From: an uncultured Jannaschia sp.
GTDB lineage: Bacteria > Pseudomonadota > Alphaproteobacteria > Rhodobacterales > Rhodobacteraceae
Length of the DNA: 64,000 bases
NCBI RefSeq assembly: GCF_947503795.1
Contig: NZ_CANNEZ010000003.1
Coordinates: 400,357-464,356, forward strand
Direction: 5' to 3'
Shown here: positions 1-64,000 of the stretch, piece after piece
Layout of the letters: each line of letters begins with the position of its first letter
Position numbering within the stretch: the stretch's first letter is position 1
Position numbers and translations under genes: made by a program
The notes under the pieces: generated by a model
Seen by the model: the letters and a program-made list of their open reading frames with translations, nothing else
Told to the model about the DNA's origin: nothing
The model's database searches: none

Positions 1-1
1 C

Positions 2-1525
2 GGCGAGGCGGAGGTCGTCCTCCGCCTCGAGGGCATCACCAAGCGGTTCGGGCCGGTTACGGCCAATGACGGCGTCGGGTTCACCCTGCGACGCGGCGAG
101 GTCGTGGCGCTCTTGGGCGAGAACGGCGCGGGCAAGACGACGCTGATGAACATCCTCTTCGGGCAGTACACGCCAGATGCGGGTACGATCGAGGTGATGG
201 GCCATCGCCTGCCGGAAGGCAGTCCGGGTGCCGCGCTCCGGGCCGGTGTCGGCATGGTGCACCAGCATTTCACCCTCGCGGGGAATCTCACGGTGCTGGA
301 CAATATCGTGCTGGGCACGCGGCCGCTCTGGTCGCCGGGCTCGGGGCGGCGGGCGGCACGCGCACGAATCGCGGATCTGGCGCGGGATTACGGGCTGGCG
401 GTCGATCCCGACGCGCTGGTCGGGCCGCTGACGGTCGGGGAACGTCAACGGGTCGAGATCCTCAAGGCGCTCTATCGCGACGCGCGCATCCTGATCCTCG
501 ACGAGCCGACGGCGGTGCTGACGCCGCAGGAGACCGAGGACCTCTTCGCGACGATGCGCCATGCGGTCGCGGACGGCCTGTCGGTCATCTTCATCAGCCA
601 CAAGCTCCACGAGGTGGCGGCGATCTCGGACCGGGTTGTGGTGCTGCGCCATGGCCGCGTCGTGGCTGAGGCCGCGACCGCCGACACCTCCCGCGAGGAG
701 ATGGCGCGCCTGATGGTTGGCGCCGAGATCCCCGCGCCGACCGTCCGTCCCCAAGCGCCGGGGGACGCGGTGGCCGAGCTGGCCGATGTCGACACCGTCG
801 GGCGCGGGCTGGCCCCCGGCCTGCGGTCCACATCGATGACCGTCCGGCGTGGCCAGATCGTCGGCATCGCGGGCGTGTCGGGCAACGGCCAGGCGGCGCT
901 GGCCGACCTGTTGGGCGGGCTCGTCGCACCCGCGGCGGGGCGCTTCGAGCTCAAGGGCGACGCCCCCGCCGATTGGTCCCCCCGCGCCGCCGTCCATGCG
1001 GGTGTCGCGCGCATCCCCGAGGACCGCCACCGCACCGGCACCGTCGCCGACATGGACCTGACCGAGAACGCGATGCTCGAGCTTTATGCCCGCCCTCCCA
1101 TGAGCCGGGGCGGCTGGTTGAACCGGGGCGCGGCCGCGGCCTTCGCGCGCCGGATCATCGACGGCTACGACGTGCGCTGTCCGGGCCCGGACACGCGCAT
1201 CCGCCTTCTGTCGGGCGGCAACATGCAAAAGCTGATCCTCGGACGCGTGCTCGAGACGTCGCCCGATCTGATCGTCGCGAACCAGCCGGTGCGCGGCCTC
1301 GATATCGGGGCGCTGACCTATGTCCACGAACAGCTTCTGGCCGCGCGCGACCGGGGCGCGGGCGTCCTTCTGATCTCCGAGGATCTCGACGAGATCGTCG
1401 CGCTCTCGGACGTGATCCACGTCATCAGCCGGGGCCGCCTGTCGCCCGCGTTCGACCGCGGGACGATGACGCCCGCCGAACTCGGCGGCTGGATGGCCGG
1501 GCAGGGGTTCGACCATGCGGCTTGA
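2..1525 (+). CDS. ABC transporter ATP-binding protein, nucleoside/simple-sugar type (5' end outside window)
   Basis: Twin ATPase subunit that powers a BMP/Yuf-type importer at the inner membrane. The frame is open from the first bases, so the N-terminus lies upstream of the window and the GTG at 104 is internal. First ATPase domain: Walker A GENGAGKTT, signature LTVGERQR, Walker B ILILDEPTA, then the switch histidine in ISHK. Second domain: degenerate Walker A GVSGNGQAAL, signature LSGGNMQK, and LIVANQPVRGLD where the usual DE is NQ, as is common in sugar/nucleoside twin ATPases. It overlaps the first permease by 11 bp and shares an operon with two permeases and a cytosine deaminase, so a pyrimidine base or nucleoside is the likely cargo (inference). 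The substrate-binding protein is not in view and probably lies just upstream. Confidence 0.9.
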   Translation, partial: GEAEVVLRLEGITKRFGPVTANDGVGFTLRRGEVVALLGENGAGKTTLMNILFGQYTPDAGTIEVMGHRLPEGSPGAALRAGVGMVHQHFTLAGNLTVLDNIVLGTRPLWSPGSGRRAARARIADLARDYGLAVDPDALVGPLTVGERQRVEILKALYRDARILILDEPTAVLTPQETEDLFATMRHAVADGLSVIFISHKLHEVAAISDRVVVLRHGRVVAEAATADTSREEMARLMVGAEIPAPTVRPQAPGDAVAELADVDTVGRGLAPGLRSTSMTVRRGQIVGIAGVSGNGQAALADLLGGLVAPAAGRFELKGDAPADWSPRAAVHAGVARIPEDRHRTGTVADMDLTENAMLELYARPPMSRGGWLNRGAAAAFARRIIDGYDVRCPGPDTRIRLLSGGNMQKLILGRVLETSPDLIVANQPVRGLDIGALTYVHEQLLAARDRGAGVLLISEDLDEIVALSDVIHVISRGRLSPAFDRGTMTPAELGGWMAGQGFDHAA

Positions 1526-2564
1526 ACCCATCGCCGCGCCCACCGCGCTCCGCACGGTCGGGCTGCCCGCGCTGGCCCTTGCCCTGACAGCTCTCTTTGC
1601 GACAGGGCTCGCGGCCTTGGCGGGGGCCGCGCCGCTGGCGGTGGCGGGCCTGATCGTCGAGGGCGCGGTCGGCTCGAAATTCGCGCTGCTCGAGACGCTG
1701 AACCGCGCGACGCCGCTGATCTTCACCGGGCTCGCCGTGGCGGTCGCGTTCCGCGCCAAGCTCTGGAACATCGGGGCCGAGGCGCAGCTCTATCTTGGGG
1801 CGGTGGCCACGGTCGTCCTCGGCACCGGCGCGCTGGGCTGGCCCGCCGCGACGCTGCTGCCGGTGCTGGCGCTAGCCGCGATCGTCTGCGGGGCCATCGC
1901 CCTGCTGATCCCGACCTTCCTCAAGACCCGCTTCGGCGTCGACGAGGTGGTCACCACGCTCCTGCTGAACTTCGTGGTCCTGCTCTTCGTGTCGTTGCTT
2001 CTCGAAGGGCCACTCAAGGATCCGATGGGCCTCGGCTGGCCGAAATCCGCGGCGCTGGTCCCCGAAGCGCGGCTGCCGCGGATCGCCGAAGGCCTGCGGC
2101 TTCATTGGGGCTTCGCGCTGGGCCTGATCGCGGCGGGCGTGGTCTGGGTGATCCAGACGCGCACCATCTGGGGCTACGAGATGCGGGCCGTCGGGTTGAA
2201 CGTCGAGGCGGCGCAATTCGCGGGCATTCCGGTCCGCGCGACCCTGGTGCGGACGGCGGTCCTGTCGGGGGGGCTCGCCGCACTCGCAGGCTTCTCGGAG
2301 GTGGCGGGGGCGAAGGGGTCGCTGACCTTGGATTTGTCACCGGGCTTCGGCTACACCGGCATCATCGTCGCGATGCTGGCGCTTCTCAATCCGCTGGGCG
2401 TGGTCGTCGCCGCGATCTTCGTTGCGGGCATCTTCGTCGGCGCCGACAGCATGTCCCGCGCCGCGGGCGTGCCGACCTACCTTGCGGATATCCTGCTGGC
2501 GACGGCGCTCCTCTCGATGGTGCTGGCCATCCTGCTGACGCGGTTCCGGGTGCGGCGCGGATGA
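1515..2564 (+). CDS. ABC transporter permease 1 (BMP/nucleoside family)
   Basis: First of two dissimilar inner-membrane permeases of the importer. The 349-residue protein is almost entirely hydrophobic, with about nine to ten predicted membrane segments. It carries FRAKLWNIGAEAQLYLGA near residue 75, and DEVVTTLLLNFVV near residue 140, both typical of BPD_transp_2 permeases of the YufP/RbsC type. ATG 1515 lies inside the end of the ATPase gene. The stop overlaps the next permease as ATGA, so the three transporter genes are probably translated in a coupled way. Assignment to nucleosides rather than sugars rests on the paired permeases and the adjacent codA. Confidence 0.88.
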   Translation: MRLEPIAAPTALRTVGLPALALALTALFATGLAALAGAAPLAVAGLIVEGAVGSKFALLETLNRATPLIFTGLAVAVAFRAKLWNIGAEAQLYLGAVATVVLGTGALGWPAATLLPVLALAAIVCGAIALLIPTFLKTRFGVDEVVTTLLLNFVVLLFVSLLLEGPLKDPMGLGWPKSAALVPEARLPRIAEGLRLHWGFALGLIAAGVVWVIQTRTIWGYEMRAVGLNVEAAQFAGIPVRATLVRTAVLSGGLAALAGFSEVAGAKGSLTLDLSPGFGYTGIIVAMLALLNPLGVVVAAIFVAGIFVGADSMSRAAGVPTYLADILLATALLSMVLAILLTRFRVRRG

Positions 2565-3508
2565 TGGAGATCGTCGAAATCCTCCTCTCGGCCAGCTTCT
2601 GGGCCGCCGCGATCCGCATCGCCTCGCCGCTGATCTTCGCCGCCATGGGCGAGCTGATCTGCGAGCGGGCGGGCGTTCTGAACCTCGGGATCGAGGGCAT
2701 CATGGTCACCGGCGCCTTCGCGGGCTGGATGGCGGTCTATTCGGGCACGGGTCTTTGGGCCGGGGTCGGCGTGGCGCTTCTGGCGGGGATGGCGTTCGGC
2801 CTTCTGCACAGCGTCCTGACGGTGCCGTTCGGCCTGTCGCAACACGTCGTGGGCCTCGGGATCACGCTTCTGGCGACATCGGCGACCTACTACGCGTACC
2901 GACTGGCCCTGCCCGAAGTCACGAGCCCGCCGAAGATCGAGGCGTTCCAACCCTGGCCCGTGCCCGGCCTTTCGGAGATCCCGATCCTAGGCGAGGCGCT
3001 CTTCACGCAGACACCGCTGACCTATGCGGCCTTCGCGACGGCCGCCCTCGTGGCCCTCGTCCTCTTCCGGACGCCGCTGGGCCTCGCCATCCGCGCGGCG
3101 GGCGAGAACCCGGCGGCGGTCGCGGCGCAGGGCCTCTCGGTCACGGGCCTCCGGATGGGCGCGGTGATCGTCGGGTCGGGCCTGATGGCCGTCGGCGGGG
3201 CGTTCCTCACCATGTCGGCCTTCGACAGCTTCTTCTTCGAGATGGTCAACGGGCGCGGCTGGATCTGCATCGCGCTCGTGGTCTTCGGCGCGTGGAAACC
3301 CGGCAAGACGCTGCTGGGCGCGATCCTGTTCGCGGCGTTCGACGCGTTGCAGATCCGCCTCCAACAAACGCCGCTCGGGGCCGACATCCCGTATCAGGTC
3401 TTCCTGATGGCGCCCTATATACTGTCCATTCTGGCCCTCGTGGTCATGTCGCGCCGCGCGCAGGTGCCCGCGGCCCTGATGGTGCCGTTCAACCGGGGGG
3501 AGCGCTGA
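2561..3508 (+). CDS. ABC transporter permease 2 (BMP/nucleoside family)
   Basis: Second permease of the importer, 315 residues. The diagnostic stretch GELICERAGVLNLGIEG, near residue 30, is the hallmark of the YufQ/NupQ-type partner permease, and about eight to nine membrane segments follow. The frame is open much further upstream, but ATG 2561 (or the adjacent ATG 2564) is chosen because it overlaps the previous stop by four bases and puts the family motif at its usual distance from the N-terminus. The stop TGA shares one base with the codA start (TGATG). Confidence 0.88.
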   Translation: MMEIVEILLSASFWAAAIRIASPLIFAAMGELICERAGVLNLGIEGIMVTGAFAGWMAVYSGTGLWAGVGVALLAGMAFGLLHSVLTVPFGLSQHVVGLGITLLATSATYYAYRLALPEVTSPPKIEAFQPWPVPGLSEIPILGEALFTQTPLTYAAFATAALVALVLFRTPLGLAIRAAGENPAAVAAQGLSVTGLRMGAVIVGSGLMAVGGAFLTMSAFDSFFFEMVNGRGWICIALVVFGAWKPGKTLLGAILFAAFDALQIRLQQTPLGADIPYQVFLMAPYILSILALVVMSRRAQVPAALMVPFNRGER

Positions 3509-4785
3509 TGTTCGATCTGATCGTGAAGGGGGGCACGCTGCCCGACGGGCGCGTCGCCGATATCGGCATCCGGGGCGACCGGATCGCCGCTGTCGAGGCT
3601 CGGCTCGACGCCGTAGCGCGCGAGGTGATCGACGCGACGGGCGATCTGGTTTCGCCACCCTTCGTCGATCCGCATTTCCACATGGATGCGACGCTGAGTT
3701 ACGGCATCCCGCGCGTGAACGCGTCCGGCACGCTGCTCGAGGGGATCGGCCTCTGGGGCGAGCTCAAGCAGGTGATGACGCAGGACGAGGTTCGCGACCG
3801 CGCGCTGGCCTATTGCGATTGGGCCGTTTCGATGGGTCTTCTGGCGATCCGCAGCCATGTCGATACCTGCGACGACCGCCTGCTCGGGGTCGAGGCGCTG
3901 CTCGACGTGCGCGAGACGGTGAAGCCCTATCTCGACCTGCAACTCGTCGCCTTCCCGCAGGACGGAGTGTTTCGCGACCCGACGGCATGGGACAACACGG
4001 TGCGCGCGCTGGACCTCGGCGTCGACGTGGTCGGTGGCATCCCGCATTTCGAGCGCACGATGGCCGAGGGCGCGCGCTCGGTCACGGCGCTCTGCGAACT
4101 GGCCGCCGAGCGGGGCCTGCCCGTGGACATGCATTGCGACGAGACCGACGATCCCATGTCGCGCCATATCGAGACGCTGGCCGCCGAGACGACGCGGCTG
4201 GGCCTTCAGGGTCGCGTCGCGGGCTCGCACCTGACGTCCATGCATTCGATGGACAATTACTACGTCTCGAAGCTCATCCCGCTGATGGCCGAGGCGCAGG
4301 TCGCGGCTATCCCGAACCCGCTCATCAACATCACGATCCAGGGGCGGCACGACACCTATCCGAAGCGGCGCGGCCTGACCCGCGTGAAGGAGCTGCTGGC
4401 CGCCGGGATCGAGGTCGGCTGGGGCCAGGATTGCGTGCTCGACCCGTGGTATCCGCTGGGGACGGCGGACATGCTGGACGTGGCCTTCATGGGGATGCAT
4501 GTCGCGCAGATGACCCACCCGTCCGAGATGCGCCATTGCTTCGACATGGTGACGGAGGGGAACGCGCGCATCCTTGGGCTCGAAGGTTATGGCCTCGAGG
4601 TCGGTGACATGGCCTCGCTCGTGGTGCTGGACGCGGGCGATCCGGTCGAGGCGTTGCGCTTGCGCGCCGGGCGGCTTGCGGTGGTCTCGAAGGGCAAGGT
4701 CGTTGCACGCGGGGCGCGGGGCGATGCGGCGCTCGACCTGCCCGGGCGTCCCGGCTCGGTGCGCCGCCGCCACCGGAGCGTCTAG
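3508..4785 (+). CDS. codA: Cytosine deaminase (CodA-type amidohydrolase)
   Basis: Converts cytosine to uracil and ammonia in the cytoplasm, feeding pyrimidine salvage. The 425-residue protein aligns by eye with E. coli CodA with a constant offset of five residues. All metal ligands are present: H56 and H58 (DPHFH), H209 and E212 (HCDET), H241 (SHLTSMHS), D308. DTYPKRRG and DPWYPLGTADML are also conserved. The E. coli HDDV motif reads QDCV here (Q307), so substrate preference may differ (creatinine- or isoguanine-like substrates cannot be excluded). ATG 3508 overlaps the permease stop by one base. The last four bases (CTAG) are shared with the stop of the convergent kinase gene. As last gene of the transporter operon, it suggests uptake followed by deamination. 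Confidence 0.88.
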   Translation: MFDLIVKGGTLPDGRVADIGIRGDRIAAVEARLDAVAREVIDATGDLVSPPFVDPHFHMDATLSYGIPRVNASGTLLEGIGLWGELKQVMTQDEVRDRALAYCDWAVSMGLLAIRSHVDTCDDRLLGVEALLDVRETVKPYLDLQLVAFPQDGVFRDPTAWDNTVRALDLGVDVVGGIPHFERTMAEGARSVTALCELAAERGLPVDMHCDETDDPMSRHIETLAAETTRLGLQGRVAGSHLTSMHSMDNYYVSKLIPLMAEAQVAAIPNPLINITIQGRHDTYPKRRGLTRVKELLAAGIEVGWGQDCVLDPWYPLGTADMLDVAFMGMHVAQMTHPSEMRHCFDMVTEGNARILGLEGYGLEVGDMASLVVLDAGDPVEALRLRAGRLAVVSKGKVVARGARGDAALDLPGRPGSVRRRHRSV

Positions 4786-5666
4786 ACCGGCACCAGCGCC
4801 CCCCGCCCGCCGATCACCTTCGCCGACAGGTCGCAGCCCGCGCGAAGCGCTGTGTCCGCCTTCGCGCCATCGAGCCACGCGGCGAGGAACCCGGCGTTCC
4901 AGCTGTCGCCGGCGGCAGTCGAGTCGACCACATCCTGCACCGGCGCCGGGTCGTGATGCGCGAGGCCGTCCGGCACCGCGCAGATCACGCGGCCGGGCCC
5001 GTCCTTGACCGCGACGACCGCCGCGCCCGCGCCCTTGTAGCGGTCCAAGGTCGCCTGTGGGTCGGCATCGCCGAACCACGTCGCCTCGTCCTCGTGCGAC
5101 GGCAGCACGATGTCCGCGCGCGCCGCAGCCGTCATGACGGCGGAACACATCGCGGCGCCGTCGGGCCAGAGGCGGGGTCGCAGGTTGGGGTCGAATGCCA
5201 CCCGCGCTCCCGCCGCCCGTGCCGCGTCCAGCCGGTCCATCAGCGCCGCGCGCCCCGGCGCGTCAAGGATGCCCAGCGTGATCCCCGAGAGGTAAATGAG
5301 ATCGGCCCCCGCGAACGCATCGGCCAGTGCGTCGCCCTCGGCCAGACGCCGCGCCGCCGATTGCCCGCGCCAGTAGGAAAAACTGCGCTCCCCGTCCTGC
5401 AATTCGATCAGGTAGAGCCCGACCGTTCGCATCGGGTCGCGCACAACATGGGCCGTCCCGATCCCGGCATCCGCCATCGCCGCCACCATTCGGTCCGACA
5501 GCCCGTCCGTGCCGACGCGCGTGGCATAGTCGACCGTCCATCCCGGCCGCAGCCGCGCGAGATACCAGGCGGTGTTGAACGTGTCGCCCGCGAAGCTGGG
5601 GCGCAGCAGATCGCCCTCCGCCGGTGCCAGCTCGACCATGCATTCGCCCACCGATACGACCCGCAT
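4782..5666 (-). CDS. kdgK: PfkB-family sugar kinase, probably 2-keto-3-deoxygluconate kinase
   Basis: Ribokinase-fold kinase of 294 residues, likely phosphorylating 2-keto-3-deoxygluconate to KDPG for the Entner-Doudoroff pathway. The N-terminal sugar-binding pattern VSVGECMVEL is followed by FAGDTFNTAWYL (around residues 25-36), typical of KdgK. The C-terminal signature DSTAAGDSWNAGF contains the catalytic base D254. The frame is open further upstream, but ATG 5666 is preferred: it starts exactly at the family N-terminus and has an AAGGGGAG ribosome site about 5 bases before it. No other hexuronate or KDG gene is nearby, so the substrate is inferred from family resemblance alone; other 2-keto sugars or fructose are possible. 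Convergent with codA, overlapping by CTAG. Confidence 0.8.
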   Translation of the reverse strand: MRVVSVGECMVELAPAEGDLLRPSFAGDTFNTAWYLARLRPGWTVDYATRVGTDGLSDRMVAAMADAGIGTAHVVRDPMRTVGLYLIELQDGERSFSYWRGQSAARRLAEGDALADAFAGADLIYLSGITLGILDAPGRAALMDRLDAARAAGARVAFDPNLRPRLWPDGAAMCSAVMTAAARADIVLPSHEDEATWFGDADPQATLDRYKGAGAAVVAVKDGPGRVICAVPDGLAHHDPAPVQDVVDSTAAGDSWNAGFLAAWLDGAKADTALRAGCDLSAKVIGGRGALVPV

Positions 5667-5746
5667 CCCGCTCCCCTTCCGCGTCCGACCGCGGGACCTT
5701 CGCACGGGGCTGACGGGGGCGCCATGCCGCGCTAGATGCGGGACGG

Positions 5747-6790
5747 ATGACGACGCTTCCCGAACTCTATGCCGCGCGCGTGGCCGATGGCCGCCTGACG
5801 CGCGACCCCGCGCAGGAGGCGGCGCTGGAGGTTCTGGAGCGGATCCGCGCCAAGCTGGCCGAGCCGGAGAAGCGCGGCCTCTTCTCGCGCCGCCGTGCGC
5901 CCGAAGGCCCGATGGGCGCCTATCTCTGGGGCGGGGTCGGGCGCGGCAAGTCGATGCTGATGGACCTCTTTCACGAAGCGTCGCCCGTGCCATCGCGCCG
6001 GGTCCATTTCCACGCCTTCATGCAGGAGATGCACGAGGCCCTGCACGAGGCACGCGCCACCGGCCAACGCGATGCACTCGCGCCCTTCGCCGAAGGTGTG
6101 ACCAACACCGTGCGCGTGCTCTGCTTCGACGAGATGCAGATCACCGACATCACCGACGCGATGATGGTCGGGCGCCTGTTCGAGAAGCTCTGGGAGGGCG
6201 GGGTGCATATCGTCACCACGTCGAACCGCGTGCCGGACGATCTCTACAAGAACGGGCTGAACCGGGCGCTGTTCCTGCCCTTCATCGAGATGGTGAAGAC
6301 CCGGATGATCGTCCACCACCTCGACGCGCCGACCGATTACCGGCAGGGGCGGCTGGCCGGGGTGCAGACCTATTTCGTCGGGGGCGGCCCACTGGACGAG
6401 ATCTGGGCGGATCTGTCGGACGGGCGGTCGGAAGGGCTGACGCTGCGGGTGAAGGGGCGGGAGTTGCGGCTGGACGATTTCGCATCCGGCGTCGCGCGCG
6501 CGTCCTTTGCAGAGCTGTGCGGCCGCCCGCTCGGGGCCGCGGATTACCTCGCGCTGGCGCGGGCGGTCCGGGTCCTGATCCTGACCGACGTGCCGGTGCT
6601 CGACCGGGCTCATGGCAACGAGGCGCGCCGCTTCGTGACGCTGATCGACGCGCTCTACGAGGCGGGCGTGCGCCTGATCGTCAGCGCCGAGGCCGAACCC
6701 GAGGCCCTGTCCGGCAAGGACGTGTTCGAGTTCGAACGCACCGCCTCGCGCCTGCGGGAGATGCAGGCCGAGGGCTGGGGCGCGGCCTAG
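5747..6790 (+). CDS. zapE: Cell division protein ZapE / AFG1-family ATPase
   Basis: AAA-type ATPase of 347 residues related to E. coli ZapE (FtsZ-ring associated) and mitochondrial AFG1. Walker A GGVGRGKS is at residues 62-69, Walker B RVLCFDEMQITD at about 123-134 (D128, E129), and the family motifs RVHFHAFMQEMH and VTTSNRVPDDLYKNGLNR are present. Length fits the family (about 350-380). ATG 5747 begins about 80 bp from the divergent kinase gene. The gene ends in CTAG, shared with the convergent DUF7002 gene. The role in cytokinesis or membrane-protein turnover is family knowledge, not shown by context. Confidence 0.9.
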   Translation: MTTLPELYAARVADGRLTRDPAQEAALEVLERIRAKLAEPEKRGLFSRRRAPEGPMGAYLWGGVGRGKSMLMDLFHEASPVPSRRVHFHAFMQEMHEALHEARATGQRDALAPFAEGVTNTVRVLCFDEMQITDITDAMMVGRLFEKLWEGGVHIVTTSNRVPDDLYKNGLNRALFLPFIEMVKTRMIVHHLDAPTDYRQGRLAGVQTYFVGGGPLDEIWADLSDGRSEGLTLRVKGRELRLDDFASGVARASFAELCGRPLGAADYLALARAVRVLILTDVPVLDRAHGNEARRFVTLIDALYEAGVRLIVSAEAEPEALSGKDVFEFERTASRLREMQAEGWGAA

Positions 6791-7188
6791 CCGGGGATCA
6801 TCCGCATCAGCGCCTCGCCCGCATGGTGCGCGCCGCCCCGCACGGTGACTTCGCGAACGACATCCAATCCCTTGATGATGCGGCGATCCGGCCAGAAGAA
6901 CACCCGGTCGTTGAGCATCGCCAGCCACGCCTCCGGCGTCAGCCCATCTTCGAGCTTCGTCGCCAGCTTCCGGAGGCTCAGAGGGCCGTTGTCCGTGATC
7001 GTGATCGGCGTCCCGTCGGGGAGCGTGGCCGCCACGGGTCGGGCGCGGCGCCCGGCAAGGTCGACGCCCGTCCGCGCGCCGATCTGCGCGGCGGTCAGCA
7101 GACCGTGACGCCGGATACCCTCCGCCGACCCCGGCTGCGAGACGCGCCAGAGGATCGGGAACCGGTCGGCGAAGGCCTCGGGCGTCAT
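6787..7188 (-). CDS. DUF7002-like protein of unknown function
   Basis: Cytoplasmic protein of 133 residues with no signal peptide or membrane segment. The pattern LWRVSQPGSAEGIRRHGLL near the N-terminus and GLTPEAWLAMLNDRVFFWP near residue 90 match what I recall of the DUF7002 family, sometimes compared with ADP-ribosyl or RES-type folds; no catalytic role can be assigned. The frame is open beyond 7188, but ATG 7188 is chosen because it overlaps the stop of the upstream exported protein (ATGA), implying coupled translation. The 3' end overlaps zapE by CTAG. Confidence 0.65.
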   Translation of the reverse strand: MTPEAFADRFPILWRVSQPGSAEGIRRHGLLTAAQIGARTGVDLAGRRARPVAATLPDGTPITITDNGPLSLRKLATKLEDGLTPEAWLAMLNDRVFFWPDRRIIKGLDVVREVTVRGGAHHAGEALMRMIPG

Positions 7189-7703
7189 CCGTGGCGGCGC
7201 GCTTCGGACAGCGCCGACATCGGCAGCGGGCCGCAGGGGTTCGACGGATCGGGCGAGATCCGGAGCGGGGTGGCGGGCGGCACGCCGCTCTCGTCGATGA
7301 AGACGCCGTCGACGCAGATGTCCTGCGCCCGGTTGCCGCCGTTGAAGCCGAAGCCCGGATCGCCGCAATCATCCGCGAAGCCGTTGGCGTTCCATTCCTG
7401 GTAGGTGCCGTTTGCCGGCTCGCCCCCCATGGGAAAGGCCAGCCGGTCCGCATCGAAGCGCAGCGTCCATGCGGTCTCGGGCGTTCGGTCGGCCAGCGTC
7501 CAACGGCCCAGCACGGCGTCGCCGCGCAGCCCCGTGATCGCGAATTCGGTGATGTCGGCTTCGGTCAGGATGCCCGTCGCGCCGTCGGGATAGGAGATCC
7601 TCCCCTCGATCCGGTATCCCTCGGACCCGATCCAGCAGAACGCGTGGGTGGCGGCGTGGGCAGGCGCGACAAGGGTGGCGAGGACGAGGGCGAGGCGGAT
7701 CAT
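7185..7703 (-). CDS. Hypothetical exported protein
   Basis: 172-residue protein beginning with a clear Sec signal peptide (MIRLALVLATLVAPAHA, cleavage after AHA), so it should be periplasmic or secreted. The mature part has four cysteines (in CWIG, DDCGD, DICVD, NPCG), consistent with two disulfides. The middle resembles small Rhodobacteraceae proteins with an EWNANGFADDCGD-type loop, but I do not recognise a named family. It is the first gene of a two-gene unit with the DUF7002 protein, overlapping by four bases. Confidence 0.6.
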   Translation of the reverse strand: MIRLALVLATLVAPAHAATHAFCWIGSEGYRIEGRISYPDGATGILTEADITEFAITGLRGDAVLGRWTLADRTPETAWTLRFDADRLAFPMGGEPANGTYQEWNANGFADDCGDPGFGFNGGNRAQDICVDGVFIDESGVPPATPLRISPDPSNPCGPLPMSALSEARRHG

Positions 7704-7753
7704 GGGCGATCTATCGACGCGGGCGCGGGCCGGATCAAGACGCGGAAACGCCG

Positions 7754-7779
7754 CGGGCCGCCCGGCAGGGGGCGGCCCG
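7754..7779 (-). terminator. GC-rich hairpin after the LysR gene
   Basis: Nine-base perfect inverted repeat CGGGCCGCC / GGCGGCCCG at 7754-7762 and 7771-7779 with an eight-base loop, about 20 bases past the LysR stop (read on the minus strand). There is only a short T run after it, so it may be a weak or Rho-assisted terminator that separates the LysR gene from the exported-protein gene. Confidence 0.45.
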
Positions 7780-7799
7780 TAGACGTCGGAGTGAGGGGA

Positions 7800-8705
7800 T
7801 CACCAGTCGCCGGGACCACGATCGCGGAAGCTCTCGACGAGGAAGTCGATGAAGGCGCGGACCTTGGGCTGGGTGTAGCGGCCCGGCGGATAGACCGCGT
7901 AGACGCCCTGCACCTCGGGGGCATGGTTCTCGATGGCGGGGACGAGCTTCCCCTCCTTCATGGCGTCCGCGTAGAGGAAGTCCGGCAGGAACGCGATCCC
8001 GAGGCCGTTGCAGGCCGCGTTCAGGAGCGATTGCCCGTCATTCACCGTCAGCCACCCGGCCGAGCGCACCTGGCGCTTCTCGCCCGAGGGGGCGGTCAGC
8101 TTCCAGACCGAGCCGTTGGCCTGGTTGGAATAGTGCAGCAGCTTGTGGTCGTTGAGGTCGTCGATCCGCTGCGGGCGACCATATTCCTCGAGGTATTCGG
8201 GCGAGGCGATCATCTGCTTGTGCGTCTCGGCCAACTTGCGGGCCCGCATCGAGCTGTCTTCCAGGTCGCCGATCCGCACGGCGAGGTCGAACCCTTCCGA
8301 GATCAGCTCCACGTAGCGGTTGTTGAGGACCATGTTGACGGTGATGTCGGGGTATTCGTGCAGGAAGCCCCCGAGGATCGGGCTCAGGTGATTGACCCCG
8401 AAATCGGTGGCGACCGACACCCGCAGCACGCCCGAAGGCGCCGATTGCATCGAGGTCACCAGCGCATCCGCCTCGCCCGCGTCGTTCAACACGCGGCGGG
8501 CGCGGTCGTAATAGGCCAGGCCGATTTCCGTCGGGCTGACGCGGCGGGTCGTGCGGTTGAGGAGCCGGGCGCCCAGCCGCGTCTCGAGCGAGGATACATG
8601 CTTCGAGACGGCGGATTTGGAGATGCCGAGCTTCTTGGCGGCATCGGTGAAGCCGCCCTGGTCGACGACCGTGGCAAAAGCTTCCATTTCAGACAGGCGA
8701 TCCAT
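7800..8705 (-). CDS. LysR-family transcriptional regulator
   Basis: 301-residue DNA-binding regulator. The N-terminal winged helix-turn-helix spans about residues 1-60, with GGFTDAAKKLGISKSAVSKH as the recognition region and LGARLLNRTTRRVSPTEIG following. The rest is the LysR substrate-binding domain (from about residue 88). It resembles the CrgA/AaeR-like subgroup with DFGVNHLSPILGGFLHEYP. ATG 8705 is chosen over the in-frame ATG 8741 because it starts at the canonical N-terminus and has a GAAGG site about 10 bases upstream. It is divergent from the histidine kinase gene, but there is no evidence that it controls it. Inducer unknown. Confidence 0.88.
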   Translation of the reverse strand: MDRLSEMEAFATVVDQGGFTDAAKKLGISKSAVSKHVSSLETRLGARLLNRTTRRVSPTEIGLAYYDRARRVLNDAGEADALVTSMQSAPSGVLRVSVATDFGVNHLSPILGGFLHEYPDITVNMVLNNRYVELISEGFDLAVRIGDLEDSSMRARKLAETHKQMIASPEYLEEYGRPQRIDDLNDHKLLHYSNQANGSVWKLTAPSGEKRQVRSAGWLTVNDGQSLLNAACNGLGIAFLPDFLYADAMKEGKLVPAIENHAPEVQGVYAVYPPGRYTQPKVRAFIDFLVESFRDRGPGDW

Positions 8706-8922
8706 TTGGCAGACCCTTCGGCAAACATACTGGTTGGTCATCAGTAGTGCCGTCCGATTGCGGCCTTTCCTTGCCTCATGTCGGTCACGGACGGGATCGT
8801 TTCTGGATTTAAGCGGGGCAGATCGTGGCGCGCGCCGGGCGGTAAGTAGTTGTTAACCTTTAAGTTCCGTTGGTCGCCTGTATTCACAAAGCCTCAATCC
8901 GGTGCCTCTAGGGCTCGGAGGG
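8706..8922. promoter_or_regulatory. Divergent intergenic region between LysR gene and histidine kinase gene
   Basis: 217 bases with no coding content. It must hold promoters for both genes. The only AT-rich patch is around 8844-8869 (with TGTTAACC), on the kinase side. A LysR autoregulatory T-N11-A site could not be singled out by eye. Confidence 0.35.
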
Positions 8923-10158
8923 ATGTCCGATCCTGCCCCGATCCATGCCGATGCGCCCTATCCCGTTCCGGCGAACGAATGCGCGCGCGGCCATGTCATC
9001 GCCGAACTCGACCTGCCGCGCCGCGCGGACGATCCCTTCTTCGCCCATGTCGTCGAACTGGCACGGAGGATCTTCGACGCGCCGGTGGCCTTCATCTCGC
9101 TGATCTCAGGCGAGGAGCAGCGCTTCCTGCGAATCGACGGCATGGACCTCGAGGGGACGCCGCGGACCCATTCGATGTGCGCCTACACGGTGGCCGCGCG
9201 CCGGACGATCGTCTCGGGCGACACGCATGACGACCCCCGCTTCCGCGACCATCCTGTCGTGGCCGGACCGCCCCATGTGCGCTTCTCGGCCAGCGCGCCG
9301 GTGATCCTCTCGTCGGGGTTCTGCCTCGGCACGGTCTGTGCGGTCGATCTGGTGCCCCACGATCCTCCAACGCCATCGCAGATCGCCCAGCTGGACGCGC
9401 TGGCCGGCATGGTCGCGCGCTTCTACGAAGTCCCGCTCGAGCCCGATCCGGCCCATGCCCACCGCCTCCGTGCCATCGCGTCCGAGGCGCAGGACGCATT
9501 TCTCGACCTGATCGGGCACGAATTGCGGACGCCGCTCAACGGCATCATGGGGCTGGCCGAATGCCTTGCGCCCGCCGATCCGGGCGAGGCGGAGGTCGTC
9601 GCCGCCCTCAAGGGATCGACGGAGCATCTCGGCGCGATCGTCGAGAGCATCCTGTCCTTTACCGAACTGCGCTCGGGCGATGTGGCGCTGAACGAGGCGC
9701 CGGCGCGGATCGACATGCTCGTCACCCGGGCCGTCGACCGGATGCGCAGGCTGGCGGCGGCGCGGGGCACATCGGTCGCTCTTCACCTGCCGGACAGCGA
9801 GGCGCGCCCGCTGATCGATGCCGCGAAGCTGGAGCTCGCGATCACCTGCCTTCTCGACAACGTGCTGGCTCATGGCGGCGGCCAGGCGGTCGTGACCGTC
9901 ACGACGGATCGCAGCGCCGGCATCCAGATCACCGTGCAGGACGACGGCGCGGGCATCCCCGACGCCCAGCAGGCCCGGATCTGGTCCGCTTTCGCGGTCG
10001 GCGCCGATCTGCACACACGCGCCACCGATGGGCTGGGCCTCGGTCTGCCGCTCGCGCATCGCATCGCCGAGCTGCATGGCGGCACGCTGACCCTCCAGCC
10101 CGCGACCACCGGCATTTCGGTCGTGATGACCCTTCCGGGATGGCGCATGGCGGCTTGA
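8923..10158 (+). CDS. Sensor histidine kinase with N-terminal GAF domain
   Basis: Soluble 411-residue sensor kinase without membrane segments. Residues about 35-170 form a GAF domain of the FAISLISGEEQRFL type; the central SMCAYTV and FSASAPVIL pieces are typical of such GAF-only cytoplasmic sensors. The dimerisation/phosphoacceptor H-box is FLDLIGHELRTPLNG with H199. The ATPase domain has an N-box LLDNVLAHGG, G1 DDGAGIPD and G2 GLGLGLPLAHRIAELHGG. ATG 8923 has GGAGG immediately before it, which is unusually close; an in-frame GTG at 8902 would add seven residues. No response regulator gene is adjacent, so the kinase is an orphan in this window. The signal is unknown. Confidence 0.85.
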   Translation: MSDPAPIHADAPYPVPANECARGHVIAELDLPRRADDPFFAHVVELARRIFDAPVAFISLISGEEQRFLRIDGMDLEGTPRTHSMCAYTVAARRTIVSGDTHDDPRFRDHPVVAGPPHVRFSASAPVILSSGFCLGTVCAVDLVPHDPPTPSQIAQLDALAGMVARFYEVPLEPDPAHAHRLRAIASEAQDAFLDLIGHELRTPLNGIMGLAECLAPADPGEAEVVAALKGSTEHLGAIVESILSFTELRSGDVALNEAPARIDMLVTRAVDRMRRLAAARGTSVALHLPDSEARPLIDAAKLELAITCLLDNVLAHGGGQAVVTVTTDRSAGIQITVQDDGAGIPDAQQARIWSAFAVGADLHTRATDGLGLGLPLAHRIAELHGGTLTLQPATTGISVVMTLPGWRMAA

Positions 10159-10220
10159 TGGTCCGACACACCGAAGGGCAGCGACAGGACGGGCTGGCCC
10201 ATAACCGGCCGTGCGAGACG

Positions 10221-10239
10221 CGGCATGCCTGACATGCCG
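10221..10239. terminator. Short hairpin between convergent histidine kinase and fadH genes
   Basis: Perfect seven-base inverted repeat CGGCATG / CATGCCG (10221-10227 and 10233-10239) with a five-base loop, inside the 191-base gap between the two convergent stops. No T run follows on either strand, so the terminator role is an inference from position. Confidence 0.3.
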
Positions 10240-10349
10240 TTCGGCGGCCCTGTTCCTGTCTGGGACCGAAGGGCCCGAGCCGGCCTTGCGAACATATTCG
10301 CCAAGGATGCCGCGCCGACCTCTTGCTGACGTGGTCGGGCCCGAAGGCT

Positions 10350-12425
<2,076 letters not shown>

Positions 12426-12450
12426 TCACGCTGGACGCGGCGTCAGACGG

Positions 12451-12807
12451 TCATTCGGTCGAGGCGACATGGGCGCGGAAGGACCGCTTGAGGATGTCCA
12501 GTTCGTCGCGCATCGCGTCCAGTTCGGCGCGCAGGTCGGTCTCGGCATCGAGGCCGCAAATCACCGTCACGCGGTCGAGGATGACGCCGTCACCGGTGCG
12601 GATCGAGACGGTGCGCGTCCCCTCGGTCAGAAGGCTCGGATCGAGCTCGGCTTCGACCTGCCAGCCGCCATCGACTGGGGCGGGGGTCAGGTGACCGGTG
12701 ATGTCGGAGCCGATCAGCAGCTCGAGCGGCGGCGGATCGCCCGCGCCGGTCAACAGACCGCGATAGGTGCCGCCGACGATCCCGGCGCGGTGGAGAACCC
12801 AATCCAT
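12451..12807 (-). CDS. Conserved hypothetical protein in ilvD operon
   Basis: 118-residue soluble protein of unknown function. The middle (VEAELDPSLLTEGTRTVSIRT) looks like a small beta-sandwich, and the C-terminal 35 residues (DLRAELDAMRDELDILKRSF) form a charged helix that could be a coiled coil. No family recognised. Starts 13 bases after the DUF6478 gene on the same strand, so it is probably the third gene of the ilvD unit. Confidence 0.6.
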   Translation of the reverse strand: MDWVLHRAGIVGGTYRGLLTGAGDPPPLELLIGSDITGHLTPAPVDGGWQVEAELDPSLLTEGTRTVSIRTGDGVILDRVTVICGLDAETDLRAELDAMRDELDILKRSFRAHVASTE

Positions 12808-12820
12808 GCGATCCCTCCTT

Positions 12821-13603
12821 CTACAGGTCGGCGCGGGGGCGCCGCGTGACGGTCATGTCGGCGATATCGACCCGGTTCATCGCGGGCCGCTCGAAGATCA
12901 GGTCGATCCAGGCATGCTCCAGCCGGGTCGGGTTGATCTCCTGGAAGCCGAGGTCGAATTCGGCGGTGACCGGGCTGTCGGGCCGGTTGCCGGGGGAGAG
13001 CTCGCTGACAAGCTGTTCGGTGTTGGGACCGTGGCGGACGTTCAGGCGGACGAACATTTCGGCGGGCCGCTCGCGGCGCAGGGTAAGCGTGACGCGGACG
13101 ATATGGCTGGTCCGGAGCGTGGTCGCGCCGTCGGGGGGCAGGTCGAGCGCCAGCGACAGGAACGACCCGTCGAAGCGCAGCGCGTCGAGCGACAGCGCGT
13201 AGGGCGCGACGGCAAGGGGATCGGTGCTGCGCCGCTGGCGGAGCGTGATCTCGGAGAGGGGGCAGTCGTGAAAGAGCGTGACGCCGGGCGCGAGCGTCGT
13301 GCCGCCCGCCGCGCCCGAGATGCAGGCAGGGTCGAGCGCCGCCGACCACGGCAGCGGCCGCCACGCCCAGTCGCATTGCGCGGGGCGCGCGATGCCGTCC
13401 TCATCCATCCGGGGGCGCTTCATGCGGGCCTCGGACGCGTCGGCGATCCGGCGTGCCTGGGCGGCGACATCGCGGGCGACGGGGCCCAGCGCGGCCAGAT
13501 CGGTCGTTCGCATCGTCGTGACGGCCCCGGCCGCCGCGCGCCACGCATCCGCCGCGCGCTGGCGGCGGAGGGCGTCGATCAGGCGCGGAAGCCGCGGGGC
13601 CAT
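12821..13603 (-). CDS. DUF6478 family protein
   Basis: 260-residue protein matching my memory of DUF6478, a family seen in Rhodobacterales. Conserved pieces are DWAWRPLPW, TLFHDCPLSEITLRQRR, LRFDGSFLSLALDLP, FVRLNVRHGPNTEQ and the C-terminal TVTRRPRADL. No signal peptide or membrane helix; function unknown. ATG 13603 follows the ilvD stop after a single base, so it is very likely cotranscribed with ilvD, though nothing shows a role in branched-chain amino acid synthesis. Confidence 0.75.
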   Translation of the reverse strand: MAPRLPRLIDALRRQRAADAWRAAAGAVTTMRTTDLAALGPVARDVAAQARRIADASEARMKRPRMDEDGIARPAQCDWAWRPLPWSAALDPACISGAAGGTTLAPGVTLFHDCPLSEITLRQRRSTDPLAVAPYALSLDALRFDGSFLSLALDLPPDGATTLRTSHIVRVTLTLRRERPAEMFVRLNVRHGPNTEQLVSELSPGNRPDSPVTAEFDLGFQEINPTRLEHAWIDLIFERPAMNRVDIADMTVTRRPRADL

Positions 13604-13604
13604 G

Positions 13605-15368
13605 TCAGAGGTCCATGTAGACGTGCGCCTCCTGCGCGCCGCCGGGATGGGTCGGGGCGCCGGCCTTGGCCGAGCCGACGAGCTGCGCGTATTTCCACAA
13701 CGCGCCCGAGGCGTAGATCGTCTTGCGCGGCCCGGACCAGTCGGCGCGCCGTGCCTCCAGTTCTTCGTCCGTCAGGTCGACCGAAATTGTGCCCTCGATG
13801 GCGTTGAGCGTGATGACGTCGCCATCCTTCAGCATCGCGATGGGGCCGCCATGGGCGGCTTCGGGGCCGACATGGCCGACGCAGAAGCCACGCGTGGCCC
13901 CGGAGAAGCGCCCGTCGGTAATGAGCGCGACCTTCTTGCCCATCCCCTGACCCGAAAGCGCGGCGGTCGTGGCCAGCATCTCGCGCATGCCGGGGCCGCC
14001 CGCGGGGCCCTCGTTGCGAATGACGATAACCTCGCCCTCCTCGTACTGCCGCGCCTTCACGGCCTCGAAGGCGTCTTCCTCGCATTCGAAGACGCGCGCG
14101 GGGCCGGTGAAGAGCTGGTGCTGCGCCTCCATGCCCGCGACCTTCACGATGGCGCCGTCGGGCGCGAGGTTACCCTTGAGGCCGACGACGCCGCCCGTCT
14201 TGGTGATCGGGGTCTCGACCGGGTAGATCACCTTGCCATCCGCCTCGCCGCGCGTCTCGTCGATGACTTCGCCCATGGTCTTGCCGGTGGCTGTCATGCA
14301 GTCCTCGTGGATGAGGCCGGCTTTGCCCAGCTCCTTCATCACGATCGGCACGCCACCCGCCTCGTAGAGGTCCTTGGCCACGTATTGGCCGCCGGGCTTC
14401 AGGTCGACGAAATAGGGCGTGTCGCGGAAGATGTCGCAGACATCGCCGAGGTCGAAATCGATCCCCGCCTCGTGGGCGATGGCAGGCAGGTGCAGCCCGG
14501 CATTGGTCGAGCCGCCGGTGCAGGCGACAACCCGCGCGGCATTCTCGAGCGACTTGCGGGTGACGACGTCGCGGGCGCGAATATTCTTCTCGATCAGGTT
14601 CATGACGGCGACGCCGGATGCGATGGAGTACTGGTCCCGGCTCTCGTAGGGGGCGGGCGCGCCCGACGAGTTCGGCAGCGCCAGCCCGATCGCCTCGGAC
14701 ACGCAGGCCATGGTGTTGGCAGTGAACTGCCCGCCGCAGGCGCCCGCGCTGGGGCAGGCCACGCGCTCGAGGATTTCCAGCGCCGCGTCCGACAGGTTGC
14801 CGGCCTGGTGATTGCCCACGGCCTCGAACATGTCCTGCACGGTCAGGTCGCGGTCGCGATACTGCTCGGGGATGTCGGCCCCCGCAGGCGCGCGGCCCGG
14901 CAGGATCGAGCCGCCGTAGATGAAGACCGACGGCGTGTTTAGCCGGACCATCGCCATCATCATGCCCGGCAGCGACTTGTCGCAGCCCGCGAGGCCCACG
15001 ATGGCGTCGTAGCAATGCCCGCGCATCGTCAGCTCGACCGTGTCGGCGATGGCTTCGCGGGACGCCAGCGACGAGCGCATGCCTTCATGTCCCATGGCGA
15101 TGCCGTCGGTGACGGTGATGGTCGTGAACTCGCGGGGCGTGCCGCCGCCTTGCTTGACGCCCAGCTTCACGGCCTGCGCCTGTCGGTTCAGGGCGATGTT
15201 GCAGGGCGCGGCCTCGTTCCAGCAGGTGGCAACGCCGACCCAAGGCTGGTGGATCTCCTCGTCGCCCAGACCCATCGCGTAGAAATAGGACCGGTGCGGT
15301 GCGCGCGCGGGCCCTTCGGTGACGTGCCGGCTGGGCAGGTTCGTCTTGTCGGTCGGGGCTTTCAGCAT
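13605..15368 (-). CDS. ilvD: Dihydroxy-acid dehydratase
   Basis: Iron-sulfur lyase of the isoleucine/valine pathway, dehydrating 2,3-dihydroxy-3-methyl acids to 2-keto acids. 587 residues, in the normal range. Cluster-binding cysteines are visible: C49 ([11 protein letters not shown]), C129 ([10 protein letters not shown]) and C211 ([11 protein letters not shown]). The C-terminal [20 protein letters not shown] signature is intact. ATG 15368 is preferred over the in-frame codon at 15392, because GAGGAGG lies about 8 bases upstream and the protein then starts at the family N-terminus. It leads an operon with DUF6478 and a small unknown. No leader-peptide attenuator was seen in the 119 bases upstream. 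Confidence 0.95.
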
Positions 15369-15487
15369 AGTCGTCTCCTCCTCGCGCTCCACCCTCGGAT
15401 AGACGCCGCGCCCCCCCCGGACAAGCGCGATTGCCGTAAGCGCCTTCTGTCGCTAGATTCGCAAAAAAACATAAGAGGGCATCGAGC

Positions 15488-16435
15488 ATGTGGACCTCTC
15501 CGTTCGAATCTTTCGTGGCCCCCGCACGGGCGCGACCGCAGCTTTGGCGCATCATCCTGGGCTTCGTCCTGGCGATGCTGACCTGGGCCGTGGTCTACGT
15601 GGTGATGATCGCGGGCATCGCGTACGTGGCGAAGGCGACCAGCGATCCGGCGCTGGCCGGGCCAGACGGCCTGCCAATCTGGTTCGCCGATTTCACCATC
15701 GGAAAGACGCCGACGGGTGTCGTCGCGACGCTCGCGACCTTCGCGGGCATGCTGCTGGGCACGATCCTCGCGGCGCGGTGGCTGCACCGCCGATCGGCCG
15801 GCAGCCTGTTCGGAGCGCATATGCTGCCGGACTTCGTGGCCGCGGGCGCGATCACCGGCGGGGTCGGCCTCGTCGCGATCGTGATCCTCGGCGCGGGCGA
15901 GCTGACACTGCGGCCCTACACGCCGGTCGACCTCTTCCTGACCTTTCTGCCCATCGTCCTCGTGGCGCTCCTGCTCCAGACCGGGGCGGAAGAGCTCCTT
16001 TTCCGCGGCTATCTCCAATCCCAGCTCGCCGCGCGCTTCCGCAGCCCGATCGTCTGGATGCTGGTGCCGTCGGTGATGTTCGGATCGCTCCATATCGACA
16101 TCGGAACGCTCTGGGGCACGGGCCGCCTCGCGCCCAATGACGTGCTGATCTTCGCGGCCACGACGCTGGTCGGGCTGATCACGGCCGACCTCGTGCGGGT
16201 CACCGGATCGCTCGGCGCGGCCTGGGGTCTGCATTTCGTCAACAACTGCCAGGCGCTGCTGTTGATCTCGCTCGACGACGTGCTGTCGGGGCTCGCGCTC
16301 TACAAGCTGCCCTTCGACGGCGACGATCTCGAGATGCTGCCGTTCCTCATCCTGCAGGACATGGTTCTCCTGGTGATCATCTGGGCTTGCATCCGGCTCT
16401 GGCTGGCACGCCGGGGACGCATGGCCGCCGCCTGA
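15488..16435 (+). CDS. CPBP-family intramembrane metalloprotease
   Basis: Polytopic inner-membrane protein of 315 residues with about eight hydrophobic segments. The ABI/CPBP core is present: AEELLFRGYL with E168, E169 and R173, a histidine in FGSLHID, and AAWGLHFVNN with the last metal-binding H/N pair. Members process CAAX-like or other membrane substrates, but the substrate here is unknown. Divergent from ilvD and 60 bases upstream of accD. Confidence 0.85.
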   Translation: MWTSPFESFVAPARARPQLWRIILGFVLAMLTWAVVYVVMIAGIAYVAKATSDPALAGPDGLPIWFADFTIGKTPTGVVATLATFAGMLLGTILAARWLHRRSAGSLFGAHMLPDFVAAGAITGGVGLVAIVILGAGELTLRPYTPVDLFLTFLPIVLVALLLQTGAEELLFRGYLQSQLAARFRSPIVWMLVPSVMFGSLHIDIGTLWGTGRLAPNDVLIFAATTLVGLITADLVRVTGSLGAAWGLHFVNNCQALLLISLDDVLSGLALYKLPFDGDDLEMLPFLILQDMVLLVIIWACIRLWLARRGRMAAA

Positions 16436-16495
16436 GCGCGAATTGCATTCCCCGTCCGCGCATCCTATCTCGGCGGGGCCAATCAGGGGGCACGC

Positions 16496-17437
16496 ATGAA
16501 CTGGATCTCCAACTACGTCCGGCCCAAGATCAACAGCCTGTTCTCGCGCCGCGAGGTCCCCGAGAACCTGTGGACCAAGTGTGACGAGTGCGGGACCATG
16601 CTGTTCCACCGCGAGTTGAAGGACAACCTGCGGGTCTGCACCTCCTGTGGCCACCATATGAACATCGCCCCGCGCGAGCGGTTCGAGGCGCTGTTCGACG
16701 GCGGCATCTTCACCGATGTTGCGGTGCCCGCCCCGGTCGAGGACCCGCTGAAATTCCGCGACCAGAAACGTTACCCCGAACGCCTCAAGGCCGCGCAGAA
16801 GGCCACGCAGGAGGCCGAGGCGATGCTTGTCGCCGAAGGTGAGATCCACAAGACGCCCATCGTCGCGGCGGCGCAGGATTTCGGCTTCATGGCCGGATCG
16901 ATGGGCATGTATGTCGGCAATGCGATCATCGCCGCCGCCGAACGCGCGGTGAAGCTGGAGCGTCCGCTGGTCCTCTTTTCCGCCGCAGGGGGCGCGCGGA
17001 TGCAGGAGGGCATCCTCAGCCTGATGCAGATGCCGCGCACCACGGTCGCGGTCGAGATGCTAAAGGAAGCGGGCCTGCCCTATATCGTCGTCCTGACCCA
17101 CCCGACGACGGGCGGGGTGACGGCGTCCTACGCGATGCTGGGCGACGTCCAGATCGCCGAACCGAACGCGCTCATCTGCTTCGCCGGGCCGCGCGTCATC
17201 GAACAGACCATCCGCGAGACGCTGCCCGAAGGGTTCCAGCGGGCCGAGTATTTGCTCGACCACGGGATGCTCGACCGGGTGACGCCCCGCGGCCAGATGC
17301 GCGACGAGCTGGCCACGATCCTGCGGATGCTGACCGGGCAGGGCCCCGTCGTGCATGGCGACCTGCCGCGCCCGATCGAGACGATCCAGCCGGAGCCCGC
17401 CGTCGAGGCGCCAGAGCCTGCGGCGACCAAGGCCTGA
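16496..17437 (+). CDS. accD: Acetyl-CoA carboxylase carboxyltransferase subunit beta
   Basis: Beta subunit of the carboxyltransferase that makes malonyl-CoA for fatty-acid synthesis. 313 residues. The N-terminal zinc ribbon has C29, C32, C48, C51, and the crotonase-fold domain has [19 protein letters not shown] and [14 protein letters not shown]. The last 35 residues are a proline/alanine-rich tail common in alphaproteobacteria. folC follows after 66 bases, the usual accD-folC order. Confidence 0.96.
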
Positions 17438-17503
17438 CGCGTCGGGCGCAGGGCCACGCGATCGCCGGTTGACCGCCGACGCCCCGGCCCGGACAAGGCA
17501 CCC

Positions 17504-18766
17504 ATGACCAGCTCCGATGTGATCCTCGACCGCCTGATGGCGCTGCACCCGAAGGTGATCGACCTCGTGCTCGACCGGGTGCACCGGCTGCTGGATGCGC
17601 TCGATCATCCCGAAACGCGCTTGCCGCCGGTGATCCATATCGCGGGCACCAACGGCAAGGGGTCGACGCAAGCCATGATCCGCGCAGGGCTGGAGGGCGC
17701 GGGCGACACGGTCCATGCCTATACCTCGCCGCATCTTGCGCGGTTCCACGAACGTATCCGTCTGGCGGGCGAGCTGATCCCCGAACCCCTGCTGGCCGAC
17801 CTTCTGGCCGAATGCGAGGTGGCCAACGGCGGCGCGCCGATCACCTATTTCGAGATCACGACCTGCGCCGCACTCCTCGCCTTCGCGCGACATCCGGCGG
17901 ACTGGACCCTTCTGGAAGTCGGCCTGGGTGGGCGGTTGGATGCGACGAACGTGGTGAACCCGGCGCTGACCGTCATCACGCCCGTCTCGATGGATCACGA
18001 AGGATTTCTCGGGGATACCATAGCCAAGATCGCCGCCGAGAAGGCGGGCATCCTGAAGCCCGGCGTGCCCTGCATCGTCGGCCCGCAGGACGAGGCCGCG
18101 CTCGAGGTGATCGAATACCGCGCCGCACGGCTCAACGCGCCGCTTTCGGTCCATGGCCAGCACTGGCACGTGACCGAGGAGAACGGCGGCCTCGTTTTCG
18201 AGGACGAGACGGGGTTGATGGACCTGCCGCCGCCGCGCCTGATCGGGGCGCACCAGGTCCAGAACGCCGGCATGGCCATCGCGGCGCTTCGGGCGCTGGG
18301 CCGGGCGGAGGGTGCCGCGGCGGCAATGCGCGACGCCGAGTGGCCCGCGCGGATGCAGCGCCTGTCGCGGGGCCCGCTTGTCGAGGCGGCGGGCGCGGCC
18401 GAGCTCTGGCTCGATGGCGGGCACAACCCCGCGGCGGGCGCGGCGCTGGCCGAAGCGCTGGACCGGCTACCGTCCCGCCCGGTGCACCTGATCTGCGGGA
18501 TGCTCAATACCAAGGACGCGACGGGCTATATGGCGCCCCTCGCCGAACGGGTACGCGCGCTTCACGCGGTCGCGATCCCCGGCGAGATCAACACCCTGCC
18601 GCCCGAGGCCACGGTCGCCGCCGCGACCCGCGCTGGCATCCCCGCCGTCGAGGCCCCGTCCGTGGCGGACGCCATCGCGACGATTATCGCGGACGATCCC
18701 GCGGCGCGCATCCTGATCTGCGGATCACTCTATCTGGCCGGGCGCGTGCTCCGCGAGAACGGCTGA
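17504..18766 (+). CDS. folC: Bifunctional folylpolyglutamate synthase / dihydrofolate synthase
   Basis: Mur-ligase-like ATPase adding glutamate to dihydropteroate and folates. 420 residues. P-loop GTNGKGST at 48-55, EVGLGGRLDATNVV, SMDHEGFLG and the C-terminal domain start LDGGHNPAAG are all present. ATG 17504 lies 66 bases after accD. It ends two bases from the convergent OmpA-like gene, leaving no room for a separate terminator. Confidence 0.94.
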   Translation: MTSSDVILDRLMALHPKVIDLVLDRVHRLLDALDHPETRLPPVIHIAGTNGKGSTQAMIRAGLEGAGDTVHAYTSPHLARFHERIRLAGELIPEPLLADLLAECEVANGGAPITYFEITTCAALLAFARHPADWTLLEVGLGGRLDATNVVNPALTVITPVSMDHEGFLGDTIAKIAAEKAGILKPGVPCIVGPQDEAALEVIEYRAARLNAPLSVHGQHWHVTEENGGLVFEDETGLMDLPPPRLIGAHQVQNAGMAIAALRALGRAEGAAAAMRDAEWPARMQRLSRGPLVEAAGAAELWLDGGHNPAAGAALAEALDRLPSRPVHLICGMLNTKDATGYMAPLAERVRALHAVAIPGEINTLPPEATVAAATRAGIPAVEAPSVADAIATIIADDPAARILICGSLYLAGRVLRENG

Positions 18767-18768
18767 GA

Positions 18769-19683
18769 TTACTCGGTCGAGGTCAGGACCACTTCGACGC
18801 GGCGATTGGCGGTGCGGCCCTCGGGCGTGTCGTTGCGCGCGATGGGGGCGAAGAACCCGACGCCATGGGTCTCGATCCGGCCGGGCGCGATGCCATGCGT
18901 GCCCGTCAGGATCGCCTTCGCCGCATCCGCCCGCCGCCGGGAGATCGCCATGTTGCTTTCGGCCGTGCCCTCGGCATCGGTGTGGCCGACCAGCGCGATG
19001 GTCGCCGTGGCATTGTCCCGCAGGAAGGTCGCAAGCGTGGCGAGCGAGGCGTAATCCGTACCCGGAAGCTGGGTCGAGCCCGTCGGGAAATCGAGATCGT
19101 CGAGCACCGCGTGACCCGTCTCGGTCAGCGTGCGCGTCACGTCGGAGCTGGCGCTGAGGCTGGGCGCGGGCGGCGGGTTGGAGGCGGATTTCGTGACGGC
19201 CTCGACCGTTCCGTCCGGGTCGAGATAGGCGGCCTGGACATAGGCGAGATCGCCCGACGGGCTGGCCAGCAACGCGATCCGCGCGTCGCCCTTCTGCGCC
19301 GCCAGGTATCGGAAATCGGCGAGGTCCACGAACATCTCGGGCGCGGGGATGACGTCGATCTCGAAGCGGAAGTCGAAGCCGCCGCAGGCCCGCGTCCGGC
19401 ACTCGAAGGTCACGGTCCAGCCCTCGGCCAGAAGCGCGTCCCGCAGCGGCGCAATGATCTGAAGCGCACTCGCGCCGGGGGCCGCGACCTGCCAGATGCG
19501 GCGGGTCAGCGCGCCTTCGGCCACGACTGCCGGAAGGACGCCATTCGCGAACGGGCCGGTCGCGAAGCGGTATGAGGTCAGCGGCACGGTTTCGGCGAAT
19601 GTCGGCGCGGCGGGCAAGGGCAGGTCCGGCACATCGGCCTGGGCCGCGCCCATGGTGATCGCCAGGACCGCCAGCGCCCTCAA
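18769..19683 (-). CDS. OmpA-family peptidoglycan-binding exported protein (TTG start)
   Basis: 304-residue envelope protein. A signal peptide (RALAVLAITMGAAQA) leads into a unique domain of about 170 residues, then a C-terminal OmpA/MotB domain with FPTGSTQLP, LVGHTDAEGTAESNMAISRRRA and ANRRVEVVL, which should bind peptidoglycan. No ATG or GTG in frame gives a complete signal peptide. TTG 19683 does, and it overlaps the preceding stop as TTGA, so translation is probably coupled to the AhpD-like gene. The next ATG (19632) would remove the signal sequence. The central domain contains a possible disulfide (ECRTRACG). Confidence 0.82.
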   Translation of the reverse strand: MRALAVLAITMGAAQADVPDLPLPAAPTFAETVPLTSYRFATGPFANGVLPAVVAEGALTRRIWQVAAPGASALQIIAPLRDALLAEGWTVTFECRTRACGGFDFRFEIDVIPAPEMFVDLADFRYLAAQKGDARIALLASPSGDLAYVQAAYLDPDGTVEAVTKSASNPPPAPSLSASSDVTRTLTETGHAVLDDLDFPTGSTQLPGTDYASLATLATFLRDNATATIALVGHTDAEGTAESNMAISRRRADAAKAILTGTHGIAPGRIETHGVGFFAPIARNDTPEGRTANRRVEVVLTSTE

Positions 19684-20249
19684 CGGGATTGACCGTGATA
19701 CTCGGGGTTCGGCTGCATCGCGATGGCCGAGGCCACCCGGTTCGTCATGTTGAAGAACCCGGCGACCGAAGCGAGGTCGAAGATGTCGCGGTCGCTCAGC
19801 CCGTGATCGCGCAACGCCTGCCGGTCGCCCTCCTCGATGGTGGCGGAGGCACGGGTCATTGTCACGGCGAAATCGAGCATCGCCCGCTGTCGGTCGTCGA
19901 TCGGCGCCACGCGGTAGTTCATCGCGATCATCTCGCCCAGGGCCGGATCGCCCGAGAGCTGCCGCACGGCGGCCCCGTGCGCCACGAGGCAGTAGAAGCA
20001 CCGGTTCTCGGCCGAGACCGCCACGGCCACCATCTCGCGCTCCAGCTTCGTGAGGCCCGACGGGGCCAGCATCAGGTCGTTATACATCGCCGTGAAGGCG
20101 TCGAGCTTGGCGATGTCGAAGGCATAGGCCCGCAGGACGTTCGGCACGAAGCCCAGCTTCTCGACGCAGATGTCGAAATAGCGCTGCGTCTCGGGCGGCA
20201 GCGGATCGACCTGCGGCAGGTTCAGGGCGGTGGGCGAGGCTTCGGTCAT
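19680..20249 (-). CDS. Peroxidase-related AhpD-like (carboxymuconolactone decarboxylase fold) enzyme
   Basis: 189-residue all-helical protein of the AhpD-like superfamily, in the uncharacterised peroxidase-related subgroup. The redox motif ENRCFYCLVAHG holds C84, C87 and H91, matching the CxxC...H active site of AhpD. LGFVPNVLRAYAF near residue 32 is typical of this subgroup. Probable role: thiol-dependent peroxide reduction. It sits between an acetyltransferase gene (ATGA overlap) and the OmpA-like gene (TTGA overlap). Confidence 0.83.
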   Translation of the reverse strand: MTEASPTALNLPQVDPLPPETQRYFDICVEKLGFVPNVLRAYAFDIAKLDAFTAMYNDLMLAPSGLTKLEREMVAVAVSAENRCFYCLVAHGAAVRQLSGDPALGEMIAMNYRVAPIDDRQRAMLDFAVTMTRASATIEEGDRQALRDHGLSDRDIFDLASVAGFFNMTNRVASAIAMQPNPEYHGQSR

Positions 20250-20974
20250 GTCCGGCTCCAATAGCGGTATCCGCCGCGCCGGACGAGCCCCGCGCGCTTG
20301 TACAACGCGACGGCGGGCACGTTGTTCGCCTCGACCGGCAAGGCCATCGTATCGGCGCCGTTCTCGCGCGCCCAGTGCATGGCGTGGATCATGCCGATCC
20401 GTCCGACACCTTTCCCGCGCGCCCGCGGCAGCGTCAGCACGAGATGGCAGACCGCGACCGTCCCGCTCAGCCCGACGAACAGCGCACCAGCCGCGCGGTC
20501 GTCGAAGCGCAGAAGGATCGCCGTCTTCGGCTCCGGCGCGCGGTGCATCGGGGTGCGTCGCTCGGGGCCGTTCCCGTGCTCGTCCCAGAGCGCGTCGCAG
20601 ATCGCCATCGGGGGCCAATGGGGAAACCCGCTGACCGGCGGCGTGTCGGGCAGGCTGTCGGGGATCGGTCCCGCCATCAGGTCGGACGGATCGCTGGGGG
20701 CGTAGCCGCGCGCCGCCAAGACACCCTCCAATGCGCGGTCATCCTCGATGATGGCGGCGAAGACCGTGCCGGGCCGCGCCGCCTCGACCGCCGCGATGTC
20801 CGCGTCCGCGACCGCCGCTCCGGGGACCGGGCGGGCCGCGGTGCCACGCCGCGTGCCCTCGCGTTCGGCGGGCAGGTCGAACGGCCCCACCCGGTCGAGA
20901 CGGGAGGGCGGCCAGGTTGCCCGGATCGCGGCCATGATCGCCTGCGCGTCCGGAAGGGATCCGGCCCCGGTCAT
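20246..20974 (-). CDS. GNAT-family N-acetyltransferase
   Basis: 242-residue protein with a C-terminal GNAT domain. The acetyl-CoA loop is LPRARGKGVGRIGM (around residue 182), preceded by beta-strand 4 GTVAVCHLVLTL and followed by the conserved NNVPAVALYKRAGL. The N-terminal half resembles a second, degenerate GNAT domain (a twin-GNAT layout). Acceptor unknown. Start and stop overlap both neighbours by four bases in a tightly coupled operon. Confidence 0.8.
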   Translation of the reverse strand: MTGAGSLPDAQAIMAAIRATWPPSRLDRVGPFDLPAEREGTRRGTAARPVPGAAVADADIAAVEAARPGTVFAAIIEDDRALEGVLAARGYAPSDPSDLMAGPIPDSLPDTPPVSGFPHWPPMAICDALWDEHGNGPERRTPMHRAPEPKTAILLRFDDRAAGALFVGLSGTVAVCHLVLTLPRARGKGVGRIGMIHAMHWARENGADTMALPVEANNVPAVALYKRAGLVRRGGYRYWSRT

Positions 20975-21693
20975 TCGGAGAAGAGCGCGGCGAGCCTGTC
21001 CGTCGCCTCCGTCACCCGCCCGGCATCCTGTCCGCGCACGACGATATTCGCGCCGAAGCGGCCGTCCTTCTGGAATGGATAGGACCCGATGGAGAGGTCG
21101 GGAAACGCCGCCGCCAGATCGCCCAGCGGCCCGGCGATATCGCCCTCGCCCTGGTCGATCCGCGTCGAGGTCGAGACCAGCGGCGCACCGCCCGTGAGCG
21201 TCGGCAGCACCGTCGCCACCATCGCCTGAAACACAGACGGCACCCCCGCCATGACGTGAACATTGCCAATCGTGAAACCCGGCGCGGTGCTGACGGGATT
21301 CTCGATGAGCGCGGCGCCGTCGGGAATGCGCGCCATGCGCAGCCGCGCGTCGTTCAGGTCGCCGCCGGTGCGGGCGTAATGCGCTGCCAGAAGGGCGCGG
21401 GCATCGTCACGGATACCGACGGATGCGTCGAACGCCGCGCCGATGGCGTCCGCGGTGATGTCGTCATGGGTCGGGCCGATCCCGCCCGAGGTGAAGACAT
21501 GGTCCCATGCCGACGACAGCGCACGCACGGCGGCGACGATGGCGTCGTGGTCGTCGCTGACCACGCGCACTTCCGACAGCGTGATCCCCATCTCGGTCAG
21601 CCGTCCCGCGAGGTGGTGCATGTTCGCGTCGCGGGTGCGGCCGGACAGGATTTCGTCCCCGATCACGAGCATGGCGGCGGTGGGGTTGGTCAT
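20971..21693 (-). CDS. CinA-like molybdopterin-binding domain protein
   Basis: 240-residue protein corresponding to the N-terminal (MoCF-biosynthesis-like) domain of CinA only. The C-terminal nicotinamide-nucleotide amidase part is absent, as in many alphaproteobacteria. GDEILSGRTRDAN at 12-24 and FTSGGIGPTHDDIT are diagnostic. ATG 21693 is chosen for its AGGAG site about 8 bases upstream and exact family N-terminus. Related domains hydrolyse ADP-ribose or FAD; the activity here is unproven. First gene of the operon reaching the OmpA-like gene, divergent from sfsA. Confidence 0.84.
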   Translation of the reverse strand: MTNPTAAMLVIGDEILSGRTRDANMHHLAGRLTEMGITLSEVRVVSDDHDAIVAAVRALSSAWDHVFTSGGIGPTHDDITADAIGAAFDASVGIRDDARALLAAHYARTGGDLNDARLRMARIPDGAALIENPVSTAPGFTIGNVHVMAGVPSVFQAMVATVLPTLTGGAPLVSTSTRIDQGEGDIAGPLGDLAAAFPDLSIGSYPFQKDGRFGANIVVRGQDAGRVTEATDRLAALFSE

Positions 21694-21732
21694 CGGTGGC
21701 TCTCCTGTCCGCATGGGGTATAGGACGCGGCC

Positions 21733-22440
21733 ATGCGCTTCGCCACACCGCTGATCCCCGCCACGCTGATCCGCCGATACAAGCGGTTCCTCGCGGACGT
21801 GTTGCTGGAGGATGGGCGGACTGTCGTGGCGCATTGTCCAAACCCCGGCGCGATGACCGGGCAGGCCGATCCGGGCGCGCGCATCTGGCTGGAGCCGAAT
21901 GACGACCCGCGCAAGAAGCTTGATTACGGCTGGCGGCTGACGGAGCTGGGGGGTGGGCATTTCTGCTGCGTCGATACCGGCGGCGCCAATCGCACGGTCG
22001 AGGCGGCGCTCCGGGCGGGGGCGGTGCCGGGCCTCGACGCGAGCGGCGGTCTGCGGGCCGAGGTCCCCTATTCGGACGGAAGCCGCGTGGATTTCGTACT
22101 GGGCGGCGAGGTGTTCGTCGAGGTGAAGGCCGTGTCGCTGTCACGCCGGCCGGGTCTGGCCGAGTTTCCCGACACGCGGACGGCGCGGGGCGCGCGGCAC
22201 ATGGATGATCTGGCGGGCGTCGTCGCCGGGGGCCGTCGCGCCGTCGTCCTGTTTCTCGTCCAGCGGACCGATTGCGATCGGGTCGGCATCGCGGCCGATA
22301 TCGACCCGGTCTATGCCGCCGCCGTCGCCCGCGCGCGGGACGCAGGTGTCGAGGTCATGGCGCTGGGCACGACGATCGACACGGCCGGGGTCACCGCGAC
22401 GGGTCGCCTGCCTGTGGAACTTCCGACGCTCTCGCCTTAA
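21733..22440 (+). CDS. sfsA: Sugar fermentation stimulation protein homologue SfsA
   Basis: 235-residue SfsA-family protein. Matching pieces include RYKRFLADVLLEDG, HCPNPGAMTG, FVEVKAVSLSR, and FPDTRTARGARHM. The family fold resembles a nuclease (VEVK in a PD-(D/E)XK-like arrangement) with an OB-like N-terminus; DNA binding has been reported in E. coli, but the true role is unclear. It is 39 bases from the divergent CinA-like gene and 32 bases before map. Confidence 0.9.
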   Translation: MRFATPLIPATLIRRYKRFLADVLLEDGRTVVAHCPNPGAMTGQADPGARIWLEPNDDPRKKLDYGWRLTELGGGHFCCVDTGGANRTVEAALRAGAVPGLDASGGLRAEVPYSDGSRVDFVLGGEVFVEVKAVSLSRRPGLAEFPDTRTARGARHMDDLAGVVAGGRRAVVLFLVQRTDCDRVGIAADIDPVYAAAVARARDAGVEVMALGTTIDTAGVTATGRLPVELPTLSP

Positions 22441-22472
22441 GTGACACGCGACGACGACCGGAGGGCCCGGAC

Positions 22473-23282
22473 ATGGACGAACATCGCGGCAGACTGACAC
22501 GCGACGGCATCCGCATCCACGAGGACGCGGATTTCGCAGGGATGCGCGCGGCGGGTGCGCTGGCGGCCCAGATCCTGGACCGGATCGCGGATCACGTCGT
22601 GCCAGGTGCGACGACCGGCGCGCTGGATCGCCAGATCACCGATTGGGTCACCGAGGCGGGCGCGACCTCGGCCACGATCGGCTACAAGGGCTACGCCCAC
22701 GCGTCCTGCATCAGCGTGAACCATGTCGTCTGCCACGGCATTCCGGGCGACAAGACCCTCAAGGACGGCGACATCCTGAACATAGACGTCACGGTGATCG
22801 TCGATGGCTGGTTCGGCGACAGCTCGCGGATGTACGTGGCGGGCACGCCGTCGCGGAAGGCCGAGCGTCTGATCCAGGTGACCCACGATTCGCTGATGAA
22901 GGGGATCGACGCGGTCGCACCGGGCAAGACCTTCGGGGATATCGGCTTCGCGATCCAGGCCTATGCCGAGGCGCATCGCATGTCGGTGGTCCGCGACTTC
23001 TGCGGCCACGGGCTGGGCCGCGTCTTCCACGCGCCGCCCAACGTGCTGCATTACGGGCGGCCGGGCACCGGGCCGGTGCTGGAAGAAGGCATGTTCTTCA
23101 CCATCGAGCCGATGATCAATCTCGGCCGCGCCGAGACGAAAGTGCTGGCCGACGACTGGACCGCCGTGACCCGCGACAAGTCGCTCTCGGCGCAGTTCGA
23201 GCATTCGGTGGGCGTGACCGCCACGGGGGCCGAGATCTTCACGCTCTCGCCCGCCGGTCGCTTCCATCCGACGCGGGACTGA
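22473..23282 (+). CDS. map: Methionine aminopeptidase type I
   Basis: Removes N-terminal methionine from new proteins. 269 residues. All five metal ligands are in place: D105, D116, H179, E212, E243, together with substrate histidine H88 (NHVVCHGIP). ATG 22473 has GGAGGG about 9 bases upstream. The sfsA-map order is common in Rhodobacterales. Convergent with the ornithine-cyclodeaminase-like gene nine bases on. Confidence 0.95.
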   Translation: MDEHRGRLTRDGIRIHEDADFAGMRAAGALAAQILDRIADHVVPGATTGALDRQITDWVTEAGATSATIGYKGYAHASCISVNHVVCHGIPGDKTLKDGDILNIDVTVIVDGWFGDSSRMYVAGTPSRKAERLIQVTHDSLMKGIDAVAPGKTFGDIGFAIQAYAEAHRMSVVRDFCGHGLGRVFHAPPNVLHYGRPGTGPVLEEGMFFTIEPMINLGRAETKVLADDWTAVTRDKSLSAQFEHSVGVTATGAEIFTLSPAGRFHPTRD

Positions 23283-23291
23283 CGCGCCGGC

Positions 23292-24191
23292 CTAACCCGC
23301 GACGTCTAGGATGTAGCGCGCGACCATCAGGTCGAGATGCGCGCCGCCGCCATTCTTGAAGAGCGTGATCTCGTCCTCGGAGGACCGCCGCATGGCATCG
23401 CCATCGTAGTAGTCCGCGACGATGTCCGACGGCGCGATGACGCCCGCGGCCAGCGGGATCTTCAGCTCGCCGATATGGTCGAGCGTCGTGGCACGGGAAT
23501 CGACGAAGATCGTGGCGCGGCGGAGCGCGTCGTCATCGGCCTCGCGCATGTCCGGGCGGTAGGCGCCGATCAGGTCGAGATGCTGACCTGGCCGCAACCA
23601 TTCGCCCCGGATGATCGGGTCGGTCGTCATCGTCGCCACGGTCACGATATCGGACGCCGACACCGCGTCGCCCAGATCCGGCGCGGCGGTGCCGCCGATC
23701 TCCCGCGCCAGGGCGGCCGCGTTCTCTCCGTTGCGCGACCAGACCCTGAAGCGCGCGTCGGGGAAAGCTGCGGAATAGGCCTCGTGAAGGGATGTCGCGA
23801 CCGTGCCGGAGCCGACGATCAGGATGTCCCGGCTGTCGGGACGCGCGAGGCGGGTGGCCCCGAGAAGGCTGTCGCCCGCCGTCTTCCACTTCGTCACGAG
23901 GCGGAAGTCGAGCATGGCCGAAAGCGTGCCGTCCGTATCGGAGAAGACCGACACCGCGCCGCCGACGGCGGGTTTCTCGGGCATGTTGCCCGGAAAGATC
24001 GTGGCCGTCTTCACCAGCACGCCCAGCCCGTCGATCCAGGCCGAGCGCGACAGCATCGTGTCGGGGTCGCGATAGAGGAAGGTGTCGCCGATCTCGGCGC
24101 GGGGCAGGTCGTGCCCGGCGGCGATCGCACGGGTCAGGGCGAGCCAGTCGAGCTTGCTGTCGGCTTCGGGTCCGATGAAGGGGATGGTCAT
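23292..24191 (-). CDS. Ornithine cyclodeaminase / mu-crystallin family protein
   Basis: 299-residue NAD(P)-dependent enzyme of the OCD/mu-crystallin family. Rossmann motif VGSGTVATSLHEAY lies near residue 127, with VKTATIFPGN and a conserved DLIGAYRPDMREAD (usual family form G.H.P..REID). Members act as ornithine or lysine cyclodeaminase, alanine dehydrogenase, or imine reductases (for example of pyrroline-2-carboxylate), and the sequence does not decide. Last gene of a minus-strand operon, overlapping the HAD gene by four bases. Confidence 0.82.
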   Translation of the reverse strand: MTIPFIGPEADSKLDWLALTRAIAAGHDLPRAEIGDTFLYRDPDTMLSRSAWIDGLGVLVKTATIFPGNMPEKPAVGGAVSVFSDTDGTLSAMLDFRLVTKWKTAGDSLLGATRLARPDSRDILIVGSGTVATSLHEAYSAAFPDARFRVWSRNGENAAALAREIGGTAAPDLGDAVSASDIVTVATMTTDPIIRGEWLRPGQHLDLIGAYRPDMREADDDALRRATIFVDSRATTLDHIGELKIPLAAGVIAPSDIVADYYDGDAMRRSSEDEITLFKNGGGAHLDLMVARYILDVAG

Positions 24192-24808
24192 GCGGCCTCC
24201 TGTTCGCTGAGGAGACCCTCGGAGACGAGGCGGTCCGCCCAGCCGTCCGGCCCCTCGAAGTGATGGGTGCGCCAGCCGCGTGCGGCGGCGGCGGCGATAT
24301 TCTCGGCCCGGTCGTCCGCGAAGAGCAGCGCGTCGCCGCCGAGGCCCGTGCCGTCCTCGACCGCGGCGTAGATCCCCGCATCGGGCTTGATGACCCGCAG
24401 GTGCCCGGACACGAAGGTCCGGTCGAACTCGGACAGGAAATCGTAGCGGGTGCGGGCCAGCGCGAAGGTCTCGACCCCGAAGTTCGTCAGGGCGTGAACC
24501 GGTACGTCCTTCGCCCGGAGCGCCCGCATCAGACGGACCGAGCGGGGGATCTCGGGCGTGGCGAGGTCGAGCCAGTGATCGTGCCACATCCGGATCTCGT
24601 CGGCCCAGTCGGGATGGGCCGCTGCGGTCCCGTAGATCACGTCGCGAAACCCTTCGCCCCGGTCGACGCGGTCGTTCATCGCGTGCAGGTCCAGCGCCGC
24701 GAACATCGCACGACGGCGGTCCGCGCCGATGCGGGCGTCATACCAGCGCTCGGGCTGCCATTCGATCAGGACGTTGCCGATATCGAAGACGACCGCCCGG
24801 ATGGTCAT
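24188..24808 (-). CDS. HAD-family phosphatase
   Basis: 206-residue haloacid-dehalogenase-like hydrolase of the YihX/epoxide-hydrolase-N type. Motif I VVFDIGNVLIEW has nucleophile D9; the second aspartate of the classic DxD is replaced by G, as in that subgroup. Motif II is HALTNFG, the motif III lysine is in VIKPDAGIY, and motif IV is LLFADDRAEN. Substrate unknown, likely a sugar phosphate. Third gene of the AEC-fghA-HAD-OCD operon. Confidence 0.83.
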   Translation of the reverse strand: MTIRAVVFDIGNVLIEWQPERWYDARIGADRRRAMFAALDLHAMNDRVDRGEGFRDVIYGTAAAHPDWADEIRMWHDHWLDLATPEIPRSVRLMRALRAKDVPVHALTNFGVETFALARTRYDFLSEFDRTFVSGHLRVIKPDAGIYAAVEDGTGLGGDALLFADDRAENIAAAAARGWRTHHFEGPDGWADRLVSEGLLSEQEAA

Positions 24809-25611
24809 GCGAGGTGCTCGGCGTGGAAGGCCACGTGCTCGGCCGCGAAGCTCGCCACGAAGAAGTAGCTGTGGTCGTAGCCCGCGCGCAGATTCAGTTC
24901 GGCGCCCGACTTGCTGCGCGCGAGGGCCGCCGCGAAGGCCTCCGTCCCGAGCTTGTCGTAGAACTGGTCTGACGTGCCGGTGTCGATCCGGCAGGGCGGC
25001 AGGACCGCGCCGTCCGAAAGGAGGACTGTCGCGTCATGGGCGGCGGCGTCGCCAGTATAGGCGGTCATCTGCGGTGTGCCCCAGTCCGACGCCGACGGAT
25101 TGCAGATCGGCGCGAAGGCCGAGACCGAGCGGAACCGCTTCGGATGCTTGAGTGCCAGCGTCAGCGCGCCGTGCCCGCCCATGGAATGGCCCGTGATGCC
25201 CTGCCGCGCCTCGTCGAGATCGAAGGCCGCGAAGACCGTCTCGGGCAGGTCTGCGGCGATATAGCTCTGCATCTTGAAGTGCTCGGCCCATTTTCCCTCG
25301 GTCGCGTCGACGTAGAACCCGGCGCCCTGCCCCATGTCGAAGGCGTCGTCGTCGGGGACATCCGTGCCGCGCGGGCTCGTGTCGGGGAAGACCACGGCCA
25401 GCCCCGCCTCGGCGGCCCAGGCCTGAAGCCCGGCCTTGGTCATTGCGTTCTCGTGGGTGCAGGTCAGCCCCGAAAGATACCAGAGCACCGCGCCGGTCGG
25501 ATGCTCGGGGAGGAAGAGGCCGAAGGTCATGTCGGTGCCGGTGGCGTCGGACGCGTGGGAATAGACGCCCTGCGTGCCGCCGAAGCAGCGGTTCTCGGCG
25601 ATGGTCTTCAT
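24805..25611 (-). CDS. fghA: S-formylglutathione hydrolase
   Basis: Esterase D family hydrolase that releases formate and glutathione from S-formylglutathione in formaldehyde detoxification. 268 residues. Nucleophile serine is in GHSMGGHGAL, catalytic aspartate near GTSDQFYD, catalytic histidine in GYDHSYFF; LSGLTCTHENAMTKAG is a strong family marker. The frame is open far upstream, but ATG 25611 matches the family start and overlaps the AEC carrier stop. The partner glutathione-dependent formaldehyde dehydrogenase is not in the window. Confidence 0.92.
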   Translation of the reverse strand: MKTIAENRCFGGTQGVYSHASDATGTDMTFGLFLPEHPTGAVLWYLSGLTCTHENAMTKAGLQAWAAEAGLAVVFPDTSPRGTDVPDDDAFDMGQGAGFYVDATEGKWAEHFKMQSYIAADLPETVFAAFDLDEARQGITGHSMGGHGALTLALKHPKRFRSVSAFAPICNPSASDWGTPQMTAYTGDAAAHDATVLLSDGAVLPPCRIDTGTSDQFYDKLGTEAFAAALARSKSGAELNLRAGYDHSYFFVASFAAEHVAFHAEHLA

Positions 25612-26546
25612 GTGGTTCCTCCGGTGAGCAGGCCGATGATGACCGAAACGGTGACGATGGACACGGCCGTCGAGACGAGGATCGCCGCGGACACCCGTTG
25701 GGGCGCGACGCCGTAATGCTGGGCCAGAATGTAGACGTTGCCCGCGACCGGCAAGGCGGCGGACGAGATCATCACCGTCGCCGCGAGCGGGTCGGCGACG
25801 GGAAAGAGCACCAGCGCCGAGAGCGCCACGGCGGCAGGGTGGAGCACCAGCTTGCAGAAGGTGAGCCAGCCCGCGACCGAGAGGCGCTCGGCGGTCTTGC
25901 CCGCCAGCGACGCGCCGATCGCGAAAAGTGCGCCGGGCGTGGCGGCGGCCCCGAGGATCGAGAGGAACTCGTTGACCGGCTCCCAGATCTCGCGCCCGGT
26001 GGCCGACCACGCGACCCCGAGCACGATCGACACGATCATCGGGTTCTTCAGGAGGCCCAGCCCCACGGTCCGCAGCGTCGCCACCGTGACGCGCCCCTCG
26101 CGCGAACCGGTGATGAGGATGACGATGATCGACGAGAAGACGATGAGATCGGTCGCGAGGATCATCAGCATCGGGCCTGCGCTTTCGGGGCCGAGAAGCA
26201 GGATGAACATCGGGATGCCGAGAAAGCCCACGTTGCCGATGGTTGCGACCTGCGCCTCGACCGCGCATTCCGCGACCGAGAGCCCGCGCGCGAAGCCGAC
26301 GGCGCTGGCGATCAGGTAGACGATGAAACAGCCCCAGAGATACGCGGTGATGAACTGCCAATCGAGGATATCGGCGAGACTGAGATTGGCCGAGAAGTTG
26401 AAGAGCATCGCCGAGAGCGCGAAGTAGAAGACGAACTTCGTCAGGTAGGCGGTGGCCTCGGCGGTGAAGAACTTCGTCCGGCCGGCGAAGTAGCCCAGCG
26501 CGATCAGGGCGAAGAAGGGCAGGGTCTTCAGAAAGATCGCGATCAT
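25608..26546 (-). CDS. AEC-family (auxin efflux carrier-like) transporter
   Basis: 312-residue inner-membrane protein with eight to ten hydrophobic segments. It has the two-halved AEC organisation: FFALIALGYFAGR near residue 14, FLGIPMFILLLG near 110, and a C-terminal half with GASLAGKTAER and PVAGNVYILAQHYG. Members export dicarboxylates, malonate or aromatic compounds; the substrate is unknown. It is the first gene of the operon with fghA. The region upstream, shared with a divergent exported-protein gene, contains several palindromes. Confidence 0.86.
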   Translation of the reverse strand: MIAIFLKTLPFFALIALGYFAGRTKFFTAEATAYLTKFVFYFALSAMLFNFSANLSLADILDWQFITAYLWGCFIVYLIASAVGFARGLSVAECAVEAQVATIGNVGFLGIPMFILLLGPESAGPMLMILATDLIVFSSIIVILITGSREGRVTVATLRTVGLGLLKNPMIVSIVLGVAWSATGREIWEPVNEFLSILGAAATPGALFAIGASLAGKTAERLSVAGWLTFCKLVLHPAAVALSALVLFPVADPLAATVMISSAALPVAGNVYILAQHYGVAPQRVSAAILVSTAVSIVTVSVIIGLLTGGTT

Positions 26547-26581
26547 CCGGAACGGCTAGCGACGGGGCCCGGTGGTGTCTA

Positions 26582-26594
26582 GCGCACGGTGCGC
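26582..26594. promoter_or_regulatory. Perfect palindrome upstream of the AEC gene
   Basis: GCGCAC-G-GTGCGC, six-base arms around one base, 36 bases before the AEC start. Position suits an operator or a 5'-UTR hairpin. No binding protein can be named. Confidence 0.35.
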
Positions 26595-26620
26595 CCGTGC
26601 AGGACCGGCCCGTGCGAAAA

Positions 26621-26636
26621 TGAACCGATTAGTTCA
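26621..26636. promoter_or_regulatory. Putative TetR-type operator 1
   Basis: Inverted repeat TGAAC-N6-GTTCA with perfect five-base arms in the divergent AEC / exported-protein region. It shares the GAACCGA half-site with the palindrome 47 bases downstream. The nearby gene at 27138 encodes a TetR-family repressor, so it is a plausible binding site; this is inference. Confidence 0.45.
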
Positions 26637-26682
26637 GAATGACCCTTGCGGGCAGGCGCACCCATGCGGTACCCACAAATAT

Positions 26683-26701
26683 GAACTGAACGGTTCGGTT
26701 C
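26683..26701. promoter_or_regulatory. Putative TetR-type operator 2
   Basis: Nine-base arms GAACTGAAC / GTTCGGTTC around a central G, one mismatch. The inner GAAC-G-GTTC is perfect. It ends 20 bases before the ATG of the small exported protein, next to its GAGGAGAG ribosome site, a position where a repressor would block transcription or initiation. Confidence 0.5.
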
Positions 26702-26721
26702 GTTAGCGAGGAGAGACCGAG

Positions 26722-27021
26722 ATGAAAGCCCTGTTCCTGACCAGTCTGACGGCGGCCGCGCTCGCGCTGCCCGCCATCGCGGATACGATCGAGATCGACG
26801 ACGACCGGTGGTTCCGCGTCGAGACCCCCGCCTCCAACGGCATCGTTGTCGATATCGACGATGATGGCTGGACGCGGATGGATGCGCCCTTGGCGCAGTC
26901 GACCCGCGCGCAGCCGCGCGAACCCGGCGTCTGTACCCAGCTCGAGCGGTCCGCCCGGATCGCCACGTCCGAGTGCGGCACCCTGACGCCGGCGCAACTG
27001 ACCGCTATCCAGGCCGACTGA
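26722..27021 (+). CDS. Small exported protein with repeated acidic motif
   Basis: 99-residue protein with a Sec signal peptide (MKALFLTSLTAAALALPAIA, cleavage before DTIE). The mature part begins with two copies of a 14-residue acidic unit, IEIDDDRWFRVETP (23-36) and VDIDDDGWTRMDAP (43-56), twenty residues apart. The triple aspartates could bind a divalent cation, but this is speculation. Two cysteines (C71, C85) may form a disulfide. ATG 26722 has GAGGAGAG upstream. Family not recognised. It lies between two putative operators and a TetR gene. Confidence 0.65.
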   Translation: MKALFLTSLTAAALALPAIADTIEIDDDRWFRVETPASNGIVVDIDDDGWTRMDAPLAQSTRAQPREPGVCTQLERSARIATSECGTLTPAQLTAIQAD

Positions 27022-27044
27022 TCCCCCCGAAGTCGACCGGGCCC

Positions 27045-27092
27045 GCGGGGCGTGCCGATCTCCCCGGCGCGCCCCGCTTCTCGTTTGTCTTG
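27045..27092 (+). terminator. Rho-independent terminator after the small exported protein
   Basis: Twelve-base stem (27045-27056 with 27066-27077, one T-G pair) and a nine-base loop, followed by a pyrimidine/T-rich tail from 27078. It should end the transcript of the small exported protein and separate it from the TetR gene. Confidence 0.7.
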
Positions 27093-27137
27093 TGCGGCTT
27101 GGCCGCGTCTCTATATGCTGCGACCGAGGGGGAGCCG

Positions 27138-27752
27138 ATGAACGATGTCACGCCGATCAAGAAGGGCCGTAAGTTCGATCAAGTGATCGAGGGCGCGCGC
27201 AGCGTCTTTCTCTCCGATGGGTACGAAGGCGCGAGCGTCGATGCCATCGCCCGCGCGGCGGGCGTCTCGAAGGCCACCCTCTACAGCTATTTTACCGACA
27301 AGAAGCTCCTCTTCATGGAGGTGGCCAAGGCGGAATGCTCGACCCAGATCTGCGAGGCGGGCGAGATCCTGACGCCGGGCTCCGAGCCGCGCGACGCGCT
27401 CTGCGAGGCCGGCTACCAGATGACCCGCTTCGTGCTCTCGGATTTCGGCCAGAGCATCTTTCGCATGTGCGTCGCCGAGAGCGACCGCTTCCCCGAGCTG
27501 GGGCGCGAATTCTTCCGGACCGGGCCCCAGGTCTTCCGCGAGCAGATGCGGGCCTATCTGCGCCTTGCCGTCGAACGCGAGGAGTTGGTGATCGACGATA
27601 TCGAACTGGCCGCCGACCAGTTCGTCGAGCTGTGCCATGCGACGCTCTTCGTCGAGATGGTGTTCGGCGTGCGCGAGACGGCGACCGATGCCGAGGTCGA
27701 CCGCATCGTCAGCGGCGCGGTCGACACGTTCATGGCCCGCTTCGGCGCCTGA
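27138..27752 (+). CDS. TetR/AcrR-family regulator, AefR-like
   Basis: 204-residue repressor-type protein. The N-terminal helix-turn-helix is SVDAIARAAGVSKATLYSYF (about residues 36-55). The C-terminal domain FRMCVAESDRFPELGREFF resembles the AefR-like TetR ligand-binding family. ATG 27138 has GGGGGAG upstream and gives the normal length. The start region contains no GAAC/GTTC palindrome; such sites lie 440-520 bases upstream in the AEC / exported-protein promoter region, so those genes, not itself, are the likelier targets. Confidence 0.85.
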   Translation: MNDVTPIKKGRKFDQVIEGARSVFLSDGYEGASVDAIARAAGVSKATLYSYFTDKKLLFMEVAKAECSTQICEAGEILTPGSEPRDALCEAGYQMTRFVLSDFGQSIFRMCVAESDRFPELGREFFRTGPQVFREQMRAYLRLAVEREELVIDDIELAADQFVELCHATLFVEMVFGVRETATDAEVDRIVSGAVDTFMARFGA

Positions 27753-27758
27753 CCCGGC

Positions 27759-28499
27759 TCAGGCGGGCCGCAGGCTCGCCGTGACGTAATTCACCGAAAG
27801 ATCCCGGTCGGACAGCCGCCACGTCCAGCTCAGCGGATTGAAGACGAATCCCATCCGGTCCACCGGCGTGAGCCCCGCCTGCCGCAAGAGGTCGTAAAGC
27901 TCGTCCGGCGTGATGAATTTCGACCATTCATGCGTGCCCTTCGGCAGCCAGCGCATCACCTGTTCGGCCCCGATGATCGCCATCACGTAGCTCTTTGCGT
28001 TGCGGTTGAGCGTCGAGCAGCACATCAGCCCGCCCGGACGCAGGAGGTCATGGCAGGCCGTCAGGTAGCCCAGCGGGTCGGACACATGCTCGACCACCTC
28101 CATGTTGAGGATCGCGTCGAAGGGCGGCTCGTCCGTCTCCAGAAGCGCCTCGGCGGAGGTGTGGCGGTAGTCGATCTCGAGCCCCGATTGCGCCGCGTGG
28201 GCCTGCGCCACGGGGATGTTGCGCGCCGCCGCATCGACGCCGACGACCGTCGCGCCCAGGCGTGCCATCGGTTCGGACAGAAGCCCGCCGCCGCAGCCGA
28301 TATCGAGGATGCGCAGCCCTTCGAAGGGCGCGTCGCCCGACAGGTCGCGATCGAATTCGCCCGCGATCTGGGTTGTGATGTAGTCCAGCCGACAGGGATT
28401 GAGCATGTGCAGCGGCTTGAACTTGCCGTTCGGATCCCACCATTCGGCCGCCATGGCCTCGAACTTCTCGATCTCGGTCGGGTCGATGGTGGTGGTCAT
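27759..28499 (-). CDS. ubiG: Ubiquinone biosynthesis O-methyltransferase UbiG
   Basis: SAM-dependent methyltransferase carrying out both O-methylations in ubiquinone synthesis. 246 residues. [19 protein letters not shown] at the N-terminus and the SAM motif [15 protein letters not shown] are diagnostic, and NMEVVEHV and GTHEWSKFI also match. The frame is open to 28595, but ATG 28499 is the family start. Convergent with the TetR gene and divergent from the iminopeptidase. Confidence 0.94.
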
Positions 28500-28563
28500 G
28501 AGGCCTCCGCGTCGGGTGTGATTGCCATGGTGGCGCGCGCTTGGCGGTCTATATAGGTCGCCA

Positions 28564-29541
28564 ATGGACAGGAACCCGTACCAGCAGCCGGCCAATTCGC
28601 TCTATCCGCCGATCGACCCCTTCGATCAGCGCATGGTCGAGATCGGCGACGGGCATCGCCTCTATGTCGAGCAATGCGGCAACCCGGACGGCCAGCCGGT
28701 CGTCGTGCTGCATGGCGGGCCGGGCGGCGGGTGCAGTCCGATGATGCGGCGCTTCTTCGACCCCGAACGGTGGCGCATCGTGCTCTTCGATCAGCGCGGC
28801 TGCGGCCGGTCGCGGCCCCATGCCAGCGTCCGCGACAACACGACATGGCATCTCGTCGACGACATCGAGCACCTGCGCACGCTTCTCGGGATCGACCGCT
28901 GGACCGTCTTCGGCGGCTCGTGGGGCGCGACGCTGGCGCTGATCTACGCGATCACCCATCCCGACCGCGCCGTGCGTCTGATCCTCCGGGGTGTCTTCCT
29001 GATGGAGCAGCGCGAGCTCGACTGGTTCTACGGGGGCGGCGCGGGGCAGTTCTGGCCCGATCAATGGGGCCGGTTCCGCGACCTGATCCCCGAGGACGAG
29101 CAGGGCGACCTGATCGCGGCCTACCACCGTCGCTTGTTCGATGCGCCGGCGCCGGACCAGATCCGCTTTGCCCGCGCCTGGGCGGCGTGGGAGAACGCGC
29201 TGGCCTCGATGTCGAGCCAGGGCCGCACGGGCGAGCCGGGCGGCGAATACGCACGTGCCTTCGCCCGGCTGGAGAACCACTATTTCACCCATCGCGGGTT
29301 TCTCGACCATGACGGCTGGATTCGCGCCAATCTCGACCGGATCGCCCAGGTGCCGGGCGTGATCGTCCAAGGCCGCTACGATATGATCTGCCCGCCGCTC
29401 TCGGCGCATCTTCTGGCCGAGGGTTGGGAGGGCGGGACGCTCAGCATGGCACCGCTCGCCGGGCACGCCCTCTCCGAGCCGGGCATTGCGGACCAGCTCA
29501 TCCGGGCCACGGACCTCGCCGCCGGGCGTGCGGTGGGGTGA
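28564..29541 (+). CDS. pip: Proline iminopeptidase
   Basis: Alpha/beta hydrolase (peptidase S33) that removes N-terminal proline from peptides. 325 residues. Serine nucleophile in [11 protein letters not shown], oxyanion motif [15 protein letters not shown], aspartate in GRYDMICP and histidine in LAGHALSE are all in place. ATG 28564 gives the usual [11 protein letters not shown] start. Cytoplasmic: no signal peptide. 64 bases from the divergent ubiG. Confidence 0.92.
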
Positions 29542-29598
29542 CGCCGTGCGCGCGGCTGCGCTAGGACGGACGGGACGGATATCGACGGGGCGCCCCAC

Positions 29599-30156
29599 AT
29601 GCAGATCGACGACACCGCTATCCCGGCGGTCAAGCTGCTGACGCCGCGCCGGTTCGGCGACGCGCGCGGCTTCTTCGCAGAGACGTGGAACGCGCGGACT
29701 TTCGCGGCGCTGGGCCTCGATATCGCCTTCGTGCAGGACAACCATTCGCTCTCGGACGACGCGGGGACGGTGCGCGGCCTGCACTTTCAGACGCCGCCCC
29801 ACGGGCAGGGCAAGCTGGTGCGCTGTGGCCGGGGCGCGCTCCTCGACGTGGCTGTCGATATCCGCGAGGGCTCGACCACTTACGGGCACGCGGTCACCGC
29901 GGAGCTCAGCGCCGAAAACGGCCGCATGATGTGGATCCCCGAGGGCTTCGCCCACGGATTCGTCACGCGCCTGCCCGGAACCGAGATCTGCTACAAGTGC
30001 ACCGGCTTCTACGAGCCGTCGGCCGAAAGCGCGATCCGCTGGGATAGCGCCGGCATCGACTGGGGCCTCGACCACGATCCGGTTCTCTCGCCCAAGGATG
30101 CCGAGGCGCCGCCGCTGGCCGATCTCGACACGCCGTTCCGGGGGGATGGGACATGA
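29599..30156 (+). CDS. rfbC: dTDP-4-dehydrorhamnose 3,5-epimerase
   Basis: Cupin-fold epimerase of the dTDP-L-rhamnose pathway (RmlC). 185 residues. RGFFAETWN, the catalytic histidine in [16 protein letters not shown] and GFAHGFVT mark the family. First of four coupled genes, stop overlapping rfbB by ATGA. The order C-B-D-A is complete and in frame, so the window can supply dTDP-L-rhamnose for the adjacent polysaccharide genes. Confidence 0.94.
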
Positions 30157-31193
30157 CGCTTCTTGTCACCGGCGGCGCCGGGTTCATCGGGTCGGCGGTG
30201 GTCCGGCAAGCGGTGGCGGCGGGCCGCGATGTCGTGAATCTGGACGCGCTGACCTATGCGGCCTGTCTTGAAAACGTGGCCACGGTGGCCGAGGCCCCGA
30301 ATTATACCTTCGTGGAGGCCGACCTGCGCGACCGCGCCGCGCTCGACCGGGTGTTCGCCGAACATGCCCCCGATGCGGTCATGCACCTCGCCGCCGAGAG
30401 CCATGTCGATCGCTCGATCGACGGCCCCTCCGCCTTCGTCGAGACGAACGTCACCGGCACGTTCAATTTGCTGGAAGCGGCGCGCGACCACTGGATCGCC
30501 CGAGGCCGCCCGGAGGCCTTCCGCTTCCACCATATCTCGACCGACGAGGTGTTCGGCTCGCTCGGGCCCGAGGGGCAATTCACCGAGGAGACGCCCTACG
30601 ATCCGCGCAGTCCCTATTCGGCGTCGAAGGCGGCGAGCGACCACCTCGTGCGCGCGTGGCACGAGACCTACGGCCTGCCGATCCTGCTGACCAACTGCTC
30701 CAATAACTACGGCCCCTATCACTTCCCCGAAAAGCTCGTCCCCGTGACGATCCTGAATGCGATCCATGGTCGGCCCATCCCGGTCTACGGCGCGGGCGAG
30801 AACGTGCGCGACTGGCTCTTCGTCGAGGATCATGCCGACGCGCTCCTGACCGTGCTGACGCGCGGCGAAGTCGGGCGCAGCTACAATATTGGCGGCAATG
30901 CCGAGGCGCGGAACATCGACCTCGTCCGCGCGATCTGCGCCATCCTCGACCGACTGCGCTCCGACAGCGCGCCCCATGCCGACCTCATCACCTTCGTCAC
31001 GGACCGCCCCGGCCACGACGCGCGCTACGCCATCGACGCGAGCCGCATCCGGGACGAGCTGGGCTGGCGGCCCTCGGTGACGCTGGAGGACGGGCTGGAG
31101 CGAACGGTGCGCTGGTATCTCGAGAACGAGGCCTGGTGGCGGCCGCTGCTCGACCGGCAGGGCGTGGGCGACCGGCTCGGGGTGCGCGCGTGA
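30153..31193 (+). CDS. rfbB: dTDP-glucose 4,6-dehydratase
   Basis: Extended short-chain dehydrogenase (RmlB) forming dTDP-4-keto-6-deoxyglucose. 346 residues. NAD motif TGGAGFIGS at 5-13, [10 protein letters not shown], and the [11 protein letters not shown] active site (YxxxK) are present. The downstream stop overlaps rfbD as GTGA. Confidence 0.95.
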
Positions 31194-32029
31194 TCCTCTG
31201 CATCGGGCGGAGCGGACAGCTCGGATGTGAGATGGCGCGGCTGGACGGCGTCCACTGCGCCGGGCGGGACGTGGCCGACCTGACCGATCCCGCGGGCTGC
31301 GCCGCGTTCATCCGCCGGACCGCCCCCGAGGCGGTCGTCAACGCGGCCGCCTATACCGCCGTCGATGCCGCCGAGGCGGACGAGGACGCGGCCCATCTGG
31401 TCAACGCCGAAGCGCCCGCCGCGATGGCCGCGGCCTGCGCCGATCTTGGTATCCCTTTCGTCCAGGTCTCGACCGACTACGTCTTCGACGGAACGGGTAA
31501 CGCGGCCCGCGCTCCCGACGCGCCGACAGCACCCTTGGGAGCCTACGGCCGCACCAAGCTCGCGGGCGAGGAGGGCGTGCGCGCGTCCGGCGGCGTCCAT
31601 GCGGTTCTGCGCACCTCCTGGGTCGTCAGCGCGCACGGCTCCAATTTCGTCACCACGATGCTGCGGCTCGGGGCCGAGCGGGAGGCGCTCCGTGTCGTTG
31701 CGGACCAGATCGGTGGCCCGACCCCGGCGCGCGACCTCGCCCGCGCCTGTCACGCGATCGCCCGGGCGCTCGTCGCCGATCCCGGTCTGAGCGGCACATA
31801 CCACTATGCGGGCGCGCCGGATGTCAGCTGGGCCGGCTTCGCGCGCGCCATCTTCGACGCGGCCGGGCTCGACTGCGCGGTCACGGATATCCCATCGCGC
31901 GATTATCCAACCCCCGCCGCACGGCCGCTCAACTCCCGGCTCGACGTCTCGGCGACAGAAGCCGCATTCGGCCTTGCCCGCCCCGACTGGCGCGAGGGTT
32001 TGGCCGAGATCATGAAGGACCTGACATGA
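31190..32029 (+). CDS. rfbD: dTDP-4-dehydrorhamnose reductase
   Basis: NADPH-dependent reductase (RmlD) giving dTDP-L-rhamnose. 279 residues. Starts at GTG 31190, which overlaps the rfbB stop and places the nucleotide motif GRSGQLG at residues 6-12. STDYVFDG and YGRTKLAGE (YxxxK) are conserved. An upstream in-frame codon at 31136 would add an arginine-rich extension with no family counterpart. Confidence 0.94.
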
Positions 32030-32901
32030 CGACACGCAAGGGCATCATCCTGGCCGGCGGCTCGGGCACGCGCCTGCACCCGATCACCGAGGGCGTCTCG
32101 AAGCAGCTTCTGCCGATCTACGACAAGCCGATGATCTATTATCCGCTGACCGTCCTGATGCTGGCCGGCATCCGCGAAATCGCGATCATCACCACGCCTC
32201 ACGACCAGGACCAGTTCCGGCGCGCCTTGGGCGACGGCGCGCGCTGGGGCGTCACGCTGAACTACATCGTGCAGGAGAAGCCCGAGGGGTTGGCGCAGGC
32301 CTATCTCTTGGCCGACGGGTTCCTGGGCGGCGCACCCAGCGCGATGGTGCTGGGGGACAACATCTTCTTCGGGCACGGCCTGCCCGAATTGATGGCGGGC
32401 GCCCCCGCGGCGGGCGGCACCGTCTTCGGCTACCATGTGGCCGATCCCGAGCGCTACGGCGTGGTCGATTTCGCGCCCGACGGCACGGTCCGGTCCATCA
32501 TCGAGAAGCCCGCGCAGGCACCGTCGAACTACGCGGTGACGGGGCTCTACTTCCTCGACGGGACGGCGCCGGAGCGGGCGCGGGGTGTTGCCCCGTCCGA
32601 GCGGGGTGAGCAGGAGATCACGACCCTCCTCGAGACCTATCTCGCCGACGGGTCGCTCCGGGTCGAGAAGATGGGTCGTGGTTACGCCTGGCTCGACACC
32701 GGCACCCATGCCTCGCTGCTGGATGCCGGGAACTTCGTGCGGACCCTGCAGCAGCGGCAAGGGCTGCAGGCCGGATGCCCCGAGGAAGTCGCCTACCAAC
32801 AGGGCTGGATCGACGCGGATGCCGTGGCCGCGATGGCCGACCGCTACGGCAAGACGGAATACGGCACCTATCTGGGCAAGCTGCTCGACCCGACACGCTG
32901 A
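32026..32901 (+). CDS. rfbA: Glucose-1-phosphate thymidylyltransferase
   Basis: Nucleotidyltransferase (RmlA) making dTDP-glucose from glucose-1-phosphate and dTTP. 291 residues. LAGGSGTRLHPIT at the N-terminus, YDKPMIYYPL, and VVLGDNIFFGHG-like MVLGDNIFFGHGL are intact. Coupled to rfbD by ATGA; 39 bases before the M19 gene. Confidence 0.95.
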   Translation: MTTRKGIILAGGSGTRLHPITEGVSKQLLPIYDKPMIYYPLTVLMLAGIREIAIITTPHDQDQFRRALGDGARWGVTLNYIVQEKPEGLAQAYLLADGFLGGAPSAMVLGDNIFFGHGLPELMAGAPAAGGTVFGYHVADPERYGVVDFAPDGTVRSIIEKPAQAPSNYAVTGLYFLDGTAPERARGVAPSERGEQEITTLLETYLADGSLRVEKMGRGYAWLDTGTHASLLDAGNFVRTLQQRQGLQAGCPEEVAYQQGWIDADAVAAMADRYGKTEYGTYLGKLLDPTR

Positions 32902-32940
32902 CGATTGCGCGGGCGCGCGGCCTGTGGCTTGGTCCGCGCC

Positions 32941-33924
32941 ATGGGGTTCCGCATCGACAACCTGCAGTATTGCAACTGGTCCGAGACCATCTTCCGCCAA
33001 ATGCGGGAGGGCGGTCTGGATGCCGTCCACGTCACCATCGCCTATCACGAGACCTTCCGCGAAACGGTCCTGCGCATCGAGGAGTGGAACCGCCGGTTCG
33101 AGCGCTTCCCCGACCTGATCGTCCAGGCCCGCACCGCCGTCGACATTCGCGCGGCACGCAAGGCGGGGCGCACCGCCATCGTCTTCGGCGCCCAGAACCC
33201 CAGCCCGATCGAGGACGATATCGGCCTCGTGGAGGTGCTGCACACGCTGGGCCTGCGCTTCATGCAGCTGAGCTACAACAACCAGTCCCTCCTCGCGACG
33301 GGCTGCTACGAGGACGAGGATCCGGGCCTGACCCGCATGGGCCGTGCCGTCGTGGCCGAGATGAATCGCGTCGGCATGGTCATCGACATGAGCCATTCCG
33401 CCGACCGCTCGACGCTGGACGCCATCGAGACCTCGACCAGACCCATCGCGATCACCCATGCCAACAACGCCGACTGGCACCCGGCGCGCCGCAATTTCGG
33501 CGAGGACGTGCTGCGCGCCTTGGGCGAGAGCGGCGGGATGCTGGGCCTGTCACTCTATCCGCATCACTTGAAGGATGGGGCGGATTGCACGCTGGCCTCC
33601 TTCTGCGAGATGGCCGCGCGCACCGCCGAGGTGGTGGGGGCGGGCAATCTCGGGATCGGGTCCGATCTTTGCCAGGATCAGCCCGACAGCATCGTCGAAT
33701 GGATGCGGACCGGCCGCTGGACCAAGGCCGTGGACTACGGCGAAGGCAGTGCCGACGCGCCGGGCTTCCCGCCGCAGCCTGACTGGTTCCGCGACAACCG
33801 GGACGTTCCGGGCCTGGCCGAGGGCCTGCGCGCCGCCGGGTTCGACGCGGGCGAGGTCGACGGGATCATGGGCGACAACTGGCTGCGCTTCTACGAGGCG
33901 GGCTTCGGCCCGGCGGGCGCGTGA
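32941..33924 (+). CDS. Peptidase M19 (renal dipeptidase) homologue lacking several metal ligands
   Basis: 327-residue TIM-barrel protein of the M19 family. By eye it keeps H152 (IDMSH), H173 (ITHAN), the RRN motif at 183-185 and D242 (GIGSDL), equivalents of H198, H219, R230 and D288 of renal dipeptidase. The first ligand pair (DGHND) is RIDNLQY here, and the bridging glutamate position (EGG) reads AQN (Q85). Three of five expected metal ligands are therefore missing. No signal peptide, so it is cytoplasmic, unlike secreted dipeptidases. The start 39 bases after rfbA and the GTGA overlap with the next gene place it at the head of a four-gene block. Activity unknown; peptidase, deacylase or lactonase chemistry are all possible. 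Confidence 0.8.
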   Translation: MGFRIDNLQYCNWSETIFRQMREGGLDAVHVTIAYHETFRETVLRIEEWNRRFERFPDLIVQARTAVDIRAARKAGRTAIVFGAQNPSPIEDDIGLVEVLHTLGLRFMQLSYNNQSLLATGCYEDEDPGLTRMGRAVVAEMNRVGMVIDMSHSADRSTLDAIETSTRPIAITHANNADWHPARRNFGEDVLRALGESGGMLGLSLYPHHLKDGADCTLASFCEMAARTAEVVGAGNLGIGSDLCQDQPDSIVEWMRTGRWTKAVDYGEGSADAPGFPPQPDWFRDNRDVPGLAEGLRAAGFDAGEVDGIMGDNWLRFYEAGFGPAGA

Positions 33925-35534
33925 CCGTCGCGCTGCGTCCCCCCGAGGAGGTGATGCGCCTCGACCGGATGGGCTGTTTCCACCAGTCGCGCCTGTCTTT
34001 CATGCGGATGTTGCTGCGCCGTCTGAAGGCCGAAGACTGGACCTTCGACCGCCCCGTCTTCGAGATCGCCGCCGACGGCACCGGGCGCGCCGTCTATTCG
34101 GCGCACGGTCCGGACCGGTCCTATTCGCTCGTGGCCTTCTCCCATGACCTGCCGCCCGAGGCGCGCTCGGACCGGGTGATCGCGACGGCCTGGGACGCGA
34201 CGTTCACGCTGTTCGACGGGGTTCCGGACGCGGAGGATCTGGCGCGGCTCGGGGCGAACGTGCCGCTCCAGGAGGCCGGGCGCATCACCGATCGCGAGCT
34301 GACGTTGAGCCGGGCCAACCGCTCCGTTCGCCTCTTCGATCACGTCGTCGACGCGCTGTCGCGGGGCATCCAGCCAGACCCTGTGCGCATCGACGCCGTG
34401 GGCTACCTGATGCGGACGACCGCCGTCTACGGATCGGGCAAGTTCGGCGCGGCCGATCGTGCGCGCATCGCGGATCGGCCCGAATGCGCGGCGCCGTTCC
34501 AGGTCGAGATGCTGACTGTCTGGCTGATCCGGGCCTTCGTGCTGGACCAGGTCGAAGCGATGGCACAGGCGCGCGCGCCCGACCGCGCCGTCGCGCTGGA
34601 CCCCGAGCTGCGCCGGCGATTCGGGATCGGCAATTCGACCGGCCTCGGAATGGCACCGTTTCTCGTACATCACCCGGTCCTGCTGGACCGCTGGATCACC
34701 GCCCGCGAGACCGCGCTGGCGCGCGTCCTGGAACAGGCGGCGCCACCCGACCGGATCGCCGCGTTCATCGCCGCCCGCGACGCCGCCGCGCGCAACGTCG
34801 CCGCATGGCGTACCGATCATCCGGTGCAGGCCGCCAAGCTCGACGGCCTGCGCGCGGATATGGAGCGGCTGGTCGCGCAGCCGGTGACCGGATGGGCCGC
34901 GCTCTGGGAGTGGGGGCGGACGGCGCTTTCGCTCGAAGGGCAGGAATTGCTCGTCTCGCTTCTCCTGGAACCCTGGCCCGAACTGGTGGACGGCCTCGGC
35001 GCGACGATGTGTGCCGAGGAAGACGCGCGCTTCGCCATCGACGGGCGCATGGCGCTGGACGACCTGCGCGGCGCGCTCTGCGCGGTGCACGGTATCGAGG
35101 GCTGCGACGGGCCGGCACGCGTCTGGTTCACCTCCGCCGACAAGCTGGAGCCGCGGCTGGGCGAGCCGGATCCCGCGCTCGACCCGCACGCGCAACCCTT
35201 GGCGACACGGCGCGATGCGGCGGCGCTGTTGGCCGCGATGGAGGGTCGGACGGGGGACGTCGCGGGCTTTCTGCTCGATCACCCGGAGCACCGGCATACG
35301 GTGCGCCGCGTTCAGATCGCCCTGCGCCATCCCTATGCCGAGATCCGCGACGATCTCGCCTCGACCGCGATGCTGCCCGCCGACATGCTGCGCGCGAAGC
35401 TGTCGTTCTTCGGGGCCGGGCGCTTCGATCCGCGCTCGGACCGCTGGGTGCGGATCGAGATGTTCCGCGGTGCGCCCTTTCCGCACGAGATGGCGGATGC
35501 GGGCGCCGAGCCATGGGCCGGGCTTCCGGCGTGA
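33921..35534 (+). CDS. Conserved hypothetical protein, 537 residues
   Basis: Soluble protein with no signal peptide or membrane segment. I recognise it only as a conserved unknown that travels with DUF3726 and Ldh genes. Conserved-looking pieces: MRLDRMGCFHQSRLSFMR (12-29), SDRVIATAWDATFTLFDG, NVPLQEAGR, LSRANRSVRLFDHVV, GYLMRTTAVYGSGKFG and GNSTGLGMAPFLVHHPVLL. The density of G, H, N and R in these blocks suggests an enzyme rather than a structural protein. Starts at GTG overlapping the M19 stop (GTGA) and ends overlapping the DUF3726 start (GTGA). Confidence 0.72.
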   Translation: MTVALRPPEEVMRLDRMGCFHQSRLSFMRMLLRRLKAEDWTFDRPVFEIAADGTGRAVYSAHGPDRSYSLVAFSHDLPPEARSDRVIATAWDATFTLFDGVPDAEDLARLGANVPLQEAGRITDRELTLSRANRSVRLFDHVVDALSRGIQPDPVRIDAVGYLMRTTAVYGSGKFGAADRARIADRPECAAPFQVEMLTVWLIRAFVLDQVEAMAQARAPDRAVALDPELRRRFGIGNSTGLGMAPFLVHHPVLLDRWITARETALARVLEQAAPPDRIAAFIAARDAAARNVAAWRTDHPVQAAKLDGLRADMERLVAQPVTGWAALWEWGRTALSLEGQELLVSLLLEPWPELVDGLGATMCAEEDARFAIDGRMALDDLRGALCAVHGIEGCDGPARVWFTSADKLEPRLGEPDPALDPHAQPLATRRDAAALLAAMEGRTGDVAGFLLDHPEHRHTVRRVQIALRHPYAEIRDDLASTAMLPADMLRAKLSFFGAGRFDPRSDRWVRIEMFRGAPFPHEMADAGAEPWAGLPA

Positions 35535-36142
35535 ACCTGTCGGGCGGCGAGACCGAAGCGCTGGCCCGGAAGGCTGCGCGGGGCGCGGGGCTGCCCTGGG
35601 GCCTGGCCGAGGAGGCCGGTATGGCGGCGCGCTGGCTGGCCGAGCGGGGTCTGCCGGGCGCCGCGACGCTCGCCGCCCTGCTGACCGAGATCGACGGGGC
35701 CGGACCGCTGCCGCCGGTGCCCGGCGAGACCTGGCGGGCGAAGCACGACCGGCTCTGCCCGATCTGCTGTGGTGCGGCGCTGTCGGACCGGCTGGAGACG
35801 GGGCCGCTGACGGTCTTGGACGTGCTTCATCCGCTTCTCATGCTGCCGCACCTCGCCTCGGTCGCGGATCGTACGGGTCGTCCCGTCACGATCCGGTGGC
35901 CCGGTGGCGGTGCGATCCTGTCGCGGACCCCGAGCCTGCATGGCGCGCCGCCGCCCGCGCGCGGCGATATCCGCATCCTTCCCGCCCGCGCGCCGGGTCC
36001 GTGGCCGCGCGCGCCGCGCACGCCCGAGCCGGTGGCACCCGCGGCGGTCGACATTCTGAATGCATTCGCGCATCGCACCTATGCCCCGGCCCATCTTGGG
36101 CGCGAGGGCGGGGCGGGCGCGGGCCTGACCGACAGCGACTGA
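35531..36142 (+). CDS. DUF3726 family protein
   Basis: 203-residue protein. The N-terminus VNLSGGETEALARKAARGAG followed by LPWGLAEEAGMAARWL fits DUF3726. A cysteine cluster CPICCG (C76, C79, C80) could bind a metal or act as a thiol site. GTG 35531 overlaps the upstream stop by four bases; the same frame is open for another kilobase upstream, but that is the shadow of the 537-residue gene. The C-terminus is proline-rich. Function unknown; context says it works with the M19 homologue, the 537-residue unknown and the Ldh-type dehydrogenase. Confidence 0.72.
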   Translation: MNLSGGETEALARKAARGAGLPWGLAEEAGMAARWLAERGLPGAATLAALLTEIDGAGPLPPVPGETWRAKHDRLCPICCGAALSDRLETGPLTVLDVLHPLLMLPHLASVADRTGRPVTIRWPGGGAILSRTPSLHGAPPPARGDIRILPARAPGPWPRAPRTPEPVAPAAVDILNAFAHRTYAPAHLGREGGAGAGLTDSD

Positions 36143-36153
36143 AAGGCAAGACC

Positions 36154-37158
36154 ATGACCCACCGGATGATGTCCCTGGACGAGATCGAGACGCTGGCCTT
36201 CGACGCGCTGCTCGCGGCGGGCACACGCCCCGAGGCCGCGCGTGCGCTGGCCGTGGCGACCGCGGCCACCGAAGCCGACGGCGTGGCGAGCCACGGTCTG
36301 GCCTATGTGCCGATCTACGCCGAACATGTCCGCTGCGGGAAGGTCGACGGTCAGGCTGTCCCGGAGGTGTCGACCCCCCGACCCGGCGTGGTGCGCGTCG
36401 ATGCCGGGCACGGTTTCGCCCATGGCGCCATCGACGCGGGCATGGGGCCGCTGATCGCGGCGGCGCGCGCAAACGGCGTCGCGGTCATGGCGATCCATCG
36501 GAGCTACAATTGCGGCGTACTCGGCATCCACACGGCGCGGATCGCGGCCGAGGGGATGCTGGGGCTGGGTTTCACCAACGCGCCCGCGTCCATCGCGCCG
36601 GGCGGCGGATCGCGGCCGGTCGTGGGCACCAACCCGATCTCGATGGCCGTGCCGGACGGGGCGGGGGGCGTCGAGATCCTGATCGACCAGTCGGCCAGCG
36701 TCATCGCCAAGTCCGAGATCATGAAGCACGCCCGCGAGGGCCGGGCGATCCCCGAGGGCTGGGGCCTCGATGCCGACGGCGCGCCCACCACGGATCCGGA
36801 CGTGGCCCTGAATGGCTCGATGGCACCTGCGGGCGGCTACAAGGGCGTGGGCCTTGCGCTGATCGTCGAGACGCTGGCCGCGGCCATGACCGGCGCGACG
36901 CTGGGCAAGGATGCCTCGCCCTTCTCGGGCACGGCCGGCGGACCGCCAGCGACGGGCCAGATGTTCATCGCTATCGATCCGGGCGCGACGTCGGGCGGTG
37001 CCTTCGCGGAACGGATCGGCGATCTCGCAGCGGCGATCCGGGGCCAGGACGGCGCACGGCTGCCGGGCGACGGGCGCGGTGCGGCGCGGGCGCGGGCCGG
37101 AGGCGGCGTCGCGGTGGCCGAGGCGACGATCGAGCGCATTGCCGCGTCGATGGCCTAG
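36154..37158 (+). CDS. Ldh-family (malate/L-lactate dehydrogenase type) oxidoreductase
   Basis: NAD(P)H-dependent 2-oxo-acid or cyclic-imine reductase family protein, 334 residues. Family blocks ATEADGVASHGLA (H47), GTNPISMAVP and GGYKGVGLALIVE are clear. Two positions are unusual: the arginine expected after SHGxx is Y51, and the usual NHFG is SYNCG (N119). Homologues include Delta1-piperideine-2-carboxylate reductase, (2R)-3-sulfolactate dehydrogenase and ureidoglycolate dehydrogenase; the sequence does not pick one, and no sulfolactate lyase gene is nearby. It follows DUF3726 after 11 bases. It ends in CTAG shared with the convergent glycosyltransferase. Confidence 0.82.
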   Translation: MTHRMMSLDEIETLAFDALLAAGTRPEAARALAVATAATEADGVASHGLAYVPIYAEHVRCGKVDGQAVPEVSTPRPGVVRVDAGHGFAHGAIDAGMGPLIAAARANGVAVMAIHRSYNCGVLGIHTARIAAEGMLGLGFTNAPASIAPGGGSRPVVGTNPISMAVPDGAGGVEILIDQSASVIAKSEIMKHAREGRAIPEGWGLDADGAPTTDPDVALNGSMAPAGGYKGVGLALIVETLAAAMTGATLGKDASPFSGTAGGPPATGQMFIAIDPGATSGGAFAERIGDLAAAIRGQDGARLPGDGRGAARARAGGGVAVAEATIERIAASMA

Positions 37159-38078
37159 AGGCGCGCCGGGTCGATCCCGGCCGCGGCCATGGTGACGCGG
37201 ACGTCTCGCGGCGGGCCAAGGCCGAAGCCACCCGCCCAGGTCGCGCGGGCTGCCGCGAAATCTCCGCGCGACAGGTGCTGCGCGGCCTTCGCGGTCGTGA
37301 AGGCGAGCCCGCCCGGTACCGATGCAGGCCGGTGCCGGCGCAGGAACATCATGCGTGCGCGGTGCTTGAACCATTCCGAGAAAGGCGACGCGCGCCGGTC
37401 GCCCGAGGCCGATCCGATCGAGGCACCCGAGACGTGTCGGACCATCGCGTCGGGGCAGTGCAGAAGCGGCAGCGCGCCGCGCCGCATCGCCCAGTCCACC
37501 TCCTCGTAATAGAGGAAGTAATCCTCGGGCATCGGTCCCGCGACGTCGAGAAACGCGCGGGAGACGACGAGACTCGCGCCCGTGACGAAGGCGATCTCGG
37601 CCGGGTCGGGGGGCGGCGCATCGGCCGGGGCGAACTGGTTGAGGTTGCGCGTCACGCCGCTCCGCCAGTCGATGGTCCCGCCGTCGATCTGGATCCGCGG
37701 CGGTGTCTCGTCATAGAGGACCCGCCCGCCGATCATGGCGAACCCGCCGGGCAGCGCCGGGTGGGTGGCGAAGCGTCGCGCGGTGTCCGTGGCGACGGTG
37801 GTGTCCGGGTTCAGGACCCAGAAGCGATCGAGCCCTGCATCTGCCGACAGCACCGCAAGCCCCCGGTTCACGCCCGCCGCGAAACCGTCATTCGGGGCCT
37901 CGATCACGGTGACGTCGTGCGCGCGCAGGCGGGTCAGCGTGTCATCAGGCGAGGCGTTATCGACCACGACGACGCGGAGGGTCACGCCCTCGGAGGCCAG
38001 AAGGCTGCCGAGGCAGGCGTCGATCGTGTCGGCGGCGCGGTGGGTCACGATCACAACGCCGAGGCGCGGCGGCGTCAT
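37155..38078 (-). CDS. Glycosyltransferase family 2 (rhamnosyltransferase-like)
   Basis: 307-residue cytoplasmic GT-A enzyme. GVVIVTHRAADTIDACLGSL at the N-terminus, VVVDNASPDDT, NDGFAAGVNRGL, and VLNPDTTV in place of the DxD are typical of rhamnosyltransferase-type GT2. EDYFLYYEEVDWAMR is the C-terminal acceptor-loop motif. With dTDP-rhamnose genes 5 kb away, a rhamnosyl donor is plausible but unproven. Overlaps the polymerase gene by ATGA and the Ldh gene by CTAG. Confidence 0.86.
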   Translation of the reverse strand: MTPPRLGVVIVTHRAADTIDACLGSLLASEGVTLRVVVVDNASPDDTLTRLRAHDVTVIEAPNDGFAAGVNRGLAVLSADAGLDRFWVLNPDTTVATDTARRFATHPALPGGFAMIGGRVLYDETPPRIQIDGGTIDWRSGVTRNLNQFAPADAPPPDPAEIAFVTGASLVVSRAFLDVAGPMPEDYFLYYEEVDWAMRRGALPLLHCPDAMVRHVSGASIGSASGDRRASPFSEWFKHRARMMFLRRHRPASVPGGLAFTTAKAAQHLSRGDFAAARATWAGGFGLGPPRDVRVTMAAAGIDPARL

Positions 38079-39460
38079 CGCCCGCGTGCCAGCGACGCCC
38101 GCGCGTCCGTCCCGGCCGGGAAGCGTGTGAAGGCCGGCCGCGCGCCGGAGCGCCGGATCGGGGCGGCGCGGCGCGGGTCCGCGGGGGCCTCGGCTTCAGG
38201 CGCTTCGGTTCGGGTGATCGGCTGGACGAGCCAGGCCGTCGCGCCGAACACGAAGAAGGTGAATGAGTAGATGTTGGTCCAGACATGGACCGTGAAGAGC
38301 GTGAAGGTCAGGCCGATGATGGTGAAGACGCAGGCCGTGCGGATGCGGCCAAGCTCGGTCCCGGGTCCATGGTCGAGCCGCATGAGCCGCGTCAGCTGCA
38401 CCAGCCAGCCCGCCGCCAGCAGCCCCACGCCGGGCAGGCCGTAGCGCATCCCCGTCAGCAGCCAGAAATTGTCGACCGAATCCGAATGCATCCAGCTCGG
38501 CCGGACCCAGTCCCGAAGGCCGAGGCCGAAGATCGGGTTTGCCCAGATGTTCTCGAGGCCCCAGTCGAGGATCGTCAGGCGCCAGTAGGCCGTGTGCGCC
38601 GAGAAGGTGGCGTAGGTCATGAAGACCTGTAGCCCCGAGCGCGACGACAGAAGGTCGATGGCGATGTAGACCGTGGTCACGAGGCCGAGCAGCAGCCACC
38701 AGCGCCATGCGACCTGCGCGAAGATCGCGGCCCATGCGATCAGCCCGACCTGCAGCGCGATCGCCAGGAGCGCCCCCGAGGAGAGCGCCAGAAAGCCGCA
38801 TCCGGCGACCGCACCTGCCGCGATCCAGCGTCGGAGGTCGCCCATCTGGTCCTTCATCGCGACGAAAACCATCGAGAACACGACCGAGCAGAAGAGCCCG
38901 TAATGGATGGGGTGGGCGAAGACCGCCTGCACCCGCTCGACTCCCAGCCGACGGTTCATGTCGAGGATGTCGACCGACCCGAGGACGGGCAGCTTGCGGA
39001 TCATCGCGATGATCGGCGGCGTACCCGTCCGCGCCTCGATCAGCGCGAAGGGGAGCGTCAGCAGGACGCCCAGCAGAAGGAGGCGGCAGGCGCGAAGCAT
39101 GTCGGCGGAGCTGCGGATGCCCGCGCGCGCGACGACGTAGCCGCCGAGGAACTCGACCCCGACCGACGGTGCCTGCTGGATGACGCGGTCCGGGTTGTTC
39201 ACCCCGAGTGCGACCGCAATCCAGAGCGCGTGCCCGAGGAGCAGCCAGTCGGTCGCCAGCACCGGCCCATATCGACCGCGCAGCGTATTGACCAGAAGCG
39301 GCAGCGTTACCGCGAGCAGGAGCACCCGGAGCGTCGTCAGAAAGAGCGGTCCGACATGGAAGGAGATCGGCACCAGCACGGCGATCAGGTAGATCGGCAC
39401 GAGCCATGCGGGTCCGCGCGTGTCGAGGCTCTCGGCCGGTTGGTCGCGGAGGGCCGTCAT
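38075..39460 (-). CDS. O-antigen ligase/polymerase (Wzy-like) membrane protein
   Basis: 461-residue inner-membrane protein with about ten to twelve hydrophobic segments. A large periplasmic loop holds NPIFGLGLRDWVRPSWMHSD (around residues 315-334), the loop type conserved in WaaL/Wzy polymerases (VDNFWLLTGMRYG follows). ATG 39460 is at the end of the beta-helix gene, sharing one base (TGATG). Likely polymerises lipid-linked repeat units in the periplasm; ligase activity is an alternative. Confidence 0.8.
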   Translation of the reverse strand: MTALRDQPAESLDTRGPAWLVPIYLIAVLVPISFHVGPLFLTTLRVLLLAVTLPLLVNTLRGRYGPVLATDWLLLGHALWIAVALGVNNPDRVIQQAPSVGVEFLGGYVVARAGIRSSADMLRACRLLLLGVLLTLPFALIEARTGTPPIIAMIRKLPVLGSVDILDMNRRLGVERVQAVFAHPIHYGLFCSVVFSMVFVAMKDQMGDLRRWIAAGAVAGCGFLALSSGALLAIALQVGLIAWAAIFAQVAWRWWLLLGLVTTVYIAIDLLSSRSGLQVFMTYATFSAHTAYWRLTILDWGLENIWANPIFGLGLRDWVRPSWMHSDSVDNFWLLTGMRYGLPGVGLLAAGWLVQLTRLMRLDHGPGTELGRIRTACVFTIIGLTFTLFTVHVWTNIYSFTFFVFGATAWLVQPITRTEAPEAEAPADPRRAAPIRRSGARPAFTRFPAGTDARASLARGR

Positions 39461-41298
39461 CACTCGGCGGCGGCGCGGCGCAGGGGCGGGTGCCGGACAT
39501 CGAGCTCGAACGCGTCGACCCAGCCTGCGAAGCTGTCGAACTGGTCGAACGGGTTGCCGAAGGTCAGACCCCAATGCTCCGAAGGCCCGAGACGGCCGGT
39601 CATCGGAACCTCGGCCACGCGCGTGCCGTCGACATTCAGCCAGAGGTGACCCTCCTCGGAATCGTAGGCCAGCTCAAGCTCGGCGCCGCCGTCGCGCGCC
39701 AGCGCCGTGCCGCGCCCCTTGATGCGGGTCGTATAGCCGTCGGCGGTCGTGACGCGCGCCGTGATCGCGCCGCGGTCGCTGACGCGGACTACCAGAAGCT
39801 GGTGTACCCGAAGAACGATGCCCCCGGTGCGCCGCGGACCGAGATCGGGGCGCAGATGCATCCGCATCGAGAATGCATCGGCCCCGAAGAGCGCGGCCGT
39901 CTGATGCTCGGTCAGGCGCGTCGCGGGCAGATCGTCCCCGATCGCGATCGCGGGCTCGTAGATGTCGATCCGGTGGCGCAAGCCCCGGCCGCCATAGACC
40001 TCGATGGCCTGCGCCTCGGGCACGAGGCGGATGGCCCCTTCGGTCGTCGTGGGAAGCCGGCTCGTTGCGGACATCTCGGGCGCCAGCGGCGAGCCGTATT
40101 GCAGAAGCGGGGCGCCGATCGCCACGCCGTCCAGCGGACCACCCGGATAGGGCAGGAAGTCGACCGGACGCGCGGCCCTTCCTTGCGAGACGTCGGCGAA
40201 GACGCTGTCGTAATGGCCGTCCTGCAGCGGTTGGACATCCTGCACGATCAGGTTGCCGAGGATGAGCCAGTCGTCCCGCCATTCGGCCTCGGTGATGGCG
40301 TGGGCCACGTTGTTCACGACGATCACCTCGCGCGATTCCCCGGCGATGTGGATGCGCGGAACCCAGAGGTTGGGGTTCGGGCGGTTGCGGGCCGCGAAGG
40401 CGTTGCGCACGACGGTATTGCGCCGGATCGTCAAGCCCTCTGTCTCGCCGACGGTGATGCCGTGGGTGTGGGCGTTGAGGATGACGTTCTCCTCGATCGT
40501 CACGTCGCGGTAGAACATCTCGGGGCCGGCCTCGTGCTGATCGACCCGCTCGTTGCGCATGAAGATCGACTGGGTCCAGGGCCCGCGCCCGGAATCAAGG
40601 AGGTTGCCGCGGATCACGATCCCCTGGCTGGGCCGGTCGGTGCCCGCCGTCCAGAACTGGATCATGTCGGGATGGGTGCCGCCCGTGCGGCGATCCGAGA
40701 AGTCGCGGATGGTGTTGTCCTCGATCCGCACGTCCTCGACCTCCGCGAAGGTCATCCCATCGAGGCCCAGGCCGTGCAGCAGGTTCTCGGTCAGCGTGAT
40801 CCCGGTGCTGTCGTCGATCAGGGTGCCGGTGCGAAAGCCGGTGATCTCGGACCGGGTCAGGGTGAACCCGTCGGTTTCGGTCACGCGGAGGGCCCGACGG
40901 GTCAGCGCTTCGGGACCGGCGAAGCGCATGTCCTGCATCACGATATCCCGGCTCGCGACGACGCGAAACGGCTCGTCCGGGGCGTCGGCGGCCGGCTGGA
41001 AGTCGAGGTCCGAGAGAACCAGATGCGCCGCATCGCGCAGGACGGCCGTGCCGATGCGAACGGAGCCTTCGGCGGCGCGGATGGTGATGGGCTGGGCCGC
41101 GGTTCCTTGCACGCCGACGATGCGCATCTCGGGATAGGCGCCCGGCGCGAGCATGAGCGTGTCGCCCGGTCGCGCCGCGTCGAGTTGATCGATCAGGGTT
41201 GCAGGCTCGGTTGGCAGCAGGCGTTCGGCCAAGGCGGGACAGGCGCCCCACAGGAGAAGGGCGGCCAGCGCCGCGGCGCGGGATCGAATGCGTGTCAT
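39460..41298 (-). CDS. Exported parallel beta-helix protein with C-terminal LamG-like domain
   Basis: 612-residue exported protein with a signal peptide (cleavage after PALA, residue 24). Residues about 30-330 form a right-handed parallel beta-helix in the style of PL6/chondroitinase-B enzymes: LDAARPGDTLMLAPGAYPE, TAAQPITIRAAEG, then repeated rungs such as VEDVRIEDNTIRDF and NGITV-like THGITVGETEGLTIRRNTV. Residues about 440-605 resemble a concanavalin/LamG sandwich. Likely a periplasmic polysaccharide lyase, epimerase or binding protein acting on the polymer made here. No catalytic residues can be assigned safely. Confidence 0.75.
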   Translation of the reverse strand: MTRIRSRAAALAALLLWGACPALAERLLPTEPATLIDQLDAARPGDTLMLAPGAYPEMRIVGVQGTAAQPITIRAAEGSVRIGTAVLRDAAHLVLSDLDFQPAADAPDEPFRVVASRDIVMQDMRFAGPEALTRRALRVTETDGFTLTRSEITGFRTGTLIDDSTGITLTENLLHGLGLDGMTFAEVEDVRIEDNTIRDFSDRRTGGTHPDMIQFWTAGTDRPSQGIVIRGNLLDSGRGPWTQSIFMRNERVDQHEAGPEMFYRDVTIEENVILNAHTHGITVGETEGLTIRRNTVVRNAFAARNRPNPNLWVPRIHIAGESREVIVVNNVAHAITEAEWRDDWLILGNLIVQDVQPLQDGHYDSVFADVSQGRAARPVDFLPYPGGPLDGVAIGAPLLQYGSPLAPEMSATSRLPTTTEGAIRLVPEAQAIEVYGGRGLRHRIDIYEPAIAIGDDLPATRLTEHQTAALFGADAFSMRMHLRPDLGPRRTGGIVLRVHQLLVVRVSDRGAITARVTTADGYTTRIKGRGTALARDGGAELELAYDSEEGHLWLNVDGTRVAEVPMTGRLGPSEHWGLTFGNPFDQFDSFAGWVDAFELDVRHPPLRRAAAE

Positions 41299-41446
41299 CG
41301 CCTGTATCCTCGCCGGCGGGGCCGGTCGGTTGTTCTGCTAGGATCCTCTGCGGGACCTCTGGTCGAACGTAGTCGCGGCAGGTCGATACCGCCAAACGAT
41401 AAAGGGTCGGCGGGGGTCATCGGCCGGGCGGTGTGACGGGCTTGCG

Positions 41447-42745
41447 TCAGGCTTCAATGGGCGGCGCGGTCGCGAGGATCGCCCCGGTCGCCGCCGCAGC
41501 GAGGGCCAGAAAGCCCGCATAGGACGCCCAGGGCAGGGCGATCGGGTCGGGCCGGGCCGCACGGAACATGGCCGCCGAAATCGCGATTCCGGCCAGCTCG
41601 GCCAGCGCGGCGAGCCACACCAGCACGACGACCGATGCACCGCCTTCGAGCATCCACCAACCCACGGCCAGCGCGGCGAGCCGGGGGATATTCGACCACG
41701 GCGCGTTCCCCGTCTGCCCGGTCGCGAGCGCGGCGATATTGGTGCCGACCTTGGCCACGCGCAGCCCCTGCAGGATCGCCATCGGCCCGAGCAGCCCCGC
41801 GACCGCGATGTAGTCCGATCCCGCCAGCCAGCGCGCGGCGATCGGACCGGCGAGGATGCCGACGCCCATGCCGGCCAGCCCCAGCGCGAGCGCCAGCTGG
41901 ATCAGGCGGGCGGCGGGGCGGTCGATCTCGCCGGCTTCGGCGCGACGGGACAGGCGGGGCAGAAACCCGGTCTGGAGGCTGCGCATCACGATCAGGGCGG
42001 GCGTCAGCGTGATCGTGACGGCGAGCGCGAAGGTGCTGAGCGCCACCATGCCCTCGAGCCGCCCGACGATCAGCTTGTCGCCCTGGAAGACCGCGAAGAG
42101 CAGCCCCGCATTCAGCAGGATTGGCCAGCCGAAGCGCAGCGTCCGGCCCCAACGGGCGCGGTCGAAGGCGGGGCGGAACGGGCGCTCGGCGGCGCATTGC
42201 GAGACGAGGGCCGCGCCGGTGTTGTGGATCAGGATCGACACCAGCATAACGCGCCAGTCCCCGAGCCAGGCCGCCAGCGGAAAGATCGCGAGGAACGCCA
42301 CCAGCGCGGGCAGCGTCTGTTCGGCGGCCAGCGCGCCGAAGCGACCGCTGCGGTTCTGCCGGTGGATGTCGAGATGGCGGACGCCGTTCAGAAGCGGCAC
42401 GAGCGCCAGAACCGCGTAGGCCCATGCGACCTGTGGCACATTCAGGAAATCCGCCAGCGGGATCGCCAGCGCCAGCATGACCGCGCCGGCGAGGATGCCT
42501 CGAAAGAGCTGGAACCCCTGCAGCGCGCGCATCAGCCGGGGGTCGTCGCCGTCGGCGGCCTGCACGATTTGCTGCTGCAACCCGAAGGCCGAGGCCATCT
42601 CGACCGCCGCCACGGCCAGCGCGAAGGTCGCGGCGATCCCGTAATCCTCGACCGGGATCAACGCCGCGAGCGTCAGGTTCCGCGCGAAGAGAAGGGCGGA
42701 GGAGCCGAGATTTCCGGACAGGATGGTGAGGGCGGGGCGCAGCAT
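41447..42745 (-). CDS. Lipopolysaccharide/exopolysaccharide flippase (Wzx-like)
   Basis: 432-residue polytopic membrane protein of the MOP/oligosaccharide-flippase superfamily, about twelve to fourteen segments. The N-terminal LSGNLGSSALLFARNLTLA and EDYGIAATFALA are typical of Wzx/PST transporters. ATG 42745 begins the conserved domain; the open frame to 42832 adds a low-complexity stretch. It should flip undecaprenyl-linked repeat units for the polymerase. Its start is close to that of a divergent glycosyltransferase. Confidence 0.84.
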   Translation of the reverse strand: MLRPALTILSGNLGSSALLFARNLTLAALIPVEDYGIAATFALAVAAVEMASAFGLQQQIVQAADGDDPRLMRALQGFQLFRGILAGAVMLALAIPLADFLNVPQVAWAYAVLALVPLLNGVRHLDIHRQNRSGRFGALAAEQTLPALVAFLAIFPLAAWLGDWRVMLVSILIHNTGAALVSQCAAERPFRPAFDRARWGRTLRFGWPILLNAGLLFAVFQGDKLIVGRLEGMVALSTFALAVTITLTPALIVMRSLQTGFLPRLSRRAEAGEIDRPAARLIQLALALGLAGMGVGILAGPIAARWLAGSDYIAVAGLLGPMAILQGLRVAKVGTNIAALATGQTGNAPWSNIPRLAALAVGWWMLEGGASVVVLVWLAALAELAGIAISAAMFRAARPDPIALPWASYAGFLALAAAATGAILATAPPIEA

Positions 42746-42834
42746 CGGGGGCCTCGCGGATGGTGGACTTGCGCGCTTGTGGGCGGCTTGCCATGGTCCG
42801 GTCAAGCCGCCTTCCCCCGATCCGCGAGGCACCG

Positions 42835-43719
42835 GTGCCCCCTTCGCCCCCGGCCGACACGCTCCGCGCCACTGTGATCGTGCCGCATTTCAACGATTCC
42901 GACCGGCTGGCGCGCTGTCTCTCTGCGCTCGTGCCCCACCTGCCGCCAGGCGTTGAGGTGGTCGTGGTCGACAACGGCTCGACCGTCGACCCGGGGCCGT
43001 GGATCGCGCGCGATTTTCCCGCCGTCCGCGTCCTGTCCGAGCCGGAGCCGGGCGCGGGCCCGGCGCGCAATCGAGGCGTCGCCGAGAGCGACGCGCCGAT
43101 CCTCATGTTCCTCGATGCCGATTGCGTGCCGGGGCCGGGCTGGGCCGCGACCGCGCTCAAGGTCGCGCCGCGCGCCGATCTGGTGGGCGGGGCAGTGGAT
43201 ATCTTCGACGAGACCGAAGGCCCCCGCACCGGCGCGCAGGCGTTCGAGGCCATCTTCGCCTTCGACATGCGCGGCTATCTCGAACGGGACGGCTTTCTCG
43301 GAAGCGGGAACCTCGTGACCAGCCGCAGGGTCCACACCGCGATCGGCGGGTTCCGGGCCGCGGTATCCGAGGACAAGGATTACTCGCACCGGGCGCGGGC
43401 GGCGGGCTTCACGCTGGGCTTCGCGCCGGAGATGGCGGTCGGGCATCCGTCGCGCGGCGATGCGGCGGCACTTCGAGCCAAGTGGCGGCGCCTGACCGAC
43501 GAGGCCTGGGCGCTGCATCGGGCAAAGGGCCGGTCGCGCGCGGCCTGGGCGGGACGCGCGCTGTTGATGCCCGCATCGATCCTCGCCCATGCCCCGAAAG
43601 TGGCGCGTGCCGGTGGTCTCGACCGCGCCGAACGGGCCCGCGCCGTCGCGACGCTGGCCCGGATCCGCCTGTCGCGGATGGTCTGGATGCTGCGTCAGGC
43701 GGCGGGGGCCTCGCCGTAA
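42835..43719 (+). CDS. Glycosyltransferase family 2
   Basis: GT-A glycosyltransferase of about 294 residues. ATVIVPHFNDSDRLARCLSA, VVVVDNGSTVDPG and the DxD in FLDADCVPGPGW are present, with ARNRGV between. The start is uncertain: ATG 42760 lies only 14 bases from the divergent flippase start, ATG 42793 has no ribosome site, and GTG 42835 has GAGG five bases upstream and leaves about 90 bases for promoters; I prefer GTG 42835. The 3' end overlaps the convergent tyrosine-kinase gene by 25 bases. Donor and acceptor unknown. Confidence 0.8.
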   Translation: MPPSPPADTLRATVIVPHFNDSDRLARCLSALVPHLPPGVEVVVVDNGSTVDPGPWIARDFPAVRVLSEPEPGAGPARNRGVAESDAPILMFLDADCVPGPGWAATALKVAPRADLVGGAVDIFDETEGPRTGAQAFEAIFAFDMRGYLERDGFLGSGNLVTSRRVHTAIGGFRAAVSEDKDYSHRARAAGFTLGFAPEMAVGHPSRGDAAALRAKWRRLTDEAWALHRAKGRSRAAWAGRALLMPASILAHAPKVARAGGLDRAERARAVATLARIRLSRMVWMLRQAAGASP

Positions 43720-44528
43720 TCGTAGCCGTAGCCGTAGGCATGGCCCTCGCCGGGATGGTTGCACTTGTTCAGCACCACCCCGAGGACGTTCGTCCGTGAC
43801 GCCAGCTCACGCTCGGCCGCGTCGACCTGGCCCAGCGTGCTGTCCTCGGCCGCGGCGATCATCATCGCGGCGTCGGCATGCGGCAGGAAGGCGATTGCAT
43901 CGTCGCTGACCATCACCGGAGGCAGGTCGATGAGGACGAGATCGGGGGCGAACTGCTCGGTCAACTGGTCGAGGAATGCGGTCATCACCCGGCCCTGCAT
44001 CAGGGTCGAGGGATCGCGGACGGCCTCGGCCGTGGTGGCGAAGGCGAGGTTTTCGCCGACGCGCACCATCTGATCGGCGGCGGGCGTCAGGCCCCTGATC
44101 GCGGTGGCGACGTTCTGGCCCCGCGACACGCCCAGCATCTTGGCCAGCACGGGACGGCGCAGATCGAGATCGACGACGATGGTCCGCAGGTCCGGCTGGC
44201 GCGCCAGCGAGAAGGCGAGGTTCATGGTCACCGTGCTCTTGCCGCAGCCGGGGCCGGGCGAGGTGATGGCAATGCGGCGCCAGTCATTGGCAAGGGCCTG
44301 CTGCACCAGCCGGGTACGCAGCACATCGAAGGGTGCCGACTTGGCGGTGTCCTCGACCGTGACGATGCGTCCCCGCGCGAGATGGTCGGGATCGGGATCG
44401 AGCCGCGGCAGCATCTCCCATTCGTCCTGCGGGATGTGGGTGGGGGCGATATCACCCTGCCCGATGGGCTGCATGAGGGTGGCGCGCGCGGCGCGGGCCT
44501 GTCGGATGGCGGCCTGTAGACGGTCCAT
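43695..44528 (-). CDS. Polysaccharide-associated tyrosine autokinase (CpsD/BY-kinase)
   Basis: 277-residue cytoplasmic BY-kinase that pairs with the chain-length protein to control polymer length and export. Walker A SPGPGCGKST (about 106-115), Walker A-prime VVDLDLRRPVL, and Walker B DLVLIDLPPV are clear. The C-terminal tail AYGYGYDYGE carries four tyrosines, the usual autophosphorylation cluster. ATG 44528 is chosen over 44579. The tyrosine tail is encoded by a repeated six-base unit close to the 25-base overlap with the convergent glycosyltransferase. Confidence 0.88.
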   Translation of the reverse strand: MDRLQAAIRQARAARATLMQPIGQGDIAPTHIPQDEWEMLPRLDPDPDHLARGRIVTVEDTAKSAPFDVLRTRLVQQALANDWRRIAITSPGPGCGKSTVTMNLAFSLARQPDLRTIVVDLDLRRPVLAKMLGVSRGQNVATAIRGLTPAADQMVRVGENLAFATTAEAVRDPSTLMQGRVMTAFLDQLTEQFAPDLVLIDLPPVMVSDDAIAFLPHADAAMMIAAAEDSTLGQVDAAERELASRTNVLGVVLNKCNHPGEGHAYGYGYDYGEAPAA

Positions 44529-44554
44529 TTGCGGATTCTCCTGTCTGGCGGGGG

Positions 44555-46105
44555 TCAGAGACCGGCGACGCGCTGCCACTGCGTCACGATCTCCTCGGAA
44601 TAGGGAAACTGGCCGACCATGACCGCGATCATCGTCGCGATCCCGGCGGCGGCGAAGCCGATGGCGACACCGGTGCGCAGGCGCGGCAACCGGCGGCGGG
44701 CCGGGCGCGCAGCGGGCGCGGGCTCGGGATCGCCCAGCATCGGCAGCGTCGCGAGCGGGACGATCCCGAGGCGGCGCTGCAGGTCGACAGGGCGGCGCAG
44801 GAAGCCGAGGCGCAGCTCGAGAATGACGACGATGGCGAGGCCGAGGACGACGCCGATCGCGGCCCCGGCGATCGCCACCACCTTGCGGTTGGGGCGCGCC
44901 GGGCTGCGCGGGATCGACGCCTGCTCGATGATCGCGATCCGCTGACCCTTCGACAGCGCCTCGATGGCGTCGCCGGTTTCGGCCACGGCCTTGGCTTCGA
45001 TCGCCTGGTTGTAGAGCTGGCGAAGGTTGCGGTGGTCTTCCTCGAGCGAGGCGAGCTGGGCGGCCTTCGTCGGCGCGTCGGTCAGCGTCACGCGGTGGAC
45101 TTCGAGCTGGTCGAGGAGGGCGGCACGGCGCTCGGCGGCCTCGGCCAGCTTGGCGTCGATGTCATCACGATGGCGGTGAAAGGCGGTGCGCTCGGTCGAG
45201 CTGGCGGTGCCGCTTTCCGCGATCCGGCGCGACAGGCGCGTGATCCGGTCGGCGATCTCGTCGGCGCCCGGATCGTCCGCGTCGAGATTGGCGAGCGTCT
45301 CGCGCAAGGCGACGATCTGGCGCTGCTCGTAGCTGGTGGGGCTGTCGACGGCGCGGCCTTCGCGGCGCTTCACCGTCTCGTGCAGGCGGACGAGGCGCTC
45401 GCGCTCGCGGCGCAGGGCCTCGGTCTCGCGGCTGAGTTCGGCCAGGTCGCCCTCGATCCCGACGATGCGCTGCCGGGCCAGTTCGCGCGAACCGGGCAGC
45501 GCCTCTTCGTGCTCCTGCTGGAACGCCATGAGCTGGGTGCTGCTGGCATTAAGCTCCTGCTGCAGACGCGACACCTCGTGATCGAAGAACTCCAGCGTCT
45601 GGCGCGCGACCGAGGTCCGCATCTCGACATCCTCGGCCATCACGCGGGTCACCAGCTCATTGGTGACGGCCGCGGCCATGACGGGGCTCTCATCCTCGAA
45701 ATGCAGGACGAGCATGGTGGCGCGGTCGCCGGCCTTGCGGGCGGCGCTCTCGCCTTCGATCGTGTAGGTGATGCGGCTGCGCAGATCGCGCACGATTTCG
45801 TCGGCGGCGGGGCGGGCACCGGCATAGATGTCGAGCCGGTTCGCCATGTCGAGAAGCGCGCCCCGCGCCATCAGGCGCTGCTCGATGATCTCGAGATGCT
45901 GGTAGGCGGCGGTCTGAACGGTCGAGGCGGCCAGTTCGTCGGGGATCTTCTCGGCCTCGACCACGAGGCGGGCCCCGGCTTCGTAGACCGGCGGCAGCGT
46001 CACGGCGACCCCGAGACCGGTCCCGGTGCACACGAAGAGCGCCAGGAGGAACCATGGCAGCCGGCGCGCGAACAGCGACAGGTAGAAGAGGACGTCAGCT
46101 TTCAC
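44555..46105 (-). CDS. Polysaccharide chain-length determinant (Wzz/GumC type)
   Basis: 516-residue inner-membrane protein. Starts at GTG 46105, with GGGGAA about 10 bases upstream. The first membrane segment is at about residues 13-33 (LPWFLLALFVCTGTGLGVAV), then the Wzz domain, a long periplasmic coiled coil (about residues 150-370), and two C-terminal membrane segments at about 395-415 and 468-488. A PRSPARPNRK motif before the second segment matches the PxxPxxP region of Wzz proteins. Works with the tyrosine kinase gene just downstream. Confidence 0.87.
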   Translation of the reverse strand: MKADVLFYLSLFARRLPWFLLALFVCTGTGLGVAVTLPPVYEAGARLVVEAEKIPDELAASTVQTAAYQHLEIIEQRLMARGALLDMANRLDIYAGARPAADEIVRDLRSRITYTIEGESAARKAGDRATMLVLHFEDESPVMAAAVTNELVTRVMAEDVEMRTSVARQTLEFFDHEVSRLQQELNASSTQLMAFQQEHEEALPGSRELARQRIVGIEGDLAELSRETEALRRERERLVRLHETVKRREGRAVDSPTSYEQRQIVALRETLANLDADDPGADEIADRITRLSRRIAESGTASSTERTAFHRHRDDIDAKLAEAAERRAALLDQLEVHRVTLTDAPTKAAQLASLEEDHRNLRQLYNQAIEAKAVAETGDAIEALSKGQRIAIIEQASIPRSPARPNRKVVAIAGAAIGVVLGLAIVVILELRLGFLRRPVDLQRRLGIVPLATLPMLGDPEPAPAARPARRRLPRLRTGVAIGFAAAGIATMIAVMVGQFPYSEEIVTQWQRVAGL

Positions 46106-46109
46106 GGCC

Positions 46110-47006
46110 TTATTCCCCGCTGGCCAGGCGCAGGCGCGCCGGACGGTTCGAGGCCGGGGCGGGGTCATAGGCCGGGCGCGGCGCGAGGAACATGCCGTGG
46201 TCGAGCACCGCGCGGACGTCCTGCGCGGTGATACGGTCGCCGTCACCCGAGAGTGCGAAGACCAGCGCCATTTCGCAAAGCTGGTTCACCGCGCGCGCCA
46301 GACCGGCGGAGGCGGCATGGACGATCGCGACGGCGTCTTCGTCGAAGAGATCCTCGGGGCCGCCGGCGGCCGACAGACGCGCCGCGATGTAGCCCGCGGT
46401 CTCGTCGCGCAGGATGGGATCGAGCGCGGCCCAGACGCCGACCCGGTTCACGAGGCCCGACAGCTCGGGCATCCGCAGCATGTCGCGAAGGCGCGGATGA
46501 CCCGACAGGATCACCTGGATGAGCTGATCCTCGGCCGAATTGATGTTGGTCAGGAGCCGCAGCTCGTCGAGCGCCTCGGTGGAGAGGGTCTGCGCCTCGT
46601 CGACGACCAGAACGACGCGGCGACCGGCGGCGTAGTCGGCGATCAGCAGGTCCTGAAGGCGGGAATGGAGTTCCGGTTCGGTCATCTCGGCCGTGATCGG
46701 CTCGCCCAGGGACTGGAGGATCCACGGCAGGATCGAGCCCGCGCCGGACCGGATGCCGCCGACGACCGCGAAGCGCAGCGTCTCGTCGGCATCGGTCATC
46801 AGGCGCATCAGGAGAGAGGTCTTGCCCGTCCCGGCCTCGCCGGTCAGCGCCATGAAGGGCGCGCCGGTCATCAGGCCGTATTCGAGGGCGGCATGGGCAC
46901 GGATCAGGGACGGCCCCTCGTGGGACAGCTCGGCATCCGGGAGGACGCAGAACGGGCGACCGGTCAGGCCGAAGCGTTCGTTATAGAGGGCTTGGACGCT
47001 GTTCAT
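46110..47006 (-). CDS. ExeA-like AAA ATPase of exosortase/EPS loci
   Basis: 298-residue ATPase of the GspA/ExeA type commonly found in exosortase-linked polysaccharide clusters. Starts YNERFGLTGRPFCVLPDA. Walker A TGEAGTGKTSLL is near residue 56; Walker B VVLVVDEAQTLS near 130, followed by LRLLTNINSAEDQLIQVILSG. No transmembrane segment or peptidoglycan-binding domain, so it is the short form. ATG 47006 begins the family domain. Partner of the chain-length protein, whose GTG start follows four bases after its stop. Confidence 0.85.
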   Translation of the reverse strand: MNSVQALYNERFGLTGRPFCVLPDAELSHEGPSLIRAHAALEYGLMTGAPFMALTGEAGTGKTSLLMRLMTDADETLRFAVVGGIRSGAGSILPWILQSLGEPITAEMTEPELHSRLQDLLIADYAAGRRVVLVVDEAQTLSTEALDELRLLTNINSAEDQLIQVILSGHPRLRDMLRMPELSGLVNRVGVWAALDPILRDETAGYIAARLSAAGGPEDLFDEDAVAIVHAASAGLARAVNQLCEMALVFALSGDGDRITAQDVRAVLDHGMFLAPRPAYDPAPASNRPARLRLASGE

Positions 47007-47304
47007 CGTCGTATCCTGTGTTCTGCCGCCGGGTGCCATTTTTGCGAACGGCGACTCGTAGTGGTCGCGCAACCGGTCCCTTAAGATTGAATTAAAATCG
47101 GACGCGATTAAGGCGCGGGCGGGTGGATTCAACGACGTCTCGGGGCGTCTTTCGGGCAGTGCCGCATTGTGTCGCGAAATGGGTCCGGCGCTGCCACGAT
47201 TCATGATGAACGGGCCACCGAATCCGCCAGATCGCCAAGCATACAAGCCTGCAACGGACGCGCATGTCCGAGACCGAACGATCAAGTCAGGCAGGCCCTT
47301 TACC
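47007..47304. promoter_or_regulatory. Divergent promoter region of the exopolysaccharide genes
   Basis: 298 non-coding bases, the longest gap in the window, separating the leftward kinase/Wzz/ATPase unit from the rightward sugar-transferase/TPR/exosortase unit. It contains an AT-rich island at 47080-47112, with CTTAA and TTAAG as outer inverted arms, unlike the GC-rich surroundings. This is a good place for promoters and for a MucR- or H-NS-like regulator (inference). Confidence 0.45.
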
Positions 47305-47994
47305 ATGACCATGCACACCGATCCGCACAGCATCCGCACCGCCCTGACCGGTGCGCCCATGCCGCTGCCCGAGCCGGGTGCGCGCGCGCTCAGCTATCGC
47401 GACCACCTCAAGCGCGTGCTCGACGTCGCTCTGGTCGTGCTGGCCCTGCCGGTTGCGCTACCGCTGATCGGGCTCTTCGCCCTTCTGGTCGCGCGCGACG
47501 GCGGCCAGGCGTTCTACGTACAGGAGCGGCTGGGCCTCGACGGGCGGCGGTTCCGGATGTGGAAGCTCCGCAGCATGGTGCGCGATGCCGACGCGGCGCT
47601 CGACGCCCATCTCGCCGCGAACCCGGACGCCCGGGCCGAATGGACCCGCGACCAGAAGCTGCGCCACGACCCCCGCATCACGCGGGTCGGCGCGCTGATC
47701 CGCAAGACTTCGATCGACGAGCTGCCGCAGCTCTGGAACGTGCTGACCGGCGACATGAGCCTCGTGGGTCCGCGCCCGATGATGCCGTGCCAGCGCGCGA
47801 TGTATCCCGGCCAGGCCTATTTCCGCCTGCGCCCCGGTCTGACGGGTGCCTGGCAGGTGTCGGGTCGTGGCGAGACGAGCTTCGCCGCCCGCGCCGAATT
47901 CGACCGCGCCTATGAAGGGGCGGTGTCGCTGGCGGCCGATCTGTCGATCCTCGCGGCCACGGTCGGTGTTGTCCTGCGCGCCACAGGTCGTTGA
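47305..47994 (+). CDS. Exopolysaccharide initiating sugar transferase (ExoY/WbaP type)
   Basis: Polyisoprenyl-phosphate hexose-1-phosphate transferase that starts repeat-unit assembly on undecaprenyl phosphate. 229 residues with one membrane segment (about 33-57, DVALVVLALPVALPLIGLFA) and the catalytic domain: FRMWKLRSMVRDAD, KTSIDELPQLWNVLTGDMSL, VGPRPM and RPGLTGAWQVSGRG. It is the short ExoY form without N-terminal multi-pass domain. ATG 47305 follows an unusually open frame, but upstream codons give no family sequence. Confidence 0.9.
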   Translation: MTMHTDPHSIRTALTGAPMPLPEPGARALSYRDHLKRVLDVALVVLALPVALPLIGLFALLVARDGGQAFYVQERLGLDGRRFRMWKLRSMVRDADAALDAHLAANPDARAEWTRDQKLRHDPRITRVGALIRKTSIDELPQLWNVLTGDMSLVGPRPMMPCQRAMYPGQAYFRLRPGLTGAWQVSGRGETSFAARAEFDRAYEGAVSLAADLSILAATVGVVLRATGR

Positions 47995-48088
47995 CCATAG
48001 GGCGCGCGCGGCCCCGCGACGCTTGGTCAAACCGCCCCGGCAGGGCAGGCTCTCCGCAAAAGAAGAACGAGCAGCAGTGGTGACAGGC

Positions 48089-50521
48089 ATGACCATCGGT
48101 CCGGGATTCCGGCTGACGGCGACGGCAATCGTCGTGGCGTTGGCTTTGACAGGATGCAAATCCGACGACGCGCGCGTCTCGGAACTTCGGGCATCGGGCG
48201 ATGCCTATGTCGCCGAGCGCGACTTCGCGCGGGCCCTGATCCAGTATCGAAACGTCCTCAAGATCGACGGTGACGATGTCGAGACGCGCGCCGCGTTGGG
48301 GCACATGTTCCTGTCGCAGGGCTACCTGCGCGAAGCCTCGCGCGAGTTCACATTGCTGGCCGAACGCCAGCCCGATGTCGCGGAATGGCGCCTTGCCAAC
48401 GGTCGTATCGCGATGCTTCAGGCGGATTGGACGGCCCTCGGGCGTCACGCCGAGGCCGCTGCCGATATGGAGCCCGATGGCCACGCCGCGCGCATCCTCG
48501 ACATGGCCGTCCGCTTCCGCGCCGCGATCCGCGACGACGATGCCGCCGCGCGCGCCGCGCTTGAGGCCGAGGCGCTGCCCTTTCGCGAGGCGTATCCCGA
48601 CGAGCCCATCCTGACACGGATCGTTCTCGAATCCGCGATTCAGGCCGAGCGGACTGACGACGCGCTCGCGCTCCTGGACGACACGCTGGCGCGCGATCCC
48701 TATCGCCCCGACCTGCAACTGACACGCATCCGCCTTCTGGCCGAGGGGCCGGACCCCGATCCGGTCGAGGACCGTCTGCACGACCTCGTGGCGCTCTATC
48801 CCGACGATACTGAATTCGCGGGCCTTCTGGTCGCCCGCTACATGTCCCGTGGCCGTATGGCCGACGCCGAGGACGTGCTTCGCGCCTTGGCCGATGGTCG
48901 CCCGCTCGACGATCTGGCGACGCGCACGATGCTCGTACGCTTCCTTCTGCGCAATCGCGGCTCCGATGCGGCCCTGGCGGAACTCGCCCGTCAGCGCGAG
49001 GCGGCGGGCGACGGGCCGGGCGCGCTCGTCTATGCCGCGATGGATCGCGCGATCCGCTTCGACGCAGGCGACCGGGACGGTGCGCTGGCCGGTCTGGACG
49101 AGCTCGTGGCCGCCGCGGGCGAGGGCACGGAAGCCCGGATGATCCGCGTCCTGCGCGCCCGGATGCTCGACCGGCTGGGTGAGCACGGGCCGGCGCGGGC
49201 CGAGATCGAAACGGTGCTCGAAGCCGATCCCGGCGATGTCGGCGCGCTGAAGATGCGGGCCGGCTGGGCCATCGACGGCGACCGTCCGAAGGACGCCGTC
49301 GTCGACCTGCGGACGGCCCTGTCGATCGCCCCGCGCGACACCGAGCTTCTGGGCCTGATGGCTGCGGCCCACCGTCTCGACGGCAATCCGGGTCTGGCCA
49401 TGGAGCAGCTCGCGACGGCGGCCGAGGTTTCGGGTCATGCCGTGGGCGAGGCCGGACGCTACGCCCGCGCGCTGATCGGCCAGGGCCGCGACCGGCTGGC
49501 GCTCCGCGTGTTGCAGGCCGCCCATGAGGGCGCGCCGGGCCATGTGCCGACGGCGATGCAATTGGCCGATGTGCTACTGGATCTCGGCGACGTCACGCAG
49601 GCCACCGCCGTGGCCGCACGTCTTCGGGCCGCGAAGACCGAGGGCGCGGCCGAGGCGGCGACCGCGCTCAGCGGCGCCATCGCGATGCGTGATCCCGCGG
49701 CATCGATCGACATCACGGCGCTCTATGTGCCGGGACAGGTGCGGCAGCCCGCCCTGACCGGCGCCGTGGGCGCGCTGGCCGATCAGGGGCGCCCGGACGC
49801 GGCGCTGGAGGGGCTCGACGATCTCATCACGACCCATCCCGACGCCATGATCCTTCGCCTCATCCGGGCCGACATGCTCGCCCTTGCCGACCGGACCGAG
49901 GACGCGCGGACGGGCTACGAGGCGCTGACCGGCGTGGCCGATCTGGGCGAGACGGCGACGATTCGCCTCTTCGGTCTTCATGCCGCGGCCCAGCGGGTCG
50001 AGGATGCGAATACCGCGCTCGCCGCAGGGCTGCGCGCCTTCCCTGAATCCGTGCCGCTGCGCCTTCTCGACGCCGACCGCCTGACCGCGCTTGGCGACAG
50101 CGAGGCAGCCATCGTCGTGCTCGAAGCGCTGCATTCCGAACAGCCGGGCCACCCGACCGTCGCCAACAATCTCGCCGCCCTCCTGTCGACGACGCGGGAC
50201 GATCCCGCCTCGCTGGCAAGGGCCGCCCGGCTTGCGGCCCCGCTCCGGGGCGATCCCCGGCCGCAGGTGGCCGACACGATCGGCTGGATTGCCTTCCGGC
50301 GCGGCGATGTCGAGGGCGCGCTGCCCCTGATGCGCCGGGCGGCGCGGGAGCTCCCCGACGATCCGGTGATACGCCTGCGCCTTGGACGGGTTCAGGCCGC
50401 CCATGGCGACGTGGGTCACGCACGCGAGACCTTCGCCGCCGTCGAGACCCTGACCGGCCCCGATCACCCGCTGGCCGCCGAGGCCCGCGACGCGCGCGAC
50501 GCTCTTCCGACGGGCGGCTAA
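48089..50521 (+). CDS. PrsT-like TPR-repeat lipoprotein of PEP-CTERM/exosortase systems
   Basis: 810-residue periplasmic lipoprotein. Signal peptide with lipobox LTGC (C23). The rest is TPR-like helical repeats, beginning ASGDAYVAERDFARALIQYRN and continuing to the C-terminus (GWIAFRRGDVEGALPLMRRA). Length and layout match the TPR-repeat lipoproteins of exosortase-linked polysaccharide loci. ATG 48089 is used; an in-frame GTG at 48080 is possible. The exosortase gene follows five bases after its stop. Confidence 0.84.
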   Translation: MTIGPGFRLTATAIVVALALTGCKSDDARVSELRASGDAYVAERDFARALIQYRNVLKIDGDDVETRAALGHMFLSQGYLREASREFTLLAERQPDVAEWRLANGRIAMLQADWTALGRHAEAAADMEPDGHAARILDMAVRFRAAIRDDDAAARAALEAEALPFREAYPDEPILTRIVLESAIQAERTDDALALLDDTLARDPYRPDLQLTRIRLLAEGPDPDPVEDRLHDLVALYPDDTEFAGLLVARYMSRGRMADAEDVLRALADGRPLDDLATRTMLVRFLLRNRGSDAALAELARQREAAGDGPGALVYAAMDRAIRFDAGDRDGALAGLDELVAAAGEGTEARMIRVLRARMLDRLGEHGPARAEIETVLEADPGDVGALKMRAGWAIDGDRPKDAVVDLRTALSIAPRDTELLGLMAAAHRLDGNPGLAMEQLATAAEVSGHAVGEAGRYARALIGQGRDRLALRVLQAAHEGAPGHVPTAMQLADVLLDLGDVTQATAVAARLRAAKTEGAAEAATALSGAIAMRDPAASIDITALYVPGQVRQPALTGAVGALADQGRPDAALEGLDDLITTHPDAMILRLIRADMLALADRTEDARTGYEALTGVADLGETATIRLFGLHAAAQRVEDANTALAAGLRAFPESVPLRLLDADRLTALGDSEAAIVVLEALHSEQPGHPTVANNLAALLSTTRDDPASLARAARLAAPLRGDPRPQVADTIGWIAFRRGDVEGALPLMRRAARELPDDPVIRLRLGRVQAAHGDVGHARETFAAVETLTGPDHPLAAEARDARDALPTGG

Positions 50522-50526
50522 GATAG

Positions 50527-52077
50527 GTGGCCTATCTCGGCATCGGCAATCCGCAGGGCACGTCGCGACTGGCTCCGCTGGTGCTTTTGGCGGCGGTCGC
50601 AGTGGCGATCCCGCTCTTTCTCGACGGGCTTGCCTCGCTGCTGGCGGCGTGGTCGACCCCGGAATACAGCCACGGCCCGCTGATCCCGCTGATCTCGCTC
50701 TTTCTCTTCCTGCGCGAGATGCGCGACCGCCCCACCACTCTCGATCCCGCCCCGGATCGTCGCCCCGGGCTGGCGCTCGGGGGGCTTGCGCTGATCGTCA
50801 CGCTGGTCGGGAACCGGACGGGCATCCCCGACCTCGCGACCTATGGCCTGATCCTGTGGATCATGGCGCTGGTGCTGGTGGCGATGGGCTGGCGGCGCGG
50901 ACGGCGACACTGGGCGTCGGTCTTCCACCTGATCTTCATGCTGCCCCTGCCGCAGGTCGTGTTCTGGCAGGTCTCGACCCTGCTCCAGACGATTTCGGCC
51001 GAGATCGGCGTGGCCCTCGTCGCCGCGGCGGGCGTGCCGGTGCTGCTCGAAGGGCACGTCATCGATCTGGGCGTCTACAAGCTGCAGGTCGCGGAAGCCT
51101 GCTCCGGCCTGCGCTATCTCTTCCCGATCCTCAGCTTCAGCTACCTCACCGCGATCCTTTATCGCGGCCCGTTTGCGCATAAGGTCGTGCTTTTCGCGCT
51201 GGCCGCACCGCTCGCCGTCATTCTCAACGCGGTCCGCATCGGTGTGATCGGCGTGCTGGTGGACCGCTACGGCATCGGCCACGCCGAGGGGTTTCTCCAC
51301 GTCTTTGAGGGCTGGGTGATCTTCGGGGTCTGCATCGCGCTCCTGATGGGGCTGGCGCGGTTGATGTGGGCGCGTGCCGGGGTCGAGGGACCGATGCTCG
51401 ACCTCGACACCGACGGGCTCGTCGCGCAGGCGCGCCGCGTCGGGCGCTTGGACGGCGCTCCCGCCCTGGCCGCACTCGCGCTCCTGACCGCGGGGGCGGT
51501 GGCGCTCGACCGACCCGCCCCCGCGCCCGAGAGCATCGCCCGCGCGCCGCTCGCGACCTTCCCGCTGGCCATCGACGGGTGGGAGGGACGGCGCTCCTTC
51601 ATCGACGCCGAGACGCTGCGCGTCCTCGCGGCCTCGGACCACCTCGCCGCCGAGTACGCGGCACCGGACGAAGCGGCCCCCGTTTCGGTCTTCGTGGCAT
51701 GGTACGCGCGCCAGACGAACGGCGCGGGGCTGCACTCGCCCGAGGTCTGCCTGCCCGCCGGCGGCTGGGAGATCTCGGATCTCTCGGTCAAGACGATGCC
51801 GCAAGGCTTCGAGGCGAACCGCGCGCTGATCCGCAAGGGGCTCGACGAACAGCTCGTTCTCTATTGGTTCGAACAGCGCGGGCGGCGCATGACCTCGGAT
51901 TGGGACGCGAAGTTCTGGGCGCTGCGCGACGGGCTCGTGACCGGGCGGAGCGACGGCGCGCTCGTGCGGTTTGTCACCGCGATCCTGCCGGGCGAGGAGG
52001 TCGCGGTCGCCGAGGCGCGGCTCATGGCGATGGTCGACGCGGCGCTGCCGCCGATCGCGGCGCATCTGCCGGACTGA
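50527..52077 (+). CDS. xrtD: VPLPA-CTERM-type exosortase fused to EpsI domain (XrtD-like)
   Basis: 516-residue membrane transpeptidase that should cleave and re-anchor exported proteins bearing a C-terminal VPLPA/PEP-CTERM-like tag. Residues about 15-280 are the exosortase core with eight or so membrane segments. The catalytic set is C192 (AEACSGLRYLFP), R237 (NAVRIG) and H258 (FLHVFEGW). Residues about 330-516 form an EpsI domain with HSPEVCLPAGGWEI (C408). The first possible start after the in-frame TAG is GTG 50527. No protein with an evident sorting tag was seen in the window, so substrates lie elsewhere. Confidence 0.85.
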   Translation: MAYLGIGNPQGTSRLAPLVLLAAVAVAIPLFLDGLASLLAAWSTPEYSHGPLIPLISLFLFLREMRDRPTTLDPAPDRRPGLALGGLALIVTLVGNRTGIPDLATYGLILWIMALVLVAMGWRRGRRHWASVFHLIFMLPLPQVVFWQVSTLLQTISAEIGVALVAAAGVPVLLEGHVIDLGVYKLQVAEACSGLRYLFPILSFSYLTAILYRGPFAHKVVLFALAAPLAVILNAVRIGVIGVLVDRYGIGHAEGFLHVFEGWVIFGVCIALLMGLARLMWARAGVEGPMLDLDTDGLVAQARRVGRLDGAPALAALALLTAGAVALDRPAPAPESIARAPLATFPLAIDGWEGRRSFIDAETLRVLAASDHLAAEYAAPDEAAPVSVFVAWYARQTNGAGLHSPEVCLPAGGWEISDLSVKTMPQGFEANRALIRKGLDEQLVLYWFEQRGRRMTSDWDAKFWALRDGLVTGRSDGALVRFVTAILPGEEVAVAEARLMAMVDAALPPIAAHLPD

Positions 52078-52080
52078 CGC

Positions 52081-53277
52081 TCAGCCCTTCGTGAAGATCC
52101 GCTCGTAGGCCGCGAGGAGATGGGGCACCGAATGCTCCCAGCTCAGCTCGTCCAGTACCCGGCGGCGGCCCTGTTGGCCCATGGCGCGCGCGGCCTCGGG
52201 ATCGTCGATCAGCGCGGCGATCTCGGCGGCCAGTTCGCCGGGATCGTTCCGCGTCGCGTAGCGCGACGCATCGCCCGCCGAGGCGCGCCCCTCGGTCAGG
52301 TCGAACTGCACGCTGGGCTTCTCGAGGGTCATGTATTCCATGATCTTGTTCATGGTGGAGATGTCGTTCATCGCATTCTTCGGATCCGGCGCGACGCCGA
52401 TATCGATGCTGTTGAGCGCGGCGAGCATCGCCTCTCCGTAGAGCGCGCCGGTGAAGGTGAAGCGGTCCGTCAGACCCCGCTCGGCCACCAGCGCCTCGAT
52501 CACCGCTTGGTGTGGGCCGAAGCCGACGATCAGCGCGTGGACGTCGCGCCCGTCAGTCGCCAAGCGTTGCACTGCCTCGACCAGAAGCTCCAGCCCCTCC
52601 TGCTGGCCGATAATCCCGATCCAGCCCAGCATCGTCGCCGCGCGGCGATAGGCCGGGTCGCCGGGGCCGGGCACGAACTTCTCGACCTTGGGGGCGGATC
52701 GCACGACGAACACGTCCTCGAAGGCCATGCCGCCGCGATCGCGCGCGATGCGGGCGAAGCTTTCGTTGGTGGCCAGCGAGACGTCGGCACAGGCGAAGGT
52801 GATCCGCTCCCAGAGGCGCATCACGCCGTAGAGCAGGCCGCGCTTGCCGAACTTGGCCTCGAAGAGCTCGGGGCAGACGTCGTGATGATCGAAGAGATAG
52901 CGCACGCCCGCCGCGCGGTAGCGCAGTGCCAGAAGCCAGACGAGATCGGGCGGGTTGCAGCCATGAATGACGTCGAAGCCGCGTTCGCGCCGCACGATGC
53001 GGGCCAGCCGGAACCAGTGCCGGATCGCGTGCAGATATTCGCGCGCATAGGCCACCGCGCCCGAATGCGCCTCGGGCGGGGCGGGGTGGCGATAGATGTG
53101 GACGCCGTCGATCACCTCGCGCGGCGCGTCCCAGCCCCGGCCCGTGGGGCAGATCACCGACACCTCGTAGCCCGCCGCCCTGAGCGACGTCGCCTCCAGC
53201 CAGACGCGGCGGTCAAGCGGGACCGGCAAGTTCTCCACCACTATGAGGACGCGGCGGGGGGTGGTAAATCGGCTCAT
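52081..53277 (-). CDS. Glycosyltransferase family 4
   Basis: 398-residue GT-B enzyme of the WbuB/WcaI-like kind. RRVLIVVENLPVPLDRRVWL, FDVIHGCNPPDLVWLLA and the C-terminal GFGPHQAVIEALV and VAPDPKNAMNDISTMNKIME donor-site stretch are characteristic. ATG 53277 begins the family N-terminus. Convergent with the exosortase gene at a three-base gap. Likely adds one sugar of the repeat unit; identity unknown. Confidence 0.87.
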   Translation of the reverse strand: MSRFTTPRRVLIVVENLPVPLDRRVWLEATSLRAAGYEVSVICPTGRGWDAPREVIDGVHIYRHPAPPEAHSGAVAYAREYLHAIRHWFRLARIVRRERGFDVIHGCNPPDLVWLLALRYRAAGVRYLFDHHDVCPELFEAKFGKRGLLYGVMRLWERITFACADVSLATNESFARIARDRGGMAFEDVFVVRSAPKVEKFVPGPGDPAYRRAATMLGWIGIIGQQEGLELLVEAVQRLATDGRDVHALIVGFGPHQAVIEALVAERGLTDRFTFTGALYGEAMLAALNSIDIGVAPDPKNAMNDISTMNKIMEYMTLEKPSVQFDLTEGRASAGDASRYATRNDPGELAAEIAALIDDPEAARAMGQQGRRRVLDELSWEHSVPHLLAAYERIFTKG

Positions 53278-53321
53278 CGCGACCTCGGGCGGGCAGGTGG
53301 GCCCAAGGGGCCGGAGGACGT

Positions 53322-53365
53322 CCCGGATGGCAAGGGCGATAGGCGGTTTTCGCCGCCCCGGATGG
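53322..53365. repeat. Direct repeat flanking a hairpin in the GT4/ugd divergent region
   Basis: CCCGGATGG occurs twice (53322-53330 and 53357-53365), and the second copy abuts a GGCGG-N6-CCGCC hairpin (53342-53357). It lies between the divergent glycosyltransferase and UDP-glucose dehydrogenase genes, so it may be regulatory. Nothing else is evident in the 194-base gap. Confidence 0.3.
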
Positions 53366-53471
53366 CCAAGACGGCACAGCCTGCGCCATACACTTGCCGC
53401 GATTGGCTGCAAAACCGGGCCAAACCGGAAACAGGGTGGCGCGAGAGCCCCCATTGTCACGAGGATCGGCA

Positions 53472-54779
53472 ATGAAGATTGCAATGATCGGGACGGGCTA
53501 TGTCGGCCTCGTCTCCGGGGTGTGTTTTTCGGATTTCGGCCACGAGGTCGTCTGCGTCGACCGCGATCCCGCCAAGATCGAGATGCTGGAGGGCGGGCGC
53601 GTCCCGATCTTCGAGCCGGGGCTCGAGGATCTGATGGTGCGCAATGTCGGATCGGGGCGCCTGACCTTCACCACCGATCTCGGCGCCGCGGTCGACGGGG
53701 CCGATGCCGTGTTCATCGCCGTCGGCACGCCGACGCGCCGGGGCGACGGCCATGCCGACCTGACCTACGTGATGGCCGCCGCCGAGGAGATCGCGCGCGC
53801 GCTGACGGGCTATGCGGTCGTGGTGACGAAATCGACCGTGCCCGTAGGCACCAACCGCAAGGTGGCCGACGCCATGCGGGCCGCTGCACCCGAGGCCGCG
53901 TTCGACGTCGCCTCGAACCCTGAATTCCTGCGCGAGGGTGCTGCGATCGACGACTTCATGCGCCCCGACCGTGTCGTCGTCGGGGTCGAGAGCGAACGCG
54001 CCGGGGACGTCATGTCCGACATCTACCGCCCGCTCTACCTGCGCGATTTCCCGATCATGATCACCGATCTCGAATCGGCGGAGATGATCAAATACGCCGC
54101 CAACGCCTTCCTTGCGACGAAGATCACCTTCATCAACGAGATCGCCGCGCTCTGCGAGCGGGTTGGCGCTGACGTTAAGAAGGTGTCGAAGGGCATCGGC
54201 ATGGACGGCCGGATCGGCAACAAGTTCCTGCATGCCGGGCCGGGCTACGGCGGCTCGTGCTTTCCCAAGGACACGAGCGCGCTGGCCCGGATCGGGCAGG
54301 AGCACGCGGTCCCGATGCGCATCGTCGAGACGGTCATCCAGGTGAACGAGGGCGTGAAGCACCGCATGATCGAGAAGCTGCGCGACCTCTGCGACGGGTC
54401 GTTCAACGGACGCACGATCGCGGTGCTGGGCGTGACGTTCAAGCCCAACACCGACGACATGCGCGACGCACCCAGCCTGACGATCGTGCCCGCGCTGGTG
54501 GGCGGCGGCGCGCGCGTGCGCGTCGTCGATCCCCAGGGCCGCCGCGAGGGCGAGGCGCTGCTGCCTGGAGTGACCTGGTGCGATGACCCCTACGAGGCGT
54601 CGGACGGCGCGGATCTTCTGGTCCTGCTGACCGAGTGGAACGAGTTCCGCGCCCTCGACCTGCCGCGCATCGCCGAGGCCATGGGGACCGCCCGCATGGC
54701 CGATCTGCGCAACATCTACAGCCCCGCCGACGTGCTGGACGCGGGCTTCACCGCCTATGACGCGGTGGGCCGTCGGTGA
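53472..54779 (+). CDS. ugd: UDP-glucose 6-dehydrogenase
   Basis: NAD-dependent enzyme oxidising UDP-glucose to UDP-glucuronate. 435 residues. NAD motif IGTGYVGLVSG at 6-16, EFLREGAAIDDF, and catalytic C263 in GYGGSCFPKD are present; GVTFKPNTDDMRDAP marks the C-terminal domain. GDP-mannose dehydrogenase is the alternative. ATG 53472 has a GAGGA-containing stretch upstream. Overlaps the next glycosyltransferase by GTGA. Confidence 0.92.
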   Translation: MKIAMIGTGYVGLVSGVCFSDFGHEVVCVDRDPAKIEMLEGGRVPIFEPGLEDLMVRNVGSGRLTFTTDLGAAVDGADAVFIAVGTPTRRGDGHADLTYVMAAAEEIARALTGYAVVVTKSTVPVGTNRKVADAMRAAAPEAAFDVASNPEFLREGAAIDDFMRPDRVVVGVESERAGDVMSDIYRPLYLRDFPIMITDLESAEMIKYAANAFLATKITFINEIAALCERVGADVKKVSKGIGMDGRIGNKFLHAGPGYGGSCFPKDTSALARIGQEHAVPMRIVETVIQVNEGVKHRMIEKLRDLCDGSFNGRTIAVLGVTFKPNTDDMRDAPSLTIVPALVGGGARVRVVDPQGRREGEALLPGVTWCDDPYEASDGADLLVLLTEWNEFRALDLPRIAEAMGTARMADLRNIYSPADVLDAGFTAYDAVGRR

Positions 54780-56017
54780 AGATCCTCTTCGTTCATCAGA
54801 ACATGCCCGGCCAATACCGGGAGCTTCTGGATTGGCTGAGGACGCAGGGCGGTCACGAACTGGTCTTCCTGACCCAGCGCCGCAATTACCCCGAGGTCGC
54901 GGGCGTCCGGAAGGTCGTCTATGCGCCGCATCACAGGCCCGCAAAGGGCACCTACGGCCTGTCGAAGGTGTGGGAGGAGGCGACAGGTGCCGGCTATGGC
55001 GCGGCCTTGGCCATCGCCAGGCTCCGCGACGAGGGCTTCGTGCCGGACATCGTGCTCGGCCATACCGGCTGGGGCGAGATGCTGTTCTTGCGCCAGGTCC
55101 TGCCGGACGTGCCCGTGCTCGGCTTCTTCGAATATTACTACCGCGAGTTCGGCGGCCCCGTGAATTTCGACCCTGAGGAGCCGGTAACCGCGGCCGCCCC
55201 GTTCCTTCTCGAGGCGCGGAATGCCGTGCCGAACCACAATATCCACGTCGTCGATCGGGGACTCGCCCCGACGCGGTGGCAGAAGGACTGCTTCCCCGAG
55301 GCCTTCCATGACAAGCTCTACGTTTGCCATGACGGCATCCGCACCGACCATCTGCGCCCTGATCCGAAGGCCGCGCTCGAACTTACGCGGATCGGACGGA
55401 TCACCCGCGACGACGAGATCGTCACCTATGTCGCGCGCAACATGGAGCGGACGCGCGGCTTCCACATCTTCATGCGCGCGCTGCCCGAGATCCTCGCCGC
55501 GCGCCCCGACGCACGGGCCCTGATCGTGGGCGGATCGGGCACATCCTACGGCAAGGCCAGCGACGCCGAGGGCGGTTTTCGCGCCGAGATGGAGCGCGAG
55601 GTCGGCGACCGGCTCGACTGGGATCGCGTGCATTTTCTGGGCCAGGTGCCCTATCCCGACTTCAAGCGCATCGTCCAGATCAGTCGCTGCCACGTCTACC
55701 TGACGATGCCCTTCGTGCTGTCCTGGTCGCTTCTGGAATCGATGGCGATGGAAGCCACGATCGTCGCGTCCGACGTGGCCCCCGTCCGCGAGGCGGTGAC
55801 CCATGGCGAGACCGGTCTTCTGGTGGATTTCTTCCGCCCCGACCTTCTGGCGCGGCAGGTGATCGAGGTGCTGTCCGATCCGGCGGCGTTCGCCCATCTC
55901 GGGCCCGCCGCCCGCGACCATGTCGTCCGGACCTACGACTTCCTCGATGTCTGCCTGCCGCAGCACGTGGCCCAGATCAACGCGCTCGTCCCCGCGGATC
56001 GGCGGATCGCCCTCTGA
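54776..56017 (+). CDS. Glycosyltransferase family 4
   Basis: 413-residue GT-B glycosyltransferase. Starts at GTG 54776, overlapping the ugd stop. MKILFVHQNMPGQYRELLDW-type N-terminus (first residue from GTG), LGHTGWGEMLFL, VARNMERTRGFHIFMRALP, and the donor-site FVLSWSLLESMAMEATIVAS are characteristic of a GT4 subgroup with a FimA-like N-terminal domain. Probably uses UDP-glucuronate or another donor made nearby; this is inference. Confidence 0.86.
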   Translation: MKILFVHQNMPGQYRELLDWLRTQGGHELVFLTQRRNYPEVAGVRKVVYAPHHRPAKGTYGLSKVWEEATGAGYGAALAIARLRDEGFVPDIVLGHTGWGEMLFLRQVLPDVPVLGFFEYYYREFGGPVNFDPEEPVTAAAPFLLEARNAVPNHNIHVVDRGLAPTRWQKDCFPEAFHDKLYVCHDGIRTDHLRPDPKAALELTRIGRITRDDEIVTYVARNMERTRGFHIFMRALPEILAARPDARALIVGGSGTSYGKASDAEGGFRAEMEREVGDRLDWDRVHFLGQVPYPDFKRIVQISRCHVYLTMPFVLSWSLLESMAMEATIVASDVAPVREAVTHGETGLLVDFFRPDLLARQVIEVLSDPAAFAHLGPAARDHVVRTYDFLDVCLPQHVAQINALVPADRRIAL

Positions 56018-56061
56018 CGAACAGTTGCGCCGCCCCCGCCCCGGCCCTATCTGCGATCCCC

Positions 56062-57006
56062 ATGACGGACCCCATCGACACCGGCCGCGAGGTCCTGCGC
56101 ACCGAGGCGGCCGCACTCTCCGCGCTGGCCGACGCGATGCCCGAGGACTTCCGCGCCGTCGTGGACCTCTTCGCCGAGATGTCGGGTCGCGTCATCGTCA
56201 CCGGCATCGGCAAGTCCGGCCACATCGCCCGCAAGATCGCCGCCACCCTGGCCTCGACCGGGACGCCTGCCCATTTCGTGCATCCCGCCGAGGCGAGCCA
56301 CGGCGATCTGGGGATGGTGACGCGCGACGACGTGATCCTCGCGATCTCCAATTCCGGCGAGGCGCCCGAGCTGCGCGACATGATCGAGCATTCGCGCCGT
56401 TTCGGGGTGCCCCTCGTCGGCCTCTCGTCGCGGCCCGACAGCACGCTGATGCGGGCCGCGGACCACCTCCTGACGATCCCCGCACTGCCCGAGGCCTGCG
56501 GGCTGGGCGTGGTGCCGACCACCTCGACCACGCTGACACTGGGCCTGGGCGACGCGCTGGCCGTCGCCCTCCTCCGGCGCCGGCAGTTCCAGCCCGAGGA
56601 TTTCCGCGTCTTCCATCCCGGCGGCAAGCTCGGCGCGCAGATGTCCACCGTGGCCCAACTGATGCATGACGACCGCCTGCCCGTCGTCGATGCGTCGACC
56701 CCGATGGAGGAGGTCCTCCTGACGATGACGGGCGCGGGCTTCGGCATCGCAGCCGTGACCGAAGGCGAGGTTCTGACGGGCGTCATCACCGATGGCGACC
56801 TGCGGCGCGGCTTCGGGACCCTGGCCGGGCGGAATGCCGGCGATATCGCCACGCGCGATCCCCTGACGGTGCCGCCCGACATGCTGGCCGTGCGCGCGCT
56901 GGCGCTTCTCAACGAACGCAAGCTGAACGTGCTGATCGTATGCGATGATGCGCGCCCCGTGGGCGTGCTGCATATTCACGACCTCTTGCGGGCGGGCGTC
57001 GCGTGA
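56062..57006 (+). CDS. kdsD: Arabinose-5-phosphate isomerase (KpsF/KdsD)
   Basis: First step of KDO synthesis: ribulose-5-phosphate to arabinose-5-phosphate. 314 residues. SIS domain with TGIGKSGHIARKIAATLAS and HPAEASHGDLGM (residues about 45-85), then two CBS domains from about 205. The neighbours kdsB and kdsA follow with four-base overlaps. The location inside a polysaccharide locus resembles the kpsF/kpsU arrangement of capsule clusters. Confidence 0.93.
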   Translation: MTDPIDTGREVLRTEAAALSALADAMPEDFRAVVDLFAEMSGRVIVTGIGKSGHIARKIAATLASTGTPAHFVHPAEASHGDLGMVTRDDVILAISNSGEAPELRDMIEHSRRFGVPLVGLSSRPDSTLMRAADHLLTIPALPEACGLGVVPTTSTTLTLGLGDALAVALLRRRQFQPEDFRVFHPGGKLGAQMSTVAQLMHDDRLPVVDASTPMEEVLLTMTGAGFGIAAVTEGEVLTGVITDGDLRRGFGTLAGRNAGDIATRDPLTVPPDMLAVRALALLNERKLNVLIVCDDARPVGVLHIHDLLRAGVA

Positions 57007-57788
57007 AAACCGCGATCCTGATCCCCGCGCGCTATGCCTCGACGCGCTATCCGGGCAAGCCGCTGGCCGAGCTCCGGCAGGCGGACGGGACGACGAAGAC
57101 CCTCATCCAGATGACATGGGAAGCCGCGCGCACCGTCTCGGGCGTGGCCGAGATCCATGTCGCCACCGATGACGACCGCATCGCGGATGCGGCACGCGGG
57201 TTCGGGGCCTCGGTCGTGATGACCTCGCCCGAGGCCGCCAACGGCACCGAACGCTGCGCCGAAGCACTGGCCGAGGTGGAGGCCGACCTGATCGTGAACC
57301 TGCAGGGCGACGCGCCGCTGACCCCGCCCTGGTTCGTCGAGGCGCTGATCGAGCGGATGGCCATCGATGGCGACGCCGCCGTCGCGACGCCGGTCCTGCG
57401 CTGCGACCGGAAGACCTACGAGATGTTCGTCGAGGACCGGAAGGCCGACCGCGTCGGCGGCACGACGGCCGTCTTCGACCGGCGCGGCCACGGGCTCTAC
57501 TTCTCGAAGGAAGTGATCCCCTACATTGCGCCCGGCAAGCTCCCCGATCCGATCCCCGTGTTCCACCATGTCGGCGTCTACGCCTACCGGCCCGACGCGC
57601 TGCGGTCCTATATGTGCTGGCCCGAAGGCCAGCTGGAGCGGCGCGAGGGGCTTGAGCAACTGCGCTTTCTCGAGAACGGCGCGACGGTCGCCTGCGTCGA
57701 GGTCGAGGCGCGCGGTCGGATCTTCTGGGAGCTCAACAACCCCGAGGACGTCCCCCGGATCGAAGCCGTGCTAGGAGCCAGCCGATGA
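57003..57788 (+). CDS. kdsB: 3-deoxy-manno-octulosonate cytidylyltransferase
   Basis: Activates KDO as CMP-KDO. 261 residues. N-terminus [31 protein letters not shown] and [13 protein letters not shown] match KdsB/KpsU. GTG 57003 overlaps the kdsD stop (GTGA). It ends overlapping kdsA by ATGA. Confidence 0.94.
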
Positions 57789-58621
57789 CCCCCATCCGAT
57801 CGAAGACCATCGACGTCTCGGGCATCCCCGTCGGCGGGTCCGAGCCCTTCATGCTGATCACCGGCCCGTGCCAGCTCGAAAGCCTCGACCACGCGCGCAT
57901 GATGGCCGAACGCATCGCCGAGGCCTGCGCGCCGACGGGCACGCGCTGGGTCTTCAAGGCGAGCTACGACAAGGCCAACCGATCCTCGTTGGGGGCCCAG
58001 CGGGGCCTCGGGATGGAGGAGGGGCTGCGGGTCCTTGGCGACATCAAGACCGAGTTCGGCTGCCCCGTACTGACCGACGTTCACCTGCCCGACCATTGCG
58101 CGCCCGCGGCCGAGATTTGCGACGTGCTTCAGATCCCCGCCTTCCTGTCGCGCCAGACGGACCTCCTGCTGGCCGCCGGCGAAACGGGGCGTGCGATCAA
58201 CATCAAGAAGGGCCAGTTCCTCGCCCCGTGGGACATGCCCAACGTCGCCGCCAAGGTCGCGAGCACCGGCAACGAGCGCATCATGCTCTGCGAGCGGGGG
58301 ACGAGCTTCGGCTACAACACGCTGGTCAGCGACTTCCGCGGCCTGCCGACGATGGAGGCGACGGGCTACCCCGTCGTCTTCGACGCGACCCATTCGGTGC
58401 AGCAGCCCGGCGGGCAGGGCAGCTCGTCCGGCGGCCAGCGCGAGTTCGCACCCGTCCTCGCCCGCGCGGCCTGCGCGGTCGGCGTCTCGGCGCTCTTCAT
58501 CGAGACGCATCAGGACCCGGACAACGCACCTTCGGACGGCCCGAACATGATCCCCGTCGACCGTATGGCGGACCTGATCGCCGAGCTTCGCGCCTTCGAC
58601 GACCTCCGCAAGGGGCGCTAA
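57785..58621 (+). CDS. kdsA: 3-deoxy-8-phosphooctulonate synthase
   Basis: Condenses arabinose-5-phosphate and phosphoenolpyruvate to KDO-8-phosphate. 278 residues. [53 protein letters not shown] and [11 protein letters not shown] are family signatures. Completes the kdsD-kdsB-kdsA unit; KDO-8-phosphate phosphatase (kdsC) is not in the window. Confidence 0.95.
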
Positions 58622-58656
58622 CGATCCGTTAAGGTTAACCGCCCCCCGTTCCTCTG

Positions 58657-58700
58657 GCCCAAATACCTCGGGGGGCCCGAAGGGCGGGGGCAGCGCCCCC
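58657..58700. repeat. GC-rich intergenic hairpin element after kdsA
   Basis: Between kdsA and dedA. It ends in the hairpin GGGGGC-AGC-GCCCCC (58686-58691 and 58695-58700), preceded by an AAATACCTCGGGGGGCCCG stretch. The overall look is that of a dispersed intergenic repeat known from Rhodobacterales genomes, and it may also terminate the kds transcript. No second copy was found in this window. Confidence 0.4.
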
Positions 58701-58722
58701 TCCGACCCACCAAGGCGTGCCG

Positions 58723-59331
58723 ATGTTTGAATGGATCCTCTCCGTCATGGCCGCTGCGGGCTATCCCGGCCTCGCCTTCCTCATGGCGCTCGAGAATGTC
58801 TTCCCGCCCATCCCGTCCGAGGTGGTCGTCCCGCTGGCCGGGTTCCTCGCCGCCGAGGGCACGCTGTCGCTTGTCCCGGTGATCCTCGTGGCGACCGCAG
58901 GCTCGGTCGCGGGCGCGACCTTCTGGTACTGGGTTGGCCTCCGGATCGGCGAGGCGCGGCTCAGGGCTTTCGCCGACCGCCACGGGCGCTGGCTCACAAT
59001 CTCCGCCCACGACGTGGATGCGGCCGCCCTGTGGTTTCGACGCCATGGTCCTTGGGCCGTGTTTCTCGGCCGGATGATGCCCGGCCTGCGGACGCTGATC
59101 TCGGTCCCGGCCGGGGTCGCGCGTATGCCGATGCTGCCCTTCCTCGTCTGGTCTACCTTGGGCAGTCTTGTGTGGATCGGCGGCCTCGCGCTGCTGGGCT
59201 ACGTGCTCCAGTCGCAATACGATCGCATCGCAGCCTGGATGGAGCCGGCAAGCTGGATCGTGCTGGGTGCGGCCGTCGGCATCTATCTCTGGCGTCTGGT
59301 CCGACAGGAAGCCCGAAGCCCGCGCCCCTAG
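58723..59331 (+). CDS. DedA-family inner-membrane protein
   Basis: 202-residue polytopic protein of the DedA/SNARE-associated family, linked to undecaprenyl-phosphate or phospholipid recycling. ENVFPPIPSEVVVPLAGFLA near residue 24 and FLGRMMPGLRTLISVPAGV near 115 are diagnostic, with about five membrane segments. ATG 58723 has AAGG seven bases upstream; GTG 58717 would add two residues. Ends in CTAG shared with the convergent alkane monooxygenase gene. Confidence 0.88.
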   Translation: MFEWILSVMAAAGYPGLAFLMALENVFPPIPSEVVVPLAGFLAAEGTLSLVPVILVATAGSVAGATFWYWVGLRIGEARLRAFADRHGRWLTISAHDVDAAALWFRRHGPWAVFLGRMMPGLRTLISVPAGVARMPMLPFLVWSTLGSLVWIGGLALLGYVLQSQYDRIAAWMEPASWIVLGAAVGIYLWRLVRQEARSPRP

Positions 59332-60473
59332 CGCGGCAGCGGGTTCGACGCCGTCTTGTAGGCGGACCAATCCTCGATATCGGGGTAGAACCGCGCCCGC
59401 CACGCGCGGACCTTCGGGTTCATCATCCGGCGCCAGAGCGGCGGGATCATCGCCGCAAAGGTCATCACCGGATAGCCCGCCGGCAGTTGCGGCGCGTCGT
59501 CCGGCGCATAGGTCTGCAGGAGCGGGAAGGGCCGGTCGGGCTTGTAGTGATGGTCCGAATGGCGCTGGAGATTGATCAACAGCCAGTTCGACGCCTTCTG
59601 GGCCGAGTTCCACGAATGGTGCGGGCGGACCGGCTCGTACTTGCCGTCGCCGAGGTGCCGGCGGGTCAGGCCGTAATGCTCGATGTAATTGACGAGTTCG
59701 AGCTGCCAGATCGCCGAGGCCGCCTGCACGAGGAAGAGGACCAGCCCGACCCACCCCCCGAGGATCAGCGCGAGGAGCAGCATTGCGCCCTGCAGGGCCC
59801 AGTAGCGCCAGAACGGATTCGAGCGGTGCCAGCGGGACACGCCCTTCCGGGCCAGCATCGCCGCTTCGGCGTTCCAGGCCGAGGCGAGAGACTGCCGCAA
59901 GACACGCGGGAAGAAGCGGTGGAAGCCTTCGTTATAGCGCGCCGTCACCGGGTCGCGCGGCGTGGCGACATAGCGATGATGCACAAGGAGGTGTTCCGAG
60001 CGGAAATGCGAATACAGCACCATCGCCAGGAGGATGTCGCCGAGCCAGCGGTCGAGACGCGGCTTCTGGTGCATCAGTTCGTGGCTGTAGTTGATGCCGA
60101 CGGTCCCCGAGAGGACCCCCATGCCAAAGAACAGGCCCCACAGCTCCCACGCGCCCAGATGGTCGGCGCGGGTCGCGTACCAGATCAGGCCGAACAGCGT
60201 CGCGAACTGGACCGGGGCCCATATCAGCGTGATCGCCCGGTACCACCCGAGGCCCGAACGCTCCATCTCGGGGTCGGCATTGCCTTCTTCCAGCCCGGCG
60301 AGCGCATCGAGCAGCGAGTACATGCCCCAGGAATAGAACGGCACCAGAGCCACCCACCACCCGCCCTGGATCGCGGCGAACCACACCATCGGCACGAGCG
60401 TCAGCGACACCCAGAACGGGAGGGCGCGCAGCGGCGCGCGGACGCGATCGTCGGCAAGCGTGGTGATGGTCAT
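59328..60473 (-). CDS. alkB: Alkane 1-monooxygenase (AlkB-type)
   Basis: Integral-membrane diiron hydroxylase of 381 residues that inserts oxygen at the terminal carbon of alkanes. The histidine boxes are complete: HELMH at 131-135, EHLLVHH at 160-166, LQRHSDHH at 302-309, plus the NYIEHYG motif at 262-268. About six membrane segments. No rubredoxin, rubredoxin reductase or regulator gene is adjacent, so electron donors must be encoded elsewhere. Substrate range cannot be read from sequence. Downstream of mutY on the same strand after 67 bases. Confidence 0.9.
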   Translation of the reverse strand: MTITTLADDRVRAPLRALPFWVSLTLVPMVWFAAIQGGWWVALVPFYSWGMYSLLDALAGLEEGNADPEMERSGLGWYRAITLIWAPVQFATLFGLIWYATRADHLGAWELWGLFFGMGVLSGTVGINYSHELMHQKPRLDRWLGDILLAMVLYSHFRSEHLLVHHRYVATPRDPVTARYNEGFHRFFPRVLRQSLASAWNAEAAMLARKGVSRWHRSNPFWRYWALQGAMLLLALILGGWVGLVLFLVQAASAIWQLELVNYIEHYGLTRRHLGDGKYEPVRPHHSWNSAQKASNWLLINLQRHSDHHYKPDRPFPLLQTYAPDDAPQLPAGYPVMTFAAMIPPLWRRMMNPKVRAWRARFYPDIEDWSAYKTASNPLPR

Positions 60474-60540
60474 GACTGTCCCGATTTTCAGCGATAATAC
60501 CGCATCGGGGCCGGTCCCGCCAAGCGGGTGCGGCGAAACG

Positions 60541-61545
60541 CTACGTCACCGAATCGTGGACCTTCCGGAACAGCGTCGGCAGATCGCCGGGATCGAGCGG
60601 GCCGAAGCTGCCGCGATCGGGATTGCCCGCCATATCGGTCGTCATCACGTCCAGCGTCAGCGTGAAATGGGTGAAGCCATGCGCCACCTCGCCCGCCCGA
60701 ACCCAGTCGGCGGCGAAGGGCGGCGCGGGAGCGGGCGCTTCGGACCAGTCCGAGGTCGGAAAGCCGCGCGTCCCGCCCAGCAGGCCCTTCGGCGGCCGGA
60801 TCTCGGTCAGCCAGTCAGCTCCGCGCCGGGCGACGTACACGAGGCCACGCCGTTCGGGTCGGGCCTTCTTCGGCAGCTTCCGGGGCAGGGTTGCTGCGAT
60901 CCCCAATTGGCGACCCGCGCATCCCTCGGACAGGGGGCAGAGGATGCAGGCGGGCGACTTGGGCGTGCAGATCGTGGCCCCGAGGTCCATCACGGCCTGT
61001 GCGTGGTCGCCGGGCCGCGCCTCTGGGGTCATGGCCTCCGCGACCTCGCGGATCAGGGGCTTGGCGGCGGGAAGCGGCGTCTCGATCGCCTCGAGCCGGG
61101 TCATCACGCGTTCCACGTTGCCATCGACCACCACGGCGCGCCGCTGGAAGGCGATCGCGGCGATGGCGGCGGCGGTATAGGGGCCGATGCCCGGCAGGCG
61201 CAGAAGTTCGGCCTCGGTATCGGGAAACACGCCGCCGAGGTCGCGCGACACCATACGCGCACAGGCCAGAAGGTTGCGCGCCCGCGCATAGTAGCCGAGG
61301 CCCGCCCATGCGGCCATCACCTCGGCATCCTCGGCGGCGGCGAGGTCATCGACGCCGGGCCAGGTCCGCGTGAATGTCGCGAAATAGGCCTTCACCGCGG
61401 CGACGGTCGTCTGCTGGAGCATCACTTCGGACAGCCAGATGCGATAGGGGTCGGGACGCGCGTCCGAGCCGGGCGGCACCCGCCACGGCAGGTCGCGGGC
61501 ATGGCGGTCGTACCATGCGAGCAGCGCCGTCGATCTCTCACGCAT
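60541..61545 (-). CDS. mutY: A/G-specific adenine DNA glycosylase
   Basis: Removes adenine mispaired with 8-oxoguanine. 334 residues. Catalytic E40 (WLSEVMLQQTTV), HhH motif LPGIGPYTAAAI, catalytic D141 (VVDGNVERV), and the 4Fe-4S cluster C193-x6-C200-x2-C203-x5-C209 are present, followed by the C-terminal NUDIX-like domain. ATG 61545 is chosen over the far longer open frame because the protein then starts at the family N-terminus. Divergent from the DciA-like gene. Confidence 0.94.
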   Translation of the reverse strand: MRERSTALLAWYDRHARDLPWRVPPGSDARPDPYRIWLSEVMLQQTTVAAVKAYFATFTRTWPGVDDLAAAEDAEVMAAWAGLGYYARARNLLACARMVSRDLGGVFPDTEAELLRLPGIGPYTAAAIAAIAFQRRAVVVDGNVERVMTRLEAIETPLPAAKPLIREVAEAMTPEARPGDHAQAVMDLGATICTPKSPACILCPLSEGCAGRQLGIAATLPRKLPKKARPERRGLVYVARRGADWLTEIRPPKGLLGGTRGFPTSDWSEAPAPAPPFAADWVRAGEVAHGFTHFTLTLDVMTTDMAGNPDRGSFGPLDPGDLPTLFRKVHDSVT

Positions 61546-61612
61546 TGGTGACCGTCCCCCCTGTTCCCCGTCCCCGCAACCCATGTAGGATGCCAGCCGA
61601 CAGGAGACACCC

Positions 61613-62107
61613 ATGGCCGTGTATCGCAAGGGCGCCCGCCGCGTCTCGACGCTGGTGGAGCGCGACATCCGCAAGATGGGCGAGCGTCGCGGCTTCTCGG
61701 AGACGCGGCTCCTGACCCATTGGGCCGAGATCGCGGGCCCCGAGATCGCCGCCGTCAGCCGCCCGGTCAAGGTCGCGTTCCCGCGGCAGGGCTTCGGCGC
61801 GGTGCTGACGCTGCTGACCACCGGCGCGCAGGCCCCGATGCTGGACATGCGGCTTCCGGCGCTCCGCGAGAGGGTGAACGCCTGCTACGGCTACGCCGCC
61901 ATCAGCCGCATCGTCCTGACGCAGACCGCGCCCACGGGATTCGCCGAGGGGCAGGCCGCCTTCGCCCCCGCCCCCGCCGCGCGACCCGCGCCATCCCCCA
62001 AGACGGTCGAGAAGGCGCGCGCCACGACCGCGGGCGTATCCGATGACGGTCTGCGGACATCGCTTGAACGGCTCGCGACCAATATCATATCGAGACCAAG
62101 CGCCTGA
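61613..62107 (+). CDS. DciA-like protein (DUF721)
   Basis: 164-residue protein with an N-terminal DUF721 domain: LLTHWAEIAGPEIAAVSRPVKV is the characteristic stretch. Family members (DciA) load the replicative helicase in bacteria lacking DnaC; that role is inferred. The C-terminal 50 residues are proline/alanine-rich and likely unstructured. Divergent from mutY, and 27 bases before the DsbA-like gene, a common Rhodobacterales order. Confidence 0.83.
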   Translation: MAVYRKGARRVSTLVERDIRKMGERRGFSETRLLTHWAEIAGPEIAAVSRPVKVAFPRQGFGAVLTLLTTGAQAPMLDMRLPALRERVNACYGYAAISRIVLTQTAPTGFAEGQAAFAPAPAARPAPSPKTVEKARATTAGVSDDGLRTSLERLATNIISRPSA

Positions 62108-62134
62108 TCGCGCACAACGTTCCGGAGACCCCCG

Positions 62135-62785
62135 ATGATGCAACGACGCACCGCCCTGTCCCTTCTCGCCGTCGGCACCGCCGCGGGGGGCGCCTCGCTC
62201 TTCCTGACCCGGCCGGAGGGTCCGGCGGCCTTCGATCTGAGCGCGCGCGCGCAGGGCGCGATCGAGATCGAGGACATCACGCTAGGCGATGCAAACGCAC
62301 CGGTGAAGGTGGTCGAATATGCCAGCTACACCTGCCCGCATTGTGCCGCCTTCCACGAGGACACGTTCAAGGCGTTCAAGCGCGACTACATCGATACCGG
62401 CCGGGCGCATTTCACCTATCGGGAGGTGTTCTTCGACCGCTACGGCCTTTGGGCGGCGATGGTCGCGCGCTGCGCGGGCGCGGACCGCTATTTCGGCGTC
62501 TCCGACATCCTCTACCGCACGCAGAACGAATGGGCGCGCGCGGGTGATCCCGCCGCCGTGGCCGCCGCGCTCAAGCGCGTGGGCGCGCAGGCGGGGCTGG
62601 ATGCGGCCGCCGTGGATGCCTGCCTGCAGGATGCCGAGATGGCCGAGAGCCTTGTCGCCTGGTACCAGACCAATGCTGAGCGCGACGGCGTCCGCTCGAC
62701 CCCGTCTTTCCTGATCGATGGCGAGATGCATTCGGGCAACCTGAGCCTTGCGCAACTGGGCCAGTTGATCGACGACGCGAGCTGA
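62135..62785 (+). CDS. DsbA-family thiol-disulfide oxidoreductase
   Basis: 216-residue periplasmic thioredoxin-fold protein. N-terminal QRRTALSLLAVGTAAGGA is a signal sequence, possibly Tat-type (RR). The active site is YTCPHCAAFHE with C67 and C70, and the cis-proline loop is GVRSTPSFLIDG. The helical insertion lies between about 100 and 175. ATG 62135 and ATG 62138 are adjacent starts. Likely catalyses disulfide formation or isomerisation in exported proteins. Confidence 0.9.
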   Translation: MMQRRTALSLLAVGTAAGGASLFLTRPEGPAAFDLSARAQGAIEIEDITLGDANAPVKVVEYASYTCPHCAAFHEDTFKAFKRDYIDTGRAHFTYREVFFDRYGLWAAMVARCAGADRYFGVSDILYRTQNEWARAGDPAAVAAALKRVGAQAGLDAAAVDACLQDAEMAESLVAWYQTNAERDGVRSTPSFLIDGEMHSGNLSLAQLGQLIDDAS

Positions 62786-62801
62786 CCGCACCGCGGGGCG
62801 A

Positions 62802-63770
62802 CTAGAGGCCCAGCGTCGCGAGCCTGGCGTCGAGGTCGCTCCAGTCTTCCAGCCGGAGGCGCACCGGGATCGTCATGACCCGGCCTCGCAAGCTCGGCGG
62901 CAGTCGGACGGCATCCTTCTCGGTGGTGACGGGCTGGGCCGAAAGCCGCGCCGCCCGGTCGCCCAAGCGGCGCAGAAGCGCTGGGGTCAGCGGCTGGTGA
63001 TCGCCCAGCGCCTCGGTCCCGCGAATGTCGGCACCCAGCTCGCGCAGCGTGTCAAAGAATTTCTCGGGCCGCCCGATGCCCGCGAAGGCGAAGACCGGTA
63101 GCCCGGTCCAGTCCATGCCCGTGCCGAGCGGCTCCAGCCGTCCGCGCAGGCGCGGCGGCGGCTCGGGCAGGACCAGCGCCGCCTGCTGGTCCGGCGATCC
63201 GATCGAAAGCGTCAGATCCGCCCGCGCAAGGCCCGTCGCCACCGGCTCCCGCAGGGGCCCGGCCGGCAGGATGCGGCCATTGCCGAAGCCCGCGCCCGTA
63301 TCGACCACGACGATGGACAGATCCTTCGCCACCGACGGGTTCTGGAACCCGTCGTCCAGAAGGACGACCGCGGCCCCGCCCGCGACGGCAGCGCGCGCGC
63401 CCTCCGCCCGGTCGCGGGCGACCCAAACCGGCGCGAAGGCCGCCATCAGGAGCGGTTCGTCCCCGACCTCGCCCGCCTCGTGGCGCATGGGATCGACACG
63501 CACAGGGCCCTTCAGCGACCCGCCATAGCCGCGCGACACGATTCCGACCGCGACGCCCCGCGCCACCAGCCGCTCGGCCAGGGCGATGACGGTCGGTGTC
63601 TTGCCCGCCCCGCCCGCCGTCAGGTTGCCGACGCAGATCACCGGCACGCCGACCGGGGCGCCGGTCCGCGCGACCCGGCGCGCCGTCGCGGCGGCATAGA
63701 GCGCGCCCAGCGGGGCCAGAAGCGTCGCAGCCACGCCCGGCGGACGCGACCAGAAGCCGGGCGCCCGCAT
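62802..63770 (-). CDS. lpxK: Tetraacyldisaccharide 4'-kinase
   Basis: Phosphorylates the 4' position of the lipid A disaccharide at the cytoplasmic membrane face. 322 residues. P-loop [17 protein letters not shown] (about 48-64), [21 protein letters not shown], and [15 protein letters not shown] (usual DDGFQH with N here) identify it. An N-terminal membrane helix is present. ATG 63770 overlaps the waaA stop (ATGA). Stop codon TAG is within CTAG, 16 bases from the DsbA-like stop. Confidence 0.93.
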
Positions 63771-64000
63771 CAGGCGGCGCCGTCGAGAATGGCGAAGAGC
63801 AGGTCCATCGCCCGCTCGGTCACGTCGGCACCGGCCGAACAGACCTCCCATGCGGCATGGGCCAGACGCGCCGCCTCGTCGGGCTCCAGCGTGCGCGCGA
63901 TGGCAGGGCCGAGCGCGTCGCCATCTCCCACGGCGCGGGTCGCTGATGCCTCGGTCAGGCGACCGTAGATATCCGCGAAGTTGTGGATATGGGGGCCGTG
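63767..64000 (-). CDS. waaA: 3-deoxy-D-manno-octulosonic acid transferase, C-terminal fragment (start beyond window)
   Basis: The last 77 codons of a minus-strand gene run from the window's right edge to TGA 63767. They encode [17 protein letters not shown], then [19 protein letters not shown] and a helical end typical of the KdtA/WaaA C-terminus (GPH.xNF is the conserved nucleotide-sugar site). It adds KDO to lipid IVA. The waaA-lpxK order with a four-base overlap is usual in alphaproteobacteria. The fragment is truncated only by the window edge. Confidence 0.85.

Follow-up and report, generated by a model that had tools for sequence, protein, structure and literature searches.

Organization and conservation of the gene block

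The window analyzed here, a 64,000-nucleotide stretch from an uncultured Jannaschia sp., a relative of marine roseobacters, carries a real and intact block of four forward-strand genes. They encode an M19-like amidohydrolase-fold protein (32941 to 33924; 327 aa, or 339 aa from an alternative TTG upstream at 32905), a 537-aa protein that we call U537 (33921 to 35534; GTG start), a 203-aa DUF3726 protein (35531 to 36142; GTG start), and a 334-aa Ldh_2-family oxidoreductase (36154 to 37158). The first-pass annotation of this DNA described the three junctions as GTGA, GTGA, and an 11-base gap, and the open reading frame coordinates confirm all three. GC content of 2-kb segments is slightly higher in the block (0.68 to 0.735) than in its surroundings (0.65 to 0.714).

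The four genes belong to a widespread gene set, whose carriers include many Rhodobacteraceae as well as small AT-rich genomes. They had been read as a single set of four families, with a check of co-occurrence and order proposed; that check upholds a constant core of three genes (M19-like, U537, and DUF3726), whereas Ldh lies directly downstream in only 14 of 80 relatives' loci. DUF3726 adjoins U537 in all 27 genomes carrying it (398 genomes sampled) and follows it in 80 of 80 loci, M19 adjoins U537 in 74 of the 80, and the 4-base U537/DUF3726 overlap is conserved in 68 of 79 relatives; with such consistent order and overlap, the association is not due to chance.

Protein families and predicted folds

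U537 matches no Pfam or NCBIfam family at E ≤ 1 and no PDB sequence at E ≤ 10 when searched singly or below E = 0.5 when searched as a profile, and its alignment contains 122 invariant columns across 81 sequences. A Pfam scan of the 81 members returned only scattered weak matches (the best to an exonuclease domain in four members, E = 0.0021), and these were set aside. Structure prediction, suggested in the earlier annotation for both U537 and DUF3726, yielded a U537 model (pLDDT 86, pTM 0.89) whose fold matched nothing in PDB or BFVD at E ≤ 0.001, and neither sequence nor model matched a flavin, Rieske, luciferase-like, or other oxygenase family or fold. A viral origin was also discarded, as U537 has no relatives in phage records and none in viral contigs by pattern scan. 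U537 is a putative enzyme of an unrecognized type, with no relative recognized outside its own family, and that its predicted structure matches no known fold is a new result of this analysis.

The DUF3726 protein scores 60.8 bits against PF12525 (curated cut-off, 22.1), a profile matched at E ≤ 0.1 by all 76 aligned members; no mention of DUF3726 was found in the literature searched. The best 26 PDB fold matches to its predicted model (pLDDT 87) are all Ldh_2-family enzymes, with E values from 1.1e-3 and none below 0.001, and by sequence the match to the Ldh_2 profile spans 41 columns only (E = 0.0017, probability 15%). Compared with that family, DUF3726 appears to have a shortened version of the fold; it is 131 residues shorter than the window Ldh and lacks the SHG motif. 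The resemblance of its modeled fold to a cut-down Ldh_2 enzyme is likewise new here.

Both recognizable enzymes had been noted as lacking residues expected to be catalytic, and these substitutions are real and common to their respective subfamilies. The M19-like protein is a Peptidase_M19 family member by sequence (Pfam 2e-73, 247.7 bits), the same family as M19 membrane dipeptidase, but its N-terminal HxD is absent and Q85 and Y112 replace the Glu and His of dipeptidase 3id7, positions that we take to belong to the two-metal site; H152, H173, and D242 are retained. Among solved chains it is closest to 2i5g (“amidohydrolase,” 190 bits), which carries the tested substitutions within the aligned part. 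The loss of most of the two-metal site counts against the step proposed below for this protein. The window Ldh falls by sequence in the Ldh_2 family (Pfam 5e-87, 292.4 bits), and its best solved relative is the delta1-piperideine-2-carboxylate reductase DpkA (1wtj, 204 bits; next, 132), while its best NCBIfam model, L-sulfolactate dehydrogenase, reaches 165 bits, below the cut-off of 500. H47 is kept, but the subfamily has Y118-N119 where 1wtj has H-H and 1vbi has T-H, so that the second His is N119; the SHG His and the second His of the S-[TH]-H motif are presumably both functional residues in Ldh_2 enzymes.

Gene neighborhoods and the link to mgdABCD

Frequent additions to the block in relatives are a LysR regulator, a 2,5-dioxovalerate-type aldehyde dehydrogenase (ALDH), and BCCT or ProX importers, the operon-linked importers being mostly of BCCT or ProXWV type. 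The single linked ALDH tested, from locus L019, scored 484 and 481 bits against alpha-ketoglutarate semialdehyde and 2,5-dioxovalerate dehydrogenases and 371 bits against betaine aldehyde dehydrogenase, all three scores below cut-off; being closest to the first two types, it fits a C5 2-substituted 5-oxo acid. ALDH is absent from 13 of 69 loci with at least 4.5 kb of upstream sequence. Across 153 loci, Ldh occurs within 9.5 kb of the core in 41 and RidA in 27, and the two were never observed together, an exclusion that is not significant once corrected for kinship (sign test, median p = 0.25); neither gene is present in 29 of 61 other loci. Locus L160, which has a compact set, carries a TauD-family dioxygenase and an aminomethyltransferase-like gene within a few kilobases, behind an opposite-strand gene. 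A distant rhizobial set on pSymB combines a related U537 with an M19 and a succinate-semialdehyde dehydrogenase. Membership of the Sinorhizobium meliloti match in the hydroxyproline genes of that species was also considered and dropped, the annotated neighbors of the match being unlike such a cluster.

The window copy has no adjacent ALDH, regulator, or importer, and its genome encodes no close ALDH (best, 36%), BCCT (best, 33%), RidA (best, 39%), or GmaS, and no clear Mgd (N-methylglutamate dehydrogenase, encoded by mgdABCD), the nearest SoxB sequences being at 64% (sister clade) and 48%. This reduced form may reflect loss, since ALDH is common in the group of 54 to which the copy belongs (support 98) and lies nearby in 3 of the 8 rows of its own fork.

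In five Phaeobacter and Aliiroseovarius loci (L082, L135, L130, L047, and L067), the block lies next to SoxBDAG-like genes and to a regulator of AraC type that carries a DJ-1/PfpI domain. The SoxB sequences of these loci fall within one clade of 15 (support 94/92) and are identified as MgdA because they share it with copies found beside glutamine synthetase III and a glutamate-synthase-like gene (L230) and beside TMAO-demethylase/DmmA genes (L222 and L233). In PMC13390433, tmaR, an AraC-type gene, adjoins mgdABCD, and a report that Mgd participates in homarine catabolism is cited. Only 2 of the 80 fetched loci have SoxB (Mgd) in the vicinity of the block. Two genomes with Ldh-type blocks (G115 and G135, the Ldh of G115 being read from a plasmid that agrees with it in length and positions) encode MgdA at 96% and 89% identity. 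A search at E ≤ 1e-100 found GmaS in neither, suggesting that Mgd there serves something other than the GmaS/Mgs route. Among family members, 7 of 17 with the block and 1 of 10 without it have MgdA at 76% identity or more, a difference that is not clear, and the 76% line is itself unsafe because G277, which lacks the block, carries a 69% copy ∼5 kb away from its own GmaS.

Proposed pathway and alternatives

The first-pass annotation proposed a small-molecule pathway that perhaps makes or removes an unusual amino-acid-derived compound. In relatives, the neighbors include importers of betaine type, a semialdehyde dehydrogenase, either Ldh or RidA, and, rarely, mgdABCD; they support the pathway and sharpen the second part of the claim, pointing to probable removal of an N-methylated amino-acid-like compound. 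Catabolism of a zwitterionic N-methyl compound is very probable, and we lean slightly toward homarine (N-methylpicolinate) as the inferred substrate. A fuller reading, to which we give about an even chance, makes the block the enzymatic heart of an operon that degrades a betaine-like N-methylpyridinium carboxylate, with homarine the likeliest candidate, by the following route. U537, with DUF3726 as its putative obligate partner, would open the ring oxidatively between C5 and C6 to give 2-(N-methylformamido)-5-oxopentenoate, which the ALDH that adjoins the block in most relatives, but not here, would convert to the dicarboxylate. The M19-like protein would then take the formyl group off an N-acyl enamine, the kind of bond cut by dehydropeptidases of the M19 fold. 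Ldh would act as an N-methylimine reductase, turning the N-methylimine of 2-oxoglutarate into N-methylglutamate, from which Mgd would release glutamate; with RidA in place of Ldh, the imine would instead be hydrolyzed to 2-oxoglutarate and methylamine.

The substrate and each of these reactions are inferred. The ring-opening role of U537-DUF3726 is tentative, and neither protein has a nameable redox motif, which is awkward for an oxidative step; the steps given to M19 and Ldh are more doubtful still. Our confidence in homarine, in ring opening, and in the M19 and Ldh steps was lowered by the rarity of the mgd link among the fetched loci and by the TauD-family dioxygenase near the L160 block. 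Also speaking against the homarine reading are the window genome, with its lack of a close ALDH, importer, or clear Mgd, and those loci elsewhere that have no ALDH or have neither Ldh nor RidA. A bolder extension, unlikely as a whole, is that U537 and DUF3726 form a new enzyme type that opens N-methylpyridinium carboxylate rings: U537 would represent a new fold, DUF3726 would be a cut-down Ldh_2 relative serving as a nucleotide-binding or gating partner whose conserved flexible C-terminal tail reaches into U537, and the module would serve several related betaines by exchanging its ALDH, Ldh, RidA, and importer, from SAR11-like small AT-rich genomes to rhizobia.

Degradation of another betaine (proline betaine, hydroxyproline betaine, or a carnitine-like compound) would recast U537-DUF3726 as a new demethylase or C-N lyase and Ldh as a pyrroline-carboxylate-type reductase. 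The betaine-type importers and the similarity of Ldh to delta1-piperideine-2-carboxylate reductase agree with this, and similar cores lie near Rieske oxygenase, MttB, DMGDH-like, and mandelate-racemase genes in some Phaeobacter, Mesorhizobium, and Pseudomonas records, which makes another betaine possible. Such neighbors are sporadic, however, among the 80 loci (DMGDH-like, 6; Rieske, 3; racemase, 2; MttB, 0), and although Mgd is equally sporadic, it is linked to the block directly and agrees with N-methylglutamate as a product; we consider this reading improbable. A slightly smaller probability goes to a pathway for some other compound, N-methylated or derived from an amino acid, that has no relation to those named here. 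There are also cores with no ALDH, Ldh, RidA, or Mgd in the vicinity, and the window genome itself lacks a close ALDH, importer, or Mgd. Against this, the reduced form of the window copy may, as noted above, be due to loss within a group in which ALDH is common.

Trigonelline (N-methylnicotinate) is a very unlikely substrate, even though the same chemistry is conceivable and the rhizobial pSymB set includes a related U537 and an M19: the ALDH tested is of C5 type, and according to PMC4207669 an S. meliloti strain lacking pSymA fails to grow on trigonelline, so that the pSymB set alone is insufficient and was rejected as a sole trigonelline pathway. Modification of the flanking cell-surface polysaccharide, raised in the first-pass annotation, is less probable again. 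The window block does sit between rfb-like genes and glycosyltransferase/O-antigen-ligase genes, and capsule genes lie several kilobases downstream in 25 of 80 loci, but 22 of those 25 are named Roseovarius, the other 55 loci have no such genes within the flank covered, and importers and catabolic genes recur instead.

Relation to known systems and significance

The preferred homarine reading meets a known system. A homarine catabolic pathway was published in Nat Microbiol in 2026 (11:1531), reportedly with an operon homABCDER that yields N-methylglutamate and is spread across Rhodobacterales, SAR11, and SAR116. The block may well be this same operon, which bears on the earlier remark that no described pathway with this gene set was known. 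Like that operon, the block occurs in many Rhodobacteraceae and small AT-rich genomes, and ALDH, M19, U537, DUF3726, Ldh, and LysR equal the letters of the hom name in number. A link to Mgd, which would also fit, is present in the five loci above and in only 2 of the 80 fetched loci, and the window genome does not show it. The window copy differs in having no adjacent ALDH, regulator, or importer. The homarine literature searched contained no description of breakdown genes, the 2026 pathway being known by citation only.

In the trigonelline pathway of Acinetobacter (tgn genes), the ring is cut by a flavin-dependent luciferase-like monooxygenase. The route proposed here would likewise comprise cleavage of the ring to an N-methylformamido product, oxidation of an aldehyde, and a hydrolysis, but U537 and DUF3726, unlike the tgn enzyme, match no luciferase-like monooxygenase family.

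At one open-ocean site in the North Pacific, homarine ranked with the most abundant particulate metabolites, and its synthesis and breakdown genes were then unknown, according to PMC8269247; a later correction of another paper (PMC10134881) states that the homarine values given there had been overstated. If U537-DUF3726 opens the homarine ring, an orphan family without a Pfam entry would become assignable as an enzyme and could mark the flow of homarine carbon and nitrogen, and the Ldh/RidA swap would predict from the genome whether nitrogen exits as N-methylglutamate or as methylamine.

Conservation of the block among relatives

The four genes of the block (window 32941-37158) are intact and point in the same direction, with GTGA overlaps at the first two junctions and a gap of 11 bases at the third, as the first-pass annotation described; family searches assign them in order to Peptidase_M19, no family (the 537-residue U537), DUF3726, and Ldh_2. 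A 531-codon open frame opposite U537 (33891-35486, minus strand) was taken as a high-GC effect and not as a gene, and no tRNA, tmRNA, or Rfam family at gathering score was found within the 64-kb window. The block sits among polysaccharide genes in the window, where a 612-residue right-handed beta-helix protein (39460-41298, minus strand) lies between O-antigen-ligase-like and polysaccharide-flippase-like proteins. At 25 of the 80 relatives' loci described below (e.g., L048:13349-14641, L013:17569-18717, and L066:17829-19931), capsule synthesis and polysaccharide export genes likewise occur a few kilobases downstream of the block; 22 of these loci are named Roseovarius.

A pattern scan of GTDB contigs returned 320 U537 relatives, and the best 80 were fetched as loci. 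In every one of the 80, U537 is followed by a DUF3726 match, and in 74 a strong M19 match lies next to U537; three of the other six have <1.1 kb of upstream sequence. The constant part is a three-gene core (M19, U537, and DUF3726). Ldh lies directly downstream in 14 of the 80 loci, with one further 43% match elsewhere. The most frequent order is LysR, aldehyde dehydrogenase (ALDH), M19, (BCCT importer), U537, DUF3726, (Ldh), and the fetched loci hold matches to ALDH (61), BCCT (33), RidA (11), and the SoxB-like subunit of N-methylglutamate dehydrogenase (Mgd; 2). ALDH is absent from 13 of 69 loci with at least 4.5 kb upstream. Of 79 loci, 68 retain the U537/DUF3726 overlap, and the two form a single gene in 1 of 153 pooled loci, on a Mesorhizobium plasmid. 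Our own DUF3726 model found the partner in 142 of these 153; the 11 misses comprise 5 from genomes where Pfam's model detects DUF3726 and 6 divergent sets. In a phylum sample of 398 genomes, 29 carry U537. DUF3726 was found in 27 genomes of the sample, each of them among the U537 carriers and each with the two genes adjacent (27/27), and in none of 14 control genomes. A class sample yielded U537 in 53 of 385 genomes, some of them SAR11-like genomes of 1.2 to 1.4 Mb with loci (L160 to L163) of 28 to 36% GC.

Four sampled genomes (G083, G099, G183, and G319) carry two U537 copies. The second copies of G083 (L254) and G099 (L250) belong to a different clade, with no ALDH, Ldh, or RidA found nearby, and possibly act on a second substrate. 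Two rhizobial sets (L085:14223-22438 and L133:11196-19687) combine IclR, a U537-like protein (358 bits against profile A1 in L133), a small gene that was not recognized as DUF3726, M19, and a spermidine-type ABC importer, with RidA further on.

The operon ends behind DUF3726 with Ldh in some genomes and RidA in others, and 10 of the 11 RidA genes in the fetched loci occupy that slot. Among 61 loci hand-picked from genome searches, 20 have Ldh, 12 RidA, none both, and 29 neither; the 153 pooled loci give 41, 27, 0, and 85. This exclusion has a P of 8e-5 only if loci are independent, which they are not; at least eight state changes fall on the U537 tree, and the median p of a sign test restricted to independent pairs is 0.25. 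The pattern is suggestive of Ldh and RidA both acting on one imine or enamine intermediate.

Features of the encoded proteins

Both recognizable enzymes lack expected residues, an earlier observation that proved correct and common to the subfamily rather than peculiar to the window copy. The M19-like protein lacks HxD and has Q85 and Y112 while keeping H152, H173, and D242; Ldh keeps H47 and has Y118-N119, at positions whose roles we assume in both proteins. The closest solved M19 chain, 2i5g, carries the same changes within the aligned part. The best solved relative of Ldh is delta1-piperideine-2-carboxylate reductase, and its best NCBIfam model is sulfolactate dehydrogenase, at a score far under the cutoff.

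The interesting unsolved element is the U537-DUF3726 pair. Window U537 matched no Pfam or NCBIfam family, 81 members gave scattered weak Pfam matches (best E, 0.0021), and no PDB sequence matched with E <0.5. Its structure model is good (pLDDT, 86; pTM, 0.89), and fold searches of PDB and BFVD found nothing better than E 0.1. The alignment has 122 invariant columns, with Arg, Asp, Glu, and aromatic residues numerous among them, which speaks for an enzyme. DUF3726 gave a good model whose 26 best PDB fold matches are all Ldh_2-family dehydrogenases, at E values from 1.1e-3 and none <0.001; profile comparison with the neighboring Ldh aligned the N-terminal 41 columns only (E, 0.0017; probability, 15%). 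We read DUF3726 as a shortened relative of this Ldh. The C-terminal tail of DUF3726, though poorly predicted when the protein is modeled alone, is conserved, as would be the case if it folded onto a partner. A literature search found no mention of DUF3726.

A probable betaine-type operon and its substrate

Where the operon contains or adjoins an importer, this is of BCCT or ProXWV type or, on one Mesorhizobium plasmid, an ABC set of the branched-chain type. The substrate is therefore probably zwitterionic and taken up from outside. The ALDH tested (from locus L019) is nearest to curated alpha-ketoglutarate semialdehyde/2,5-dioxovalerate dehydrogenases, with scores under cutoffs. Some records (L086:18939-21198, L083:2894-7067, and L082:15493-20903) have racemase, MttB, Rieske, and DMGDH-like genes close to the block, which suggests that it lies in islands of betaine catabolism there. 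The three-gene core is probably part of an operon for betaine-type catabolism, which may be the homarine (N-methylpicolinate) operon published recently.

In five Phaeobacter/Aliiroseovarius loci, two from the fetched 80 and three from plasmid records (2 of 58 Phaeobacter plasmid records inspected), four sarcosine-oxidase-like genes and an AraC/DJ-1 regulator lie immediately next to the block. When 40 SoxB-like proteins were placed in a tree, the five from these loci fell in a clade of 15 (support, 94/92). Some other members of this clade are encoded beside glutamine synthetase III together with a glutamate-synthase-like gene (L230) or beside TMAO demethylase together with DmmA (L222 and L233). 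PMC13390433 describes dmm, tmaR, and mgdABCD as neighbors in Ruegeria pomeroyi and cites a 2026 report of Mgd participation in homarine catabolism. Among 27 family members from the phylum sample, MgdA (the SoxB-like subunit) at ≥76% identity, a line of our choosing, occurs in 7 of 17 block-bearing versus 1 of 10 block-free genomes, a small difference. Block-free G277 has a 69% MgdA copy ∼5 kb from GmaS; G115, G135, and G205 have MgdA and lack GmaS. The small AT-rich genomes G538, G580, and G663 carry SoxB-like genes (57 to 61%) ∼6 to 11 kb from the block, and of these only the G538 protein was included in the tree, where its branch is long and unsure.

By our own bookkeeping, converting homarine to N-methylglutamate and formate is a net two-electron oxidation; given one ALDH oxidation and one Ldh reduction, ring opening itself must then be a two-electron oxidation. 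The trigonelline ring is cleaved at C5-C6. Analogous cleavage here would yield a 5-oxo acid bearing an N-methylformamido group, which would suit an ALDH of the 2,5-dioxovalerate type; an M19-fold enzyme could then remove the formyl group and Ldh could reduce the imine. The compact sets L160 and L161 comprise the unit ProXWV-ALDH-M19-U537-DUF3726 plus a divergent Ldh, with U537 and DUF3726 as the members without an assigned role. A separate oxygenase may act in these sets: behind an opposite-strand TPR gene, L160 has a TauD-family dioxygenase along with aminomethyltransferase-like, MFS, and racemase-like genes, and in L161 DUF3726 is followed by one further gene, which belongs to the conserved hypothetical family PF03601. 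We lean slightly toward homarine as the substrate, regard the block as the core of a homarine-type catabolic operon with evenly divided confidence, and propose ring opening by U537-DUF3726 only tentatively; these estimates are held down because the mgd link is rare among fetched loci and a dioxygenase lies near the L160 set.

The copy in the window

Window U537 belongs to a nine-row fork (support, 91) nested within a larger group of 54 (support, 98); three rows of the fork have ALDH nearby. In the window's genome, which is 99.88% complete, no close ALDH, BCCT, RidA, or GmaS was found, and the SoxB proteins are sister-clade and sarcosine-oxidase-like only. The original finding is real and now better bounded: the window copy is a shortened variant, either a reduced pathway that relies on dehydrogenases and transporters of other kinds or the same core put to a related use. 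Many of the sampled Rhodobacteraceae, the window's genome among them, carry this sister clade of the Mgd/sarcosine-oxidase tetramer, and a DNA primase gene lies close by in both loci checked (L218:5287-10306 and L225:9423-13957).
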